From positions 1 through 64,000 of the forward strand of contig CABXZD010000002.1 in assembly GCA_902516465.1 (NCBI GenBank): a DNA stretch of 64,000 bases, given 5' to 3'. A model generated the notes under the pieces. That model made no database searches and had not been told where the DNA came from. It saw nothing but the letters and a program-made list of their open reading frames with translations. Both the position numbers and the translations under genes were made by a program. Shown one piece after another: positions 1 to 64,000 of this stretch (position 1 is its first letter; the number at the start of each line of letters is the position of its first letter). Origin of the DNA: an uncultured Pelagibacteraceae bacterium (GTDB lineage Bacteria > Pseudomonadota > Alphaproteobacteria > Pelagibacterales > Pelagibacteraceae).

Positions 1-415
1 TAAAGATTGGGAGGTAATGGTAATGACTGAAGCGTCCGGCAAAGTATGTTTTGCTCAATCATCGCCTGTCTTACAGGCTCCAAAAAAAAATAAAAGAGAT
101 GCTAGGTTGTTTATAACTTTTAGACCAGATGAAAAAATTTCTAACGAAATAAGTACAACTGCGGGTTACGAATTTAATAAAAATAATACTGTTTTAGCAA
201 CCTCTGGAAATAACAAATTTAAATTTGATATCAAGCAACAAGGCTTTGCTTGGATGACTAGTGGTAAGAAAGAAAAAATAATGGTTAAAGTAATGAAAAA
301 AGGATCAAGAATTATGCTTACAGGATATAATGAAAAAGGATCTCAAACCATTGATCATTATTCATTATTAGGATTTACAAAAGCATACAATGCTGCAAAA
401 AAAGCTTGTAGTTAG
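1..415 (+). CDS. IalB-family periplasmic protein, 5' end outside window
   Basis: The reading frame is open from base 2 (KDWEVMVMTEA...), so the gene starts before the window and the ATG at 17 is internal. The visible part resembles the C-terminal half of the invasion-associated locus B family: a 'W-x-V' strand, a conserved 'VCFAQSSP' cysteine segment, beta-rich sequence with 'GFAWMT' and a closing 'AYNAAKKACS' with a second cysteine that could pair with the first. Such proteins are exported to the periplasm in alphaproteobacteria; outside pathogens their job is not settled. The stop lies 3 bases before argG, so the two are probably co-transcribed. The family call is by eye on about 137 residues. 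Confidence 0.7.
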   Translation, partial: KDWEVMVMTEASGKVCFAQSSPVLQAPKKNKRDARLFITFRPDEKISNEISTTAGYEFNKNNTVLATSGNNKFKFDIKQQGFAWMTSGKKEKIMVKVMKKGSRIMLTGYNEKGSQTIDHYSLLGFTKAYNAAKKACS

Positions 416-418
416 TTA

Positions 419-1606
419 ATGAAATCAAAAAAAAGAATTGTTTTAGCTTACTCGGGTGGATTAGATACATCGATTATTCTTAAATGGCTTAAAGAGAATT
501 ATAAAGCAGAAGTAATCTGTTATACCGCAGATATTGGTCAAGTAATAGATAAGAAAAAAATTATTTCAAATGCTAAAAGATTAGGAGTTAATAAGATAAT
601 CATAAAAGATCTTAAAAATAAATTTATAAAAGATTACGTATTCCCAATGCTTAGAGGTCACGCAGTTTATGAAGGTATTTATTTATTGGGAACTTCGATA
701 GCAAGACCACTAATTGCGAAAGATCAAATAAGAGTGGCCAAAAAATACAAGGCATATGCTGTGTCGCATGGATCAACAGGAAAAGGAAATGATCAAGTTA
801 GATTTGAGCTTGGATACCATTATTTTGGACCAAAAATAAAAATAATTGCACCATGGAGATTATGGGAATTAAAATCACGGACGGATTTAATTAATTATGC
901 AAAAAAAAATAAAATTCCTATTCCAAAAGATAAAAAAGGTGCACCACCTTTTTCTGTTGATGATAATTTATTTCATACTTCAACTGAAGGAAAGGTTTTA
1001 GAAAACCCTAAAAATTCTGCACCAGAATTAATTTTTCAAAGAACTGTTTCACCAGAGAAAGCGCCAAATAAACCAACTTTACTATCAATTAATTTTAGAA
1101 ATGGAGATCCAGTTGGTGTTAATAGTAAAAAATTATCTCCAGCAAAGTTATTAGAAAAACTTAATCAATTAGCAGGAAAAAATGGAATAGGCAGGGTTGA
1201 CCTTGTAGAAAATAGATTTTTAGGAATTAAATCAAGAGGAGTGTATGAAACTCCTGGAGGAACGTTGTTAATTCACGCTCATCGAGCAATCGAGTCTGTT
1301 ACTTTAGACAAGGAAACAATGCATAAAAAAGAAAATGTTATGTCAAAATATGCTGAACTTATTTATAATGGTTATTGGTATTCAAAAGAAAGATTTAAAC
1401 TTCAAAAAATTATCGATTTGAAGAAAAATAAAGTTAATGGAACTGTTAAACTTAAACTCTACAAAGGAAATATTACAATTTTATCTAGAAAAACTAAAAG
1501 CTCTGCATACTCATTAAAAAAAGTTTCCTTTGAAGAAAATAAAACGTTTAATAAATCTAATGTTGAAAAATTTATTAATTTTCATAAGAAAAAACTACGT
1601 TCTTAA
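419..1606 (+). CDS. argG: Argininosuccinate synthase
   Basis: Joins citrulline and aspartate with ATP hydrolysis to AMP to give argininosuccinate, the penultimate step of arginine synthesis, in the cytoplasm. The 395-residue length is normal for the family. The N-terminal pyrophosphatase loop 'YSGGLDTS' (residues 11-18), the citrulline/aspartate segment 'EGIYLLGTSIARPLIA' and 'HGSTGKGNDQVRFE' (about residues 118-131) are all present, followed by the C-terminal synthetase domain with 'PGGTLL'. It starts 3 bases after the IalB-like gene. No argininosuccinate lyase gene is in the window. Confidence 0.97.
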   Translation: MKSKKRIVLAYSGGLDTSIILKWLKENYKAEVICYTADIGQVIDKKKIISNAKRLGVNKIIIKDLKNKFIKDYVFPMLRGHAVYEGIYLLGTSIARPLIAKDQIRVAKKYKAYAVSHGSTGKGNDQVRFELGYHYFGPKIKIIAPWRLWELKSRTDLINYAKKNKIPIPKDKKGAPPFSVDDNLFHTSTEGKVLENPKNSAPELIFQRTVSPEKAPNKPTLLSINFRNGDPVGVNSKKLSPAKLLEKLNQLAGKNGIGRVDLVENRFLGIKSRGVYETPGGTLLIHAHRAIESVTLDKETMHKKENVMSKYAELIYNGYWYSKERFKLQKIIDLKKNKVNGTVKLKLYKGNITILSRKTKSSAYSLKKVSFEENKTFNKSNVEKFINFHKKKLRS

Positions 1607-1663
1607 TAAACTTTAGGTCAATTTATCATTTGTTTAATTTGTTAGAAACTATATCTTATATTA

Positions 1664-2122
1664 ATGGAATCATTTAAAAATTGGATGAAAGAAGCGGCAA
1701 ACATTTTGTTTGATGATAGTAAAAATGATTTGAGAGCTCTACCTAAGACAGTTAGACTACAAATTCTTTTAGTTTTAAGTTTTATTTGGACCACTGTTTT
1801 CAGTTTATATGTATTTTCGTACACTACTTTTGCATTCGGTTGGGCAGGACTTTTTATAGCCCATGTAGGATTAATATTTGCTGTCTATATGACATTCAAA
1901 CATTTTCATAGAGCTGAAGAGAGTTCTGCAAGTGTATTTAAAACAAAAAATTTTGATCCATTTAAAATAATGGTAATTGTTTTTGTAATTGTATTTATCT
2001 TTGTTTTCTCAAAAGGGATTGAAGTATTAACCAGTCCAAACCCATATTCTTATTCCATTCCCTATGATGGGTCTTCAAAATCAGTATTTGAAAAATGGTT
2101 GCCATTTAGTAAAGGTAAATAA
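1664..2122 (+). CDS. Small integral membrane protein, unknown function
   Basis: I do not recognise this 152-residue protein. It has an amphipathic N-terminal stretch (MESFKNWMKEAANILFDD), two close hydrophobic segments at about residues 32-53 and 57-78, a third at about 100-120, and a short hydrophilic tail. Its stop overlaps the start of the PsiE-like gene by one base (TAATG), so the two are translationally coupled and may act together at the inner membrane. The spacer after argG is only 57 bp, so it could be read with argG or have its own weak promoter. Confidence 0.7.
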   Translation: MESFKNWMKEAANILFDDSKNDLRALPKTVRLQILLVLSFIWTTVFSLYVFSYTTFAFGWAGLFIAHVGLIFAVYMTFKHFHRAEESSASVFKTKNFDPFKIMVIVFVIVFIFVFSKGIEVLTSPNPYSYSIPYDGSSKSVFEKWLPFSKGK

Positions 2123-2502
2123 TGAAAAAGATTGCTAAAAATTTACAGCTAGTGCTTATGGTAATAATTTTAATTAGTACAGTCATAGCTGTTGGAATTG
2201 AAATAAATAAAATGTTTCTAGTCCAATCAGTAACCTTAGCTGATTTACTTTTAATGTTTCTTTATCTCGAAGTACTAGCAATGGTCAGAGTTTTCTGGGA
2301 TCAACAATCAATAAGCATAACTTTACCACTATTAATAGCAATCACTGCACTTGCACGATTTATTATTCTTCAAGGAAAAGAAATGGATCCAACCGCATTA
2401 GTTTATGAAGCTGTTGCAATCCTTCTGATTGCTGGCGCGATTGTAGTTTTAAGATTAAGACATAGTGATAAATTGGGTCTTAAGAAAAAAAAATCTAAAT
2501 AA
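2122..2502 (+). CDS. psiE: PsiE-like (phosphate-starvation-inducible) membrane protein
   Basis: A 126-residue protein with four predicted membrane helices and the family's conserved features: 'FLYLEVLAMVRVFW' in the second helix, 'ITALARFIILQGKEMDP' and a final helix ending in 'RLRHSDKL'. PsiE is an inner-membrane protein first named for induction by phosphate starvation in E. coli; its molecular activity is unknown. It overlaps the preceding membrane gene by one base and lies 6 bases before a photolyase-like gene. No Pho box was identified, so phosphate control is not shown here. Confidence 0.8.
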   Translation: MKKIAKNLQLVLMVIILISTVIAVGIEINKMFLVQSVTLADLLLMFLYLEVLAMVRVFWDQQSISITLPLLIAITALARFIILQGKEMDPTALVYEAVAILLIAGAIVVLRLRHSDKLGLKKKKSK

Positions 2503-2508
2503 AATTCA

Positions 2509-3648
2509 ATGTATTTTGAAACGTCAAGGGCTAAGGCCTTAAAGAAATTAAATCATTTTATAGATAATAATCTTTCAGATTACTCAAAACTTAGAAACTT
2601 TGATTTTGGACCTGATAATAGGTCTAATACTTCTTGCATATCACCTTATATCACTCATGGTATTATAAATGAAAGAGAAGTAATTGAAAAATCACTAAGT
2701 AAATTTTCTTTTTCTAAAAATGAAAAATTTATTCAAGAGGTTTTATGGCGAACATATTGGAAGGGATGGTTGGAATTAAGACCTAGTGTTTGGATAGATT
2801 TTTTAAATGAGCTAAAAAAAATTCGTATAGAGTTTAGAGATAACAAAAATTATAATAATGCTTTAGAGGGTAATACAAATATCGAATGTTTTAATGAATG
2901 GGTTAATGAATTAAAAGAAACTAATTACTTACATAATCACACAAGAATGTGGTTTGCAAGTATTTGGGTTTTTACTTTGGATTTGCCTTGGCAACTAGGT
3001 GCAGAATTTTTTATGAAGCATCTATATGATGGAGATACTGCATCAAATACACTTGGATGGAGATGGGTTGCAGGAATTCAAACACAAGGAAAACACTACT
3101 TGGCAAGTGAATGGAATATCAAAAAATTCACTAACAATAGATTTACTAATTTCAAATTGAAGGAAAACGCAAATCCAAAGGTCTCTGAAAAAATATATTC
3201 AGTTATGAGCCGAGATTTTTATAATCATCAAGATATTGAAAATAAAAGTCTATTAATTTTTGAAAATAACCTTTCGTTTGAAGTAAGTGACTTTCAAAAT
3301 AATGAATTTAAAAAAGTTCTGTTGGTATCAAACAACAATCAGAATAGATTAATAAAACTTAGTGAAAAAGTATTGAATTTTAAATCTAAATTAATTGAAG
3401 ATCAAAAAAAAAGACTAGAAGAGAACTCTATTAATTGTGAGATAATAAATATAAGTGAAATTAAAAATACAAATGTTGAGCTTGTCGCATTATATCCTAC
3501 AATTGGTGAAAATCTGGATTATCTAAATTTGAATAATTTAAAAATTAATTTTTTGTATAGAAAACTTGATCAGTATTCTTGGCAATATTGTAATAAAGGT
3601 TTTTTTAATTTTAAAAAATATATTCCGAAAATAATTTCAACTTTTTAA
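2509..3648 (+). CDS. Photolyase/cryptochrome-like FAD-binding protein with unusual domain order
   Basis: Residues about 1-230 match the helical FAD-binding domain of photolyases and cryptochromes: 'SRAKALKKLNHFI', 'SCISPYITHGIIN', 'EVLWRTYWKGWLELR', then 'RMWFASIWVFTLDLPWQLGAEFFMKHLYDGDTASNTLGWRWVAG', which keeps the Asp-Gly-Asp/Asn segment that contacts the flavin. The usual N-terminal alpha/beta antenna domain (about 130 residues) is missing in front. Instead a roughly 110-residue alpha/beta-looking domain (from 'KKVLLVSNNN') follows and ends in 'LDQYSWQYCNKGFFNFKKYIP'. It may be a light-driven DNA repair enzyme or a flavin photoreceptor; activity cannot be decided from sequence. It follows psiE after 6 bases. 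Confidence 0.82.
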   Translation: MYFETSRAKALKKLNHFIDNNLSDYSKLRNFDFGPDNRSNTSCISPYITHGIINEREVIEKSLSKFSFSKNEKFIQEVLWRTYWKGWLELRPSVWIDFLNELKKIRIEFRDNKNYNNALEGNTNIECFNEWVNELKETNYLHNHTRMWFASIWVFTLDLPWQLGAEFFMKHLYDGDTASNTLGWRWVAGIQTQGKHYLASEWNIKKFTNNRFTNFKLKENANPKVSEKIYSVMSRDFYNHQDIENKSLLIFENNLSFEVSDFQNNEFKKVLLVSNNNQNRLIKLSEKVLNFKSKLIEDQKKRLEENSINCEIINISEIKNTNVELVALYPTIGENLDYLNLNNLKINFLYRKLDQYSWQYCNKGFFNFKKYIPKIISTF

Positions 3649-3673
3649 TAAATTCTAATTATATTTTAGTCTT

Positions 3674-4375
3674 TTATCTTGCAAGTTTTATAAAAATGTC
3701 ACCCATGCCAGCTTCTAAATTTTCTACAGGAGTATTATTTCTAAATTCACAAAACCTACCAGTTATATTATGGCTTTTTACGAAGTCTATATCATCCTTT
3801 TTACAGTTTTTACTATTGTGTAGTAAACCAATTACAATTCTACCGTTTAAATCATATACTTGTTTTTTATTAATCTTTTTTCCATCGCAAAAGTAACCCT
3901 TATTAACTCTGTCTGGAAAGTCTTTTTTACCACAAGGATTTTTAATTGTGAAAACAAAAAAATTTTTCGCGCCGTCTTTAAACTTATATTTCATTTTCTG
4001 AACCTCGGAGTACTTCATGATATCACACGAGCATGGGATACAGCATTTATAATAACTACCACAAATTTTCTTTTTAGTTTCTCTTTCATTCACAAATATA
4101 AAGTCAGGTTCACTATTAGGATCAATTAGTGAACCAGACACAGCACAATATAATTTGTTATATTCAATAAAATCTTTGTAAGTAATATCTTTATCAATTA
4201 TATATTTAAAGAATTTTGGTCCAGCTGCATTTCTATTTTTATCCGGAAATATTCTTGACCAATCAGTGATCAAATCTTTATAATAATTTTTTTCTGATGA
4301 ATATGAAATATTTGAAAAAGTCAAAACAGAAAAGAAGACAACTAATAACTTGAGTATATTTTTTATAAATCTCAT
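3674..4375 (-). CDS. Secreted cysteine-rich protein, unknown function
   Basis: Not recognised. The 233-residue product starts with a clear signal peptide (MRFIKNILKLLVVFFSVLTFSNISYS, probable cut near SYS-S). The mature part carries ten cysteines, several clustered in 'KICGSYYKCCIPCSCDIM', which suggests disulfides or metal binding in the periplasm. Other visible features are 'AAGPKFF' near the mature N terminus and a C-terminal 'GDIFIKLAR'. It is transcribed alone and converges on the photolyase-like gene, with 25 bp between stops. The single reading frame with a signal peptide supports a real gene. Confidence 0.68.
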   Translation of the reverse strand: MRFIKNILKLLVVFFSVLTFSNISYSSEKNYYKDLITDWSRIFPDKNRNAAGPKFFKYIIDKDITYKDFIEYNKLYCAVSGSLIDPNSEPDFIFVNERETKKKICGSYYKCCIPCSCDIMKYSEVQKMKYKFKDGAKNFFVFTIKNPCGKKDFPDRVNKGYFCDGKKINKKQVYDLNGRIVIGLLHNSKNCKKDDIDFVKSHNITGRFCEFRNNTPVENLEAGMGDIFIKLAR

Positions 4376-4529
4376 CTATTTACAATCAGGATTTTTAATA
4401 ATTTATACAATCTAAATTAACAGATATCATTTTCTATTATTAAATAATGACAATTTATAGTTTTTTATTTTAAAATTTGTCGCACTAAATTAACCTTTAA
4501 AATTATTAATTTTTATATATTTAAGTTAA
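4376..4529. promoter_or_regulatory. 154-bp divergent spacer
   Basis: This AT-rich stretch between the Cys-rich secreted protein gene and the fasciclin gene must carry both promoters. I see no RNA gene, hairpin or repeated operator. Confidence 0.45.
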
Positions 4530-5003
4530 ATGAAAAAAATTTATTCAATAATTTGTTTATTAATAATTATTTCCGTGCCGTCGATTACATTTGCAAATGT
4601 GATTAATAAACTCAATGAGACTGGCAAGTTTACAAAACTAAATGAAACACTTACTAAGTCAGGATTAAATAAAAATTTAGAGGGTAACGGACCATTTACA
4701 ATTTTCGCACCATTAGATGATGCATTTGCTGCGATAAGTGCACAAACATACTACGGTCTGTTAAGAGAAGAAAATAAACAAAAATTAGTAAACATTTTAG
4801 GAAGACACGTTTTTTCAAAAAAAATAACCTCTTCAGAAATAAATGGTGAAATAAAACTGAAGGCAATTAATGGTGAAAAAATAACAATCAAAAAAGTTAA
4901 TGGAATAGTTTATATAAATGAGGCTGAAGTTGTAACAGCTGATATTGAAGCCCCAAATGGTGTTATCCATTTTATAAATAGAGTTCTTCAACCATTAAAT
5001 TAA
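4530..5003 (+). CDS. Fasciclin (FAS1) domain protein, exported
   Basis: A 157-residue protein with a signal peptide (cut near 'TFA-NV') and one complete FAS1 domain. The H1 box is 'GNGPFTIFAPLDDAFAAI' (about residues 50-67) and the H2 box 'NGVIHFINRVLQP' ends the protein. FAS1 domains mediate adhesion or cell-surface interactions, and single-domain bacterial versions are periplasmic or surface-exposed. The 154-bp AT-rich divergent spacer upstream should hold its promoter. Its stop codon abuts the stop of the convergent FG-GAP gene with no base between. Confidence 0.92.
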   Translation: MKKIYSIICLLIIISVPSITFANVINKLNETGKFTKLNETLTKSGLNKNLEGNGPFTIFAPLDDAFAAISAQTYYGLLREENKQKLVNILGRHVFSKKITSSEINGEIKLKAINGEKITIKKVNGIVYINEAEVVTADIEAPNGVIHFINRVLQPLN

Positions 5004-6446
5004 TTATTTTTGTTTTAAAGTAATTGTGTGATTTAATTCTTTAACTAGAATTGTATCAGTGTCACCATTCGTCCATTTAACCTGGATTTTTATATTTTTT
5101 TCATTTCCTCTGATTCCATAATGAGCCACTGGCTCCATTTGGCAAAGATAACCAGACCCAGAGTCAATTGTTTTAGAATGTTTTCTTAAATTTGAAATTA
5201 ATGTCACTGTCGCTCCTCTCGCGGGTGCGCCATATTTATTTAAAGGTTTTACTCTTAAATATTTTCTATCAGGCGCTTTTTTTGCCTTATAAAGAGACAA
5301 TGGTTGATCAAAACTTTCTCCATGGGAAACTAACAACTCTAATATTCCATCGTTATCTATATCAGCAACTGCTGCTCCAGTTCCATATCCATCTGGTTCT
5401 AAACCAACATCTAATGGTATTTGCTCTATAAAACCATTATCTAATATTTTAAAAAGTTTATTTGGTTCACCAATATTGTTCATAAATACTTCGTCATAAC
5501 CATCATTATCCAAATCAGCTGAAATGACAGTTCTTATTCTTGATGGCTTATCAAAAGGTGGCTTGGCTATGTCTTTAAAGACATTATCTTCCAGCACATA
5601 GGCTCTGTGAAATCCTCCCCAATTTCCATTTAAGATATCCAATCGCCCTCTATAATAAATATCAGACAAAGCAGTCCCTCTCCCATTTTGAAGAAAATCT
5701 TCAACTCTGTATTCGTTCGCAACATCTAAAAATTTACCCTCATTATTTTTATATAAAAAATTTGCTCCTCTCTCATTAGCTGCAAATACATCAATTTTAT
5801 CAGAAATAATATGTCCAGCTACAACAGCACGACCGCCAGTAACCTTTGCAAGATTTAGCTGAATAGATTTATCAACTATTGTGTCATCAGTATATTCATA
5901 AAACCTTGTTGGACCTCCATAATTAGCAACATAAACACCATAATTCCCATCACCTTTTCTATCGACACAAACAACTGACCTGCCAGCAGTTAAATTAAGG
6001 TCTCTCTGATTTTTTTCTATTTCAAATAAATCTACATACATATCTTTTTCTAAATCTATAAGTCTATCTGAGTATTTTTTTGTTCCACTATACGTGTCGG
6101 TGTTAAGAAAATATATTTCCTCATATCCGTCTTTATCTATATCGCATGCAGCAACACCAATTGTCCTTCTAAACTCATCTGTAAATTTTTTTTGATTTAC
6201 AATATTAATTAATTTTCCATTTTCATAAGATAATGCTAGATTGAGATAACCAAAACCTGTTACTACAAAGTCAAAATTTCCATCTTGGTTTACATCCGTT
6301 ACAGAAACTCCATAACTAAGTCTTTTAGGATTATCAACAATTTGGCTTGTTATATCTTCAAAAAAATCAGCATATAAACTATTTGGGGCTAATAGAAAAA
6401 ATAAAACTACTATTTTTTTTAAATATTTATTTATTTTAATTTTCAT
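5004..6446 (-). CDS. FG-GAP/VCBS repeat protein with ASPIC/UnbV C-terminal domain
   Basis: A 480-residue exported protein (signal peptide [26 protein letters not shown]). Repeated calcium-binding loops of beta-propeller type are seen: 'DVNQDGNFDF', 'DIDKDGYEEIY', 'DRKGDGNYGVY', 'DLDNDGYDEVF' and 'DIDNDGILELL'. The last 80 residues fit the ASPIC/UnbV domain ('GAPARGATVTL', 'GSGYLCQMEPVAHYGI', 'VKWTNGDTDTI'). This is the CRTAC1-like arrangement, probably a periplasmic or surface propeller; the ligand is unknown. Its start overlaps the end of the upstream DUF4174-like gene by 11 bp, so the two form a translationally coupled pair. Confidence 0.88.
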   Translation of the reverse strand: MKIKINKYLKKIVVLFFLLAPNSLYADFFEDITSQIVDNPKRLSYGVSVTDVNQDGNFDFVVTGFGYLNLALSYENGKLINIVNQKKFTDEFRRTIGVAACDIDKDGYEEIYFLNTDTYSGTKKYSDRLIDLEKDMYVDLFEIEKNQRDLNLTAGRSVVCVDRKGDGNYGVYVANYGGPTRFYEYTDDTIVDKSIQLNLAKVTGGRAVVAGHIISDKIDVFAANERGANFLYKNNEGKFLDVANEYRVEDFLQNGRGTALSDIYYRGRLDILNGNWGGFHRAYVLEDNVFKDIAKPPFDKPSRIRTVISADLDNDGYDEVFMNNIGEPNKLFKILDNGFIEQIPLDVGLEPDGYGTGAAVADIDNDGILELLVSHGESFDQPLSLYKAKKAPDRKYLRVKPLNKYGAPARGATVTLISNLRKHSKTIDSGSGYLCQMEPVAHYGIRGNEKNIKIQVKWTNGDTDTILVKELNHTITLKQK

Positions 6447-6969
6447 TTTTTTTACTCTTATATTTTTTCATCCAATCACCAAATATTTTTATAGCACCCT
6501 CCATATCACTAGTTTTGTTAGGATGATTCTTTGCTCTACCCAACATGGTTGCAATGACATTCACCTGATACCTAATTGAACGATTTTTAATAGTTTTAAT
6601 TGTATGAAAAGCTTTTTCCTTGTTTTTAAATCCCAAACCTTGGGTGGTGGTTTTAGGATTATAATCTGAATAAAGCGATAAATTTATTGGTCTTGATTTT
6701 TTACTTAGTGGCATTTTATCTATGATTTTAAACACTGTTTTATAATCAAGTTTATCCATCATCTTTTTAGATTTTCCATCAAAACCAATTAGATTAATAG
6801 AAGATTTTTGCTTCTTATTAATTTTACAAATTAATTTTACATATCTTTTATGAAAATCTTTTATTTTATCTTGATATATTTTTTTTACTTCTAGATAAAT
6901 TCTATCCTTATAATTCGGTGCAGAAACAAGTAAAACTCTACTTTTCCATTTGTATTTTTCTAAGTTCAT
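6436..6969 (-). CDS. DUF4174-like protein with a C-terminal helical extension
   Basis: Residues 1-95 resemble DUF4174: an opening '[20 protein letters not shown]', a central '[12 protein letters not shown]' and '[13 protein letters not shown]'. A second segment (about residues 110-170), '[49 protein letters not shown]', looks like a separate helical domain that I cannot name. There is no signal peptide, unlike many stand-alone DUF4174 proteins. It overlaps the FG-GAP gene by 11 bp and is probably expressed with it. Function unknown. Confidence 0.65.
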
Positions 6970-7096
6970 ATTTTTTTGTTAGAACACCTCTTTGAGCAAT
7001 ATCTAACTCTTTCCCAATTTAACTTCCATTTTCTTCGCCAAGTAAAAGGTCTTTTACAAACAATACAGATTTTAAAAGTAAGATTTTCTTTTTTCA
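6970..7096. other. 127-bp spacer with no recognised gene
   Basis: This AT-rich spacer separates the end of the phr-like gene from the start of the DUF4174-like gene, both on the minus strand. I see no open frame, tRNA, strong hairpin or riboswitch core. It probably holds the promoter of the DUF4174/FG-GAP pair. Confidence 0.5.
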
Positions 7097-8587
7097 CTAA
7101 ATTGTGTTTTGTTTAATAAATTTTTCTGCAGCAGGAAGAATTAATTTTTTTCTATCACTTTTCATTTTATCAAAAATTCTAACCATCATAGATAGCCTAG
7201 GGTTTTTCAAAAAAAATTTTCTATTTCTATCAATAAACCTCCAATACAATCCATCCATTATGTTGCACCAATCACCTTTTTTAAAATCCATCATTTTCAT
7301 AAAATAACTTGATCCACAAATATATGGTTTCGTAGCAAATATTCCTCCATCACTAAATAATCCCATACCATAGACATTAGGTACCATTACCCAATCAGAG
7401 GAGTCTACAAACATTTCCATAAACCATTTATAAACAATAGTTGGTTTAATCTCACAAAGATTCATGATGTTAGATAAAATCATTAATCTTTCAATGTGAT
7501 GAGACCACCCATGATTAAGAGCATTTTTAATTGCATAATCTAAAGGAGGTAGTCCTGTTGTACCATCGTACCAAGATTTTTTCATTTTACGATTTTGTTT
7601 AAAAAAATTTCGAGTTTCCATTTCATTTGAATAACTTTGGTAAACTCCTCTCATAAATTCTCTCCACCCTATTAACTGACGCACATAACCCTCTAAAGAA
7701 TTTAATTTAATTTTTTTAATTTTATGAAAATCGAGAACCTTTTTGATAATTAACTCAGGTGTTATTAGTCCTAGATTAATATAAGGACTTAAAGCACTAT
7801 GAAATAAGATATTATCCTTTTGATCGACAGCATCTTCATAATCACCAAATAAATTTGATTTTTCTTTAATAAAAAAATTTAAAAGCTTAATAACATCATT
7901 ATATTCTGTTGCATGCCAAAAATTATTTGTTGTACCAGGATGATCCTTAAATATTTTTTCAATAATTGGTTTTAACTGTTTTGTATGGTTTGTTTCGTTA
8001 ATTTTTGGAAATTTTGGAATAGAAATATTTTTAGGTAATTTTTTTCTATTATCCTCATCAAAGCTCCATTTACCACCTAATGGATTTCCGTCTGAACCCA
8101 TTAATATTCCAGATTTTTTTCTTACCTCTTTGTAAAAAGTTGCCATAAAAGGTTTTTTTGATCCAGATAGATGTTTTTTAAACTCTTCTCTTGAGTTCAA
8201 AAACATGGGCGTTTGAATTACATTCCAGTCAATTTTTTCTTTTTTAAAAAATTGGGAGATTTTTTTTTCAAAAAACTTATCTTCAATTTCAAAACTAGAA
8301 ATCTCTTTTATTTTTTTTTGATTAATAATTTTTTTTAATTTTTTAAGATAATCATCTTTAAATTCCTTATCTTCAATATTTATATACTCTAATTTAAATT
8401 TTTCTTTTTTGAGTTTGTCTGCATATGACCTCATGGAGGACAGGAATAATAGTATTTTCTGCTTGTGGTGTTTTTCATAAGTGCATAAACCATTGTCTTC
8501 CGCCATAAAAAATGTATGGTCTTTTTTGAAGCGGTCGATGTATTTTGATGGAAATAATTGATTGCCAAGTATAAAAAATAACTTCAT
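7097..8587 (-). CDS. Photolyase-related (PhrB/FeS-BCP type) protein, Fe-S ligands apparently lost
   Basis: A 496-residue member of the deoxyribodipyrimidine photolyase-related family, the group containing bacterial (6-4) photolyases. The N-terminal antenna-type domain begins '[13 protein letters not shown]' with 'FFMAEDNGL'. The FAD domain has '[20 protein letters not shown]', '[14 protein letters not shown]' and '[18 protein letters not shown]', ending '[18 protein letters not shown]'. From memory, relatives bind a 4Fe-4S cluster with four cysteines near the C terminus. Here '[30 protein letters not shown]' is about ten residues shorter, lacks the C-x-x-C pair, and 'VYKWF' stands where 'VCEWY' is expected. 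The gene is divergent from an SDR gene, 27 bp away. Confidence 0.86.
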
Positions 8588-8614
8588 AACTAAATATAAC
8601 TAATAAAATTTTTT

Positions 8615-9325
8615 ATGGCAGAAAAATATATTGTTTTTGGTGCGACAGGTTCAATCGGTTCGAGTTTAGCCGAACAATTAGTAAGTTCAGGAAATAATGT
8701 TCATTTAGTTGGAAGAAATGAAGCAGAACTTAAAAATATTTCTGACAAACTAGGGTGTACCTCCACTCTTGCTGACGTTTTGGAAGAGGGATTTATTGAT
8801 AAAGTTAAAAATGATATTTCTGAAGTAAAAGGTATTGCTTATTGTGTAGGCTCTATTGATTTAAAACCTTTAAGGATGGTCACAGAACAAGATTTTAATA
8901 AGTGTATGAAGCTCAATCTTTACTCTGCAGTCGAAACTATCAAGGGTTACCAGGAAAGTTTAAAAAAAAATAAAGGTTCTGTTGTTTTATTTTCAACTGT
9001 GGCTGCACAAAGGGGTTTTACAAATCATGCAATAATTGCATCTGCTAAAGCAGCTGTGGAGGGCTTGACAGTTTCTCTAGCTGCTGAATTTGCACCAAAT
9101 ATCAGAGTAAATTGCATTGCTCCAAGTTTGACTAATTCTAAAATTGCCGAACCAATGCTTAAAAATAAAGCTTTAGCAGAGGGTATTGCAAAAGCTCACC
9201 CATTAAAAAGACTTGGCGAAGGAAAAGACTCTGCATCGCTTGCAAAGTTTCTGATAACTGAAGATAGTTCTTGGGTCACTGGACAAATAATTGCAGTAGA
9301 TGGAGGAAGATCAAAATTATCTTGA
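8615..9325 (+). CDS. SDR-family oxidoreductase lacking the catalytic tyrosine
   Basis: A 236-residue short-chain dehydrogenase/reductase. The Rossmann loop 'GATGSIGSSLA' (residues 9-19) and 'LVGRN' suggest a dinucleotide cofactor, and 'RVNCIAPSLTNS' and 'VTGQIIAVDGG' are typical of the fold. The active-site serine is in 'VVLFSTVAA', but the Y-x-x-x-K motif reads 'I-I-A-S-A-K', so the usual tyrosine is replaced by isoleucine. The protein may be a divergent reductase using another proton donor, or non-catalytic. It is followed after 6 bp by an ABM gene. Confidence 0.87.
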   Translation: MAEKYIVFGATGSIGSSLAEQLVSSGNNVHLVGRNEAELKNISDKLGCTSTLADVLEEGFIDKVKNDISEVKGIAYCVGSIDLKPLRMVTEQDFNKCMKLNLYSAVETIKGYQESLKKNKGSVVLFSTVAAQRGFTNHAIIASAKAAVEGLTVSLAAEFAPNIRVNCIAPSLTNSKIAEPMLKNKALAEGIAKAHPLKRLGEGKDSASLAKFLITEDSSWVTGQIIAVDGGRSKLS

Positions 9326-9331
9326 ATTAAT

Positions 9332-9634
9332 ATGTATATAGCAATGAATAGATTCAAAATTGTTTTAGGAAAAGAAAATGAATTCGAAAATGTTTGGAAG
9401 AGTCGAGACACACATCTTGATGGTGTTAAAGGGTTTAAAAATTTTAATCTGATAAAAGGAGAAACAAATGAAGAATATTCTCTCTACTCATCTCATAGTA
9501 CATGGGAGTCAGAGGAAGATTTTATAAACTGGACTAAATCTGAGGCATTTAGATTAGCACATAAAAATGCTGCTCAGCATAGACATTTATATTTAGGTCC
9601 TCCAAACTTTGAGGGCTTCAAAGTAGTTTTCTAA
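9332..9634 (+). CDS. Antibiotic biosynthesis monooxygenase (ABM) domain protein
   Basis: A 100-residue single-domain ferredoxin-like protein of the ABM/heme-oxygenase-like superfamily: 'MNRFKIVLGKENEFENVWKSRDTHLDGVKGFKNFNLI', 'YSLYSSHSTWESEEDFINWTKSEAF' and an 'AHKNAAQHRHLYLGPP' tail. Members range from heme-degrading enzymes to quinol or polyketide monooxygenases, so no substrate is assigned. It lies 6 bp after the SDR and 6 bp before the sugar dehydrogenase, which makes a three-gene operon likely. Confidence 0.85.
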   Translation: MYIAMNRFKIVLGKENEFENVWKSRDTHLDGVKGFKNFNLIKGETNEEYSLYSSHSTWESEEDFINWTKSEAFRLAHKNAAQHRHLYLGPPNFEGFKVVF

Positions 9635-9640
9635 TTTATT

Positions 9641-10705
9641 ATGAAAAATATTTTCATAATAATTTTACTTTGTGTTCTTCCAAAATTTACTTCGGCAGAA
9701 AACTTTGATTTAAAAAAGATAGTTGATTTGAAAAATCCATGGGGATCTTCGTTTATAAATGAAAATGAAATTATTATTACAGAAAAAGAGGGAAAAATTA
9801 AGATTGTTAATATTAATTCTAATAAAATTACAGAAATTAAGCATAACTTAAAATATTTGGTAGATGGTCAAGGTGGACTTTTAGATATTCTATATAAAGA
9901 GGATTTTATTTATATTTCATACTCAGAAGATAGGGGAGAAAGGAAGTCAAGTACCTCTATAGCTAGAGCAAGCTTTAATAAAAAAGAGCTAAGTTTTAAA
10001 AATATTTTCCAAGCAGAACCACCTATAAATTCTGGGTATCATTTTGGTTCAAGATTGGTAATAAAAGATAACTATCTTTTTGCTTCAGCAGGTGAAAGAG
10101 GATTGGGAATGATTGCTCAAGACCCCACAACGCATCCGGGTAGTATTATTAGAATTCATCTAGACGGGAGCATTCCTAATGACAATCCTAAATTTCAAAA
10201 TAATTCTGATTGGTTACCTGAAATTTATCAAATTGGTATTCGAAACCCTCAAGGCCTGGCACTATCACAGTTTGATGGAAAAATTTATATGAGTAATCAT
10301 GGAGCCAAAGGTGGAGATTGGTTTGGTGAAGTAAAAAAAGGAGAAAACTATGGCTGGAAAATACTTGGATGGGGTGGCACTAACTATACAGGTACAAAAA
10401 TAGGACCAAAATGGAAACCAGGATTTACTAAAGCAATTCAGTATTGGGTACCATCCATCGCGACAAGCGCAATAACTATTTACAAAGGAGATGAATTTAA
10501 AGAGTGGAATGGTAGTGCACTAATTACCTCATTAAAAGATAAGTCTTTAAGAAAATTAAATTATAATGATAGATCTAGTGTGAAAGAGGATATAATTTTT
10601 AAAGATAAAATTGGAAGAATTAGAGACATACAGGTCCATCCAAACAATGGAAAAATTTATTTTTTAGCTAACAATAATCTATGGCTAATGGAGAAATTGC
10701 ATTAA
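9641..10705 (+). CDS. PQQ-dependent aldose sugar dehydrogenase (YliI/sorbosone dehydrogenase type)
   Basis: A 354-residue periplasmic beta-propeller enzyme with signal peptide MKNIFIIILLCVLPKFTSA. Family landmarks include 'LVDGQGGLLDILY', 'GYHFGSRLVI', 'ASAGERG', 'IYQIGIRNPQGLAL', 'SNHGAKGGDWFGEVKKGENYGWKI' and 'WVPSIATSAITIY'. Relatives oxidise aldoses using pyrroloquinoline quinone or a related cofactor and pass electrons to the respiratory chain. No PQQ synthesis genes are in the window, so the cofactor would be made elsewhere or taken up. It probably forms the end of the SDR-ABM operon. Its 3' end carries one arm of an inverted repeat shared with the convergent ybbP-like gene. Confidence 0.9.
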   Translation: MKNIFIIILLCVLPKFTSAENFDLKKIVDLKNPWGSSFINENEIIITEKEGKIKIVNINSNKITEIKHNLKYLVDGQGGLLDILYKEDFIYISYSEDRGERKSSTSIARASFNKKELSFKNIFQAEPPINSGYHFGSRLVIKDNYLFASAGERGLGMIAQDPTTHPGSIIRIHLDGSIPNDNPKFQNNSDWLPEIYQIGIRNPQGLALSQFDGKIYMSNHGAKGGDWFGEVKKGENYGWKILGWGGTNYTGTKIGPKWKPGFTKAIQYWVPSIATSAITIYKGDEFKEWNGSALITSLKDKSLRKLNYNDRSSVKEDIIFKDKIGRIRDIQVHPNNGKIYFLANNNLWLMEKLH

Positions 10706-10754
10706 ATCCAAATGATTATTGATTTCTGATAAGTGGATAAACCTTTGGATTTAA
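10702..10754. repeat. 11-bp perfect inverted repeat spanning two convergent gene ends
   Basis: TTAAATCCAAA at 10702-10712 is the exact reverse complement of TTTGGATTTAA at 10744-10754, with a 31-base loop. The arms lie in the last codons of the sugar dehydrogenase and the last codons of the ybbP-like gene. A transcript from either strand could form the hairpin, so it may act as a bidirectional 3' end. It has no long U tract, and the stem is AT-rich. Confidence 0.4.
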
Positions 10755-13253
10755 ATATTTAATGTTAGTAAATAAAATTAATACTAATGTAACTAAACCA
10801 ACAGAAAATCCAAGATAAAACAAAACTTTAAGATCAAATTCCCAGAATAATTCAAATATATCTTCTATTATAAATTTTGAACCAATTATTCCAAAAAATA
10901 CTGCAATTATTATTACTGATTTAAAGATTATTATAAATTCAATTAATGAGGAGAGTATAATTTCTTTTTTTGAAAAACCTAAAATTTTAAAAACTAAATT
11001 TTGATATTCTCTCACTTTTCCCTGAACAATGATTGCACTTGATATTACTATTAAACCAATAACAATTGTAACAGCTGAGATTATGGTGACAGCTATGAAA
11101 ACTTTATTTAAAACATTTGTTACTTTATTTAAATAATCTGCAATTTTTATCATTGATAAGCTAGGAAAAATTTTCAGCATCTTTATTTCATCGAATTGAT
11201 CCAATCTCTCAAACTTAGCGGTTGCTAGATATTCGTGTGGCATATTGATAGCAAAGTCAGGATTAAATAACATTGCAAAATTTATATTAAGATCTCTATA
11301 ATCAACTTGCCTAAAATTAACTATTTCACCCTCAATCTCTCTTCCGTAGATGTTTAAAGTAAAAATATCTCCTAAATAAATATTAAAATCTTTTGCAACC
11401 TTAGCATCTAGAGATATTTGAAGACGGTTTGGTCTAGATAAATCCCACCATTCACCATCAACAATTAGGTTATCCTCTGGAACTTTTTTTGTCCAAGATG
11501 ATCTACGCTCACTTTCTATAACCCAGTAACTATCGTTATCAGGTTTAATATATGAATCAGGATTTACTCCGTTAATTTTAACAATTCCCGATGAAACCAT
11601 TGGTACAATTTCGATTTTTGCGCCAGGGTCCATTGATAAAACACCTTCTTCAAACTTTTTTTTTTCTTCTTTCTGAATACCCACAAAAAAATAATCAGGA
11701 GCAATATCGGGGATTGATTTAGCTATTTCTCTTTTAAAGTTAGTCCCAACTAATGCTAAGGTTAAAAGTAAAGTAACTCCCAAACCTAATGACATAATTG
11801 TAATAGGTGTAATACTTTTTGTTTGAGTGATATTTTTGATAGAAACTTTTAAAGAAATATTTGAACTTAATCTTAATTTTTTAAAGGAAAATATAATTAA
11901 TTTTGAAACCAAAAAAAATATAATTAAACAGATAAAGAATGCTCCAAAGTACCCTAGACTGTAATTAAGATTTTCTGATCCATAAGTAAATGTTAATATT
12001 AAAATTGATAACATAATAATACTAATAGCAATTAATTTTTTTGAATAATAAAATTTTAAATTTTGAAAAACATTTCTAAATAAACTTGAAGCTTTAACCT
12101 GATCTATAGAACTGATAGTTGGGATAGCAAAAATAACTAGAACTAATAGACCAACTAAAAATATTTTAAAAAAATTAAAAAAAGAAAATGAAAAATTTAT
12201 ATTTAATCCAAAATTACTAGATAAATATTTGTCTGCTAATGGCACAATAAATAAGCTGCTAGAGTAAGCAAAAACTGTGATTATAAATAATAATATAAAC
12301 AATTGAAAATAATAAAGTTTTTTAATATCTCCTGAAAAAAAGCCCAAAGCTTTTCTCACTGCTATAGACATATTGTTTTGGTTTATAAAAGATAACAATG
12401 TATTAGCAATTCCAATACCAGCAATTAGCATTGCACTAATTGAAACGAGTGATAAGAACTGTGAAAAATTACCAATAATTCTCTTTAGTCCGCTGGCCGA
12501 ATTTTCTGGATATCTAATTTTGACTTTTTGATCATCTTTAAAAATATTTTTGATTTTTTTTTCAATTATTTCTGGGTTATCGTCTTTATTAAATTTTACT
12601 TTATATTCATAATTTAAAAAACTTCCTATTCCATTAAGTTTTAAAATTTCCAAAGTTTGTTTACCTGTTAAAACCCAATCTCCAAAAGCTACAAACCCAC
12701 TAACATCAGGAACAGACTTTATTTTACCAATAACAGTAAATTGTTGATCTTGTATTTTAACAATTTCATTTATTTTAATATCTAAAGTTTTCGATAAACT
12801 TTCATTAATTAAAATTGTTTTAGGCTCTCTTTGCATTCTCTCATAAGCATCTGCAGGCTCATAGATAACCTTGCCATACAAAGGATATTTTTCATCAACC
12901 GTTTTAATTCTAGTGAATAAAGATTTATTTTTTTTTCGGTTAGTTGTTGAAAACATGGTGCTAAATTCAATCATCGTTGAGATAGTTGTAAATTCCTTGA
13001 CTTGATTAATTAAATCTAGATTTCCTTGATTTCTATTGTAATCAATTTCTAAATCTCCTCCTAAAAGCTCTTTGGCATTATCATTGAGTTCTTTCTTTAA
13101 ACTATCCTCAATAGTTAATATTACACTTAGTATAAAAAGACTGATAAACAATGTAAAAATTATACTTGAGATTTTTTTATAGTTTTTTTTTAATTCTTTT
13201 AAAGCATATATTAAAATTAATTTTAATTGATAAAAACTATTTGATTTTTCCAT
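10716..13253 (-). CDS. ybbP: ABC transporter permease, FtsX-like, YbbP type
   Basis: A large inner-membrane permease of about 845 residues from the chosen start. It has an N-terminal anchor ('ISSIIFTLFISLFILSVILTI'), a periplasmic MacB-like domain, a first FtsX core ('SLVSISAMLIAGIGIANTLLSFI ... VRKALGF'), a central pair of helices and a second FtsX core ('VTIISAVTIVIGLIVISSAIIVQGKVREYQNLVFKILGF'). I prefer the ATG at 13253 (MEKSNSF) over the track start at 13289, because it gives a short 17-bp overlap with the ATPase gene. With the ATPase it forms a LolCDE/MacB-like exporter next to tesA, as in E. coli ybbA-ybbP/tesA. The substrate is not known. Confidence 0.9.
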   Translation of the reverse strand: MEKSNSFYQLKLILIYALKELKKNYKKISSIIFTLFISLFILSVILTIEDSLKKELNDNAKELLGGDLEIDYNRNQGNLDLINQVKEFTTISTMIEFSTMFSTTNRKKNKSLFTRIKTVDEKYPLYGKVIYEPADAYERMQREPKTILINESLSKTLDIKINEIVKIQDQQFTVIGKIKSVPDVSGFVAFGDWVLTGKQTLEILKLNGIGSFLNYEYKVKFNKDDNPEIIEKKIKNIFKDDQKVKIRYPENSASGLKRIIGNFSQFLSLVSISAMLIAGIGIANTLLSFINQNNMSIAVRKALGFFSGDIKKLYYFQLFILLFIITVFAYSSSLFIVPLADKYLSSNFGLNINFSFSFFNFFKIFLVGLLVLVIFAIPTISSIDQVKASSLFRNVFQNLKFYYSKKLIAISIIMLSILILTFTYGSENLNYSLGYFGAFFICLIIFFLVSKLIIFSFKKLRLSSNISLKVSIKNITQTKSITPITIMSLGLGVTLLLTLALVGTNFKREIAKSIPDIAPDYFFVGIQKEEKKKFEEGVLSMDPGAKIEIVPMVSSGIVKINGVNPDSYIKPDNDSYWVIESERRSSWTKKVPEDNLIVDGEWWDLSRPNRLQISLDAKVAKDFNIYLGDIFTLNIYGREIEGEIVNFRQVDYRDLNINFAMLFNPDFAINMPHEYLATAKFERLDQFDEIKMLKIFPSLSMIKIADYLNKVTNVLNKVFIAVTIISAVTIVIGLIVISSAIIVQGKVREYQNLVFKILGFSKKEIILSSLIEFIIIFKSVIIIAVFFGIIGSKFIIEDIFELFWEFDLKVLFYLGFSVGLVTLVLILFTNIKYLNPKVYPLIRNQ

Positions 13254-13902
13254 CTTTAATTTTAATTTTTCTAGTTGAGCGGTTAGCAAGTTTTAGGTCA
13301 TGTGTTACCATAATTAGAGAAGAACCTTCCTCTTTAACGTATCTAAATAAAATTTTAGAAATCATATTAGAATTTTCTGTATCTAAATTTCCTGTAGGTT
13401 CATCAGCTAAAATTAGCTCTGGCTTCATTGCAATAGCTCTTGCGATAGCTACACGTTGTTGCTCTCCTCCAGATAACTGACTAGGTAAATTATTAAATCG
13501 ATGTTTTAAACCAAATCTATCTAATAATGATTTTGCTTGTTTTTCAGAATTTTTAAATTTATTCAATTCAAGAATCAATGCTACATTTTCTAAAGCTGTA
13601 TAATTTGGAATTAAATAAAAAGACTGGAAAATTATACCTATATTTTTCTTTCTAATTTTTGACACCTCATCCTCAGTTAATTTTGTAATTTCTTCATCTT
13701 GGAAAAATATTTTACCTGAAGTTGGACGCTCTAAACCGCCAATTAACATAATTAAACTCGTTTTTCCTGAACCACTTTCACCCACTATTGATATAGTCTC
13801 CTTTTTTTTTGTGGTTAAATTAATATTTTTTAAAACACTAATATTATCCTTACCAGTTTGGTATTTAAGATTTACTTTTTTTAATTTAAGAAGAGTACTC
13901 AT
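13237..13902 (-). CDS. ybbA: ABC transporter ATP-binding protein, YbbA type
   Basis: A 221-residue ATPase with Walker A 'GESGSGKTSL', Q-loop 'IIFQSFYLIPNYTALENV', signature 'LSGGEQQRVAIARA', Walker B 'LILADEPTGNLD' and the H-loop 'MVTHD'. It belongs to the LolD/MacB/YbbA group that drives FtsX-type permeases. The start is set at 13902 (MSTLLKLKKVNLKY), because the 16 residues before it in the track ORF are non-conserved. That ATG interlocks with the tesA ATG on the other strand in the tetramer CATG, so the promoters must lie inside coding sequence. The stop overlaps the permease start by 17 bp. Confidence 0.93.
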   Translation of the reverse strand: MSTLLKLKKVNLKYQTGKDNISVLKNINLTTKKKETISIVGESGSGKTSLIMLIGGLERPTSGKIFFQDEEITKLTEDEVSKIRKKNIGIIFQSFYLIPNYTALENVALILELNKFKNSEKQAKSLLDRFGLKHRFNNLPSQLSGGEQQRVAIARAIAMKPELILADEPTGNLDTENSNMISKILFRYVKEEGSSLIMVTHDLKLANRSTRKIKIKDGKIK

Positions 13903-14521
13903 GAACAAAAGTTTTATTATTAAAATAATTATTATCTGTCTACTAACCATAAATGCATATGCAATCGAAAAGATTGTATTATTTGGTGATAGTTTGATGG
14001 CTGGTTATGGTTTATCAAATGACAATAGTTTACCGGTCGTTTTACAAAGGAATTTAGATACAAAAGGTTATAATATTAAGATTATTAATGGCAGTGTTTC
14101 AGGTAGTACATCATCTGGGGGACTGAATAGAGTTGATTGGACTCTAACTGAACCAGATATAGATCTGATTATTTTATGCTTGGGTGGCAACGACATGTTG
14201 AGAGGTATTCAGCCGACAGAAACCAAAAGCAATTTAGAAAAAATTATAAAAAATGCACAAGATAAAAATATTGAAATTATCCTAGCTGGAATGATTGCCC
14301 CGACCTCACATGGTTTTAATTATAAAAAAAAATTTGATAAAATTTTTCCTGATTTAGCAAAAAAATTTAAAATAAAACTTATTCCTTTCTTACTTGAGGG
14401 AGTAGCTATGAAACCTGAATTTAATCTAAATGATGGTATACACCCAAATGCAAAGGGGACATTAATAATTAGTAGAACATTAGAAGAGATAATTATAAAA
14501 ACTATCAATAAAAAAAATTAG
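13901..14521 (+). CDS. tesA: Arylesterase / lysophospholipase-like SGNH hydrolase (TesA type)
   Basis: A 206-residue SGNH-family hydrolase acting on thioesters, aryl esters or lysophospholipids in the periplasm. Starting at 13901 gives the signal peptide 'MNKSFIIKIIIICLLTINAYA' directly before block I 'IVLFGDSLMAGYGL'. Block II glycine ('NGSVSGSTSSGGL'), block III 'CLGGNDMLRG' and block V 'DGIHPNAKG' are all present, giving the Ser-Asp-His triad. The track start (GTG at 13811) is rejected because it lies inside ybbA and would bury the signal peptide. The divergent pairing with ybbA-ybbP is the same as in E. coli. Confidence 0.93.
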   Translation: MNKSFIIKIIIICLLTINAYAIEKIVLFGDSLMAGYGLSNDNSLPVVLQRNLDTKGYNIKIINGSVSGSTSSGGLNRVDWTLTEPDIDLIILCLGGNDMLRGIQPTETKSNLEKIIKNAQDKNIEIILAGMIAPTSHGFNYKKKFDKIFPDLAKKFKIKLIPFLLEGVAMKPEFNLNDGIHPNAKGTLIISRTLEEIIIKTINKKN

Positions 14522-14526
14522 AAATA

Positions 14527-15531
14527 TTGAAAAAAAAACCATATCACCATTTACCAGACGGCACTTTTAGAAATCCTGAGGGCTCACCAAAAGTAAATCC
14601 TAATTTTAGATGGTCCTTTAAAGTTTTTAATAAGGAAAAAAAGAAGCTTGATATGACAGTTTCCAAAGAGCATGTAATTGAAAAAGAAAAAGTTTTAGCA
14701 GACCTAAAATTGTTTCAAAAAGACGATTATGTAGCTTGGATTGGTCACTCAACATTTTTAATTAAGCTTGGTGATACAACAATTATTACAGATCCAGTAT
14801 TTTCTAAAAATGCTGGGCCACTATTTTTTGGACCAAAGAGATTTACCAAACCAGCACTTAGATTAAACGAAATTCCTAAAACAGATATTTTTTTACTAAC
14901 CCACAATCACTATGATCATCAAGACATGACAACAATCAGAAGATTCCCTTTTAAAGACGCTAAAGTTTTACTCCCATTAAGACTTGGAAAATATTTTACC
15001 AGAAATGGTTATAAATATGTGAATGAGATGGACTGGTACGATGAAATTGAAATAAAACAAAATTTAAAAATTACTTTTCTACCGGCTGTGCATTGGTCAA
15101 AAAGAAGTCTTACGGATACTAACAGAAGCTTGTGGGGAAATTTTTTGATCGAGTATAATAAAAAAAAAATAATATTTGGTTGTGATACTGGAGTTGGCGA
15201 TATTTATAAAGATTTGGGCAATAAGTATGGTCCGATCGACCTAACGTTTATAAATATTGGTGCATATAATTTTTTTCCTATTATGCCATATAAAGACAAG
15301 TCAATTTATCATACAAATCCAGAAGAAGCTTTAGAAATTGCAAAAAATTTAAAAAGCAAAAAGGTAATTGGAATGCACTGGGGTACTTTTGTTTTATCTT
15401 TAGAACCTATTATGGAACCGCCAATAAGATTTAAAAAAAATGCTGAGAAATATGGATTCAAGAAAGAGGATACTATAATTTTTAAAATTGGTGAAGTAGT
15501 TTCGCTTAAAAATCTAATAGATATAAATTAA
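14527..15531 (+). CDS. MBL-fold metal-dependent hydrolase (NAPE-PLD/UlaG-like)
   Basis: A 334-residue metallo-beta-lactamase-fold protein. Visible motifs are 'VAWIGHSTFLIKLGDTTIITDPVF', the metal motif 'LLTHNHYDHQDM' (HxHxDH), 'AVHWSKR', 'IEYNKKKIIFGCDTGVG' and 'VIGMHWGTF'. The opening 'HHLPDGTFRNPEGSP' resembles NAPE-phospholipase-D-like bacterial homologues, so a phosphodiesterase on lipid or related substrates is possible. The start is TTG, with no ATG in a suitable place. It lies 5 bp after tesA, so the two are likely co-transcribed. Its stop overlaps the convergent SHOCT gene by 4 bp. Confidence 0.88.
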   Translation: MKKKPYHHLPDGTFRNPEGSPKVNPNFRWSFKVFNKEKKKLDMTVSKEHVIEKEKVLADLKLFQKDDYVAWIGHSTFLIKLGDTTIITDPVFSKNAGPLFFGPKRFTKPALRLNEIPKTDIFLLTHNHYDHQDMTTIRRFPFKDAKVLLPLRLGKYFTRNGYKYVNEMDWYDEIEIKQNLKITFLPAVHWSKRSLTDTNRSLWGNFLIEYNKKKIIFGCDTGVGDIYKDLGNKYGPIDLTFINIGAYNFFPIMPYKDKSIYHTNPEEALEIAKNLKSKKVIGMHWGTFVLSLEPIMEPPIRFKKNAEKYGFKKEDTIIFKIGEVVSLKNLIDIN

Positions 15532-15800
15532 TTATTAAGAATTTTATTTTTTGCCTTTTCGAATTCTTCTTGAGTTAAGGCTCCACTTTTTAACAATTCA
15601 TTTAATTTATTTAATTCGCTTGCTATATCTTTATCATCCTTAGGAAAGTCCTCTAAAGCCTCTTTCTCATCTAAGTCTATCTCAGATTGAGATCTATTTG
15701 AACTTTTTGCGCTAAAACCAGTCATAATGGCTCTGCCACCCAAATAAAATACAAAAAGAAAAATAGGAATTACCAACCCAAAAAAAATTATTTTTTCCAT
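15528..15800 (-). CDS. SHOCT-domain small membrane protein
   Basis: A 90-residue protein with an N-terminal membrane helix ('IIFFGLVIPIFLFVFYLGGRAIM'), an acidic linker and a C-terminal SHOCT motif 'IASELNKLNELLKSGALTQEEFEKAKNKIL'. SHOCT domains are short helical oligomerisation or tethering modules of uncertain role. It is 3 bp downstream of a second small membrane protein, and the two probably form one transcript. Confidence 0.8.
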   Translation of the reverse strand: MEKIIFFGLVIPIFLFVFYLGGRAIMTGFSAKSSNRSQSEIDLDEKEALEDFPKDDKDIASELNKLNELLKSGALTQEEFEKAKNKILNN

Positions 15801-15803
15801 AAA

Positions 15804-16007
15804 TTAGTCCTCATCCTCTTCCCGCCAATTTTTTTCATACATTAACCAAGCTGCATATATTACTGAAAATGTTCCAACAATCATACCATAATCAAATCCA
15901 GTTTGTTGATCATATAAATACCAACCTAATTGAGTGGCACCAATAGGTGGAATTGTAAGTATACCCATAATAATTGCTATTCTATATGGATATTTAGGTT
16001 TTTTCAT
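15804..16007 (-). CDS. Small two-helix membrane protein, unknown
   Basis: Not recognised. The 67 residues hold two hydrophobic segments ('YRIAIIMGILTIPPIGATQLGWYLY' and 'YGMIVGTFSVIYAAWLMY') and a charged end 'EKNWREEDED'. The 3-bp spacing to the SHOCT gene suggests a shared transcript and possibly a membrane complex. Confidence 0.62.
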   Translation of the reverse strand: MKKPKYPYRIAIIMGILTIPPIGATQLGWYLYDQQTGFDYGMIVGTFSVIYAAWLMYEKNWREEDED

Positions 16008-16037
16008 AAATTCACTTTAACAATAAAATTTAAAAAA

Positions 16038-16715
16038 TTAATGTTTTGATTTGAATATGTGACTAAATACACCTGACCAAATGAGCTCATAATCTAGATT
16101 ATTTAATAATTTGAAAGTTTCACTTTCTTTTAAATTTTTATCATGCACTTCTACACAAATTAGTTCCGGCTGAAATTTTTCAAAAGATAGACTTTTTAAA
16201 ACTTTAGAATCTGCACCTTCAACATCTATATCTAATAAATCAATTTTTTTATCCTCTAAATTTGAAAATTTAAATATTTCATCTAAAGTATATGCTTGAA
16301 TCTTCTTCTCTTTTATTTGTCCTTGAAGTGATTTTTTAGCTTGATTATAATCGATAGTACTTAATTGACTCAATTCTTTCTGAAAGTACATGTTTATTAA
16401 TTCTATTTTATCTGAAACCGCAAAATTGTAATTCAAATCTTTAGGTCTTAAATAATTGAATAGTTTAATTGAAAAACTGTGTATATCGATATTTATACCT
16501 TTCCAACCTTTTTTATATAATAAAAAAGTATTATTTCTATGAATTGGATGATAACACCCAACATCAACATAGAAACCTTCTTTTTTATTTTTAAAATAAT
16601 CTAGAATAACCAGATCTTCACCATCCATAGAATATGTTTTTTTATTTTTGAAATATTTATGTTTTATGTAAATACTATGGAGTATGTGCAGTTTATCTTT
16701 AATTTTTTTTAACAT
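16038..16715 (-). CDS. FkbM-family methyltransferase
   Basis: A 225-residue class I SAM-dependent methyltransferase of the FkbM type: 'SMDGEDLVILDYFKNKKEGFYVDVGCYHPIHRNNTFLLYKKGWKGINIDIH' contains the SAM-binding 'VDVGC' loop and the acidic strand end. 'KIDLLDIDVEGADSKVLKSLSFEKFQPELICVEVHD' is the usual second half. Such enzymes commonly methylate sugars or other small molecules in surface polysaccharide or natural product pathways; the acceptor is unknown. The gene stands alone upstream of two small membrane proteins on the same strand. Confidence 0.87.
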   Translation of the reverse strand: MLKKIKDKLHILHSIYIKHKYFKNKKTYSMDGEDLVILDYFKNKKEGFYVDVGCYHPIHRNNTFLLYKKGWKGINIDIHSFSIKLFNYLRPKDLNYNFAVSDKIELINMYFQKELSQLSTIDYNQAKKSLQGQIKEKKIQAYTLDEIFKFSNLEDKKIDLLDIDVEGADSKVLKSLSFEKFQPELICVEVHDKNLKESETFKLLNNLDYELIWSGVFSHIFKSKH

Positions 16716-16753
16716 ACTTTAGAAATCTAATAGATTAGAAAAGAATTTTAAAT

Positions 16754-17599
16754 CTATTTTTGAGATCTTTTAAAACAATCGATAGTATTTTTTAGTAAAC
16801 AAGCAATTGTCATAGGTCCAACACCGCCTGGAACGGGAGTCAGTGCTTTAGCAACCTTAGAAACTTCATCAAAAGCAACGTCACCTACTAAACCATTTTC
16901 AGTTTTATTAATCCCAACATCAATAACAATTGCATCTTTTTTAACCCAATCACCTTTAACAAGTTCAGGAATACCAACTGCTGCAACTATTATATCTGCC
17001 TCCAAACACTCTGTTTTTAAATCTTTTGTTTTAGAGTGAGTAACTGTTACTGTACAATTTTCTTTAAGAAGAAGCTGAGCCATTGGTTTACCATTTAAAT
17101 TAGATCTTCCAACTATAACTGCTTTTTTTCCACTTAAGTTTGGCTCAATTTTTTTAATCATTAAATAACAACCGAGCGGAGTGCATGGAACTGAACTTTC
17201 ATATCCTGAGGATAAATTTCCAACATTCATTGGATGAAAGCCATCAACATCCTTCAAAGGGCTAATTGTTTCAATCACTTTCTGTTTATCAATGTGTTTT
17301 GGGAGTGGTAGTTGAACTAAAATTCCTGAGACAGACACATCTTCATTTAGTTCCTCAATTTTTTTTAAAACAATATTTTCTTCAATTGTATCTGGAAATT
17401 TTATAATCTCCGACTTTAAACCAACCTCCTTAGCAGCTTTTTCCTTATTCTTGACATAAATTTGGCTTGGTGCCATATCTCCAATTAATATTACCGTTAA
17501 GCCTGGTACCTTATTGTGTTGTGTCTTTAGCTGCATAACTTCTTGCTTAAGTTCCTGCCTAAGTTCTGTTGCTGCTTTTTTTCCGTCTATCAAAATCAT
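16754..17599 (-). CDS. folD: Bifunctional methylene-THF dehydrogenase / methenyl-THF cyclohydrolase
   Basis: Interconverts 5,10-methylene-THF and 10-formyl-THF with NADP(H), central to one-carbon metabolism in the cytoplasm. Its 281 residues are typical. The catalytic Tyr-x-x-x-Lys is 'YVKNK' (Y48, K52), and 'VQLPLPKH', 'PLKDVDGFHPMNVG', the cofactor loop 'IVGRSNLNGKPMA' and 'PVPGGVGPMTIACLL' are intact. It lies 6 bp after the yggT-like gene on the same strand, at the end of a hemC-hemD-mscS-yggT-folD run. Confidence 0.97.
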   Translation of the reverse strand: MILIDGKKAATELRQELKQEVMQLKTQHNKVPGLTVILIGDMAPSQIYVKNKEKAAKEVGLKSEIIKFPDTIEENIVLKKIEELNEDVSVSGILVQLPLPKHIDKQKVIETISPLKDVDGFHPMNVGNLSSGYESSVPCTPLGCYLMIKKIEPNLSGKKAVIVGRSNLNGKPMAQLLLKENCTVTVTHSKTKDLKTECLEADIIVAAVGIPELVKGDWVKKDAIVIDVGINKTENGLVGDVAFDEVSKVAKALTPVPGGVGPMTIACLLKNTIDCFKRSQK

Positions 17600-17605
17600 A
17601 AGTTT

Positions 17606-17896
17606 TCAAAATATTAATGGTGCGATGTAAAGCTTCATACACATTTCTAGAAACCAAATCAACAAAAGTAAAATTATTGGAGAAATATCTAATGAACCTA
17701 AATTTGGTAAAAAACGCCTAATTTTATTTAATATTGGATCAGTAAGACGATAACTTAATTCCAAAATAGAATAGATTAACCTATTTTGAGTATTCAAAAT
17801 ATTAAATGCTATTAACCAACTGATAACAACATTTATTATAACTACATAAGAATAAAGTTTAAGTATTTGTAAAACCAAATAAAAAATAGCAATCAT
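17606..17896 (-). CDS. yggT: YggT-family membrane protein
   Basis: A 96-residue protein with two membrane segments and the family signature 'YRLTDPILNKIRRFLPNLGSLDISPIILLLLIWFLEMCM'. YggT proteins are small inner-membrane proteins; links to osmotic tolerance or to cell division and envelope biogenesis have been proposed, without a firm activity. The start overlaps the end of the mscS-type gene by 4 bp (ATGA), so the two are translationally coupled. Confidence 0.9.
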   Translation of the reverse strand: MIAIFYLVLQILKLYSYVVIINVVISWLIAFNILNTQNRLIYSILELSYRLTDPILNKIRRFLPNLGSLDISPIILLLLIWFLEMCMKLYIAPLIF

Positions 17897-18978
17897 TTTT
17901 TTTCAATATAAATTGAAGAACTCGGAAACGCGAATGCCGCTTTATTATTTTCAACAATTTGTTTAATTTCTAATGCTAATTTTTCTTTGACCGATAGCCA
18001 TTCATTCCAACTTCCGGTCTTTGTAAAACATCGAACGTACATATCAATTGAGCTGTCTGAAAACTTATCTACTCTTACAGCAACTCCTACAGATATATTG
18101 AAGTCATCACTTTTTTTTATATGACTCTCTATTTGATCCCGAATACTTTTTAATTGATCAATCGTAGTATCGTATTGAAGAGTAATTATCCAACTTATCA
18201 GCCAATTAGAAGTTTCACTTACATTGATAACTGCATTTTCAGCAAACTGAAAATTTGGGATAATAGCTAATGATTTGTCAAACTTTCTTATTGTTGTAGA
18301 TCTAAATCCAATTTTTTCTACAATACCTTCTATAATTCCATCAACTGAAATCCAATCTCCTATTTTAAATCTTTTTTCCACAAGTACTAAAATTCCAGAA
18401 ATTAAATTTTTAAATAAATCTTGAGCACCTAAAGCCACTGCCACACCAAATAAACCTAGACCAGCTATTATTGGTCCGATTTTTATTCCCCATAGCTCTA
18501 ATACTGCAGCTAGACCTAATATGAAAATTAATATCTTTAAAGACTTGATTATCCAACCAATTAATTCTCTGGTCAGTAACTTATCAAGCCCACTTAATAT
18601 ATAAGAAACTGGTTCAATAATCTGATGAATTACCCAAAAAATTAAAATAGTAATTAGAGTTCTATTAATTGTATCTACAACTTCTCTACCTTCATTTGAA
18701 AATGTCATATAATAACTTGCAATAAAAAAACCTAATACAATCGGTAAAAATCTTGCTGGTCCAACTAATGATGATACAAAAGTATCATCTAATTTATTGG
18801 TTGTTCTTTTAGAAATAATTTCTAATTTTCTAATTATCAGTTTGCTAATAATACCCCTGAAGATCAAAAATATTAAAAAGATACCAATCCCGATTAATAT
18901 TTGAAAAATATCAACCCCGAGGATACCTTTATTCCAAACTGATAAAAATATCTCAGAAAAATTATTTATAATTTCCAT
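17893..18978 (-). CDS. mscS: MscS-family mechanosensitive ion channel
   Basis: A 361-residue channel that opens under membrane tension to release solutes on osmotic downshock. There are about five membrane helices. The pore-lining TM3 with the family's Gly/Ala pattern is 'GPIIAGLGLFGVAVALGAQDLFKNLISGILVLVEKRFKIGDWISVDGI', followed by the beta domain 'VEKIGFRSTTIRKFDKSLAIIPN' and a C-terminal alpha/beta domain. It overlaps yggT by 4 bp and starts 2 bp after hemD ends. Confidence 0.93.
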   Translation of the reverse strand: MEIINNFSEIFLSVWNKGILGVDIFQILIGIGIFLIFLIFRGIISKLIIRKLEIISKRTTNKLDDTFVSSLVGPARFLPIVLGFFIASYYMTFSNEGREVVDTINRTLITILIFWVIHQIIEPVSYILSGLDKLLTRELIGWIIKSLKILIFILGLAAVLELWGIKIGPIIAGLGLFGVAVALGAQDLFKNLISGILVLVEKRFKIGDWISVDGIIEGIVEKIGFRSTTIRKFDKSLAIIPNFQFAENAVINVSETSNWLISWIITLQYDTTIDQLKSIRDQIESHIKKSDDFNISVGVAVRVDKFSDSSIDMYVRCFTKTGSWNEWLSVKEKLALEIKQIVENNKAAFAFPSSSIYIEKK

Positions 18979-18980
18979 GA

Positions 18981-19679
18981 CTAAATTTTATATAACAAAA
19001 ACTCTTCTTCTCCAGGATTAAAAAGAAATATTTTCTTCCATTTGATTTCATTAAGTATTGCTGATGTTTTTTCACCTATACACATCAAATTGGTATTCAT
19101 CCATTGGCTTTCTAGTTGAAAAACTTTTATAAAATTTAAAAAACTGGACGCACTATTTTGAGAATAAATATACACTATATCAGGCATTTTTAACTTCAAT
19201 TCATTGACAAATTTTTGGTCAAATTTTTTATTAAAGCTGGTCCTATAATTAATAATTCTTTTAACACTATAACCCTCATTATGTAGTTGCTCATCTAGAT
19301 TAACTGATACCGTTTCTCCACTTACATAGATTAGTTTCCCATTTGTTTTATCAAAATTTCTTAAAATCAACTCTTTTAAATTTTCAACATTCCCACCAGC
19401 GGCTATTACATTTTGAAAGCCAAGATTTCTTGCTTTATTTTCTGTAGCGTTACCAACACAAAAACATAATATTTTTTTTTCAATTTTTTTTGAATCAAGA
19501 AATTTTATAGAATTAGCACTAGTAAAAATAATACCTTTATATTCAGAAAAATTAATATTCACATAATTTACTTTTTCAACATTTAATAAGGGAAGATGAG
19601 AAACTTGATTTCCCAAAGATTGAAATCTTGATATCATTTCTGAGCAATCTTCTAATGGTCTAGTAAGTAAAATATGCAT
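18981..19679 (-). CDS. hemD: Uroporphyrinogen-III synthase
   Basis: Closes and inverts ring D of hydroxymethylbilane to give uroporphyrinogen III. HemD sequences are poorly conserved, but the 232-residue length, the opening 'ILLTRPLEDCSEMISRFQSLGNQVSHLPLLNVE', 'GIIFTSANSIKFL', 'CVGNATENKARNLGF' and 'VYIYSQNSASSFLNFI' fit. The position one base downstream of hemC settles the call. It feeds hemE, located about 33 kb away in this window. Confidence 0.92.
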   Translation of the reverse strand: MHILLTRPLEDCSEMISRFQSLGNQVSHLPLLNVEKVNYVNINFSEYKGIIFTSANSIKFLDSKKIEKKILCFCVGNATENKARNLGFQNVIAAGGNVENLKELILRNFDKTNGKLIYVSGETVSVNLDEQLHNEGYSVKRIINYRTSFNKKFDQKFVNELKLKMPDIVYIYSQNSASSFLNFIKVFQLESQWMNTNLMCIGEKTSAILNEIKWKKIFLFNPGEEEFLLYKI

Positions 19680-19680
19680 A

Positions 19681-20598
19681 TTATGTTTTATAAGAATTAT
19701 TAGATTTTATTTTTAAAGCTTTGCCAACTTCTATTCCTAGCTCTTTAAATTTTTCAGCTTTATCAGTCTTTTTTTCATAAAATCTTTTAGTCCCATCTAA
19801 AGAAAAAAGTTCCGCCTCCAAAGTAATCTGATCTCCGTCTACAATTGAGTGGGCTCCTATGGCTGTTTCGCAATCACCTTCTAAAACTTTTAAAATATTT
19901 CTTTCTGCGTGCGCTCTCATATAAGTTTCATAATGATTTACTTTTTCTAAATATAACATTACATTTCTATCATCTTCTCTACACTGTAAAGCAATAATTC
20001 CTTGTCCGGCACTTGGAATAATTTTATCAGATGAAAAAACTTCTGAAATTTCATTTTCAAATTTTAAATATTTTATTCCAGCATAGGATAATATTATTGC
20101 ATCATATATTCCCTCCTTTAATTTACGTATCCTGGTGTCTACATTTCCTCTTATAAGTTTACAATTAATATCCGGTCTGATATTTTTTATTTGAAATTCT
20201 CTTCTGTAAGATGAGGTCCCAATGATTGATTTTGTGCTTAATTCTTTGAGTTTTTTTTTATTGTTAGCTATTAATATTTCTCTTGGATCATTTCGTTCTA
20301 AAAACGTATCAGTTTTCAGTCCTATAGTCTCAACAGCTGGCATATCTTTAAGTGCATGAACAGCTATATCAATATTAAAATCTTTAAGTTCCTTTTCTAT
20401 AGTGCTCGAAAACAAACCTTTTCCTCCAAACTCAGACAATCTGGAGTCTTTAATTTGATCTCCTGTAGTTGTTATTGGTTTGATAAAAATTTCCTCATTA
20501 CTTAGGTCAGTTTTTTCAATAATTTTATTCTTAACATTTTGAGCATAAAGTAATGCTAACTTGCTTCCTCTTGATCCAATTGTTATTCTTTTTTTCAT
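19681..20598 (-). CDS. hemC: Hydroxymethylbilane synthase (porphobilinogen deaminase)
   Basis: Polymerises four porphobilinogens into hydroxymethylbilane. The 305-residue enzyme shows 'ITIGSRGSKLALLYAQNVK', 'TTTGDQI', 'GGKGLFSSTIEKELKDFNIDIAVHALKDMP', 'RNDPREIL', 'GTSSYRRE' and 'RGNVDTRIRKL'. The cysteine that carries the dipyrromethane cofactor is in 'LEGDCETAIGAH' (near residue 240). It is divergent from tsaD, an arrangement I recall from other alphaproteobacteria; the 54-bp spacer must contain both promoters. Confidence 0.97.
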   Translation of the reverse strand: MKKRITIGSRGSKLALLYAQNVKNKIIEKTDLSNEEIFIKPITTTGDQIKDSRLSEFGGKGLFSSTIEKELKDFNIDIAVHALKDMPAVETIGLKTDTFLERNDPREILIANNKKKLKELSTKSIIGTSSYRREFQIKNIRPDINCKLIRGNVDTRIRKLKEGIYDAIILSYAGIKYLKFENEISEVFSSDKIIPSAGQGIIALQCREDDRNVMLYLEKVNHYETYMRAHAERNILKVLEGDCETAIGAHSIVDGDQITLEAELFSLDGTKRFYEKKTDKAEKFKELGIEVGKALKIKSNNSYKT

Positions 20599-20652
20599 AA
20601 AAATTTATTTCTTACTTGTATTGGGATTGTACAATTATTAAAAACTATTTGA

Positions 20653-21728
20653 ATGAGCAAAAAAACCCTTAATTTTAGGAATAGAAACTAGCTGCGATGA
20701 AACCGCTGCTTCATTAATAACCGAAAATGAGGGAGGAAACCCAATAGTTTTATCAAATGTTATTTCAAGTCAAATTGATGTTCATAAGGAATTTGGTGGT
20801 GTTGTTCCTGAATTAGCTGCTCGATCACACATTGAAAAAATAGACTTGATTGTTAAAAAAGCTATAAATGAAAGCGGAAAAAGTATTAATGATATCGACG
20901 CTGTAGCTTCCACTGCAGGACCAGGATTAATTGTATGTTTATCTGTTGGATTAAGTTTTGGAAAAGCTTTTGCATCTACAATTAACAAACCTTTTATTGC
21001 AGTAAATCATTTAGAGGGGCATGCTTTGAGTCCAAAATTGAACTCAAAACTTGATTATCCATATCTCCTACTATTAATTTCAGGAGGACATTCTCAGTAC
21101 TTAAGTGTTCAAGGTTTGGGGAACTATAAAAGGTTGGGAACTACTATTGATGATGCATTAGGTGAAGCATTTGACAAAACAGCTAAACTTTTAGGAATCG
21201 AATTTCCAGGAGGACCCCAAATCGAAATCATAGCAAAAAAAGGTAACCCAAACAAATATAGTTTGCCAAAACCAATATTCAATAAAGGTGGTTGTAATTT
21301 ATCTTTTGCAGGACTTAAAACATCTATTTTAAAAATAGCCAAAACAATTAAAACTGAACAAGAAAAATTTGATCTAGCAGCATCTTTTCAAAAAACTATT
21401 GAGGAAATACTAATTAAAAAAAACTAAAAATGCTTTTGATGAATTTGAAAGTCTAAATGATTTAAAAAAAAAGTTTTTTGTTGTAGCCGGAGGTGTTGCT
21501 GCAAATAAGAATATTAGATCAATGCTTATTAATTTATCTAAAGAAAAAAACTACAAAAGCGTATTTCCTCCAATAGATCTTTGTGGGGATAACGCTGCAA
21601 TGATAGCAATGGTAGGATTAGAAAAATTTAAATTAAAAGAATTTAGTAAATTAGATCATCCTGCAAAACCTAGATGGCCGTTAGATGAAGAGGCAATTTT
21701 TCTTAAAGGTGCTGGAGTAAAGCTATAA
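20653..21728 (+). CDS. tsaD: tRNA t6A37 threonylcarbamoyltransferase TsaD, frame broken twice in this sequence
   Basis: TsaD transfers threonylcarbamoyl to A37 of ANN-decoding tRNAs. The protein is recognisable end to end: 'LILGIETSCDETAAS', 'VVPELAARSHIEKID', 'STAGPGLIVCLSVGLSFGKA', the metal motif 'NHLEGHALS', 'LLISGGHSQYL', then 'FFVVAGGVAANKNIR' and 'PPIDLCGDNAAMIAMVG'. The ATG at 20653 is in a different frame from 'LILGIETS'; the shift falls in the A7 run 20659-20665. A second shift falls in the A8 run 21416-21423. Each is explained by one extra A; removing both gives 357 codons plus stop. The start could alternatively be a rare ATT. Its last base overlaps the EVE gene start. Confidence 0.9.
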
Positions 21729-22141
21729 TGCAATACTGGCTACTTAAATCAGAACCTGATGTCTGGTCAATTGATCAACAAAAAGAAGCTGGTAAAAAAG
21801 GGGCGCCCTGGGATGGAGTAAGAAACTACCAAGCAGCAAAAAACTTGAAAGCGATGAAAAAAGGAGATCTTTGTTTTTTCTATCACTCAAATATTGGGAA
21901 AGAAATAGTTGGTGTTGTTGAAATTATAAAAGAACATTACTTAGATAAATCAGACAAAACTGGCCGTTTCGTTGCTGTTACTGTAAGATTTAAAAAAAAA
22001 TTAAATCAGCCTGTTTCTCTTGAAAAAATTAAGATAAATAAGGAATTAAGCCATTTATCACTTATCAAACAAAGTCGATTATCAGTAATGCCTATAGACT
22101 CTAAAAGCTGGAAAATTCTAAATAAGATGGGTACAATTTAA
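21728..22141 (+). CDS. EVE-domain protein
   Basis: A 137-residue EVE (PUA-like) domain protein. It shows the characteristic 'YWLLKSEPDVWSIDQQ', 'APWDGVRNYQAAKNLKAMKKGDLCFFYHSN', 'IVGVVEIIKEHYLD' and 'LSHLSLIKQSRLSVMPI'. EVE domains have an aromatic cage and are thought to recognise modified bases in nucleic acids. Start and tsaD stop overlap by one base (TAATG), so it is translationally coupled to a tRNA-modification gene, which fits a nucleic-acid-related role. Confidence 0.93.
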   Translation: MQYWLLKSEPDVWSIDQQKEAGKKGAPWDGVRNYQAAKNLKAMKKGDLCFFYHSNIGKEIVGVVEIIKEHYLDKSDKTGRFVAVTVRFKKKLNQPVSLEKIKINKELSHLSLIKQSRLSVMPIDSKSWKILNKMGTI

Positions 22142-22155
22142 TTTAAAATAAATTT

Positions 22156-24225
22156 ATGCCAAAAAAGAAAAAAAAGACCAAAACCAAAAAAAGGAAAGTT
22201 GCTAAAAATTTTAAAAGAAAAAAAAAAGTAACAAAAAAAAAAGTTAGACGAAAGAGAAAAAATTTAAAAAAAACTGACTCTACAAATATTCCTGAATTAA
22301 TAATAAAAACCAAACCAGAGTGGATTAAGACTGGATTAGTAAATAAATCTCAATATCAAAAGAAGTATAACGACTCTATTAAAAATAATAATGCATTTTG
22401 GAAAAAAGAAGGTAAGAGAATTAGTTGGATTAAACCATATAAAAAAGTTAAAGATGTCAAATATAGCAAAGATGAGGTCAGAATAAAGTGGTATGAAGAT
22501 GGAACTTTAAACGCATCTGCAAATTGTATTGATAGACATTTAAAAGATAAAAAAGATAAAACTGCAATCATCTGGGTCGGTGATGATCCAAAAGACAGCC
22601 AAAAAATTTCTTACAAACAACTTCATCAAAAAGTTTCTAGAGCAGCTAATGGTTTAAAAAAATTAGGAATTAAAAAGGGTGATAGAGTAACGATATATCT
22701 CACAATGATTCCAGAACTGGCAATTTTGATGTTGGCATGTGCAAGAATAGGTGCAGTTCACTCAATAATTTTTGGTGGATTTTCTGCTGAATCTATCTCT
22801 GGCAGGGTAAATGATTGTGAATCAGAATTTATAATTACTGCAGATGAAGGTGTTAGGGGAGGAAAAACAATTCCATTAAAAGCTACAACCGATGAAGCTT
22901 TAACAAGTTGTCCTAATGTAAAAAAATGTATTGTTGTTAAAAGAACTGGTAACTACGTTTATTGGAACAACGAAAGAGATGTTTGGTATCATGATTTAAT
23001 TAAGGATGTTTCTAACAGCTGTGAACCAGAGGAAATGAGTGCTGAAGATCCATTATTCATTCTTTATACGTCAGGATCGACTGGCAAACCTAAGGGAGTA
23101 CTACATACCACTGGTGGATACATGGTTTACGCTTCAATGACACATCAATATGTTTTTAACTATAAGCCTAAAGATATTTATTGGTGTACTGCAGATATTG
23201 GTTGGGTTACTGGCCATAGTTATATAATTTATGGTCCTCTGTCTAATGGGGCAACAACAATTATGTTTGAAGGTATCCCTAATTATCCTGATAGTTCCAG
23301 ATGGTGGCAAATAGTAGATAAGTTTAAGGTAAATATATTTTATACAGCGCCGACCGCTATTAGAGCTTTGATGAGAGAGGGAGACGAACCAGTAAAAAAA
23401 ACGTCTAGAAAATCTTTAAAATTATTAGGAACTGTTGGTGAACCAATTAATCCAGAGGCTTGGATGTGGTATTATAAGACTGTAGGTAATTCAAAATCTC
23501 CAATTGTTGACACTTGGTGGCAAACTGAAACTGGTGGAATTTTAATTTCACCACAAACAGGAGCCATTCCATTAAAACCAGGATCAGCAACAAAACCTTT
23601 TTATGGAATTAAACCGATTTTGGTTGATAAAAATGGGAAAGAAATCAAAGGTGCAGGAGAAGGTAGACTTTGTATCGGCCAATCTTGGCCTGGGCAAATG
23701 AGAACAGTCTATGGAGATCATCAAAGATTTATTGATACTTACTTCTCTCAATTTGATGGAAAATATTTCACAGGTGATGGCTGCAGAAGGGATAAGGACG
23801 GATATTATTGGATTACAGGAAGAGTTGATGATGTAATTATTGTTTCTGGACACAATCTTGGTACTGCAGAGATTGAAAGTGCTTTTGTTGCTCACCCAAA
23901 AGTTGCTGAAGCAGCCGTTGTCGGGTATCCCCACGATATAAAAGGAAATGGCTTATACTGTTACGTTACTTTAAATGCCGGAGAGAACGAAACAGGTGAA
24001 TTAGAAAGAGATTTAAAACTCTGGGTCAGAAAACAAATCGGTCCATTAGCAACTCCAGATTTAATTCATTTTTCTCCGGGACTTCCTAAAACAAGATCTG
24101 GAAAAATTATGAGAAGGATCTTAAGAAAGATCGCAGCTAACGAGCACGATCAATTAGGAGATACTACAACTTTAGCCGACCCAAGTGTAGTTACGAGTTT
24201 AGTTGAAAACAGAAAAAATATTTAG
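22156..24225 (+). CDS. acs: Acetyl-CoA synthetase with lysine-rich N-terminal extension
   Basis: Activates acetate to acetyl-CoA through acetyl-AMP. The adenylate-forming core is intact: '[25 protein letters not shown]', '[17 protein letters not shown]', '[14 protein letters not shown]', '[15 protein letters not shown]', '[37 protein letters not shown]', and the C-terminal '[15 protein letters not shown]' with the catalytic, acetylatable lysine. At 689 residues it is longer than the usual ~650, because residues 1-45 form a Lys/Arg-rich extension (26 of the first 39 are K or R). Homology begins near '[11 protein letters not shown]'. No ATG, GTG or TTG lies just before that point, so the extension seems genuine. 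The stop overlaps the next convergent gene by 4 bp. Confidence 0.96.
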
Positions 24226-24845
24226 AACCTCAATCTCTCCTCTAATTCTTTTTTAACAATATTCCACTTTAGAATAACAGAATTTAGAACAATCTTTCTG
24301 TCTAAAGTTTTTAATTCATCAGCTATAGGCGCCCATTTATATAGGGATAAAGCGCTCGGATTAAAAGGAAGGTTAGTACAATAGTCATCCCAATTAATTT
24401 TGCTTGATCTTTCATCAAAATTTTTTTTTGCTTCATCAACTATATCTAATGGCATCTTATTTGTAGTTTCATCATCTAAGATTTTTAAAAAAATATCTTT
24501 AGCCTTTTGGGTATTTTGATAATTATAATTTGCTTTTAAAAATGAAAATGTGAAAAAAGTTAGATCTTGAAGAGCAACAGCATAAATGTTCCATTTGGCA
24601 AGATTTACTGATCCCATAAACTCATCATTTTCAAAATGAAGAACATATCTTGTTCCCATTCTAGTTTTTAAGTAACCATAAAGGGCGACCTGAGTAACCC
24701 AAGCTGATTTGGTCTGTATAAAATCTTCTAACTCATCTAAATCACTTATTTTTTTCTTTGGTATAAATGCTTTAAAAAGAGCAAATAGATAAATCTTAAA
24801 GTCATTCCAAGATAGATCTTTCCAAGTAAGTTTATATTTTGCCAT
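24222..24845 (-). CDS. Conserved alphaproteobacterial protein, unknown function
   Basis: A 207-residue cytosolic-looking protein without signal peptide. The segment '[57 protein letters not shown]' resembles, from memory, an alphaproteobacterial family sometimes labelled 'esterase', but I see no GxSxG motif and would not assign that activity. It converges on acs with a 4-bp overlap and diverges from the DUF4212/symporter operon. Confidence 0.6.
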
Positions 24846-24970
24846 AAAAACCAGTATTTTTTCAACTTATACCAGAAAAAACCACCTATTATGAACAATT
24901 TTAACACTTTAAATCTCTTTCATAATGGTTATGGTTTTGGCCAGTTATAACTAAAAAGAGAGAGGTATAA
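24846..24970. promoter_or_regulatory. Divergent spacer upstream of the symporter operon
   Basis: The 125-bp spacer must hold the promoters of the unknown minus-strand gene and the DUF4212/symporter operon. A purine-rich tract 'AGAGAGAGG' ends 5 bases before the DUF4212 ATG and is one of the better ribosome-binding sites in the window, which suits a highly made transporter. No operator is identified. Confidence 0.45.
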
Positions 24971-25231
24971 ATGTCAAAACAAGAACAACACTGGGAAAAA
25001 ACCAGGGGCTTGCTAATGATTACTTTAGCAATTTGGTTTGTTTTCTCAATTGGCATCTTCTTATTCGGAGCTGAAATGAATGAGGTCACTGGACCTTTCG
25101 GTTACCCATGGACATATTGGTTTACATGTCAGGGATCTCTTGGAATTTTCGTAATCCTAATTTTCTGGTTTGCGAATAGACAGGAAAAAATCGATGAGGA
25201 ATTCGGCTTTTCAGAAAGAGAGGAAGACTAA
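24971..25231 (+). CDS. DUF4212 small symporter subunit
   Basis: An 86-residue membrane protein with two helices ('LMITLAIWFVFSIGIFLFG' and 'YWFTCQGSLGIFVILIFWFANR') and the DUF4212 features 'HWEKTRGLLMITLAIW', 'GFPYPWTYW'-like 'FGYPWTYWFTCQGSLGIF' and a charged end. DUF4212 proteins are encoded directly before sodium:solute symporters of the VC_2705 subfamily and probably serve as their small partner. Here the stop and the symporter ATG overlap by one base (TAATG). Confidence 0.93.
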   Translation: MSKQEQHWEKTRGLLMITLAIWFVFSIGIFLFGAEMNEVTGPFGYPWTYWFTCQGSLGIFVILIFWFANRQEKIDEEFGFSEREED

Positions 25232-27042
25232 TGAAAGGTAATTTTATAGATAATTTGCCTAAAGTTTATGGAATCTACACAGGTGGTTTTTTAGGTTTCA
25301 TAATCATTATGAGCATTTGCGAACAGATGGGGATGACAGCAAAAACAATAGGTATTTGTTTTGTTGCTTTCACAGTAGCCATCTACGCAATAATTGGTTA
25401 TCTATCACGTACAGCACAAGCTGATGCTTATTACGTAGCTGGAAGACAAGTGCCAACGGTATTCAACGGAATGGCAACTGCAGCGGACTGGATGTCTGGT
25501 GCATCATTCGTTGCAATGGCAGGAGGTATTTACTTCAAAGGTTATGGATATATGGCACTACTTGTAGGTTGGACTGGTGGATATGTATTAGTCGCGTCTT
25601 TATTAGCACCATACTTAAGAAAGTTTGGCTGTTACACAGTTCCAGATTTCATTGGTACAAGATATGGTGGTAATTTAAGTAGATTTCTTGCAGTAGTAGT
25701 CTTAACTGTTGCATCTTTTACTTATGTGACTGCACAAATTAACGCTACAGGTACAATTGCATCTGTTGCACTTGATATTCCATTTCAATACGCAGTTTAT
25801 GTTGGATTAGTAAGTATCTTACTATGTTCAATGTTAGGTGGTATGAGAGGAGTAACTTGGACACAAGTTGCACAATACATCGTACTAATCATAGCTTACT
25901 TGCTTCCAGTATTTTGGATCAGTAACAAAATGGGTGCGGGATTCTTTCCTCACTTTATGTTAGCTGATGAAGTAGCTAGAATTGGTGAGTTAGAACAACA
26001 GTTTGGATTTGTTAAAAACGCTGCTGCTGATCTAAAAACAGTACCTAAAGGGTTAGCTGGAATAACTAAGGCTCACTCAGCAGTTAATGCTACGCCTTGG
26101 GCATTTATTTCATTAGCACTAGCAATGATGATGGGAACAGCTTCATTGCCTCACGTGATGATGAGATATTTCACTACTCCAAGTGTAAAAGCAGCTAGAA
26201 AATCAGTAGGTTGGTCTTTATTCTTTATCTTCCTACTTTACTCTTCTGCTCCAATGTTAGCGACGTTATCTAAATTGTCATTGATTGACCCGACATTATC
26301 TACTGGTATTATCGGTAAATCAATTGCAGAAGTTCAAGCGATCGATTGGTATCAAAACTGGAACCAAGCAAACTTAATGTTTGTAAGCGACTTTAACGGA
26401 AATGGAACTCTAGAGTTAAACGAGTTTTTCATGGGTGGTAAAGCCGTTGTGTTAGCAACTCCAGAAATTGCTGGATTACCATATGTAATCTCAGGTCTAG
26501 TTGCTGCTGGAGGTATGGCTGCTGCCATGTCAACGGCTGATGGTTTGATTCTAGCAATTGCGAATGCAATCTCACACGATGTTTACTACAAAATCATCGA
26601 TCCAAAAGCTGAGACTGCAAAACGACTAGTTGTTGCAAGGGTATTACTTGTAGTAATTGGTTTTGCTGGTGCAACAATCGCTGCTCTTGAGATACAAGGT
26701 ATTTTAGGTTCAGTAATCTGGGCTTTTGACTTTGCGATGTCAGGATTATTCTTCCCACTTGTACTTGGTGTCTGGTGGAAGAGAGCTAACAAAGAAGGTG
26801 CATGTGCTGGTATGGCTTTAGGATTACTTTCAGGACTAGGTTACCTAATATGGGTAAGAAATGGTGGAAGTGGATTCTTAGGTATTACACAGTTAACATT
26901 TGGTATCTTTGGTTCTGCAGTAAGTTTAGTAGCAATGGTAGTTGTAAGTTTAATGACTTCTGAGCCAAGTGCTGCTACACAAAGAATGGTTGATGAGGTT
27001 CGTGTACCATCAGGTAAATCGATCCTTGGCAAACAACACTAA
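25231..27042 (+). CDS. Sodium:solute symporter (VC_2705/ActP-like), probable acetate or short-chain acid uptake
   Basis: A 603-residue SSS-family transporter with about 13 membrane helices. Family segments include 'DAYYVAGRQVPTVFNGMATAADWMSGASFVAMAGGIY', 'RFLAVVVLTVASFTYVTAQINATG', 'GGMRGVTWTQVAQYIVLIIAY', 'GTASLPHVMMRYFTTPSVKAARKSVGWSL' and 'GGMAAAMSTADGLILAIANAISHDVYYKI'. A canonical EF-hand-like loop, 'DFNGNGTLELNE' (residues 387-398), lies in an extramembrane loop. Pairing with DUF4212 and nearness to acs suggest acetate or related monocarboxylate uptake, which is an inference. GC content looks higher than in neighbouring genes, as expected for a highly expressed transporter. A hairpin terminator follows. 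Confidence 0.92.
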   Translation: MKGNFIDNLPKVYGIYTGGFLGFIIIMSICEQMGMTAKTIGICFVAFTVAIYAIIGYLSRTAQADAYYVAGRQVPTVFNGMATAADWMSGASFVAMAGGIYFKGYGYMALLVGWTGGYVLVASLLAPYLRKFGCYTVPDFIGTRYGGNLSRFLAVVVLTVASFTYVTAQINATGTIASVALDIPFQYAVYVGLVSILLCSMLGGMRGVTWTQVAQYIVLIIAYLLPVFWISNKMGAGFFPHFMLADEVARIGELEQQFGFVKNAAADLKTVPKGLAGITKAHSAVNATPWAFISLALAMMMGTASLPHVMMRYFTTPSVKAARKSVGWSLFFIFLLYSSAPMLATLSKLSLIDPTLSTGIIGKSIAEVQAIDWYQNWNQANLMFVSDFNGNGTLELNEFFMGGKAVVLATPEIAGLPYVISGLVAAGGMAAAMSTADGLILAIANAISHDVYYKIIDPKAETAKRLVVARVLLVVIGFAGATIAALEIQGILGSVIWAFDFAMSGLFFPLVLGVWWKRANKEGACAGMALGLLSGLGYLIWVRNGGSGFLGITQLTFGIFGSAVSLVAMVVVSLMTSEPSAATQRMVDEVRVPSGKSILGKQH

Positions 27043-27051
27043 ATAATTTTT

Positions 27052-27080
27052 AAAAGGGGCGATTAACTTCGCCCCTTTTT
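27052..27080 (+). terminator. Rho-independent terminator after the symporter gene
   Basis: AAAAGGGGCGA and TCGCCCCTTTT form a perfect 11-bp stem around a 6-base loop (TTAACT), ending in five Ts, starting 10 bases after the symporter stop. It is the only clear GC-rich intrinsic terminator I found in the window. It points to strong transcription of the symporter operon that must be stopped before the next gene, 30 bp on. Confidence 0.92.
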
Positions 27081-27109
27081 AATTTCTTACGAGTCTAATA
27101 TAAGTTTTA

Positions 27110-27454
27110 ATGTCTGCCAACTTTCATCCTTTAGTCTATATAATTGACTACATTTTAGGAGTAATAATGTGGACTTTAATTGGAAGAGTTGCAATGAATA
27201 TATTTCAAAAAGAGGACTCTCAATTTTTTTTTATGAGAGTATTTGTTAAATTCACCAATCCTCTGATTAGGTTTTTTAAAATTGTGACACCATCCTTCAT
27301 AATCCAACCTTTAGTTCCATTATATGTAGCGTGGTTTTTTTTTATGATAAGATTTTACTTAATGCCTTGGATTTTAGGCTATTCAGTGATGGGGATGTTA
27401 TCATTTCCTCTTGAAAGTGAAATTTCGAGACAAATTTATCAATTTTTTAATTAA
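27110..27454 (+). CDS. YggT-like small membrane protein
   Basis: A 114-residue protein with about three membrane segments. The middle 'FFMRVFVKFTNPLIRFFKIVTPSFIIQPLVPLYVAWFFFMIRFYL' resembles half of the YggT signature (NP-x-IR-F-K...P), so it may be a distant YggT relative. No enzymatic motif is seen. It sits 41 bp before rpe on the same strand and may be co-transcribed with it. Confidence 0.65.
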   Translation: MSANFHPLVYIIDYILGVIMWTLIGRVAMNIFQKEDSQFFFMRVFVKFTNPLIRFFKIVTPSFIIQPLVPLYVAWFFFMIRFYLMPWILGYSVMGMLSFPLESEISRQIYQFFN

Positions 27455-27495
27455 ATAAAATTTTAAAAATTGATACAAGTAAAACTAAGTTTTAA

Positions 27496-28155
27496 ATGAA
27501 AAAAATAAAAATATCACCCTCAATTTTATCTGCCGATTTCAGTCAACTGGGTAATGAGATAAAAAGATTAGAAGAAAGTGGTGCAGACATGATACACATT
27601 GATGTTATGGATGGTCATTTTGTTCCAAATTTAACTATAGGCCCTCCTGTTATTAAATCATTAAAAGAATATTCTTCAATTTTATTTGATGTACATTTGA
27701 TGATCTCACCTGTTCATAAATATATAGAGGCTTATGCTGATGCAGGAGCAGATATAATTACAATTCATCCTGAGGCAACAGATAATATGGATTTATCTAT
27801 ATCAAAGATAAAAGAATTAAATAAGAAAGCTGGTGTATCCTTAAATCCAGAAACAAAAGTTGATGTTATTATTGAATATTTGAATAAAATTGATCTAGTT
27901 CTAATAATGAGTGTAAACCCTGGATTTGGTGGTCAAAAATTTATGCCAGAGGTTTTAACAAAAATTAAGGAATTAAAAAAGTTACAAAATAATAAAAATT
28001 TAGACTTCGATATTGAAATTGATGGGGGAATAAATTTTGAAAATTCGAAGAAAGCAATTGAAGCTGGAGCTAATATACTTGTCTCGGGGACTACAATTTT
28101 CAAAAGTAATAATGGGGATATTAAAAAAAATATTGAATTATTAAAATCAAAATAA
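27496..28155 (+). CDS. rpe: Ribulose-phosphate 3-epimerase
   Basis: Interconverts ribulose 5-phosphate and xylulose 5-phosphate in the pentose phosphate pathway. The 219-residue TIM barrel has 'ISPSILSADFSQLG', 'MIHIDVMDGHFVPNLTIGPPVI', 'FDVHLMI', 'SVNPGFGGQKF' and 'EIDGGINFEN', covering the metal-binding His/Asp residues and the phosphate-binding loop. Confidence 0.97.
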   Translation: MKKIKISPSILSADFSQLGNEIKRLEESGADMIHIDVMDGHFVPNLTIGPPVIKSLKEYSSILFDVHLMISPVHKYIEAYADAGADIITIHPEATDNMDLSISKIKELNKKAGVSLNPETKVDVIIEYLNKIDLVLIMSVNPGFGGQKFMPEVLTKIKELKKLQNNKNLDFDIEIDGGINFENSKKAIEAGANILVSGTTIFKSNNGDIKKNIELLKSK

Positions 28156-28159
28156 TTTC

Positions 28160-29767
28160 ATGGTTTTTATAAATCGATTTTCTTTAGGTTTTTATAATCA
28201 GTTAAGAAAATTTTATCTCAATTCAAAAATTTACGATAAAAAAATCTCCAAGGTAAATTTCAATGAACTAGTTTACAAACCTAGTCCACACCTACTTTCA
28301 TCATTAATCAAATATCAAAAAAAAAAAATTAGAATTGAAGATTTCTCTTTAAATGAGATTTGGCAAAAAAAAAATTTAAGTCACAAAGAATATATAAACT
28401 TAAATAATTTTTATTGGTTTTTTAGTTTAGATTTAAAGTCTTCAAAACAAATTGTACAATCAATTATCTCGAATTGGATTAAAAAAAACGAAAAGTATAA
28501 TGATAAAACTTGGAATTTTGATTTAACGGCAAAAAGGATTATATCTTGGCTTTCTAACCATAATCTCACATATGACCAAAGTAATCAAGATTTTAAAAAT
28601 AATTTTAATAAGATTATCCAAAAACAAACTAATCACCTAATTAATGAAATTAATAAATCAGAAACGATAGATGATAAATTAATTGGTTGTGCCTCAATAA
28701 TTTTAGTCGGCATTTGTTATCAAGAAGAAAAAAAATATCTCTCATTTGGAATGTCTGTTTTAAAAAAAATAGCAAAATTATCTTTAGATAATTCTGGATT
28801 TCCTAGATCTAGAAGTATTAAGCAATTAGTCTTTTATCTAAAATATTTCATTTTAATAAGAGAATGGCTAAAAGAGTCACAAAACAATGTGCCTGAACAT
28901 GTAGATGAAACGATTTATCTATTAGGTCAGGGATACGCCTTTATTTGGCAAAATACTGGTTCTGACTTTTTATTTAACGGCAACAATCTCTCAAATAATA
29001 ATGATTTTGATAATTATTTAAAACAATTAGGATATAAATTTAAAAATGATGATCGAGAATTCGGTGGATATACTATATTAAAAAATAAAAAAATTTGTTT
29101 ATTTATCGATACAGGCTCTTCTCCTGAATCCAAGTTCACTAAAGACTATCAGTCAGGAGCTTTATCTTTTGAAATTATCTCTAATGGAAAAAAATTAATT
29201 AGTAATTGTGGATATAATAAAAAAAATATTAAACTTAATCAATTGTCAAAATCTTCTGCTGCTCAAAGCACCTTAATAATTGACGATAACTCTTCTTGTA
29301 AATTTACCAATGTTAACAAATGTTTAATGTTAAAAAAAAGTATAAAGATTATTAAAAAAGAAATTATTTTTGAAAAAAATTATTGGAAAATAAACGTTTC
29401 TCATGATGGTTATTTGAAAAAATATAATTCAATTCATGAGAGAGAAATTGAATTTTATCCAGAAAAAACTGTTTTTTTTGGTATCGATACAATAATAAAA
29501 AAAAAAATAAATCATAATTATAAATTTGATATTAGGTTTCATGTAGAACCAAATGTTAAATTGATGAAAACACAAGATAATAAATCAATTTTAATAGAAT
29601 TAGATAATGAAGGGTGGAAATTTACTTGTGAAAATTATGAAATAAACATTGATAATGGTTTATATTTCGGCCATAAAAATTTGTATACTGAAAACCAAAA
29701 TGTTTATATCTCTGGTATTTCTAATAATCAGGTAGAGAATATTAAATGGGAAATAAAAAAAATATAA
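28160..29767 (+). CDS. Heparinase II/III-like protein
   Basis: A 535-residue protein with the two-part layout of heparinase II/III-like proteins. An alpha-helical N-terminal half has 'WNFDLTAKRIISWLSNHNL', 'DNSGFPRSRSIKQLVFYLKYFILIREWL' and 'FLFNG'. A beta-rich C-terminal half has 'DTGSSPESKFTKDYQSGALSFEIISNGKKLISNCGY' and 'SSAAQSTLIIDDNSS'. There is no signal peptide. In alphaproteobacteria this gene often stands just before purH, as here (1 base between). It may act on envelope or capsular polysaccharide, but the substrate is unknown. Rpe lies 4 bp upstream. Confidence 0.88.
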   Translation: MVFINRFSLGFYNQLRKFYLNSKIYDKKISKVNFNELVYKPSPHLLSSLIKYQKKKIRIEDFSLNEIWQKKNLSHKEYINLNNFYWFFSLDLKSSKQIVQSIISNWIKKNEKYNDKTWNFDLTAKRIISWLSNHNLTYDQSNQDFKNNFNKIIQKQTNHLINEINKSETIDDKLIGCASIILVGICYQEEKKYLSFGMSVLKKIAKLSLDNSGFPRSRSIKQLVFYLKYFILIREWLKESQNNVPEHVDETIYLLGQGYAFIWQNTGSDFLFNGNNLSNNNDFDNYLKQLGYKFKNDDREFGGYTILKNKKICLFIDTGSSPESKFTKDYQSGALSFEIISNGKKLISNCGYNKKNIKLNQLSKSSAAQSTLIIDDNSSCKFTNVNKCLMLKKSIKIIKKEIIFEKNYWKINVSHDGYLKKYNSIHEREIEFYPEKTVFFGIDTIIKKKINHNYKFDIRFHVEPNVKLMKTQDNKSILIELDNEGWKFTCENYEINIDNGLYFGHKNLYTENQNVYISGISNNQVENIKWEIKKI

Positions 29768-29768
29768 A

Positions 29769-31303
29769 ATGAGAAAAATAAGATCTGCTTTAATATCTGT
29801 ATCAGATAAATCAAATTTAAAACCTCTTTTAGAAACTCTAAAAAGAAATAATGTAAAATTAATTAGTTCTGGTGGTACTTTTAAAATAATTAAAAAACTC
29901 AAATTTGAGTGTTTGGAAATATCTAATTTTACTGGATCTAATGAAATTTTAAATGGAAGAGTGAAAACTTTACATCCAAAAATATATGCAGGAATTTTAA
30001 ATAAAAGAAAAAATAGAACACATCTAAAAGAAATGAAATTAGAAAACTTTGAAAACATCGATCTGGTTATTGTTAATTTTTACCCATTTGAAAAAACTTT
30101 AGAAAAAACTAAGGATCAAAAGAAAATAGTTGAAAAAATTGATATTGGTGGTCCAGCAATGGTTCGTGCTGCAGCAAAAAATTTTAATGATGTTACAGTA
30201 ATCACCGCGATTAACCAATACTCAGAATTAATTAATGAACTTAAAGTTAACAAAGGATGCACTTCATCAAAATTTAGAAAAAAAATGTCTAGGATAGCTT
30301 TTTCAGAAACAGCGTTTTATGACTCGGTTATATCAAATTATTTCAATATAGTTTCTAATAAACAATTCCCAGAGAAAAAGGTTATTCACGCAAAATTAGT
30401 TGAGAGGTTACGTTATGGTGAAAATCCTCATCAAGAAAGTGCCTTGTACTCTCAGAATAATAATTTAAATATTAAAAAAATTCACGGCAAATCGTTAAGT
30501 TACAATAATTATAATGATATTTTTTCTGCTCTTAATATTACTAAGTCATTTCCTAAAAATAAAGGGACCGTGATAATTAAACATGCAAATCCTTGCGGTG
30601 TGTCGATTCTTGATAAAAATATAAATAGTTATAAATCAGCTCTAGCTTGTGATCCTATAAGTGCCTTCGGTGGTATAGTAGCCTGTAATTTCAAAATTAC
30701 TAAATCCTTAGCACAGGAATTAAAGAAGATATTTTTCGAAGTAATAATTGCCAATGGTTTTGATAAAAACGCTCTCAAAATTTTAAAAATAAAAAAAATT
30801 TAAGGTTAGTTGATTCTTCAGATTTTTTTATAGACAAAAAAAATAAATTTAATTCGATTAATAATTCTATCCTTGTACAATCTGAAGATAATGAAGATTT
30901 TTTGAAAAAAGATTTTCGATTAGTTTCTAAAAAGAAGCCCAATAGATCACAGTTTGAAAATTTGATATTTGCATTTAATGTTTGTCGGTTTGTAAAATCA
31001 AATGCAATAGTGCTTGTAAGCAATAAATCAACTGTTGGTATTGGATCTGGACAACCTAGTAGACTTGATAGTTCTCAAATAGCGATAAATAAAATGAATA
31101 AATTTATTAATCCAAAAAACGATATTGTAGCAGCGTCTGATGCTTTTTTTCCATTTGTAGATGGTATTGAAACACTCGTGCAATCAGGTGTTTCTGCCGT
31201 GATTCAACCCGCTGGTTCAATCAGAGATAAAGAGATTATTAAATTTGCAAATTCAACTGAAACTATATTGGTTTTCTCTAAAACTAGACATTTTAGACAC
31301 TAG
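29769..31303 (+). CDS. purH: AICAR formyltransferase / IMP cyclohydrolase PurH, frame broken once in this sequence
   Basis: Catalyses the last two steps of IMP synthesis. The N-terminal IMP cyclohydrolase domain ('ALISVSDKSNLKPLLETLKRNNVKLISSGGT', 'GGRVKTLHPK'-like 'NGRVKTLHPKIYAG', 'DIGGPAMVRAAAKN') and the start of the AICAR transformylase ('RYGENPHQESALY', 'IKHANPCGVS', 'DPISAFGGIVACN') are in one frame ending at 30803. The rest ('NLRLVDSSDFF', 'GIGSGQPSRLDS', 'ASDAFFPF', 'AVIQPAGSIRD', 'RHFRH') continues in another. The break is at the A8 run 30791-30798; one additional A restores a 511-residue protein, the normal length. Its stop overlaps the convergent DCoH gene by 11 bp. Confidence 0.93.
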
Positions 31304-31637
31304 TTTCTTTATCAATTTTAGCTGCTAGTATAAAATCATTTTCCGATAGTCCCTCAATAGCATGAGTAGTAATACTAATTTTTGCATATCCCCATCCAAA
31401 TAAAATTTCTGGATGATGTCCTTCGTTTTCGGATATTTTACCTACTTCATTAACGAATTTTTGGCTTTCTAAAAAATTTTTAAAAGTGAACTTTTTTTCT
31501 AAAAAATAAACACCTTTATCACCTTTAATAACATCCCAGCCATCCACTTTTTTTTGGTATTTGTGTATTTGAGATATATCGAAAGGCACTACACCTCCTT
31601 CACATGGAACACACTTTTTATCGAATAAATCACTCAT
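31293..31637 (-). CDS. Pterin-4a-carbinolamine dehydratase (DCoH/PhhB family)
   Basis: A 114-residue protein that dehydrates 4a-hydroxytetrahydropterin in pterin cofactor recycling. Key features are 'MSDLFDKKCVPCEGGVVPF', 'GWDVIKGDKGVYFLEKKFTFKNFLESQKFVNEVGKISENEGHHPEILFGWGYAKISITTHAIEGLSENDFILAAKID', with the catalytic His pair in 'EGHHPE'. The start is set at 31637; the longer track ORF runs backwards through tRNA-Gly and is not credible. No phenylalanine hydroxylase is nearby, so the partner enzyme is not identified. The start lies 8 bases from the tRNA CCA end, so both may share a transcript. Confidence 0.92.
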   Translation of the reverse strand: MSDLFDKKCVPCEGGVVPFDISQIHKYQKKVDGWDVIKGDKGVYFLEKKFTFKNFLESQKFVNEVGKISENEGHHPEILFGWGYAKISITTHAIEGLSENDFILAAKIDKETSV

Positions 31638-31645
31638 ACATTCTT

Positions 31646-31720
31646 TGGAGCGGGCAAAGGGGGTCGAACCCTCGACCTTCTCGTTGGCAACGAGACGCTC
31701 TACCACTGAGCTATGCCCGC
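31646..31720 (-). tRNA. tRNA-Gly (anticodon GCC)
   Basis: Read on the minus strand, the gene runs GCGGGCA-TA-GCTC-AGTGGTA-GAGC-G, then the anticodon arm TCTCG-TTGCCAA-CGAGA, the T arm GAGGG-TTCGACC-CCC and the closing acceptor strand. The acceptor GCGGGC pairs with GCCCGC. The anticodon in the loop is GCC, so it decodes glycine GGC/GGU. CCA is encoded. It is the only tRNA I could fold in this window. Confidence 0.96.
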
Positions 31721-31809
31721 ATATTTATTATAAATAAAAATAATAGTTTTTAAAAATTAAGCAATATACAAAATTGTTGAATAATAAAAGTTTATTGTCA
31801 ATTTAGGTT

Positions 31810-33288
31810 TTAAAATTTCAACCAGCTGTATGTTTTTTGATATTTTTTGAGTGTTTCTCGATATGGTTCATACTTATTATAATTATATTTTTCAATTTTA
31901 TTTCTCATTTGATTATTACTTGCTGTATTTATAAATAGATCTTGCCTTTTATAGAAATTCAAGCAACTTTCACTCCATCTTAAATCACAAAATTTATAAA
32001 TTTGTTTAGATGTTTTTTTCGGATTTTTAGAGAAATTTTCTAAAGAAACAGGGAGAATTTTATTTGCATATTTTTTTTGAAAAAAATCTATTACTGTTAA
32101 ATAATTGTCTATATACAATAATATATCTTCAATTGTATGTGACCAAGAAATATTTGGTAAAAATTGCTTATAAATCGCAAAAGTGTTATCGACAAGGTTG
32201 CGATATGAGTGAATAAATTTTGCATTAGGGTAAATATTCAAAATTAGCTCTATATAGTAAAAGTTTTCTAGTGATTTTTCCGAGAAAATTATTTTTTTTT
32301 TATTTTTTTTTAAACTTAAATTTTCAATTGCATTTCTTAATTTTTTTGAAGTACTATTCAAATTAACTTTTATTTTGCTTGAAGATCTTTGAAAATCTCT
32401 ATTTGTATTTAAAAGAGCCCAGTTAACTAAATTTGTTTCTCCCATGTTATCTATTTCATCTTTTCCTGAAGAAATAACAGACTCTATTAGTGTTGAGCCA
32501 CATCTGGGCAGTCCTATTATAAATATTGGATAAACATTATTGTTATAATCAAAGTGTTCATTCTTTTTATAATAATCTATTTTATTGTATTTTTTAGAAA
32601 TATTTTTAAGCCAATATTCATTAAGCTGAATATTCTTATGTTGATTTTTTTTGAATGAATAATTATTGGCTTTTTTAATTAGATTTATTTCATTTTTAAA
32701 ATTTTTTTTTTTATTTTCGTATTCTGCAAGTAAAAAATAACTTGAGGCGATATTAAAACTATCTAATTTTCCTTGATTAACTAAATTCTTTAAAATATTA
32801 ATTTTTTCTGCATCTATAATCTTTTTATCTAATCTTGATAAATTATAAAGTATTCCGATATTTTCTGGATTCCTTTTTAAAATATTTTTGTAAAAAGTTG
32901 TTGCCTTATTTTCTTGCCCTAAATTATGATACAAAATAGCTAAATTGGTTAATGCGACATCATTATTTTGGTTAAATTCAATCGACTTTTTGTAAAATTT
33001 TTCGGAATTTTTGTAATCTCTTTTTTTTGAATATATATTGCCTAGGGAATTAAATATTTCAGGACTTGTTTTGCCCTGTTCGATACACTTCAATAAAAAA
33101 TTTTCGGCATTTTCGAATTCATTTATTTTGAAACATATATCAGACAATAAAATATATAAATTTAATTTAAGGGTACTATCTATTTGAGAGTCTTCTAGGA
33201 CCCCTAATAAACTAATTTTTGCCTCATAAAAGTTTTTATTTTCATAAAATCTTTTTGCCTTTAATATTAAGTGTTTTTTATAAGTCAT
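31810..33288 (-). CDS. TPR-containing sulfotransferase
   Basis: A 492-residue fusion. Residues about 1-190 form tetratricopeptide repeats, for example 'FENAENFLLKCIEQGKTSPEIFNSLGNIYSKKRDYKNSEKFYKKSIEFNQNNDVALTNLAILYHNLGQENKATTFYKNILKRNPEN'. Residues about 245-490 form a sulfotransferase: 'PIFIIGLPRCGSTLIESVISS' is the PAPS 5'-phosphosulfate loop, and 'NAKFIHSYRNLVDNTFAIYKQ' the 3'-phosphate region. It would sulfate a glycan, protein or small molecule at or before export. It is divergent from the Lon-domain gene by 35 bp. Confidence 0.9.
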   Translation of the reverse strand: MTYKKHLILKAKRFYENKNFYEAKISLLGVLEDSQIDSTLKLNLYILLSDICFKINEFENAENFLLKCIEQGKTSPEIFNSLGNIYSKKRDYKNSEKFYKKSIEFNQNNDVALTNLAILYHNLGQENKATTFYKNILKRNPENIGILYNLSRLDKKIIDAEKINILKNLVNQGKLDSFNIASSYFLLAEYENKKKNFKNEINLIKKANNYSFKKNQHKNIQLNEYWLKNISKKYNKIDYYKKNEHFDYNNNVYPIFIIGLPRCGSTLIESVISSGKDEIDNMGETNLVNWALLNTNRDFQRSSSKIKVNLNSTSKKLRNAIENLSLKKNKKKIIFSEKSLENFYYIELILNIYPNAKFIHSYRNLVDNTFAIYKQFLPNISWSHTIEDILLYIDNYLTVIDFFQKKYANKILPVSLENFSKNPKKTSKQIYKFCDLRWSESCLNFYKRQDLFINTASNNQMRNKIEKYNYNKYEPYRETLKKYQKTYSWLKF

Positions 33289-33323
33289 TTAGTGTTATAA
33301 TATTTTAAAATATAAGATAAAGC

Positions 33324-33965
33324 ATGGACAACCTACCAAAAAAAATTCCTATTTTTCCTTTAAGTAATTTTATCATTTTTCCTAAAACATCTGTCCCTCT
33401 AAATATATTTGAGCCAAGATATTTAGACATGGTTAATGATAGTATGAAATCTGACAAATTTATAGGTATGGTTCAACCTCGTGAACAAAAAAGTAAGAAT
33501 AGCAATCTAATTGAGCTTTACAATGTTGGGTGCCTTGGAAAAATAACCAATTTCACTAAAGCTGATGATGGTAGACTCTTAATAGAGCTAAAAGGGGCAA
33601 TTAGATTCGAAATTGTTAAAGAAATTGATTCAGAAAAAAAATATCGTACTTGCGAAATTTCCTATGAAAATTATTTAAATGATTTAAATGATTTAAATGA
33701 AAATTTAAAATTTTCTGATTTAAAATTAATTTTTAAAGATTTAAAAGATTTATTTAGCAGAAGAGGATTTGTAATAAATTGGAAAGAATTGGAAAAACAA
33801 AGTTTAAATGAAACAATAAACGCTCTTGCTATGGCGTCTCCTTTTACTCTTGAAGAAAAACAGGTATTACTTGAAGCAAAAGATCTAAAAACGAGAAAAA
33901 CAAAAATTTCTGAAATTTTGACTACTTATACATTTGATCAATATAATAATACAACTTTACAATAA
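33324..33965 (+). CDS. Lon N-terminal (substrate-binding) domain protein
   Basis: A 213-residue stand-alone Lon N-domain protein without AAA or protease parts. It shows 'KKIPIFPLSNFIIFPKTSVPLNIFEPRYLDMVNDSM', 'IGMVQPREQ', 'YNVGCLGKITNFTKADDGRLLIELKGAIRFEI' and 'LAMASPFTLEEKQVLLEAKDLKTR'. Such proteins occur widely in alphaproteobacteria; they may bind unfolded proteins, but no defined activity is known. Codons for 'LNDLNDLNEN' are built from three perfect 9-bp repeats. Confidence 0.92.
   Translation: MDNLPKKIPIFPLSNFIIFPKTSVPLNIFEPRYLDMVNDSMKSDKFIGMVQPREQKSKNSNLIELYNVGCLGKITNFTKADDGRLLIELKGAIRFEIVKEIDSEKKYRTCEISYENYLNDLNDLNENLKFSDLKLIFKDLKDLFSRRGFVINWKELEKQSLNETINALAMASPFTLEEKQVLLEAKDLKTRKTKISEILTTYTFDQYNNTTLQ
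33673..33699 (+). repeat. Perfect 3x 9-bp tandem repeat inside the Lon-domain gene
   Basis: ATTTAAATG is repeated three times without interruption and encodes the in-frame linker 'NDLNDLNE'. The length is a multiple of three, so copy changes would keep the frame. Confidence 0.75.
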
Positions 33966-33980
33966 CTTTAATTTAAAGTT
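33964..33980. terminator. Possible weak bidirectional terminator hairpin
   Basis: AACTTTAA-T-TTAAAGTT is a near-perfect palindrome filling the 15-bp gap between the stops of the Lon-domain and ubiH-type genes. As RNA it could form AACTTT/AAAGTT with a 5-base loop, with a short T tract on the plus strand. The stem is AT-rich, so strength is doubtful. Confidence 0.35.
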
Positions 33981-35034
33981 TTAATCTGCCAAACTTGTAA
34001 ATATTTTATTTGCATATTTATTTTTTCCTAAAACTTTTATCGAATTAGATAAAATTGAATTTTCAATTTTGCTCTCTAAATGAAAAAATTCATAAATAAA
34101 ATCTATCCCGCTTGAAAAAAGATAATTTTTATATTTTATTTTATTTTCAAAATTTTTACAAATTGAATTATCTAATTCTAATCCATGATCGATTTTAAAC
34201 TTAATCAATTCTAATAAAAGTTTAATGTCTCTTATAGACATATTAAATCCCTGACCTGCTAATGGATGAACTTTATGTAATAATTCTCCAAAAGCTAAAA
34301 TATTTTTATGGTAGTAGTTCCTCAAGTTTGATGAGATAAGTTTAAAATTAAATATTTGATTGATTTTAGTAATTGAATATTTCGTATTATACTTTTCTAT
34401 AGTTTTTTTTAAATCGATATTTCCATAATTTCTAACAGAGTAAACTACAGAAGTCTTTTTACTAGAAATAGGTAGGAAAGCCAAAGGACCTCTCTTGGTA
34501 AATATTTGAATAGCGGTATTATTTCTTGATAATTTTTTATGATCAATGACAGTTGTATAAGCATAACTATCATACTCTTTATTAAATTTTTTGTAAAAAT
34601 ATTTTTTTGTAAAAAAATTATTAGAATCACAATTTATAATTAATTTATAATCATCATAATTGAGCTTAATTTTTTTGTTTTTTTTTTTGAAAAAAAAATT
34701 TTTTTTAAGTAATGAGATAAGATGATTGTATAATTCAAAATTTTTGACAATTGAAAAAAGCTCATTACTATGATTATGGAATTTTAAAATTTTTTCATTT
34801 TGGAGATTATCACTATATATTTCTATTTTATCGATCTTCCATAATAATTTTTTAAGATTAAGACCATTAGAATTTAAAAAATCAATATTTTTTTTTGAAA
34901 TACCTATTGTTCTTGATTTGTTAATTTCTTTTTTCCCGAAGTCTGAAAAAAAAATCTACGTATATTCCTTGGTTGACTAGAACTTTAGCCAATGTCAAGC
35001 TTACTAATCCGTTTCCAATAATTGCTACTTTCAT
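33981..35034 (-). CDS. UbiH/UbiF-type FAD monooxygenase, frame broken once in this sequence
   Basis: A flavin aromatic hydroxylase of the ubiquinone-hydroxylase family. The N terminus 'MKVAIIGNGLVSLTLAKVLVNQGIYVDFF' (from ATG at 35034) is the FAD-binding Rossmann motif. Further on 'YKLIINCDSNN', 'YTTVIDHKKLSRNNTAIQIFTKRGPLAFLPIS' and 'AFGELLHKVHPLAGQGFNMSIRDIKLLLELI' are the family's NAD(P)H/substrate and GD-type FAD segments. The frame breaks at the 9-base A/T run 34946-34954; removing one base gives one 350-residue reading frame. The ORF track shows only fragments (33981-34484 is the C-terminal half). It may hydroxylate a ubiquinone precursor; which position cannot be told. Confidence 0.82.
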
Positions 35035-35064
35035 AATATTTTTAATTTTAACAATAAAAATTAG

Positions 35065-37188
35065 ATGATACAAAGTGTTAAATTTGATTCATCATATATG
35101 GATATAAAAAAATTTAGCAATTTCTTATTAACTTTTATTATTAAAAGATTAATAGAAATTATAGGCATTATTGTATTATTTTTAGGAATCTTACTATTTA
35201 TCGCTTTAATTTCATATTCACCAAGTGATCCTAATTTTATTTTTCCAGATAACACTGAAATTAAAAATTTAATCGGTTTCCGGGGAAGTTATTTATCTGA
35301 TCTTTTTTTTCAATCTCTGGGTTTAATTTCCTATTTAATCCCTATAACTCTTATTTTCACTGGTCTCTCTGTATTTAGGAATAAACAACTTTTAATAATA
35401 GTTGAAAATACTTTTTATATGGTGCCCTATCTTCTAACGGGAACCATATTTTTTAGTTATTTTTATAATAATTCATTTACATTATTTATTAATGGAAACG
35501 GTGGTTTTGTTGGTGACTACTTAAATAGACTTATCTTTAATAATTCAATTATATCATATGAAAATATTATTTTTTATTTATTAATTTTCATTATACTAAC
35601 GTTTTTTTTACTTAGTATTAATTTTAATCCTAAAAACTTTTTTTTAATTATAAAAAAATTGATTTTATTTCTTTTCAAGAAAAGGGATAGAAATTATACT
35701 AATAAAAATGAAATAATTAACGAGTATATTCCTCAAGAAGAAATCAAAAATCTTATTCAAGAAGATTTACCTTTCATTAAAGTGGATGAAAAACTAAAAA
35801 ATGTTAAAGGAAAATTTAATTTACCTTCAATTGATCTTTTAAAAAAACCTCCAAAAAATGAAAGAAAGGATATAATCAAAAATGAAAATAACGACTCGTC
35901 ATTTTTAGAGAAAATTCTTTTAGATTTCGGTGTAAATGGAAGTATCAAAAAAGTTAGTCATGGCCCCGTAGTAACTCTTAACGAGTTTGAACCAGCGGCT
36001 GGAATTAAGGTTTCAAAAATAATTAATCTTTCTGATGATATAGCTAGAAATACAAGTTCTGAATCTGCAAGAATATCAATTATTCCAGGGAGTAATACAA
36101 TTGGAATAGAATTACCAAATTCTTCTAGAGAAAATGTTTATCTTAGTGAAATCTTAAAAAATAAAAATTTTGATGTGAAAAATATAAAATTACCTATTGC
36201 TTTAGGAAAAAATATTTCCGGACTTCCTATTATTGGAGATTTAGCATCAATGCCGCATTTACTTATAGCTGGTACAACTGGATCTGGTAAATCAGTTTGC
36301 ATCAATACAATTATACTTTCACTGCTTTACAGACATCCTCCAACGAAATGCAAACTTATATTAATTGATCCAAAAATGCTTGAACTCTCTACATACGAAG
36401 GAGTGCCACATTTACTTTGTCCAGTTATTACAGAGGCAAAAAAAGCTGCCTCAGTTTTGGGTTGGGTGGTCAAAGAAATGGAAAATAGATACAAATTAAT
36501 GACTAAAGAAGGGGTTAGAAACATTGATGGGTACAATAATAAACATAAACTTCCAATGCCTTATATTGTTGTAGTAGTAGATGAAATGTCAGATTTAATG
36601 CTAGTTGCAGGGAAAGAAATTGAAAATTATATTCAAAAATTATCTCAAATGGCTAGAGCTGCTGGTATTCATATCATAATGGCTACTCAAAGGCCTAGTG
36701 TTGACGTAATTACAGGAACAATTAAAGCTAATTTTCCTACTCGTATTTCTTTTCAAGTTACATCCAAAATTGATAGTAGAACAATATTGGGAGAACAAGG
36801 TGCTGAACAACTTCTAGGTAAAGGGGATATGTTATATATGACTTCTGCAAATAGAATAATAAGGATTCATGCTCCTTTTGTTTCAGATAGTGAAATTGAA
36901 AAAATAAACAATTTTCTAAGATCTCAAGCAGAACCAGATTATGTTGATGAAATACTTAACTTTGTTGATGAAAAAGAGATAAATGAAAGTTCTAGAAATC
37001 AAAATGATAAAGATGAACTTTATCAAACTGCAGTTGAAATTATTAAGTCTGAAGGTAAAGCTTCAACATCATTTTTGCAAAGGAAGCTTCAAATTGGTTA
37101 CAATCGAGCAGCGAGAATCATCGACATGATGGAAACCGACGGTATTGTTAGTAAAGCCAACCATGTCGGAAAACGTGATGTTCTATAA
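35065..37188 (+). CDS. ftsK: DNA translocase FtsK
   Basis: Septum-located ATPase that pumps chromosome ends towards the dif site and activates XerCD at division. The 707-residue protein has about four N-terminal membrane helices (residues ~25-190), a short linker for the family, the alpha/beta motor with Walker A 'IAGTTGSGKSVCINT' (about residue 402) and Walker B 'YIVVVVDEMSDLM', 'MATQRPSVDVITGTIKANFPTRISFQV', and a C-terminal winged-helix gamma domain 'ELYQTAVEIIKSEGKASTSFLQRKLQIGYNRAARIIDMMETDGIV' that reads KOPS. The 30-bp spacer to the ubiH-type gene is divergent. LolA follows with a 1-bp overlap. Confidence 0.97.
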   Translation: MIQSVKFDSSYMDIKKFSNFLLTFIIKRLIEIIGIIVLFLGILLFIALISYSPSDPNFIFPDNTEIKNLIGFRGSYLSDLFFQSLGLISYLIPITLIFTGLSVFRNKQLLIIVENTFYMVPYLLTGTIFFSYFYNNSFTLFINGNGGFVGDYLNRLIFNNSIISYENIIFYLLIFIILTFFLLSINFNPKNFFLIIKKLILFLFKKRDRNYTNKNEIINEYIPQEEIKNLIQEDLPFIKVDEKLKNVKGKFNLPSIDLLKKPPKNERKDIIKNENNDSSFLEKILLDFGVNGSIKKVSHGPVVTLNEFEPAAGIKVSKIINLSDDIARNTSSESARISIIPGSNTIGIELPNSSRENVYLSEILKNKNFDVKNIKLPIALGKNISGLPIIGDLASMPHLLIAGTTGSGKSVCINTIILSLLYRHPPTKCKLILIDPKMLELSTYEGVPHLLCPVITEAKKAASVLGWVVKEMENRYKLMTKEGVRNIDGYNNKHKLPMPYIVVVVDEMSDLMLVAGKEIENYIQKLSQMARAAGIHIIMATQRPSVDVITGTIKANFPTRISFQVTSKIDSRTILGEQGAEQLLGKGDMLYMTSANRIIRIHAPFVSDSEIEKINNFLRSQAEPDYVDEILNFVDEKEINESSRNQNDKDELYQTAVEIIKSEGKASTSFLQRKLQIGYNRAARIIDMMETDGIVSKANHVGKRDVL

Positions 37189-37736
37189 TGAAAAAAATTT
37201 TTTTAATTTTTTTTTTTGTTTCTATAATATCAAACGCATTTGCCAAAATTAAGAATGATATTATAGAAAATTTATCAAATATAAATAATGTATCTTTTAA
37301 ATTTGAACAAAATATCAATGGAAAAGTAGAGAGCGGAAATTGTATAATCAAATATCCAAAAAAAATTTTCTGTACATATAATTCTAAAAGTAATAAGGTT
37401 TTAGTATCCAATGGAAGGTCATTAGTAATTAAAACTAAAAATAGCTATTATATTTATCCTTTAAAAGATACTCCGCTAAATTTAATTTTAAATAAAGAAT
37501 TTTTATTAAAAAAAATTAAAAATTTGGATGAGAGAATAATTGATGAAAAGCTAATCAATTATAATTTTTCTGAAAACGAGAATCAGATTAACCTCTTTTT
37601 TGATAAAAAAACATATAACTTAATTGGTTGGCAAGTCTTAGATATTTATCAGAACTTAAGTATTACATATATAAACTCAATCATAAAAAATAAGAAATTA
37701 AAGAAGGACTTATTTAAACTACCTACAAGAAATTAA
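37188..37736 (+). CDS. lolA: LolA-like outer-membrane lipoprotein carrier
   Basis: A 182-residue periplasmic protein with signal peptide 'MKKIFLIFFFVSIISNAFA'. The LolA fold is suggested by 'IIENLSNINNVSFKFEQNINGKVESGNCIIKYPKKIFCTYNSKSNKVLVSNGRSLVI' and 'YYIYPLKDTPLNLILNK'. It would ferry lipoproteins from the inner to the outer membrane. The order ftsK-lolA with a one-base stop/start overlap is common in alphaproteobacteria and supports the call. Confidence 0.88.
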   Translation: MKKIFLIFFFVSIISNAFAKIKNDIIENLSNINNVSFKFEQNINGKVESGNCIIKYPKKIFCTYNSKSNKVLVSNGRSLVIKTKNSYYIYPLKDTPLNLILNKEFLLKKIKNLDERIIDEKLINYNFSENENQINLFFDKKTYNLIGWQVLDIYQNLSITYINSIIKNKKLKKDLFKLPTRN

Positions 37737-38240
37737 TTATATGGAAATAAATTCTTTTTTAAAAATCTTCATACCTCTGGAAATGTAATTATTTAGAGCG
37801 TTTTTATGATCTAATGAACAGGTATGAACCCATACTCTCTGTGTTTTTTCTAAAAAAGAATTTTTGATAGCTGATGACAAAAGATAAGATCCCAATTTCT
37901 TATTTTGATATTCTTTTAGTAAACCTAAGTAGGCTATTTCAACTTCTTTGTTATTTTCATGAAATATAAGCTCGAAATATCCAGCTAAATCAGTTTGATT
38001 CTTAAGTATATAAGTTTTTACTTCTTTTTTAGAGGTATAACTTTGCCATTGTTTGTCATCCCATATCAGACGATCTACCCAACAATGTTCTTTTCCAACA
38101 TTTTTATAAAAGAATTTATTTAATTGAAAATCTGCCGGCATGATTAACTGAACAAAATATCCATTTGGATAGAGATTAGTATCTTTAAGATCTTTCAATG
38201 AATTAATTTCTAGATAGTTTCGTTCAACTTTTTTGTTCAC
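37737..38240 (-). CDS. GNAT-family N-acetyltransferase
   Basis: A 167-residue GNAT protein. The acetyl-CoA loop is 'EIAYLGLLKEYQNKKLGSYLLSSAIKNSF' (motif A, Q/R-x-x-G/K-x), followed by 'RVWVHTCSLDHKNALNNYISRGMKIFKKE', the usual motif B. The substrate is unknown. It overlaps the HIT-family gene by 4 bp (ATGA) and abuts the lolA stop. Confidence 0.9.
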   Translation of the reverse strand: MNKKVERNYLEINSLKDLKDTNLYPNGYFVQLIMPADFQLNKFFYKNVGKEHCWVDRLIWDDKQWQSYTSKKEVKTYILKNQTDLAGYFELIFHENNKEVEIAYLGLLKEYQNKKLGSYLLSSAIKNSFLEKTQRVWVHTCSLDHKNALNNYISRGMKIFKKEFISI

Positions 38241-38602
38241 TCGATCATTCTTCCAGTACTTTCACCTCCAAATAAATGAAAATGTAAATGAGGTACTTCT
38301 TGACCTCCGTGTTCACCAATATTTACTAAAGCCCTATATCCTTTCCCTGTATCAATAGAAATTCCCAATTTTTTTGCTACTATATTTATTCCTTTTAATA
38401 ACCCAACAATTTCCTCAGATGATGCATTTAAGCTAAAGTCGTCTAAATTACTGTATCTTCCTTTAGGTATTACCAGAGCATGAATTTTTTTTTGGGGATT
38501 TATGTCATAGAAAGATAAAACAAATTTATCTTCGTAAATTTTTTTACAAGGGATTTGGCCACTTAAAATTTTTGCAAAAATATTAGTGTCATCATAACTC
38601 AT
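38237..38602 (-). CDS. HIT-family (HINT-like) nucleotide hydrolase
   Basis: A 121-residue histidine-triad protein, probably a purine nucleoside phosphoramidase of the HINT type. It carries 'NIFAKILSGQIPCKKIYEDKFVLSFYDINPQKKIHALVIPKG' and the triad 'VPHLHFHLFGGE'. The end 'TGRMIE' is slightly shorter than in many HINT proteins. It is followed by a GNAT gene with a 4-bp overlap. Confidence 0.95.
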   Translation of the reverse strand: MSYDDTNIFAKILSGQIPCKKIYEDKFVLSFYDINPQKKIHALVIPKGRYSNLDDFSLNASSEEIVGLLKGINIVAKKLGISIDTGKGYRALVNIGEHGGQEVPHLHFHLFGGESTGRMIE

Positions 38603-38625
38603 AAAATTTATTATATAATTGATAC

Positions 38626-39483
38626 TCAGTTTTTCTCAATAAAAATTATCTCTGATATATTAATTCCATTTTCGATATAATTTCCTTTTTCTGAAAAAAT
38701 ATTACCAATACTTAATTTTAGTTGATTGGTTTCGTCAATGGATAGATACTTAATCATTTCCATATTTTTATTTTGGACAGATAATAATATATCCTTTGAG
38801 CCATAATTAAGATTATCAGGATTTAAATTTCTTGCAGACAAATACTGAGAGCTGTCTTCAATTACATATAACCCTCCTGTTTTCAATCTTTCAAAAAAGA
38901 TATTCATTGTTATTATTTGATCTCTTATATTATGACTACCATCATCAATTATAATATCAAAATTTTTATTTAAATAAGATCTTAAATTAATCAATGTCTT
39001 TTTGGATTTAGTATCAGTGTACAAAACGCGAATATTTTTTGAATATACCTGAATTTGAAATGGATTTATATCTACACAAAAAATTTTAGGTTTGTCAAAA
39101 TAATTATAGAAACTAGCAGTTCCAGAACCCCGAAGACTCCCTATTTCCAAAATATTTAAATTTTTTATATTCTTATATTTTTCAAAATATTTTTCATATA
39201 TAGGAGAATAACTGTGACCATTAATTTTTTTATTATTCATTATAAATTTAGAAGCTTTATCAGAATTAAACTCTATAAATAAATCATCCAAGCTCTTGTT
39301 TTCAAAATTTTCACTATTTTTATCAAGATTATTTTTTTTTATTGAAAAAAGCTGTCTTAATTTATCTAAAAGAAATTTATATGGATAGTTAAATAATTTT
39401 CTAAAGGCTTTGAAATATTTTTTTTTATCTAAATCTATTTTAAACGACTCTAAATATGAAAAGAGAAAATCTTTTAAATTCAT
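38626..39483 (-). CDS. Class I SAM-dependent methyltransferase
   Basis: A 285-residue protein. An N-terminal helical, lysine-rich part (residues 1-75) is followed by a SAM-binding Rossmann domain: 'NLNILEIGSLRGSGTASFYNYF' (motif I), 'KIFCVDINPFQIQVY', 'FDIIIDDGSHNIRDQIITMNIFF' and 'LKTGGLYVIEDSSQYL'. The 'DDGSH' signature is shared with sugar or antibiotic O-methyltransferases. The target is unknown; a surface glycan is plausible. Confidence 0.87.
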   Translation of the reverse strand: MNLKDFLFSYLESFKIDLDKKKYFKAFRKLFNYPYKFLLDKLRQLFSIKKNNLDKNSENFENKSLDDLFIEFNSDKASKFIMNNKKINGHSYSPIYEKYFEKYKNIKNLNILEIGSLRGSGTASFYNYFDKPKIFCVDINPFQIQVYSKNIRVLYTDTKSKKTLINLRSYLNKNFDIIIDDGSHNIRDQIITMNIFFERLKTGGLYVIEDSSQYLSARNLNPDNLNYGSKDILLSVQNKNMEMIKYLSIDETNQLKLSIGNIFSEKGNYIENGINISEIIFIEKN

Positions 39484-39611
39484 AAATTAATAGTTTATAA
39501 ACTTAAAACTATTTTTTTCCTTAAGTCAATTTTATCATTATTTGCTCAATTTTACAGAAAATTTGATTTTTAATATTTTTAGAGAGATGTTATTTTCATC
39601 AAAACTCATAA
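39484..39611. other. 128-bp AT-rich spacer, no gene seen
   Basis: It lies between the end of the malyl-CoA operon and the start of the methyltransferase gene, both on the minus strand. I see no open frame and no GC-rich hairpin. It is probably a transcript end plus the promoter of the methyltransferase. Confidence 0.5.
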
Positions 39612-40499
39612 TTACATTTTTTCTAAAACTGATTTAACTGTATCTCCCATTACTGATGGATTTCTAGAAATAGTAATTCCACACTCTTTTAAGATTTCAA
39701 CTTTTTCTATAGCACTTTCCCCATATGCTGAAACAATTGCGCCTGCATGACCCATTACTCTACCTTTTGGAGCCGTTAAACCAGCAATGTATGCTATTAC
39801 CGGTTTTTTCATATTTTCTTTTGCAAATTCTCCTGCAGCTACTTCTTGTGGTCCACCAATTTCTCCGATCATTAATACTACATCTGTCCCATCATCTTTT
39901 TCAAATTTTTCTATGATGTCCCGAAAGGAACTTCCATTTATAGGGTCTCCCCCAATACCTACACTTGTTGAAACTCCAATATTTAAATTTTTAAGTTGTT
40001 GAGCGGCTTCATATCCTAAAGTCCCTGATCTGCTGATAATTCCTACTTTTCCCTCTTGGTAAATATGACCAGGCATTATTCCTAACATTGCTTTTCCTGG
40101 ACTTATAATCCCGGCACAATTAGGTCCAACTAGGGTCATTTTAGAACTTTTAGTATATCTTCGCATATACCTTTTAATTCTGATCATATCATGAGAAGGT
40201 ATTCCATCAACGATCGCTACACAATTTTTAATTCCGGCATCTGCAGCTTCCATTGCTGAGTCTGCTGCAAAAGCTGGCGGCACAAATAAAATTGAAGCAT
40301 CTGCTCCCGTCTTGTTGACTGCCTCCTTGACAGTATTAAAGACAGGTAGGTTAAGATGTTTTGTTCCACCTTTACCAGGTGTAACTCCTCCAACTACGTT
40401 TGATCCATATTTTATCATCTCATCTGCATGAAAAGAGCCCATTTTACCAGTGAAACCCTGTATTAATATCTTGGTATTTTTGTCTATAAGTACAGTCAT
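39612..40499 (-). CDS. mtkB: Malate-CoA ligase alpha subunit (MtkB-like; SucD family)
   Basis: A 295-residue ADP-forming acyl-CoA synthetase alpha subunit. The CoA loop 'ILIQGFTGKMGSFHADEMIKYGSNVVGGVTPGKGG', 'VGPNCAGIISPGKAMLGIMPGHI', 'ISRSGTLGYEA' and the phospho-histidine segment 'MGHAGAI' are intact. The details 'IKRYMRRYTKSSKMTLVGPNCAGI' and 'MLGIMPGHIY' recall the Methylobacterium malate thiokinase MtkB more than SucD (comparison from memory). With mtkA and mcl upstream, a malate-to-malyl-CoA role fits. An alternative is succinate-CoA ligase. Confidence 0.85.
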   Translation of the reverse strand: MTVLIDKNTKILIQGFTGKMGSFHADEMIKYGSNVVGGVTPGKGGTKHLNLPVFNTVKEAVNKTGADASILFVPPAFAADSAMEAADAGIKNCVAIVDGIPSHDMIRIKRYMRRYTKSSKMTLVGPNCAGIISPGKAMLGIMPGHIYQEGKVGIISRSGTLGYEAAQQLKNLNIGVSTSVGIGGDPINGSSFRDIIEKFEKDDGTDVVLMIGEIGGPQEVAAGEFAKENMKKPVIAYIAGLTAPKGRVMGHAGAIVSAYGESAIEKVEILKECGITISRNPSVMGDTVKSVLEKM

Positions 40500-40502
40500 G
40501 TT

Positions 40503-41666
40503 TTATTTATTTATTACTGCAACTGCTTTATTAGCTGCATCCTCCAAAGTGTTTGCTTCAATATAATTTATTTTACTCTCTTTAAGAATCTTGTTTCCTT
40601 TTTCAACGTTTGTGCCTGCTAAACGAATGACTAGAGGTACTTTAATTTCAATTTTTTTTAAAGCTTCAACAATTCCCTCAGCAACCCAATCACATCTATT
40701 TATACCAGCAAATATATTCACCAGGATTACTTTGACTTTTTCGTCCATCGTTATTAATTTGAACGCTTTAACTATTTTTTCTGGGGTAGCTCCACCTCCA
40801 ACATCTAAAAAATTTGCAGGACTTCCACCAGCTAATTGGATCATATCCATTGAAGCCATTGCAAGACCAGCACCATTAATTATGTTACCTATATTTCCAT
40901 CTAAGCTGACGTAATTAAGACCCCTATCTGAAGCAAAGATCTCTTTTGAGTCTTCCTGAGACTTGTCTCTGAGTTCTGAAACTTGACTTCTTCTAAACAT
41001 TGCATTGTTATCAAAACTCATTTTGCAATCTAAAGCTAATATTTGTTTTTGCTTTGAGATTACTAGGGGATTTACTTCAACCATAGTTGCATCTAACTCA
41101 CTAAAAGCTTTATAACACCCGATAATTGTATCAGATGCTCTTCTTATTAAATCTGACTCAATTCCTAAACCAAATGCTAATTCTCTGGCTTGAAAGTTTT
41201 GCATTCCAACAGCCACTTCAATTTTTGATCTAATTATTGTTTCTGGTTTTTCTTTGGATATCTCTTCAACGCTCATTCCCCCTTCTGTTGATGCAACAAC
41301 CATTATACTTTCTGAGCTTCTATCAAATACTAACCCTAGATATAATTCCTTTTCAATGTCTGTCGCTTCTTCTATATAAATTCTGTTAACTATCTTACCC
41401 TCTGGTCCTGTCTGATTAGTAACTAGTTTTTTTCCTAACAATTTATCAGTCGCTTGAGCAACTTCTAAAGGAGTATTACAAATGATTATCCCTCCAGCTT
41501 TTCCTCTAGCACCCGAATGAATTTGCGCTTTGACGACCCATCTAGATCCGCCAATTTCTCTTGCTTTGTTTTCAGCATTTTCAGGGCTATATACAATTCC
41601 ACCTCTTGGAATTGTAACTCCGAAATCAGAAAGTATTTTTTTTGCTTGGTATTCGTGAATATCCAT
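40503..41666 (-). CDS. mtkA: Malate-CoA ligase beta subunit (MtkA-like; SucC family)
   Basis: A 387-residue ATP-grasp subunit: 'MDIHEYQAKKILSDFGVTIPRGG', 'WVVKAQIHSGARGKAGGI', 'ATMVEVNPLVISK', 'NYVSLDGNIGNIINGAGLAMASMD' and 'GSPANFLDVGGGA'. The C-terminal 'VNIFAGINRCDWVAEGIVEAL' and 'VIRLAGTNVEKG' match what I recall of MtkA, where succinyl-CoA synthetases have 'GGI-x-RCD-x-IA' and 'RLEGNN/RLEGTN'. The gene is 2 bp after mcl and 3 bp before mtkB. The subunit pair would form malyl-CoA from malate, CoA and ATP. Confidence 0.86.
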   Translation of the reverse strand: MDIHEYQAKKILSDFGVTIPRGGIVYSPENAENKAREIGGSRWVVKAQIHSGARGKAGGIIICNTPLEVAQATDKLLGKKLVTNQTGPEGKIVNRIYIEEATDIEKELYLGLVFDRSSESIMVVASTEGGMSVEEISKEKPETIIRSKIEVAVGMQNFQARELAFGLGIESDLIRRASDTIIGCYKAFSELDATMVEVNPLVISKQKQILALDCKMSFDNNAMFRRSQVSELRDKSQEDSKEIFASDRGLNYVSLDGNIGNIINGAGLAMASMDMIQLAGGSPANFLDVGGGATPEKIVKAFKLITMDEKVKVILVNIFAGINRCDWVAEGIVEALKKIEIKVPLVIRLAGTNVEKGNKILKESKINYIEANTLEDAANKAVAVINK

Positions 41667-41668
41667 AT

Positions 41669-42607
41669 CTATTTATTATTTATTAATTTATCTATACTTA
41701 CAATATTTTCTGCCATTCTAGCTGATGCTGCATCAATCATTCTTCCATCAAGTTGAGCTGCTCCTTTTCCTTCTTTAGCAGCCTTTTCTAGTTCTTGTAA
41801 AATACTTTTTGCTTTACTTACTTCTGAGTCTGGTGGAGAAAATACTTTATTTGCTAATTCGATTTGTGAAGGATGAATTGCCCATTTTCCTTCTATTCCG
41901 ATAGTTGCACCTCTTTTTGCAGCAGCAACATATGCATCAGGATCATTAAAATCTCCGAATGGTCCATCAATTGCTCTTAAACCATATGCCCTACAAGTCA
42001 TAACTAATTCGGATAATCCGTGATGCCATTGATCTCCAGGATAATCTGGATTGAGTCCCCCTATCACAACAGTTCTTGCTCTTAAACTTGCCGCGTAATC
42101 TGCTACACCAAAGTGTAAAGCCTCAAGTCTCTCGCTAGATTTTGCTATTTCTTTAATATTAGACATGCCTAAAGCTGTTTCAATTAAGCATTCAATACCA
42201 ATTTTATTTTTAATTTTTTTATGTGTTTCAATTTGAGTTAACAAACAATCAACCATGTAAACATCACTATCTGTTCCTGCTTTAGGCACAAGAATTGTAT
42301 CGACGTTTTCTCCAGCTTGCTCTACTATTTCCACTAAATCACTGTACATGTAGTGAGTGTCTAGACTATTTATTCTGACTGATATAGTTTTGCCCTTGTC
42401 TCGCCAGTTCATTTCGTTTAAAGCTTTTATCACATTTGCTCTAGCTGAAACTTTATCGTTTGGAGAGACCGCATCTTCTAAATCTAAAAAGATATAATCA
42501 GCATCTGAATTTAATGCCTTCTCAAACATTTTTGGGGATGAGCCTGGAACTGCTAGTTCGCTTCTTTGTAATCTTGATCTTGCGGGTTTATAATATTTAT
42601 GGCTCAT
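41669..42607 (-). CDS. mcl: Malyl-CoA lyase (HpcH/HpaI-CitE family)
   Basis: A 312-residue CoA-ester lyase that splits malyl-CoA to glyoxylate and acetyl-CoA, reversibly. Family features include 'SRLQRSELAVPGSSPKMFEKALNSDADYIFLDLEDAVSPNDK', 'ISVRINSLDT', 'ILVPKAG', 'IECLIETALGMSNIKEIA', 'LHFGVADYAASL' and 'GKWAIHPSQIELAN'. It is the first gene of a tight three-gene operon with mtkA and mtkB, which strongly favours malyl-CoA over citramalyl-CoA or citrate as substrate. Glyoxylate use links to glycine and glycolate metabolism. Confidence 0.9.
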   Translation of the reverse strand: MSHKYYKPARSRLQRSELAVPGSSPKMFEKALNSDADYIFLDLEDAVSPNDKVSARANVIKALNEMNWRDKGKTISVRINSLDTHYMYSDLVEIVEQAGENVDTILVPKAGTDSDVYMVDCLLTQIETHKKIKNKIGIECLIETALGMSNIKEIAKSSERLEALHFGVADYAASLRARTVVIGGLNPDYPGDQWHHGLSELVMTCRAYGLRAIDGPFGDFNDPDAYVAAAKRGATIGIEGKWAIHPSQIELANKVFSPPDSEVSKAKSILQELEKAAKEGKGAAQLDGRMIDAASARMAENIVSIDKLINNK

Positions 42608-42695
42608 AGTTTAAATTTCAGATTTTTTATAATCAGGCCTTCCGCAATAACCCTTTTTTTTTAGATTTGTAGCAAATATTATTAAATTAATGAAG
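42608..42695 (-). promoter_or_regulatory. Spacer with probable promoter of the mcl-mtkA-mtkB operon
   Basis: The 88-bp AT-rich stretch lies between the end of hisE and the start of mcl. I see no conserved operator. It probably holds the operon promoter and the end of the his transcript. Confidence 0.4.
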
Positions 42696-42968
42696 TTATT
42701 TATTACGTTTGTCTAATTCAGCCATAACGTCTTCTATATTTATATCATTTGCCTCTAAATACATTATTAAATGGTAAAAAACGTCCGCGGCTTCATGAAT
42801 TTTGTTAGAGTTATTATCTACTGCCTCAATAAGTTCATTAATTTCTTCTAGGACCTTTTCTTTGCTTAAAGATCTATCACTAAGTAGTTTATTTGTATAG
42901 GAACCATCTACTGGGGATTTTTTTCGTTCTCTTGCAAGATTTAGTAAACTTTCTAGTGTATTAAGCAT
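42696..42968 (-). CDS. hisE: Phosphoribosyl-ATP pyrophosphatase
   Basis: Hydrolyses PR-ATP to PR-AMP, the second step of histidine synthesis. The 90-residue protein has the MazG-like core 'LLNLARERKKSPVDGSYTNKLLSDRSLSKEKVLEEINELIEAV' and 'HEAADVFYHLIMYLEANDI', with the metal-binding EE-x-x-E and ExxD sets. It is the last gene of the his operon here, one base after hisF. The hisI cyclohydrolase is not fused to it. Confidence 0.94.
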   Translation of the reverse strand: MLNTLESLLNLARERKKSPVDGSYTNKLLSDRSLSKEKVLEEINELIEAVDNNSNKIHEAADVFYHLIMYLEANDINIEDVMAELDKRNK

Positions 42969-42969
42969 A

Positions 42970-43725
42970 TCAAATTCTAACAGGTATTCCTTTTGAGTCC
43001 AAATAATCCTTAGCTTCTTTTACAGAGTATTTTCCATAGTGAAATATAGAGGCTGCCAAAACTGCACTAGCTTTTCCTAACTTAATTCCATCTACCATGT
43101 GATCTAAATTACCCACCCCACCAGATGCAATAACTGGAATATTTACTTTAGATGAAATTTTTGACATGAGATCAATATCATAGCCAACTTGTGTTCCATC
43201 TCTATCCATGGAGGTTACTAATAATTCTCCTGCACCATTCTTTTCCATTTGTTTTGCATATTCGAGCGCATCAAATCCACTATTTTTTCTTCCTCCGTGA
43301 GTAAACACTTCCCACTTATCTCCGTTTTTTTTAGCGTCGATTGCTACTACAATGCATTGAGATCCAAATTTTTTTGAACTATCGATAACCACTCCTGGAT
43401 TTTCAACTGCAGCAGTATTCATTGAGACTTTATCAGCCCCACAATTAAGTAGTTTGTTAATATCATCAACACTTCTTACACCGCCTCCTACAGTTAATGG
43501 AACAAAACATTTTTTTGAAGTTTTTTCCACAACATCATAAATAGTATCTCTATTTTCATTTGAAGCTGTAATATCTAAAAAACAAATTTCATCTGCTCCA
43601 CCATCACTATAAATTTTGGCTTGTTCTACGGGATCTCCTGCGTCTTTTAGATCAACAAAGTTTATACCTTTAACAACACGACCATTTTTTACATCTAAAC
43701 AAGGTATAATTCTATTTTTAAGCAT
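42970..43725 (-). CDS. hisF: Imidazole glycerol phosphate synthase, cyclase subunit
   Basis: With HisH turns PRFAR and glutamine-derived ammonia into IGP and AICAR; the AICAR joins the purine path through PurH, also in this window. The 251-residue TIM barrel begins '[20 protein letters not shown]' and has '[31 protein letters not shown]', 'VVAIDAKK', '[17 protein letters not shown]' and 'IASGGVGN', with both catalytic Asp residues. It overlaps hisA by 8 bp. Confidence 0.97.
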
Positions 43726-44434
43726 CTTCTTTCACCAGTTCTTCTAATTTTATATCTCCATCATAAATGGCTTTACCAACTATTATACCCTCAACATTTT
43801 TTAAATTCTTCGCTTTTTTAATATCATCTATTGATGAAACACCGCCTGATATAATTACGGGGCACTTTGACATCTCAGCAACTTTCATTGTTTCATTAAA
43901 ATTTGGACTTTGTTTCATACCATCTCGGCTTATATCAGTATAAATCAATCTACTAACACCATAATTATTAACTTCCTTTAGATAATCTAAAGTTAATTGA
44001 TTAGAATTTTCTTTCCATCCTGATACTGATAAATATCCATCTTTGGCATCTAATCCTAAAGCAATTTTATTTGTAAACTTTTTACACGACTCTTTTAAAA
44101 AATTTTTGTCTTTAATAGCAGCACTTCCTAAGATTACTTTCTCAACGCCGGCATCGATATATTTTTGAATACTATCAAAATTTCTGATACCGCCACCTAC
44201 CTCAATCTTTAAATTAAATTTACCAACTATGTCCTCGATAATATCTAAATTTACAGTTTCACCAGCTAAAGCCCCATCTAAATCAACTATGTGTAAATTT
44301 TTAAATCCATGATCTTTATATTTCCATGCTTGTTCAATTGGAGAAATTTCATAATCTGTTTTGTTGTTAAAATCTCCTTTAACTAATCTTACACACTTTT
44401 TGTCTTTAATATCTATTGCAGGAAATATTTTCAT
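43718..44434 (-). CDS. hisA: ProFAR isomerase (phosphoribosylformimino-AICAR-P isomerase)
   Basis: Opens the ribose of ProFAR to give PRFAR. The 238-residue barrel shows '[23 protein letters not shown]', '[13 protein letters not shown]', '[29 protein letters not shown]', '[14 protein letters not shown]', '[15 protein letters not shown]' and '[12 protein letters not shown]'. Both catalytic Asp residues are present. It starts directly after hisH and overlaps hisF by 8 bp. Confidence 0.97.
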
Positions 44435-45061
44435 TTATAAACTTATAAAATTATCAATTATTTTGAGACCTAACTTATCACTCTTTTCAGGGTGAAACTG
44501 GGTTCCAAAAATATTTTCTTTTTCAACAGAACAAACAATATTTGATGAATAATCCGTTGTTGCTGAAACCACTTTTTTATCATTAGGCAAAAATTCATAA
44601 CTGTGTACAAAGTACATATGAGAATTATTTTCTATATCTTTAAAAATTTTACTATCTTTGACAATATTGATTTGGTTCCAGCCAATATGAGGAAGTTTAT
44701 AATTACCGTTCTGATTATTTATTTTTGAAACTTTTCCTGAAATCCATCCCAAGCCTTTAGTTTCAGTTTCTTCATAACCAACATCTGCAAACATCTGCAA
44801 ACCAACACAAATTCCAAGTAGAGGTTTTTTATAATTTATTGCAAAATCATTTAAAGTGTCTGTAAGACCTTTAATTTTATTCAAGGCATCCACACAACTT
44901 TTAAATGAGCCCTGACCTGGTAAAACCACTTTATCACTTGATTTTATCTTATTTAAATTTGAAGTAACCTCGATAGTTACTTTATCTTTTGCAACTTCTT
45001 TAAAAGAGTTTATTACAGAGCTTATATTGCCCGATTTATAATCAACAATTGTGATATTCAT
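44435..45061 (-). CDS. hisH: Imidazole glycerol phosphate synthase, glutamine amidotransferase subunit
   Basis: Class I glutaminase that feeds ammonia to HisF. It has 208 residues. The nucleophile is in 'KKPLLGICVGLQMFADVGYEE', with 'VVLPGQGSF' upstream and the His-x-Glu of the triad in 'FGTQFHPEKSDKLG'. The gene lies 5 bp after hisB. A perfect 10-bp direct duplication (44781-44800) falls within the conserved active-site coding region and keeps the expected protein sequence, so it is probably chance. Confidence 0.97.
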   Translation of the reverse strand: MNITIVDYKSGNISSVINSFKEVAKDKVTIEVTSNLNKIKSSDKVVLPGQGSFKSCVDALNKIKGLTDTLNDFAINYKKPLLGICVGLQMFADVGYEETETKGLGWISGKVSKINNQNGNYKLPHIGWNQINIVKDSKIFKDIENNSHMYFVHSYEFLPNDKKVVSATTDYSSNIVCSVEKENIFGTQFHPEKSDKLGLKIIDNFISL

Positions 45062-45066
45062 TAAAC

Positions 45067-45657
45067 TTATAGAGAACCCTTTGTAGAAGGAATAGTCTTT
45101 TTATTCCTCGGATCTATTTCCAATGCAGTTCTTAAAGATCTCGCTAATCCTTTATAGCAAGACTCGATAATGTGGTGACTATTGTCCCCATAAATATTTT
45201 CAACGTGTAAAGTAATTCCAGCAGCTTGGGAAAACGCTTGAAACCATTCTTTAAAAAGTTCTGTATCCATCTCACCAAGCTTTTCTACTTTTAAATTAAC
45301 TTTCCAAATTAAATAAGGACGATTTGAAATATCAATAGCTACACGTGATAGAGTTTCGTCCATTGGGATCATCGCGTGAGCATATCTTCTAATTCCAATA
45401 GATTTCTTTAATGCTTTTTTCAAAGCCTCGCCAATAGCAATTCCTGTATCTTCAGTTGTGTGGTGTAAATCAATATGAGTATCACCTTTAGCTTTTATAT
45501 TCATGTCTATTGAAGAATGCTTAGATAGTTGCTCTAACATGTGGTTTAAAAAACCAATTCCTGTGTCAATTTTGTATTCACCTTTGCCGTCGATATTTAA
45601 ATCAACAGTAATGCTTGTTTCTTTTGTTTTCCTGCTTATTTTGCCTTTACGCTTCAT
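45067..45657 (-). CDS. hisB: Imidazoleglycerol-phosphate dehydratase
   Basis: Dehydrates IGP to imidazole acetol phosphate. This is the monofunctional form (196 residues, no phosphatase domain). It has '[20 protein letters not shown]', '[22 protein letters not shown]', '[18 protein letters not shown]' and '[17 protein letters not shown]', covering the metal-binding His/Glu motifs. It is first in the hisB-H-A-F-E operon, divergent from hslV with a 91-bp spacer. Confidence 0.97.
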
Positions 45658-45748
45658 AATTAAAAACAGGTATACATATATTATTCAATTATAGCAATAA
45701 TACTAAACCTGGGCTTGAAGTATTAAATTTAGTATCCATTTATAAGCT
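45658..45748. promoter_or_regulatory. 91-bp divergent spacer between the his operon and hslVU
   Basis: The only sequence available for the promoters of hisB-H-A-F-E and hslVU. It holds no evident his leader peptide with histidine codons, no attenuator hairpin and no clear sigma-32 site. Confidence 0.45.
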
Positions 45749-46264
45749 ATGACAACGATTGTATTAGTTAGAAAAAACAATGAAGTGGTAGTGGCTGGCG
45801 ACGGACAAGTAAGCATGGGAAATACTGTCGTAAAAAGCACAGCCTCAAAAGTTAGAAAAATTGAAAAGAGAGATGTTGTAGCAGGTTTTGCGGGGTCTAC
45901 TGCTGACGCATTAACATTATTTGAAAGATTAGAAGCTAAAATAGAAAAACATGCTGGGAATTTATCTAGGGCAGCTGTTGAATTAGCAAAAGATTGGAGA
46001 ACAGATAAATATTTAAGAAGGCTTGAAGCATTAATGGCTATTGGGGATAAGGAAAATAGTTATATTATTTCAGGCACTGGTGATGTTTTAGAGCCAGAAG
46101 GTGACATTATTGGGATAGGTTCAGGTGGAAATTATGCATTGGCAGCAGGAAAGGTTTTAATTGGAACAAAAATGAATGCAGAAGAGATTGCAAGGAAAGC
46201 TATTGAGGTAGCATCTGAAATTTGTGTTTTCACAAATAATAATATTAAAACTGAAAAAATATAA
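45749..46264 (+). CDS. hslV: ATP-dependent protease peptidase subunit HslV
   Basis: Proteasome-like threonine peptidase of the HslUV complex. The 171-residue sequence begins '[38 protein letters not shown]'; removal of Met exposes the catalytic Thr. '[24 protein letters not shown]', '[14 protein letters not shown]' and '[13 protein letters not shown]' are diagnostic. The stop overlaps the hslU start by one base. The divergent location next to hisB is common in alphaproteobacteria. Confidence 0.98.
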
Positions 46265-47637
46265 TGGAAAAAACAAACGTTACTCCTCTAGTACCTAAAG
46301 ATAAAAAGGTAGATGAAAATGACTTCTTAGTAAGTTCTTTGTCTCCAAGAGAGATTGTTTCTGAGTTAGATCGTTTTGTTGTTGGACAAAATAAAGCTAA
46401 AAAAGCTGTTGCCGTTGCCCTAAGAAATAGATGGAGAAGACAAGCATTAAAAGGTGAAATGAAAAATGAAGTTTTACCAAAAAATATTCTTATGATTGGA
46501 CCAACAGGAGTAGGAAAAACAGAGATTTCAAGAAGATTATCAAAACTTGCTGAAGCACCGTTTGTAAAGGTAGAAGCCACAAGATTTACTGAAGTTGGTT
46601 ATGTAGGAAGAGATGTGGAGCAAATAGTAAGAGATTTAGTCGAAATTGCTATCTCAATGGAAAAAATAAAAAAAAGAAAAGAAGTTAGCGCTCAAGCACA
46701 AAAATTAGCTGAGGACAAAGTACTAGATGCATTAGTAGGTAAAAAAGCGAGTTTGGCTACAAGAGAGAGTTTTAGGAAGAGGTTAAGAAGTGGTGATTTA
46801 GATGATAACGAAATTGAAATAGCTGTAAGCGATACCGGTGGAAGCAATACATCTTTTGAAATTCCAGGAATGCCAGGCGCAAATATTGGAATGATAAATA
46901 TTGGTGAAATGCTCGGTAAATCAATGGGATCTAAAGAGAAAAAGAAAAAGATGACTGTTAAGGAATCACATGAAATTTTAATCAATGATGAGTCTGATAA
47001 ATTGATCGAACAAGATAAAATTGTTAAAGCCGCAAAAATTTCAACAGAAAATAACGGTATAGTTTTTTTAGATGAGATAGATAAAATATCTGGGCGAACT
47101 GATAGAGTGGGAGGCGATGTCTCAAGAGAAGGTGTACAAAGAGACTTATTGCCACTAATCGAAGGTACCACTGTAAATACCAAATACGGTCCTATAAAAA
47201 CAGATCATATTTTATTTATCGCCTCTGGAGCTTTCCAACTGGCTAAACCCTCAGATTTACTACCAGAACTTCAAGGAAGACTGCCTATAAGAGTTGAGCT
47301 TGAAGCATTAACCAGTCAAGATTTTAAAAGAATTTTAAAGGAACCTGATTTTAGTTTGATTAAACAATATGTTGCTTTATTAAAAACTGAAAATGTTGAT
47401 CTTGAATTCTCTGATGATGGAATAGATGCTATAGCAAATATAGCATCAGAAGTTAATACAACAGTTGAAAATATCGGAGCGAGAAGACTTCACACAATTA
47501 TAGAAAAAATATTAGATGAGATAAGCTTTACTGCTACAGATAGATCTGGTGAAAAAATTATCATAAACAAGGAATATATTAATAAAAATTTAGATAATTT
47601 GATTAAAGATACCGATCTATCAAAATTTATTTTGTAA
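46264..47637 (+). CDS. hslU: ATP-dependent protease ATPase subunit HslU
   Basis: AAA+ unfoldase that feeds substrates to HslV. The 457-residue protein has '[35 protein letters not shown]', Walker A '[16 protein letters not shown]', the pore loop 'GYVGRDVEQ', the intermediate I-domain, Walker B '[11 protein letters not shown]', '[18 protein letters not shown]' and a C terminus ending 'LSKFIL', the usual hydrophobic tail that docks on HslV. The stop overlaps the Smr gene end by 11 bp on the other strand. Confidence 0.98.
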
Positions 47638-48046
47638 CTTTTTTTTTAATATATATGTAAAAAGCACCGCTACCCCCATCTTCAACTGTAGCCCCTTTAA
47701 TTTCATTGACCATACTCATTAACTCCTCATTATTTTTTATATATTCAGGCACGGAATGTTTCAGAATACCTAATTCCTCAGATATGTAAGGATCTTTTTT
47801 ATTTTTAGAATGAATTCCTTTTCCAGTTACAATTATTATCTTATAAAATCCCTTATCGTAGGCAGAAGCAATTAAGTTTTTTACCTTTTCATTTGCTTGA
47901 TCTAAAGAATAACCATGTAAATCAAATGTAGTGATTTTATAATTTTTCTTACTTAGAAAATTATTATCTTTATCAGGTAAATTTTCATTTGATAATAAAA
48001 AATTATCCCAATCTTCTTTATCTTTATTTGAAATTTTACTATTCAA
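47627..48046 (-). CDS. Smr/MutS2-type domain protein
   Basis: A 139-residue protein with a C-terminal Smr domain: '[42 protein letters not shown]' and '[12 protein letters not shown]'. The conserved D-x-H-G and TGKG motifs are those of nuclease-type Smr domains that act on DNA or, as in SmrB, on mRNA at collided ribosomes. The role here is not determined. It abuts the tim44-like gene (no intervening base) and follows the alphaproteobacterial order tim44-smr. Confidence 0.92.
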
Positions 48047-48643
48047 TTAAGTTAAGATGTCTATTAGATGCCAGTTTGGATTATTAGATCTTGTATCTCT
48101 GGAAAAGACCCAGGTATCATATATTTTTTTAATTTTATCAGGATTACCAGAGATAATTTTTTTATCTTTATCTTTAATACAAGTTATTACTTCAGCAACA
48201 AAGTCCACAGTCACCTTCAAGATTTGGTTAATATTTTTATGCTCTTTGATATTTGCTGAATTAATACCGATAAATGTTATTTCTGCGTAATGTCCTCTCT
48301 CACTTCTTTCTTTAAGAGCTTGATTAAATTGATCATGAATTTTTTTACTCAATAAAGGTTTACTTTTTATCAGTTTGTTATCATCATCACTAAAATCGGT
48401 AATAATAGTTTCATAAGCAATTTTAGCCCCATTCAAAAATTCTTTTTTTGCCGACTCGTCAAAATTATCTGCATTTTTGACTTTTATATCTGGATTGATA
48501 TTTTTTAAAATTTCCTCAAATTGTGGTGACGTTTTTCCGTCAAAGCCAGTTCTTTTTCCTAAAATTCCTCTTAACCTTAAAAAAATGAACCCAGCAATCA
48601 TTGCGAGAAGGATGATATCAATGTATTCAAAACTATAATTCAT
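48047..48643 (-). CDS. Tim44-like (TimA) inner-membrane-associated protein
   Basis: A 198-residue protein from the ATG at 48643, which places the single N-terminal membrane helix first (MNYSFEYIDIILLAMIAGFIFLRLRGILGKRTG), the typical alphaproteobacterial Tim44 start. The Tim44/TimA domain follows ('AKKEFLNGAKIAYETIITDFSDDD', 'HAEITFIGIN'-like 'HYAEITFIGINSANI', 'WVFSRDTRSNNPNWHLIDI'). Bacterial TimA is related to the mitochondrial import motor subunit; its bacterial job is uncertain. It is divergent from fxsA-secB by 58 bp. Confidence 0.92.
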   Translation of the reverse strand: MNYSFEYIDIILLAMIAGFIFLRLRGILGKRTGFDGKTSPQFEEILKNINPDIKVKNADNFDESAKKEFLNGAKIAYETIITDFSDDDNKLIKSKPLLSKKIHDQFNQALKERSERGHYAEITFIGINSANIKEHKNINQILKVTVDFVAEVITCIKDKDKKIISGNPDKIKKIYDTWVFSRDTRSNNPNWHLIDILT

Positions 48644-48701
48644 GAGATATAATCTAATTACTATGTTGATTAATTTCAACTAGCAATTACATTAAAGACA
48701 A

Positions 48702-49127
48702 ATGAACTCAGTTTTAATAGCCATAATTTTCATACCAATATTAGAAATATATTTGTTTATTAAAATAGGCTCTCAAATAGGTGCTTTTACAACAATTTTT
48801 TTAATATTTACCACTGCAATAATTGGGATTATTTATGCAAGATATGAAGGTTTAAACACTTTAAAGTCTGGTTTTTCTCAACTAGTTAAAAATAAATCAC
48901 CAGCATATGAAATTATTTCGGGGGCTGCTATTGCGTTCGCATCAATACTATTAATAATACCTGGTTTTGCAACCGATATATTTGGATTTCTATTAATCTT
49001 CCCAATTACCAGAAAAATAATTTTAGGAAAATTTACAAGAAAAATTAAAGATAGGAAAACTACAACAAAACCTTACATAGACGGGGAGTTCGAGGATATA
49101 GACACTGACGATGAAAACAAATTATAA
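48702..49127 (+). CDS. fxsA: FxsA-family membrane protein
   Basis: A 141-residue inner-membrane protein with three helices and the family opening 'IAIIFIPILEIYLFIKIGSQIGAFTTIFLIFTTAIIGIIYARYEGL', then 'GAAIAFASILLIIPGFATDIFGFLLIFPITRK'. FxsA in E. coli alleviates phage T7 exclusion by the F plasmid when overproduced; the normal role is not known. It overlaps secB by 17 bp, so translation is coupled. Confidence 0.94.
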   Translation: MNSVLIAIIFIPILEIYLFIKIGSQIGAFTTIFLIFTTAIIGIIYARYEGLNTLKSGFSQLVKNKSPAYEIISGAAIAFASILLIIPGFATDIFGFLLIFPITRKIILGKFTRKIKDRKTTTKPYIDGEFEDIDTDDENKL

Positions 49128-49533
49128 AATCTTAGGTAAATATATTAAAGATATGTCCAGTGAGACACCAGATATTGAAACTTATCTTTTTGTTAAAAGA
49201 TATATATCAAATTATCAACTCAATATAGACATTACATCTAAAGCAGTTAAAAATAAACTCATAGAGATAAATACTACACTTAAATTCGAGGATAAAAATG
49301 AAAATAGTAAAAAATCTTACTTTGAAATAATTTTTGCTACCATAATAAAGATTGATGAAGGTGTAAAAGAAAAAAAAGATTTGGAAAAAATTATACTTTG
49401 TGATGTTCAAAAAGAAATTTATCCAAGTTTAGAAACCTCCTTTTTAAACCTACTACACAATTCTGGTTACCCAGAAATTAAATTTGAAAAAAAGATCGAT
49501 TTTGAAAAACTCTACAATCAAAGATTTAATTAA
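49111..49533 (+). CDS. secB: Protein-export chaperone SecB
   Basis: Cytoplasmic chaperone that keeps preproteins unfolded and hands them to SecA. The 140-residue protein is divergent, but 'KYIKDMSSETPDIETYLFVKRYISNYQLNIDITSKAVKNKLIEINTTLKFE', 'KKSYFEIIFATIIKID' and 'EIYPSLETSFLNLLHNSGYPEIKFEKKIDFEKLYNQR' show the SecB fold and the 'FPxxR'-like segment reduced to 'IYPSL'. Position before dnaQ-coaE-aroE in the fxsA-secB order supports the call. Confidence 0.9.
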   Translation: MKTNYKILGKYIKDMSSETPDIETYLFVKRYISNYQLNIDITSKAVKNKLIEINTTLKFEDKNENSKKSYFEIIFATIIKIDEGVKEKKDLEKIILCDVQKEIYPSLETSFLNLLHNSGYPEIKFEKKIDFEKLYNQRFN

Positions 49534-50192
49534 AAAAAATTTTTGTTTAGAGAGCCTTTTAAATATTTAGAATGATTTATTTTTTCCTCATTTGAGGGAT
49601 AAACAACTTTTTTATGATAATTAATATTAACATTCTCAGTATTCATTTTTTCTTTGTCTTGACTATTAAAATTTAAAGTTGGTTCTTTCTGATCTATTAA
49701 ATTTATATAAACTTTAGACAACAAATCACAATCGATAAGAGCTGTGTGTTTTGCTCTTTTGGTATTATCTATTCTAAACCTTTTACAAAGAGCATCCAGG
49801 CTAATTTGTGAACCTGGAAATTTATCTCTTGCTAAGGTTAAAGTATCTACAATTTCATTTTGTATCGATCCTTTTTTTAAAATTTTTAATTCATTATTTA
49901 GATGAGAAAGATCAAAACTTGCGTTGTGAATTATTAACTTTTTATTTTCAATAAAATTTAAGAACTCATCTGCAATGTCCCTAAATTTACTTTTATCAGA
50001 TAGAAATTCGTCTGAATAACCGTGAACCTCAAGGGCTTTTTCAGAAACTTTTCTTTCTGGATTTAAATAACAATGGAATTTATTTTGGGTTGGGACTAGA
50101 TCATTTAACTCAATGCAACCTATCTCTACAATCCTGTGACCATCTTCGACTGATAAACCGGTAGTTTCAGTATCTAAAACTATCTCTTTCAT
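49530..50192 (-). CDS. dnaQ: DNA polymerase III epsilon subunit (3'-5' proofreading exonuclease)
   Basis: A 220-residue DnaQ. Exo I 'EIVLDTETTGLSVEDGHRIVEIGCIEL', Exo II 'KKLIIHNASFDLSHLNNELKIL' and Exo III 'AKHTALIDCDLLSKVYINL' supply the metal-binding acidic residues and the catalytic His of the DEDDh class. The C-terminal ~40 residues are the likely alpha-subunit tether. It is last in a ppsR-maf-aroE-coaE-dnaQ operon, immediately after coaE. Confidence 0.96.
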   Translation of the reverse strand: MKEIVLDTETTGLSVEDGHRIVEIGCIELNDLVPTQNKFHCYLNPERKVSEKALEVHGYSDEFLSDKSKFRDIADEFLNFIENKKLIIHNASFDLSHLNNELKILKKGSIQNEIVDTLTLARDKFPGSQISLDALCKRFRIDNTKRAKHTALIDCDLLSKVYINLIDQKEPTLNFNSQDKEKMNTENVNINYHKKVVYPSNEEKINHSKYLKGSLNKNFF

Positions 50193-50762
50193 TTATTTAA
50201 GCTCATTTAATATTTTTTTTATACTAGCTTTAACAGATTTTTTTGTAAAATTGTTATTTATGATAAAGTTAGACTTCTTTTTTTTGTAATCAAGTGGAAG
50301 TTGTAAACCTTTAAATTTAATTAATAATTTTTTGTTAAAATTTTTTCTTCCTTTTAATCTTTTTAAAATATTTTTTTTTTTTGAGTTAATAAAAACTAAA
50401 ATATCTTTTTTTTTATTAATTTTATTTTCTAATAAGAGAGGAATATCCATAATTATAAATTTTTTATTTTTATTTCTTTTAACAAAATTATCCATTTCTC
50501 TTCTAACTTCGGGGTGAACAATTTGAACTATTTTTTTCAAATTATTTTTTTTAGTTAGTATTATTTCTGTTATTTCCTGTTTCCTAAGTGGAAAAGAGTG
50601 AATATGTTTGGGAAAAAATTTTTTAAATTTTTTGTATATTTCTCTATTTTGTTGATATAATTTTGCAACCACCTTATCTGCGCTAAAAACAGGAAAACCA
50701 AAATTATAAGCTACATAAGTTTTTCCAGATCCAATATCACCCAAAATCCCAATTCTAATCAT
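50193..50762 (-). CDS. coaE: Dephospho-CoA kinase
   Basis: Phosphorylates the 3'-OH of dephospho-CoA, the last step of CoA synthesis. The 189-residue protein has the P-loop 'IGILGDIGSGKTYVAYNFGFPVFSADKVVAKLY' with Thr replacing the usual Ser after Lys, the CoA-contact 'DIPLLLENK' and a LID region. The sequence is very lysine-rich and contains many long A runs in the coding strand, yet the frame is open throughout. It overlaps aroE by 8 bp. Confidence 0.93.
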   Translation of the reverse strand: MIRIGILGDIGSGKTYVAYNFGFPVFSADKVVAKLYQQNREIYKKFKKFFPKHIHSFPLRKQEITEIILTKKNNLKKIVQIVHPEVRREMDNFVKRNKNKKFIIMDIPLLLENKINKKKDILVFINSKKKNILKRLKGRKNFNKKLLIKFKGLQLPLDYKKKKSNFIINNNFTKKSVKASIKKILNELK

Positions 50763-51552
50763 ACTTCAAAAGTTTTATTACTTCATTATTAATTGATGGT
50801 TCTATTCCATGCCAGATTTTAAAAGATTGTGCTGCTTGAAAAATAAACATTTTATTTCCATTCTCAGTTTTTTTACCTAACATTTTACCATCTTTAAGAA
50901 AATTAGTTTCTTTTGGGTTGTAAATTACGTCATAAAAGAATTCACTATCCTGGAATTTTGAAAGATCTAAATTTAATCTATCTTCTTTTTTTAAACCAAT
51001 GCTTGTAGCATTGATAATCATATCAAAATTTGATACTTCACCCCAATTAACTACCTTTAAGTCATTATATAGACTTTTTAAATTTTCAGCTTTAGCTTTT
51101 GTTCTGTTGCTTATAGTAACACTAAAGACCTTCATTTTATGAAGAGCAAAAATAATTGATGGTACAACACCACCTGCCCCAAGAATTAAAACCTTTTTTC
51201 CTTTAACGTCATAATTTGTGTCTTTTATAGCAAGTTCAAATCCATCAATATCAGTGTTGTGCCCTATGATTTTATCATTTTTTAAATAAACCGTGTTAAC
51301 AGATTGAGTTTTTTCTGCTTCAAAACTAAGTTTATCTAAATAAGGGATAACAGCTTTTTTAAAAGGAACTGTTATGTTTACTCCATCAATTTCTTTATTT
51401 TTAACTTTTAAAAAGAATTTTTTTAAATCATTCTCATTTAGCTCTTCTTTATTATAAAGACCGTTTATATCATTTTTTCTTAACCAGTAATTATGTAGTT
51501 CGGGTGATAATGAATGTTTTATCGGATTTCCAATTACTAAATATTTTCTCAT
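50755..51552 (-). CDS. aroE: Shikimate dehydrogenase
   Basis: NADPH-dependent reduction of 3-dehydroshikimate to shikimate in aromatic amino acid synthesis. Features of the 265-residue enzyme are 'VIGNPIKHSLSPELHNYWL', 'GVNITVPFKKAVIPYLD' with the catalytic Lys, 'GHNTDIDGFELAI' with the catalytic Asp, and the cofactor loop 'VLILGAGGVVPSIIFAL' followed by 'SNRTKAKAENL' (NADPH-type). It overlaps maf by 4 bp and coaE by 8 bp. Confidence 0.97.
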   Translation of the reverse strand: MRKYLVIGNPIKHSLSPELHNYWLRKNDINGLYNKEELNENDLKKFFLKVKNKEIDGVNITVPFKKAVIPYLDKLSFEAEKTQSVNTVYLKNDKIIGHNTDIDGFELAIKDTNYDVKGKKVLILGAGGVVPSIIFALHKMKVFSVTISNRTKAKAENLKSLYNDLKVVNWGEVSNFDMIINATSIGLKKEDRLNLDLSKFQDSEFFYDVIYNPKETNFLKDGKMLGKKTENGNKMFIFQAAQSFKIWHGIEPSINNEVIKLLKYD

Positions 51553-52133
51553 GTATAATTATCTAAATATGCTTGAATCTTTTTTATTGGTAATCCCATA
51601 ACAGTATCCTTGTCCCCATCAATTTTTAGAAATAATTTTTTTCCTACTCCTTCAATTTGATAAACATTATAAGCGTATAAAGATTCATCTGGTATTTTAG
51701 ACAAATATTCTTTTAGTTCTTCGTCACTGAATTTTTTCATTGTTAAGCTAGCTTTATCAGTATAATTCCAAATCATAGACCCATTTTTTGAAATGCATAC
51801 TGAACTCACTAAATTATGTTTCTTTCCATTCAATTTTTTTAGAATACTTAAGGCCTCTTCTCTATTTCGAGGTTTAGAAATAAGCTCACCTTCTAAATCT
51901 ATAACACTATCAGCTCCTAAAACCAACACATCTAAATTATTTTGACTAACTTTACAGGCTTTAAGTTCTGCTAAATTTTTAGAAATAATTTCTGGGGATG
52001 CATTTTCACCAAGCAAACTTTGTTTGATAGGGTCTTCATCGACATTGGAAGGTTGAACCTCTACAAGAATATTGTTTCTATCTAATATATCTTTCCTAAC
52101 TTTGCTTCTTGACGCAAGTATTAATTTAAACAT
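51549..52133 (-). CDS. maf: Maf-family nucleotide pyrophosphatase
   Basis: A 194-residue Maf protein that hydrolyses non-canonical or modified nucleoside triphosphates. It has 'LILASRSKVRKDILDRNNI', 'VLGADSVIDLEGELISKPRNREEALSILKKLNGKKHNLVSSVCI' and 'AYNVYQIEGVGKKLFLKIDGDKDTVMGLPI'. The sequence 'ASRS-x-VR' with 'ISKP' suggests the alphaproteobacterial Maf subgroup near oriC rather than YhdE. It overlaps ppsR by 8 bp and aroE by 4 bp. Confidence 0.93.
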   Translation of the reverse strand: MFKLILASRSKVRKDILDRNNILVEVQPSNVDEDPIKQSLLGENASPEIISKNLAELKACKVSQNNLDVLVLGADSVIDLEGELISKPRNREEALSILKKLNGKKHNLVSSVCISKNGSMIWNYTDKASLTMKKFSDEELKEYLSKIPDESLYAYNVYQIEGVGKKLFLKIDGDKDTVMGLPIKKIQAYLDNYT

Positions 52134-52950
52134 TTTGTTTATAAATTTCGTATATCTTTATTACTGAGGCTGCAGTTTCTTCAACAGATTTTCTAGTTAC
52201 ATCTATTGTGGGCCATCCATATTTACGAAATGTTCCTTTTGCGTTATCCACTTCTTTTTTAATTTTTTCTAAATCTGTATAAGATTTGTTTTCAGTTTCT
52301 TTCAGTGAATTCATTCTATTTTTTCTTATATCAACCAATCTTTCTGGTTCTGTGCTCAGACCAATAATACAAGAAATTTTTGGACTATCTTTTAAAACTT
52401 GTGGTATAGAATTTTCATTTACTAATGGAATATTTGAAGTTTTAAAACCTTTGTTTGCTAAATAAATTGCAGTCGGTGTTTTACTTGTTCTACTAACTCC
52501 CAATAAAATTATATCAGATTTTTTTATTTCTTTTACTAGATTTCCATCGTCATGATTCATTGTAAATTGAATAGCTTCAATTCTTTTATAATATTCTTCA
52601 TTTAAAGTGTATTGTCCACTTGGTTCATGAGATGCTTTTTGATTTAATAGTTTAGAAAAACTGAGTATAAGATCGCCGAGTACTCCAAAACATGGAATGT
52701 TTTTCTCATCACTTGTATTTGCTAGAAATTTCGCAAGATTACTGTCAACAATAGAATAAAGAATTACAGAGTTTGGTTGTTTTTTTGCATTAGATAAAAT
52801 TTTAGTAATTTGATTTTCTGTTCTTGTAAATGAAAATGTGTAAATTTTGTAATCAATATTTTTGAATTGAGCTTTGATAGCAGTAAAAATTCTATCTAGG
52901 GTTTCACCAGTAGAATCCGAAACTAAATAAATTTGATATGTATTGTTCAT
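52126..52950 (-). CDS. ppsR: Pyruvate phosphate dikinase / PEP synthase regulatory protein (DUF299)
   Basis: Bifunctional ADP-dependent kinase/Pi-dependent phosphorylase that switches PPDK or PEP synthase off and on. The 274-residue protein begins 'YQIYLVSDSTGETLDRIFTAIKAQF' and has the P-loop-like 'DIILLGVSRTSKTPTAIYLANKGFKTSNIPLV' and 'IIGLSTEPERLVDIRKNRM'. It is the first gene of the maf-aroE-coaE-dnaQ operon and flanks the candidate origin, a position this family holds in other alphaproteobacteria. Confidence 0.95.
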   Translation of the reverse strand: MNNTYQIYLVSDSTGETLDRIFTAIKAQFKNIDYKIYTFSFTRTENQITKILSNAKKQPNSVILYSIVDSNLAKFLANTSDEKNIPCFGVLGDLILSFSKLLNQKASHEPSGQYTLNEEYYKRIEAIQFTMNHDDGNLVKEIKKSDIILLGVSRTSKTPTAIYLANKGFKTSNIPLVNENSIPQVLKDSPKISCIIGLSTEPERLVDIRKNRMNSLKETENKSYTDLEKIKKEVDNAKGTFRKYGWPTIDVTRKSVEETAASVIKIYEIYKQNV

Positions 52951-53232
52951 GTATAAATTGTTGATATGTATGTTTTATTTAAATCATATTGGATATTTTT
53001 AATATTGAATAATTAACATTGTAAAACATTGATTTTATCAACATTATTAAAACTATGTATAATAATTCAACTATATTTGAATAAATTGTTAATAGGCTAC
53101 AATATTACTTATATATTTAATAAATTTAAGGCTCTAAATGTTAATAAAAAGTTTATAAAATGTTGAAAAAAATTAATTACCGTTATTCACAGACTATATT
53201 ACAAATACTAGTAACTATATTTAATTATTAAT
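52951..53232. other. Candidate chromosomal replication origin (oriC) between ppsR and hemE
   Basis: This 282-bp divergent spacer is the longest in the window. I counted 45 G/C bases, about 16% GC, well below the genes around it. It contains one exact DnaA box, TTATTCACA at 53183-53191 (TTWTNCACA), and near-matches TTATCAACA at 53035-53043 and TTTTCAACA on the minus strand at 53161-53169. In Caulobacter and Rickettsia the origin lies next to hemE, and parS/parAB and mnmG-rsmG lie within 8 kb here. Both promoters of the flanking genes must also be in this stretch. Origin function is inferred. Confidence 0.7.
53183..53191 (+). promoter_or_regulatory. DnaA box in the ppsR/hemE spacer
   Basis: TTATTCACA fits TTWTNCACA at all nine positions. 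It lies 41 bases before the hemE start inside the candidate origin. A single exact box is sparse compared with E. coli, but alphaproteobacterial origins often have few strong boxes. Confidence 0.65.
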
Positions 53233-54234
53233 ATGTCACAAATTTATGAAATTATAATAAATAAAAAAACAAATTTGAATCCTATATGGATTATGAGACA
53301 AGCTGGAAGATATCTTCCTGAGTTTAGAGAAATCAGGAAAAAAAATAGTGATTTCATTAAATTGTGCTTGAATCCTAGTTTAGCAACAGAAATAACCTTA
53401 CAGCCTTTAAAAAGATTTGAATTAGATGCCGCTATAATTTTTTCAGACATTTTAATGGTGCCCTATGGCTTGAATCAAAAAGTTGAATTCAAAAAAAATT
53501 TTGGCCCAATTCTTGGAAAATTAGATCTGCAAAAAATATCAAATTTTAATGAAGAAGACTTTACTGAAAAACTTAAACCAGTTTATACGGCAATAGATTT
53601 AGTTAGAAAAAATGATTTAACGTTAAATAAAAGTACGATAGGTTTTGTGGGCGCACCTTGGACATTACTGGTTTATTTAATAAATAAGAAATCCCCAAAG
53701 CAGAAATTAATCAATAATTTCTTTCAAGACCTACGTTCAATAAAAACAATTTTATTAGTTTTAGATAAATTTCTTAAAATCCATATTAAAAATCAAATAG
53801 ATAATGGTGCAGAGGTAATACAAATATTCGATAGTTGGGCTGGTTTACTAGAGACTAAAGATTTACCAGATTATGTTTATTCACCAACCTTATCTCTAGT
53901 AGAGTATATTAAATCTTTGAATATTCCAGCTATATGTTTTCCACGAGGGATTAAAAATTATAAAATTTATTGTGATAATATAAAACCTGATGCTATTTGT
54001 ATTGATTATGAAACTGATCCAATTCAAATTAGAAGAGACATCAAAATACCTGTACAAGGCGGTATGGACCCGAAAGTATTATTGTCTGATAAAGAAAATT
54101 TAAAAAAAGAGGCAAAAAAATATCTAGATATATTTAAAGACCATCCATATATTTTTAATTTAGGCCATGGTGTTTTACCTCAAACAGACCCAAACATGAT
54201 GGATTATCTTGTAAAAATGGTAAAAGACTATTAA
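53233..54234 (+). CDS. hemE: Uroporphyrinogen decarboxylase
   Basis: Decarboxylates the four acetate side chains of uroporphyrinogen III to give coproporphyrinogen III. The 333-residue barrel has the signature 'NPIWIMRQAGRYLPEFREIR', 'DAAIIFSDILMVPYGLN', 'GFVGAPWTLLVYLI', 'VIQIFDSWAGLL', 'QGGMDPKVLL' and 'FNLGHGVLPQTDP'. It heads hemE-hemH-hemJ, with a 1-bp overlap to hemH. Confidence 0.98.
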   Translation: MSQIYEIIINKKTNLNPIWIMRQAGRYLPEFREIRKKNSDFIKLCLNPSLATEITLQPLKRFELDAAIIFSDILMVPYGLNQKVEFKKNFGPILGKLDLQKISNFNEEDFTEKLKPVYTAIDLVRKNDLTLNKSTIGFVGAPWTLLVYLINKKSPKQKLINNFFQDLRSIKTILLVLDKFLKIHIKNQIDNGAEVIQIFDSWAGLLETKDLPDYVYSPTLSLVEYIKSLNIPAICFPRGIKNYKIYCDNIKPDAICIDYETDPIQIRRDIKIPVQGGMDPKVLLSDKENLKKEAKKYLDIFKDHPYIFNLGHGVLPQTDPNMMDYLVKMVKDY

Positions 54235-55232
54235 TGAATAAAAAATTTGAACACCCCTCTATAAATTTCGGAAAAACTGGAGTTCTAATAATTAATTTAG
54301 GAACCCCTGACTCAACAAATTGGTTTGACATTAGAAAATATTTAAAAGAATTCTTGTCTGATAGAAGAGTTATAGAAGTTAACCCTATAATTTGGCAAAT
54401 TATATTAAATGTGATTATATTAAATTTAAGACCTTCTAAAACAGCAAAGGCCTATAAAGAAATATGGATGAAAGATGAAAACATTTCTCCGCTTTTATAT
54501 TATACACGAAAACAGGCTGATAAATTATCAAGATTAATATCAAAAGAAAATTTGATAGTAGATTATGCTATGAGATATGGAAATCCTAGCATAAAAAGTA
54601 AAATCAAGATGCTTCATGACTTGGGTTGTGAAAATCTAGTTATACTTCCGATGTATCCTCAATATGCTGCTGCAACTACAGCTACCGTTTGTGATGAAGT
54701 ATACAGAACTCTTATGAAAATGAGATGGCAACCATCATTAAAAATAATTCCCCATTACGAGTCTGACTCCTTGTATATAGATGCATTAGTAAGTTCTTTA
54801 AATAAAAAGATAAAAGAAATTAATTGGAAACCGGATCTGATATTAGCGTCATATCATGGCATTCCTCAAAAGTATTTCGATAAAGGTGACCCCTACCATT
54901 GTTATTGTCATAAAACCACAAGGCTTATATCAGAGAAATTTAATTCAATCGAAATCAAGACAACATTTCAGTCCAGATTTGGGCCTCAAAAATGGCTTCA
55001 GCCTTATACTGATAAGACTTTAGAAAATCTTCCAGCTGAAGGAAAAAAGAACATTTTAGCTATTTGTCCAGGTTTTTCGTCAGATTGTGTTGAAACTTTA
55101 GAGGAAATACTTATTCAAGGCAAAGAAAGCTTTTTAGACTCCGGGGGAGAAAACTTTGACATGGTTCCTTGCTTAAATGATAACGATGATCATATCAAAT
55201 TATTGAAATCTTTAATTGAAAAAAGTATTTGA
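54234..55232 (+). CDS. hemH: Ferrochelatase
   Basis: Inserts Fe2+ into protoporphyrin IX, the last step of protoheme synthesis. The 332-residue enzyme has 'GVLIINLGTPDSTNWFDIRKYLKEFLSDRRVIE', 'YAMRYGNPSIKSKI', 'LVILPMYPQYAAATTATV', the catalytic His in 'LILASYHGIPQKYFDKGDPYHCYCHKTTRL', 'FQSRFGPQKWLQPYTDKTL' and 'ICPGFSSDCVETLEEI'. The Cys residues in 'HCYCHK' and 'GFSSDCVETL' resemble ligands of [2Fe-2S] ferrochelatases, but not all are identifiable. It shares one base with hemE. Confidence 0.97.
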   Translation: MNKKFEHPSINFGKTGVLIINLGTPDSTNWFDIRKYLKEFLSDRRVIEVNPIIWQIILNVIILNLRPSKTAKAYKEIWMKDENISPLLYYTRKQADKLSRLISKENLIVDYAMRYGNPSIKSKIKMLHDLGCENLVILPMYPQYAAATTATVCDEVYRTLMKMRWQPSLKIIPHYESDSLYIDALVSSLNKKIKEINWKPDLILASYHGIPQKYFDKGDPYHCYCHKTTRLISEKFNSIEIKTTFQSRFGPQKWLQPYTDKTLENLPAEGKKNILAICPGFSSDCVETLEEILIQGKESFLDSGGENFDMVPCLNDNDDHIKLLKSLIEKSI

Positions 55233-55670
55233 TTGATGAATACTTATTTGCTTTTTAAATCATTACATCTGATATCTGTAATTTCATGGATGGCAGGGTT
55301 GTTATATCTTCCAAGAATTTTTGTTTATCATTCACAAAATAATACTCAACAAATTATTTCTGAAGTATTTAAAGTAATGGAAAAAAAACTTTTCTTTTAC
55401 ATTATGACACCAGCAATGATTTTGTCTTGGGTGTTTGGTTTAATATTAATTCATGAGATAGGATTTGACAAATTAGGACAAACCTGGATGATTTTAAAAT
55501 TAGTTTTTGTAGCCTTACTTACTTTTTATCATTTCTATCTTGGTAGAATTTTAGGTCAATTTAAAACAGATTCAAATAGACATTCACATAAATTTTATAG
55601 GCTAATTAATGAAATACCCACATTATTGCTAATTTTGATCATATTTGTTGTAATATTTAAGCCTATCTAA
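55233..55670 (+). CDS. hemJ: Protoporphyrinogen IX oxidase HemJ
   Basis: A 145-residue four-helix membrane protein of the HemJ (UPF0093) family that oxidises protoporphyrinogen IX. Conserved parts are 'LFKSLHLISVISWMAGLLYLPRIFVYH' with the heme-coordinating His near residue 11, 'ITPAMILSWVFGL'-like 'MTPAMILSWVFGLILI', 'TWMILKLVFVALLTFYHFYLGRI' and 'RLINEIPTLLLILIIFVVIFKP'. The gene directly abuts hemH, so hemE-hemH-hemJ is one unit covering late heme synthesis, except coproporphyrinogen oxidase. Confidence 0.95.
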   Translation: MMNTYLLFKSLHLISVISWMAGLLYLPRIFVYHSQNNTQQIISEVFKVMEKKLFFYIMTPAMILSWVFGLILIHEIGFDKLGQTWMILKLVFVALLTFYHFYLGRILGQFKTDSNRHSHKFYRLINEIPTLLLILIIFVVIFKPI

Positions 55671-55733
55671 GGTTGAATAATTTTAAATTACATATATATT
55701 AAGTCTATTATTAAGTCCTTAATAATTTTAATC

Positions 55734-57002
55734 ATGAACATACAAGAACTAAAACTTAAATCATCAGAACAACTTATTACTCAAGCAGAAGAGCTAGGTA
55801 TTGAGAACGCGAGCACGCTAAGAAAACAAGAAATTCTTTTTGCTATTCTTAAAAAAGTTGCTGAAAAAGAAGAAATTACTGGAGCTGGTGTTTTGCAGTT
55901 ACTTCAAGATGGATTTGGTTTTTTAAGAGCGATGGAGTCGAATTACCTCCCCGGCCCAGATGATATTTATGTTAGTCCAAGTCAAATAAGAAAATTTGGT
56001 TTAAGAACAGGAGATACTGTTGAGGGCCCTGTAAGAGCACCAAAAGAAGGCGAAAGGTACTTTGCTTTATTGCAAGTTAGTAAAATAAATTTTGAAGAGC
56101 CAGATAAATCTAGGCATAAAATTGCTTTTGATAACCTAACACCACTTTATCCGGATAAGCAGCTGGTCATGGAAGTGGAAATGATAAAAACTGAGAAAAA
56201 GCCAGACCTAACACCAAGATTAATAGACTTAGTGAGTCCAATCGGAAAGGGACAAAGATCAATTATCATATCACCACCAAAAGCAGGGAAAACAATGATT
56301 TTGCAAAGTATTGCAAACTCTATCGCTAAAAATTATCCTGAATGCTATCTAATTGTGTTGCTTATTGATGAGAGACCAGAAGAAGTAACAGATATGCAAA
56401 GAACTGTGAAAGGCGAGGTTATAAGCTCTACATTTGACGAGCCAGCACAACGTCACGTAGCTGTTGCAGAGATGGTTATAGAAAAAGCAAAAAGATTAAC
56501 AGAGCATAAAAAAGATGTGGTCATATTGCTTGATTCAATTACCAGATTAGGAAGAGCATATAATGCTGTAATCCCAAGTTCTGGTAAAGTTTTAACAGGA
56601 GGTGTTGATGCTAACGCTCTTCAAAGGCCAAAAAGATTTTTTGGAGCAGCAAGAAACATAGAAGAAGGAGGATCATTAACTATTATATCAACAGCGCTTA
56701 TAGATACAGGTAGTAGAATGGATGAAGTTATTTTTGAAGAGTTTAAGGGAACAGGAAATAGCGAGACTGTACTTGATAGAAAAATCGCTGACAAAAGAAT
56801 TTATCCCGCAATAGATATAACCAAATCAGGAACTAGAAGAGAGGAATTGTTGTTTGATAAAAATGATCTTCAAAAAATGAATGTATTAAGAAGAATTATA
56901 GCCCCAATGGGGACTATGGATGCAATTGAATTCATTAATTCAAAGTTAAAGGATACGAAAAATAATGCTGAGTTCTTTAATTCAATGAATAAACCAGCTT
57001 AA
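55734..57002 (+). CDS. rho: Transcription termination factor Rho
   Basis: Hexameric RNA helicase that ends transcription at Rho-dependent sites. The 422-residue protein has the N-terminal helical part '[39 protein letters not shown]', the cold-shock-like RNA site '[45 protein letters not shown]', Walker A '[13 protein letters not shown]' (about residue 180), Walker B '[17 protein letters not shown]', the Q- and R-loops '[27 protein letters not shown]' and the end '[10 protein letters not shown]'. The gene order hemJ-rho-mnmE matches other alphaproteobacteria. Intrinsic terminators are rare here, so Rho may do much of the termination. Confidence 0.98.
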
Positions 57003-57043
57003 TTAAGTTTTCCAATATTGTAGAATAAAAGTTATAATATTTT

Positions 57044-58375
57044 ATGACTATTTATGCTCTTTCATCTGGTCCAGGCATGTCTGGGGTGGCTGTTATAAGA
57101 ATTTCGGGCCCAGAGACTGCGAAGGTACTCAAAAAACTTACAAACAAAGAAATTTCAAAGCCAAGAACTGCAACTCTTCAAAAAATAAACAATATCAACA
57201 CTTCTGAGCTTATTGATGAAGGTATAATCATCTGGTTTCCAGGCCCTGAGAGCTACACAGGAGAGGATATGGCTGAAATTCATGTACATGGAGGTAAGGC
57301 GGTTGTTTTGGCTGTCCAAAACGAGATTTCAAAAGTTGAAAACTGTAGATTAGCTGAGCCAGGTGAATTCACAAAGCTAGCGTTTCAAAATGGAAAGATA
57401 AATTTATTAAAAGCAGAAAGCATAGCTGATTTAATTTCAGCAGAGACTGAAATTCAGAGGCTTCAAGCTGTAAAAATGATGAATGGAAAATCTTCAAAGA
57501 AATTTAATGAATTGAGAGAAAAATTATTAAAAATTTTATCCTTTGTTGAGGCCAAAATAGATTTTCCTGAAGAGGATTTGCCAGACGAAAATATTAAACA
57601 AATAAAAAAAGATTCTTCAGATGTAATGGAGCAAATAAAAAAAATTTTAGATGATCAAAAAGTGGGAGAAATAATTAGGGAAGGTTTTAAAATTGCAATT
57701 GTAGGACCAACCAATGCAGGAAAATCAAGCTTAATAAATAATTTATCAAATAGAGAGGTCGCAATAGTTTCTGAAATTGCTGGAACCACAAGAGACGTTG
57801 TTGAAACTCATTTAAATATAGATGGTTACCCAGTTATAATCTCAGATACAGCAGGCATAAGAGACTCTAGAGATGAAATTGAAAAAAAGGGAATTAAATT
57901 ATCACTTAAAAAAGCTGAAAACGCCGATTTAAAACTAGTAGTAGTTGATGTTAAAAACATTGATTTTAGCGGATTTTTGAATGATTTATTAAAAAAGGAT
58001 GCAATTTTAGTTATTAACAAATCAGATCTATTAAAAGAAAAATTAGATACTGAAGTTTCTAAATTTAATCATGTTTTAATTTCACTCAAAGACAATCTAA
58101 ATATAGATAAATTAATCTCTAAAATTAAAAACAATTTGAAAAACAAATTTATATCTGAGGAAGATATTTTAATTACAAGAGAAAGGCATAGACAACATTT
58201 GCTACAGTGTGTTGAACATTTGAGTAATTTTTCAGATAAAAATGATAAAAAAGATTTTGACAAAGGAGCTGAGGATCTAAGGTTAGCCACAAGACAATTA
58301 GGTATGATTGTTGGAAAAGTCGATGTAGAGGAGATATTAGGTAGTATTTTCAACGATTTTTGCATTGGTAAGTAA
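57044..58375 (+). CDS. mnmE: tRNA U34 modification GTPase MnmE
   Basis: With MnmG installs the aminomethyl or carboxymethylaminomethyl group on U34 of certain tRNAs. The 443-residue protein has the THF-binding N domain ('TIYALSSGPGMSGVAVIRISGPE', 'GPESYTGEDMAEIHVHGGKAV', 'RLAEPGEFTKLAFQNGKINLLKAE'), a helical domain, the inserted G domain with G1 'GPTNAGKSSLIN' (residue ~220), 'AGTTRD', 'SDTAGIRDS' and 'NKSD', and the C-terminal 'CIGK' motif with the catalytic Cys. mnmG follows after 115 bp. Confidence 0.97.
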   Translation: MTIYALSSGPGMSGVAVIRISGPETAKVLKKLTNKEISKPRTATLQKINNINTSELIDEGIIIWFPGPESYTGEDMAEIHVHGGKAVVLAVQNEISKVENCRLAEPGEFTKLAFQNGKINLLKAESIADLISAETEIQRLQAVKMMNGKSSKKFNELREKLLKILSFVEAKIDFPEEDLPDENIKQIKKDSSDVMEQIKKILDDQKVGEIIREGFKIAIVGPTNAGKSSLINNLSNREVAIVSEIAGTTRDVVETHLNIDGYPVIISDTAGIRDSRDEIEKKGIKLSLKKAENADLKLVVVDVKNIDFSGFLNDLLKKDAILVINKSDLLKEKLDTEVSKFNHVLISLKDNLNIDKLISKIKNNLKNKFISEEDILITRERHRQHLLQCVEHLSNFSDKNDKKDFDKGAEDLRLATRQLGMIVGKVDVEEILGSIFNDFCIGK

Positions 58376-58490
58376 TTAGCGTTTTACGGGGCTTTTTTAT
58401 GGTTTTTGGTCAATTTTCATTGATATACAACACTTTTTTATAAAAAAACAGAAATCTTGTAAATATCTCAATCAAATATAAATTTAGTTC
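58376..58490. other. 115-bp spacer between mnmE and mnmG
   Basis: It is AT-rich apart from a 'TTTTACGGGGCTTTTTT' stretch right after the mnmE stop. That stretch lacks a convincing upstream pairing arm, so it is not called a terminator. The rest probably holds the mnmG-rsmG-parAB promoter. Confidence 0.4.
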
Positions 58491-60362
58491 ATGAAAAAAG
58501 ATTTAAAGTTTGATGTAGTTGTTATCGGTGGTGGTCACGCAGGATGTGAAGCTGCAGCTGCTTCAGCAAGACTTGGGGTAGACACTGCCCTCTTTACACA
58601 CAATAAAAATACAATCGGAGAAATGTCGTGCAATCCAGCTATAGGTGGTTTAGGCAAAGGTCATTTAGTCAGAGAAATTGATGCTTTAGATGGTGTAATG
58701 GGAGAGGTAGCAGACAAGTCTGGAATACAGTTTAGATTATTAAATAGAAGTAGAGGACCTGCAGTTAGAGGACCCCGAACTCAGTCTGACAGATCATTAT
58801 ATCGTAAATATATGCAAGAAAAACTTGTAAACTACTGTAATTTAAGCATTTTTTCGGATCCTGTAATAAAGTTTATTTTTGAAAATAATCAAATAAGTGG
58901 GTTTTTAACACTTAAAGGTAACAAAGTGAGTTGTAACAAGTTAATCTTAACAACAGGCACTTTTTTGAATGGTTTAATACATATAGGTGATGAAAGAACT
59001 CCTGCTGGAAGATTTAATGAACAACCGAGTACAGGTTTAAGTGAACAATTAGAAAAATATAATTTTAAAATTGGAAGATTAAAAACAGGCACACCTCCTA
59101 GATTAGACTCTAGAACAATTAATTTTGAAAATTTGGAAAAACAGTTTGCCGATGAAGATCCATATTTTTTTTCTTTTCTGACTAAAAAAAATTTAAACAA
59201 GCAGGTTTCTTGTTCGATGACTTATACAAACGAAAAGGTTCATAAAATAATAGAAAAGAATTTATCTAAAAGTGCAATGTATTCCGGAAGCATACAAGGT
59301 GTTGGTCCTAGATATTGTCCGTCTATTGAGGACAAAATAGTAAAATTTGCTGATAAGACAAGACATCAAATATTTCTAGAGCCTGAGGGTCTAAATGATC
59401 ATACTATTTACCCTAATGGCATATCTACATCTCTACCTGAGGTTGTGCAATACGAAATACTCAACAATATCAATGGTTTAGAGAATGTCAAAGTAATTAG
59501 ACCAGGATATGCTATCGAATATGATTATATTGATCCGAGAGAGCTCTTTTTAACATTGGAGACAAAAAAAATAAAAAATCTTTATCTAGCTGGTCAAATA
59601 AATGGAACTACAGGTTATGAAGAAGCAGCTGCTCAAGGCCTTATAGCAGGAATTAATGCTGCTCTATCTTTAAAGAACATGGAACCTTTTATTTTAGATA
59701 GATCAGATGCCTACATTGGAGTGATGATCGATGATTTAGTCACTAAAGGTGTTGCTGAGCCTTATAGGATGTTTACATCTCGTGCAGAATATAGACTAAG
59801 TTTGAGGTCTGATAATGCTGATCTTAGATTAACAAATAAAGGTATTAATATTGGTCTAATAACTAATAAAAGAATAAATATATTTGAGGATAAGTTTAAG
59901 AAAATAAGTAAAATATCCCTTCAAATGTCTAATTTAAGCATATCCCCCTCAAAAGCAAATAATTTTGAAATTAAAATTGCTAAAGACGGCGTCTTAAGAT
60001 TTGCTGAGGAAATTTTAACCCAAAAAGGTGTTGATATGAATAAAATTAGACGTATTTGGCCTGAAATCCCCAATTACGGCAAAGAAATTGATGGACAAAT
60101 TGAGATTAACTCTCATTACAGGGGATATTTAAAAAAACAAAAAGCTGATATTTTAGCTTTTAAACGAGATGAGAATTTAACAATACCAGATAATATTGAC
60201 TATGATCAATTTTCAGGCCTTTCTAATGAGGTTAAAGCTAAATTTAAGCAAATAAAACCTAAAACTATGGGTCAGGCTCTAAGAATTGATGGAATAACGC
60301 CTGCAGCTGTATATATTTTGTTGTCACACGTCAAAAGAAAGTCTATTAAGCATATAGCTTGA
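58491..60362 (+). CDS. mnmG: tRNA uridine 5-carboxymethylaminomethyl modification enzyme MnmG (GidA)
   Basis: FAD enzyme that partners MnmE in modifying U34 of tRNA. The 623-residue length is typical. The FAD motif is '[23 protein letters not shown]', followed by '[45 protein letters not shown]', '[12 protein letters not shown]', '[19 protein letters not shown]', '[11 protein letters not shown]', '[13 protein letters not shown]', '[17 protein letters not shown]', '[22 protein letters not shown]' and the C-terminal helical domain with '[11 protein letters not shown]'. It heads mnmG-rsmG-parA-parB and its stop overlaps the rsmG start. Confidence 0.98.
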
Positions 60363-61009
60363 TGGATAACATAATTTTAAATTCTTACTCTAAAATTTCT
60401 AATTTAAATGTTTCACGTGAAACATGTAATGAGCTGGAGAGCTTAGTTTCGATGATACAGAAAAAAAATAAGAAAATTAATATTATAAGTAAAAAAATGA
60501 GTGAAAAAGGGGCTATAAGAGAGCGTCATATTATAGATTCTGCACAAATTATTGATTTTGTTGATTTAAATTGCAATACAACCTCTGATTTAGGTACAGG
60601 GGGTGGAATGCCTGGATTAATAGTGGCTATAGTGATGAAAAAAATTAAAAATAACATGAAAGTTAACCTTTATGAAAAAAGCTACCACAAATGTGTTTTC
60701 CTGAGAGAAGTTTCAAAAAAATTAAATTTAAATACAGAAATAATTCAGAAAGATATTTTTTCACTTAAAAATATTGAAACAGGAACAATTATGTCCAGGG
60801 CTTTTAAACCAATGCCAGTGATTTTAAATTTGGTTAATGAAAATTTTAAAAAATATAAAAATATTATTTTTTTTATGGGAAGTAGTGGAAGAAAAATTTT
60901 TAATGAAACACTTCAAGAGTGGGATTTAGATTTTGAGGAAAAAAAAAGCTTAACAAGCAACGACTCATTCATATTAAACATCAAAAAAATTAAAAAAAAG
61001 ATTTCATGA
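60362..61009 (+). CDS. rsmG: 16S rRNA (guanine-N7) methyltransferase RsmG (GidB), gene carries parS
   Basis: Methylates N7 of G527 in 16S rRNA. The 215-residue protein (ATG at 60362; the track's TTG at 60359 adds one residue) has 'VSRETCNELESLVSMIQKKNKKINIISKKMSEKGAIRERHIIDSAQI', the SAM loop 'TSDLGTGGGMPGLIVAIVM', 'LYEKSYHKCVFLREVSKKL' and 'IMSRAFKPM'. The codons for 'NVSRET' contain a perfect parS palindrome. It overlaps mnmG by 1 bp and parA by 4 bp. Confidence 0.96.
   Translation: MDNIILNSYSKISNLNVSRETCNELESLVSMIQKKNKKINIISKKMSEKGAIRERHIIDSAQIIDFVDLNCNTTSDLGTGGGMPGLIVAIVMKKIKNNMKVNLYEKSYHKCVFLREVSKKLNLNTEIIQKDIFSLKNIETGTIMSRAFKPMPVILNLVNENFKKYKNIIFFMGSSGRKIFNETLQEWDLDFEEKKSLTSNDSFILNIKKIKKKIS
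60409..60424. other. parS centromere site (perfect 16-bp palindrome)
   Basis: TGTTTCACGTGAAACA is identical on both strands and matches the consensus bound by chromosomal ParB/Spo0J. It lies within rsmG, about 600 bp before parA and about 7.2 kb from the candidate oriC. I found no second exact copy when reading the window. ParB would load here and spread to organise origin segregation. Confidence 0.95.
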
Positions 61010-61800
61010 AAATAATTTCAATTATAAATCAAAAGGGTGGAGTTGGAAAAACAACAACTGTAATTAATTTAGCTTCGGCACTATCTCAACTTGGTAAAAA
61101 AATTTTAGTAATCGATCTAGATCCGCAAGGAAATGCTACTACAGGGTTGGGATTATCTAATACTGAGCAATCAGATCAAACAATATATGGAATTTTGAAT
61201 GGCACAGTAGCAATTTCTGATGTAATCAAGAAAACAAAATTTGAAAACTTAGATTTAATTTCTTCCAACGTTGATTTGTCAGGATTAGAAGTAGAAACAG
61301 CAGGAGATAGCGACAGAGCATTTATTTTGAAGAGTAAATTGACCGCGTATTTAAACAATTCTAGAGCTTTATATGATTATGTCTTAATAGACTGCCCACC
61401 ATCTTTGAGTTTGTTAACTGTAATGGCCTTGGTATCTTCAAATTCACTTTTAGTGCCCCTCCAGACAGAATTTTTTGCTTTAGAGGGCTTAACACAGCTT
61501 ATGAAGACCATCGAAAGAATAAAGATTAATCTAAATCCTAGTTTGACTATACAGGGAATACTTTTAACAATGTATGACAGAAGAAATAAACTTTCATCGC
61601 AAGTAGAACAAGAAGCAAGAGATTATTTTAAGGATAAAGTTTACCAGACAGTTATTCCACGTAACGTAAGACTATCCGAAGCACCATCACATGGGATACC
61701 AGTCTTAATTTATGATAAAAATTGCCCTGGGAGTAAGTCGTATTATAGTTTTACAGATGAATTCATAAATCAAGAAAACAATTTAGGAAGTGCTGCATAA
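61006..61800 (+). CDS. parA: Chromosome partitioning ATPase ParA
   Basis: Walker-type ATPase that moves ParB-parS complexes. The 264-residue chromosomal form has no N-terminal HTH. It begins 'MKIISIINQKGGVGKTTTVINLASAL' (deviant Walker A with the signature Lys), and has 'VLVIDLDPQGNATTGLG'-like 'ILVIDLDPQGNATTGLGL', 'YDYVLIDCPPSLSLLTVMAL', 'VPLQTEFFALEGLTQLMKTIERI' and 'RNVRLSEAPSHGIPVLIYD'. It overlaps rsmG by 4 bp and parB by 1 bp. Confidence 0.98.
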   Translation: MKIISIINQKGGVGKTTTVINLASALSQLGKKILVIDLDPQGNATTGLGLSNTEQSDQTIYGILNGTVAISDVIKKTKFENLDLISSNVDLSGLEVETAGDSDRAFILKSKLTAYLNNSRALYDYVLIDCPPSLSLLTVMALVSSNSLLVPLQTEFFALEGLTQLMKTIERIKINLNPSLTIQGILLTMYDRRNKLSSQVEQEARDYFKDKVYQTVIPRNVRLSEAPSHGIPVLIYDKNCPGSKSYYSFTDEFINQENNLGSAA

Positions 61801-62642
61801 TGAATAAAATTAAAAAAGGTTTAGGAAGAGGTTTGTCATCCTTAATTGGTGAAAGTAAGGTTGAACCTAAATCTAATAAATTATTGTTAAGTGATATTAT
61901 TCCAAATAAATTTCAGCCTCGAAAAATTTTTGATGAAGATAACCTTAATGACTTAACAAATTCAATAAAGGAACGAGGAGTAATTCAACCGATTATCGTA
62001 AGAAGCTCAATGGACAATAACTCAAAGTTTGAAATTATAGCTGGTGAGAGAAGGTGGTTAGCAGCAAGAAAAGCGGGCCTACATGATATTCCTGCTATAG
62101 TCACAGAAGCTGATGATCTTAAATCTTTAGAGTTTGCGATTGTTGAAAATGTTCAACGAAATGATCTAAACCCTTTAGAAGAAGCCCAAGGATATAAAAG
62201 ATTAATAGATGAATTTTCTTATGATCAGGAAAAAGTGTCTAAATTTATTGGTAAAAGTAGAAGCTATATTACTAATTCATTAAGGCTTTTAAGTTTGCCT
62301 CAAGAAGTTTTAAAATTTATAGATGAAAAAAAAATAACGGTAGGCCATGGCAAAATTTTAGTGGGTCTAGATAATGCTTTATTTGTAGCAAATAAAATTA
62401 TTGAAAAAAAGTTATCAGTAAGACAAGCAGAGAGTTTTGTAAAAATTTTTAAAAAAAATCCATCTATAAAAAAACTTCCAAAAGATCCAAATTTAAGAAG
62501 TCTTGAACAAAATTTGTCTGAAAAAATTGGATTAAACGTCGTTATCAAAAATAATAAAAAAAATAAAGGAACAATTACTTTTGCTTTTCATGATAACGAA
62601 CAGCTAAACAAAATTATTGATATAATAAAATCTAATTATTAA
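61800..62642 (+). CDS. parB: Chromosome partitioning protein ParB
   Basis: CTP-dependent clamp that loads at parS. The 280-residue protein opens 'KIKKGLGRGLSSLIGE', the ParA-interacting tail, then 'LLLSDIIPNKFQPRKIFDEDNLNDLTNSIKERGVIQPIIVR', the CTPase box 'IAGERRWLAARKAG', 'ENVQRNDLNPLEEAQGYKRLIDEF', the HTH 'DQEKVSKFIGKSRSYITNSLRLLSLP', 'ISVGHGKIL'-like 'ITVGHGKILVGL' and the C-terminal dimerisation domain. Its cognate site parS lies 1.4 kb upstream in rsmG. It overlaps the convergent holA end by 4 bp. Confidence 0.98.
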   Translation: MNKIKKGLGRGLSSLIGESKVEPKSNKLLLSDIIPNKFQPRKIFDEDNLNDLTNSIKERGVIQPIIVRSSMDNNSKFEIIAGERRWLAARKAGLHDIPAIVTEADDLKSLEFAIVENVQRNDLNPLEEAQGYKRLIDEFSYDQEKVSKFIGKSRSYITNSLRLLSLPQEVLKFIDEKKITVGHGKILVGLDNALFVANKIIEKKLSVRQAESFVKIFKKNPSIKKLPKDPNLRSLEQNLSEKIGLNVVIKNNKKNKGTITFAFHDNEQLNKIIDIIKSNY

Positions 62643-63628
62643 TTCTCACAACATTGTTCTAAAATAAAATTAGTCACTAAATTTATTGATATTGTTGGAT
62701 TTTTTTTTATTAATAATTCTAGCTTATTGGTTTGAAGTAATAAATTTTGTATCTTAGTTCTGTTTAAGGCTTTAATCTGCGATTTGATAATTTCTTTTTC
62801 TTTCCAAAAAATCGGTGGTCTGAATTTTGATATCAAAGTATCTATGTTATCGCTTTGTGGAACTTCCGACGTTAGTTTTAATAATCTCTTTAGTTTATTT
62901 AAAAAAATTCTCACAATTATAATGCAATCATCTGTTGAAAAATTATTTTCATTTAAAATATTTAAAGTTTTTTTTTTATTTTTTGCTAATGAATTATTTA
63001 CTAAATAAGAAAGATCGTAATTTTCAGCTAAATTGGTAATTTTCAATAAATCCTCAGTTGAAATTTTTTTATTTTTTAGACAAAAACTTTCTATTTTTTG
63101 AAGTTCATTTAAAAGATTTATCCTATCTCCGCTGCAGCGTTCTACTATTAAATTAATGTTATGTTGAGAAATATTAATATTTTTTCTTGCAAAAAAATCT
63201 AAGGCAATTCTAGCAAGTGTCAGATTATTATCTTCATAAAATGCTATACAAATAGTATTGTTGTTTTTTTCAAAAAAAGTTCGTAACTTAGATTTTTTTT
63301 CCAATATGTTTGAAGTCAAAATTATAGAGACTCCATTTATATTTAAATCCACTATTTCCTCTATTATATCTAAGATTTTATCTGTAACTCTAGAAATTAT
63401 AATTAATTTATCATCTTCAAAAAAAGATTGATTTGACATTGTTTCTCTAAATGAACTTTTATCTTTTATTACTTCAATCTCCTCATAAAAGTAAATATTT
63501 TTAGAGAGTTTTGGCTTTAAATTTGAATTTATAGTTTCGTCAATTAATCCTTGATTTTTTCCATAAAGTAAAAAGAATTTATTATTTTTGATATCTTTTT
63601 GGTTTATTTCATAGGATTTAATTATCAT
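62639..63628 (-). CDS. holA: DNA polymerase III delta subunit
   Basis: Clamp-loader subunit that opens the beta ring. The 329-residue protein has the HolA layout: 'FFLLYGKNQGLIDETINSNLK' near the N terminus (residues ~17-37, degenerate P-loop region), 'FFEDDKLIIISRVTDKI', 'GVSIILTSNILEKKSKLRTFFEKN', 'CSGDRINLLNELQKIESF' and a helical collar 'LKRLLKLTSEVP'. It is read together with the upstream lptE-like gene (1 bp gap), the usual alphaproteobacterial leuS-lptE-holA order. Confidence 0.9.
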   Translation of the reverse strand: MIIKSYEINQKDIKNNKFFLLYGKNQGLIDETINSNLKPKLSKNIYFYEEIEVIKDKSSFRETMSNQSFFEDDKLIIISRVTDKILDIIEEIVDLNINGVSIILTSNILEKKSKLRTFFEKNNNTICIAFYEDNNLTLARIALDFFARKNINISQHNINLIVERCSGDRINLLNELQKIESFCLKNKKISTEDLLKITNLAENYDLSYLVNNSLAKNKKKTLNILNENNFSTDDCIIIVRIFLNKLKRLLKLTSEVPQSDNIDTLISKFRPPIFWKEKEIIKSQIKALNRTKIQNLLLQTNKLELLIKKNPTISINLVTNFILEQCCEN

Positions 63629-63629
63629 T

Positions 63630-64000
63630 TTAAAGATTAAAATAAATTATTAGTTTTTCAAAAATTTTATTTACTAAAATAGTTTCGACCTCATTTTGAT
63701 ACTCTGAAAGTTCAAATTTATTTTCGATGTTATTGTAAGAAAAGCTTTCATCAAAAGATTTGGAAGTAATTTTATTGTTCACATCTTCTATAGTTAGATT
63801 TATTTCAACAGTGGTTTTGAATGAATTAGCTTGACCTTTAGCATTTTTTGAAGTCTCAATGATTCTCTTTTTACTATCAATCTTTAGTTTAGAGTAGGTA
63901 AAATTCTGACTATCTTCTTTTAATCCTGAGATTGAAATAATTTTTCTATTAATGTTTTTTTCACCAGTTAATTCAATTTCTTTAAAAATTAGTTTATTTG
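63630..64000 (-). CDS. lptE: LptE-like LPS-assembly lipoprotein, 5' part outside window
   Basis: An open frame runs from the right window edge to a TAA at 63630-63632 and gives about 123 residues. The protein is beta-rich then helical: 'YSKLKIDSKKRIIETSKNAKGQANSFKTTVEINLTIED', then 'KSFDESFSYNNIENKFELSEYQNEVETILVNKIFEKLIIYF'. This fits the C-terminal half of LptE, which helps LptD insert LPS in the outer membrane. The call rests largely on position next to holA; the lipobox is outside the window. The ORF track does not list it because no start is inside. Confidence 0.75.
   Translation of the reverse strand, partial: NKLIFKEIELTGEKNINRKIISISGLKEDSQNFTYSKLKIDSKKRIIETSKNAKGQANSFKTTVEINLTIEDVNNKITSKSFDESFSYNNIENKFELSEYQNEVETILVNKIFEKLIIYFNL

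Follow-up and report, generated by a model that had tools for sequence, protein, structure and literature searches.

A probable chromosomal replication origin in the ppsR-hemE spacer of a SAR11 bacterium

The ppsR-hemE locus and its DnaA boxes

The stretch of DNA analysed, here called the window, comprises positions 1-64000 of a 268,828 bp contig (C2) from a 1.04 Mb assembly of 20 contigs; the named relatives of its hemE gene are all Pelagibacteraceae or Pelagibacterales, i.e. SAR11 bacteria. Profile matches place ppsR (DUF299/COG1806; NF003742, E 5.7e-90) at 52126..52950 on the minus strand and hemE (TIGR01464, E 1.6e-93) at 53233..54234 on the plus strand, the left and right flanks of a putative oriC spacer of 282 bp (52951..53232) from which the two genes diverge. 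The length, G+C content (16.0%) and flanks given for this spacer in the original prediction were borne out. Its description as the longest and most AT-rich spacer of the window was not: the longest ORF-free gap lies at 34485-35064 (580 bp, 20.5% G+C), and a stretch at 50209 has a lower G+C content (13.8%). The G+C-rich peak (0.39) at 25231-27042 is a sodium:solute symporter gene beside an acyl/acetyl-CoA synthetase-like gene, not the rRNA operon running toward the origin that had been suspected at 25-27 kb.

The locus had been likened to the neighbourhood of the Caulobacter and Rickettsia origins, and the literature confirms that both of these lie between hemE and COG1806 (PMC1914354). Both flanking genes of this alphaproteobacterial origin type are present here, and the spacer further resembles the Caulobacter crescentus Cori and Rickettsia oriC, where COG1806 corresponds to ppsR, in an AT content above the genome average and in its DnaA boxes (PMC1914354). 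The two genes are divergent in 30/30 of the first loci compared (the window's own and 29 relatives), with a gap of 261-324 bp, and ppsR opposes hemE in all SAR11 loci in which both genes were found adjacent. Two relatives have hemE in two pieces (G030:C1:358209-359206, with a frame break, and G080:C5:73513-74509, with two TAA stops in one piece), reflecting either decay or assembly error.

The exact DnaA box TTATTCACA reported at 53183-53191 is present and is the sole exact copy in the 64-kb window; since 1.5 copies are expected there by chance, it proves nothing alone, and the case for an origin rests on comparison with relatives. The two near-match boxes are also present as claimed, TTATCAACA at 53035 (+) and TTTTCAACA at 53161 (-). 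The three TTATNNACA sites in the spacer exceed chance (shuffles, P = 0.009), and the densest cluster of such sites lies in the spacer both on the 269-kb contig and in G003, a 1.2-Mb relative in one contig.

Alignment with relatives resolves the spacer into a series of box positions. On the left lie position A (52959..52967, minus strand; ATATCAACA here, consensus TTATTAACA), which is spacer position 9(-) and carries TTATNNACA in 61/142 spacers, position B (TTATCAACA, 53035..53043, plus strand), which is spacer position 85(+) and is occupied in 81/142, and a tentative, degenerate position C (53054..53062, minus strand; alignment consensus TGTTAATAA on the plus strand) that is weak in this genome. 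On the right, three leftward boxes with 11-bp spacing occupy conserved columns on the minus strand: D (TTATTAACA, 53139..53147), E (53150..53158; TTATAAACT here, consensus TTATAAACA) and F (TTTTCAACA, 53161..53169). They are followed on the plus strand by a degenerate, co-oriented site (TTAATTACC, 53173..53181), also in conserved columns with C at 53181 in 89%, and by box G, the exact TTATTCACA at 53183..53191, whose columns are essentially gap-free across 142 sequences and whose A-C-A end is 98-100% conserved. Box D at 53139 and the third phased site at 53150 are additions to the original prediction, as are the triplets at 53196-53213 described below. A conserved non-box element (53094-53105; consensus about AAGCTTCAATTTT) lies between the left and right box groups.

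Conservation of the box array and a DnaA-trio-like module

A total of 142 distinct ppsR-hemE spacers (260-289 bp, median G+C 16.5%) was taken from 170 loci. They contain 3.10 TTATNNACA sites per spacer against 0.37 expected from shuffles, at fixed spacer positions 9(-), 85(+), 189(-), 200(-), about 211(-) and 233(+); this anatomy was measured in the same sequences in which it was discovered. The check for conserved 9-mers in related spacers that the original prediction had proposed thus finds boxes kept in place. The 440 sites are spelled mainly TTATTAACA (211), TTATTCACA (73), TTATAAACA (60), TTATCAACA (41) and TTATACACA (20), with variation mostly limited to box positions 5-6, and the standing of TTATTAACA as the commonest box (211/440) supports the earlier idea of a lineage-specific weak DnaA site. 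Across 76 named loci, TTATNNACA density is 12.2 per kb in the spacer, compared with 0.85 for the remaining intergenic gaps and 1.22 for the divergent ones among them. The spacer carries a cluster of the kind that marks a DnaA-dependent oriC, exceeding both chance and the remainder of the genome in box density. A matrix of the 74-bp array, from which this genome and G003 were excluded and in which other relatives were included, scores 78.9 bits at the spacer, whereas the second-ranking place on the contig reaches -7.5. In some relatives the first two bases of box G are degenerate, and several other genera have a weak box there.

Four nucleotides after box G, the plus strand reads ATA-TTA-CAA-ATA-CTA-GTA (53196..53213; complement 3'-NAT-5'), a run of DnaA-trio-like triplets. 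In the general layout, box G is separated by 4 nt from a run of five or six NTA triplets in one phase, which stops 19-22 bp upstream of hemE and, like the box, occupies essentially gap-free columns; in the 142-spacer family, NTA occurs 3.74 times per 5 triplets in phase vs 0.06 and 0.25 in the other frames, under a trio model fixed only after the SAR11 columns were seen. Repeats of 3'-NAT-5' are the pattern of the DnaA-trio (PMC8287927; PMC6669920). What is left of the spacer as far as the hemE start codon (53214..53232) is AT-rich; it is the putative start of the unwound region and supplies, within a spacer of 16% G+C, the AT-rich element expected after a DnaA box. Box G and the triplets are, on this evidence, a predicted DnaA-box plus DnaA-trio "basal unwinding system" (BUS), and TTAATTACC at 53173..53181 is possibly its weak partner box. 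Under the BUS rules a box may differ from TTATCCACA at up to 2 positions and must lie no more than 16 bp from the trios, and TTATTCACA has 1 mismatch and lies 4 bp away; they also ask for at least 3 consecutive triplets with a central A on the complementary strand, which are present, although the strict rule catches the last three only. No GC cluster precedes the trios, the 4-nt spacer being GACT here and AT-rich and variable in relatives; such a cluster is not demanded by the BUS rule set (PMC8287927). Strict rule-based scoring (consecutive NTN only) proved too rigid for CAA-containing trios, in sister family f2 and in other Alphaproteobacteria, and a log-odds box-trio score was used in its place.

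The array was also followed to loci that have lost a flanking gene. One genus (g8; L248-L251) lacks hemE at this site, and opposite its ppsR, across an AT-rich spacer of about 380 bp, stands rho, identified from its N-terminus; leftward boxes are found in 4/4 of these loci, and NTA repeats remain beside ppsR, clearly above shuffles in 2/4. The sole hemE-like match in genome G008 is distant (about 32% identity) and lies elsewhere in that genome. No ppsR match was found in 18 genomes of f2 (G118-G135). Upstream of hemE in this family (L252-L262), the box-trio score exceeds the shuffle mean + 2 sd in 11/11 loci in the forward direction and 1/11 in reverse, and two of the 11 carry the textbook CTACTACTACTA. 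Among other Alphaproteobacteria (L303-L332), ppsR lies <=1.5 kb from hemE in 29/30 loci, the score passes the threshold in 12/30 forward vs 3/30 reverse, and many loci show CACAGG plus CTAC-type triplets upstream of hemE.

Similarity to B. subtilis DnaA (8BTG) extends along the length of this genome's DnaA, whose domain IV can be aligned with that of E. coli DnaA (1J1V) and retains RRSR, SLPEIG and RDHTT. Canonical box recognition is therefore expected of this DnaA, and boxes with A at position 6 are accordingly expected to be weak; Caulobacter provides a precedent for origins with weak boxes (PMC4285127). CtrA sites (TTAAN7TTAA) are not enriched in the family (0.36 per spacer vs 0.28 expected) and none occurs in the window spacer; Brilli et al. 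(PMC2877005) detected no ortholog of ctrA in Pelagibacter. GANTC sites are rare (0.035 vs 0.117 expected per spacer). IHF-like WATCAANNNNTTR exceeds expectation (0.275 vs 0.072 per spacer) but varies in position, and box B is overlapped by one of its matches in the window. Considered as regulators, the CtrA, IHF, GANTC and GATC sites showed no positional conservation.

Strand asymmetry and partition genes at chromosome scale

GC skew had been proposed as a check on the original prediction, and its outcome is mixed: in two single-contig relatives of different genera the terminus lies nearly opposite the spacer and not opposite dnaA, whereas the raw skew minimum is ambiguous. G003 (1.2 Mb, one contig) carries the spacer at 67 kb and dnaA at 129.5 kb; its raw cumulative skew is flat around the origin, with a minimum at 97.9 kb, about 31 kb from the spacer. 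On the window's contig the raw minimum is at 85 kb and dnaA at 116.5 kb. Raw cumulative skew, with a minimum midway between spacer and dnaA, was rejected as an indecisive discriminator. The maxima of G003 (skew, 675 kb; gene-strand, 673 kb) lie close to the 667 kb expected from the spacer vs about 730 kb from dnaA, the skew maximum being 55 kb from the point opposite dnaA. The second genus, G005 (covered over 0-800 kb), has its skew maximum at 493 kb; the spacer predicts 510 kb and dnaA 581 kb.

Gene-corrected skew at four-fold sites places the G003 changepoint at 35-75 kb (within 3 lnL), with a gain of 40 vs a shuffled maximum of 10.6, and dnaA as breakpoint fits 8.8 lnL worse; the polarity of this corrected skew is opposite to that of the usual G+T-rich leading strand. 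T/(T+A) and G/(G+C) are 0.502 and 0.453 in genes of the presumed leading strand and 0.529 and 0.477 in those of the lagging strand. The tRNA genes of G003 are on the leading strand, pointing away from the spacer, in 24/31 cases (binomial P about 0.002), and its 16S rRNA gene is likewise on the leading strand. Of 11 single-contig relatives examined, ten have a 16S match, and in 10/10 it points away from the spacer.

The nearby parS, parAB and mnmG-rsmG named in the original prediction were recovered as well. An exact 16-bp parS palindrome (TGTTTCACGTGAAACA, 60409..60424) lies inside the 5' part of rsmG, 7.2 kb from the spacer, and is followed on the plus strand by parA (61006..61800; best match to a ParA/RepA partition family, below that family's curated cut-off) and parB (61800..62642; TIGR00180). 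All parS sites (<=1 mismatch) in the 11 single-contig relatives lie 7-20 kb from the spacer, singly in 10/11 and as two sites in G032; positions in these parS and 16S counts were compared by hand and, owing to synteny, are non-independent. In G005 and G030, single-contig relatives of other genera, parS lies 17-19 kb from the spacer in the direction of ppsR rather than of hemE, which suggests inversions around the origin. No credible E. coli-type dif site was found in the contig or G003, where the best matches had 7-8 mismatches of 28.

The spacer as a probable SAR11 origin

The anatomy, spacing and triplet phase of the spacer are conserved, its array is unique in the genome and persists where one or the other flanking gene is lost, and the chromosome is polarised about it. 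We conclude that the ppsR-hemE spacer is very probably the chromosomal replication origin (oriC) of this SAR11 bacterium (probability about 0.92), at which DnaA, judging from sequence comparison, would bind, unwind the DNA and initiate replication. DnaA-ATP would load onto an array whose boxes (TTAT[T/A/C][A/C]ACA) keep fixed positions and are for the most part degenerate; among them are the three leftward boxes, which follow one another at intervals of one helical turn (11 bp). A DnaA oligomer would grow rightward from the strongest site, TTATTCACA at 53183-53191, perhaps joined by the degenerate co-oriented site upstream, and extend onto the bottom-strand 3'-NAT-5' triplets (53196-53213). 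It would then stretch and open the AT-rich DNA directly upstream of hemE, where the helicase would be loaded; forks would depart both ways, and ParB at the single parS 7.2 kb away would segregate the new origins.

The spacer might instead be only the divergent promoter region of ppsR and hemE, its 9-mers serving as transcription-factor or promoter elements and DnaA at most regulating both genes. Divergent intergenic regions are often conserved, and AT-rich repeats near start codons look like promoter -10 elements; yet boxes are about tenfold denser here than in the other divergent gaps of the loci compared, the phase-locked triplets fit the DnaA-trio pattern, and a single parS and the rRNA polarity centre on the spacer. 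A pure promoter reading does not predict an array that outlasts loss of hemE (L248-L251) and of ppsR (L252-L262) and recurs in other Alphaproteobacteria, and we consider it improbable. Less probable still is an origin at another site no more than about 60 kb away, such as next to dnaA (at 116.5 kb on the contig) or where the raw skew is lowest (85 kb). Many bacteria keep oriC beside dnaA, and the raw minima (85 kb on the contig, 98 kb in G003) do fall between spacer and dnaA. Against this, two genomes were found to have no TTAT[ACT][AC]ACA box closer to dnaA than about 1 kb, the spacer is the densest cluster, parS is closer to the spacer, and both the corrected skew and the position of the terminus in two genera disfavour dnaA.

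The candidate origin differs from known systems in several respects. Compared with the Caulobacter Cori, SAR11 spacers lack CtrA-site enrichment, GANTC is rare, and the boxes are TTAT[TAC]AACA-like rather than the TGATCCACA G-boxes and TCCCCA W-boxes of Caulobacter (PMC4285127). With the BUS of the Bacillus subtilis type it shares a DnaA-box, a short spacer and at least 3 in-phase triplets followed by AT-rich DNA (PMC8287927, PMC6669920, PMC10721633), and the C. difficile trio 5'-CACCTACTACTATTACTACTATGA-3' has the strand and phase of the SAR11 triplets (PMC7561715). The SAR11 module departs from the B. subtilis type in that most of its triplets read 3'-[T/G]AT-5' and a GC cluster is absent, a single close-match box stands at the trios with a very degenerate second co-oriented box, and the module is not beside dnaA. 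The hemE-proximal origins of the other Alphaproteobacteria (L303-L332) likewise have ppsR facing hemE and a recurrent CACAGG-plus-triplet motif, from which SAR11 has by eye drifted to AT (TTATTCACA-GACT-ATATTACAAATACTA vs TTATCCACAGG-nATC-CACTACAACTACTACC).

The hemE/COG1806 address (PMC1914354) and the box-trio module (PMC8287927) were already known. In the open-access papers searched, no SAR11 hemE-linked origin and no DnaA boxes of a Pelagibacter oriC were found, and nothing there appears to describe the spelling of the SAR11 boxes, the phased array of three boxes, the drift of the trios or the lack of CtrA-site enrichment; an automatic DoriC prediction for the SAR11 origin may well exist. 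The findings also point to a box-plus-trio module upstream of hemE as an ancestral feature of Alphaproteobacteria, independent of CtrA control. We tentatively propose, at somewhat less than even odds, that the SAR11 origin is a stripped-down, CtrA-free one, made mostly of weak, lineage-specific TTAT[T/A/C]AACA sites, in which one strong box anchors a drifted DnaA-trio module; the latter would be an AT-rich derivative of a box-plus-trio unit that has kept its place upstream of hemE from the alphaproteobacterial common ancestor onward.

Few marine cells are as abundant as those of SAR11 bacteria, whose growth rates in situ are inferred from origin-to-terminus coverage. A base-resolved origin would give such coverage-based estimates a fixed anchor, and the 282-bp spacer offers a defined piece for studies of DnaA binding and unwinding. 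If the origin is as stripped down as proposed, the timing of initiation in the ocean's most abundant bacteria would be set by the level of DnaA-ATP alone.
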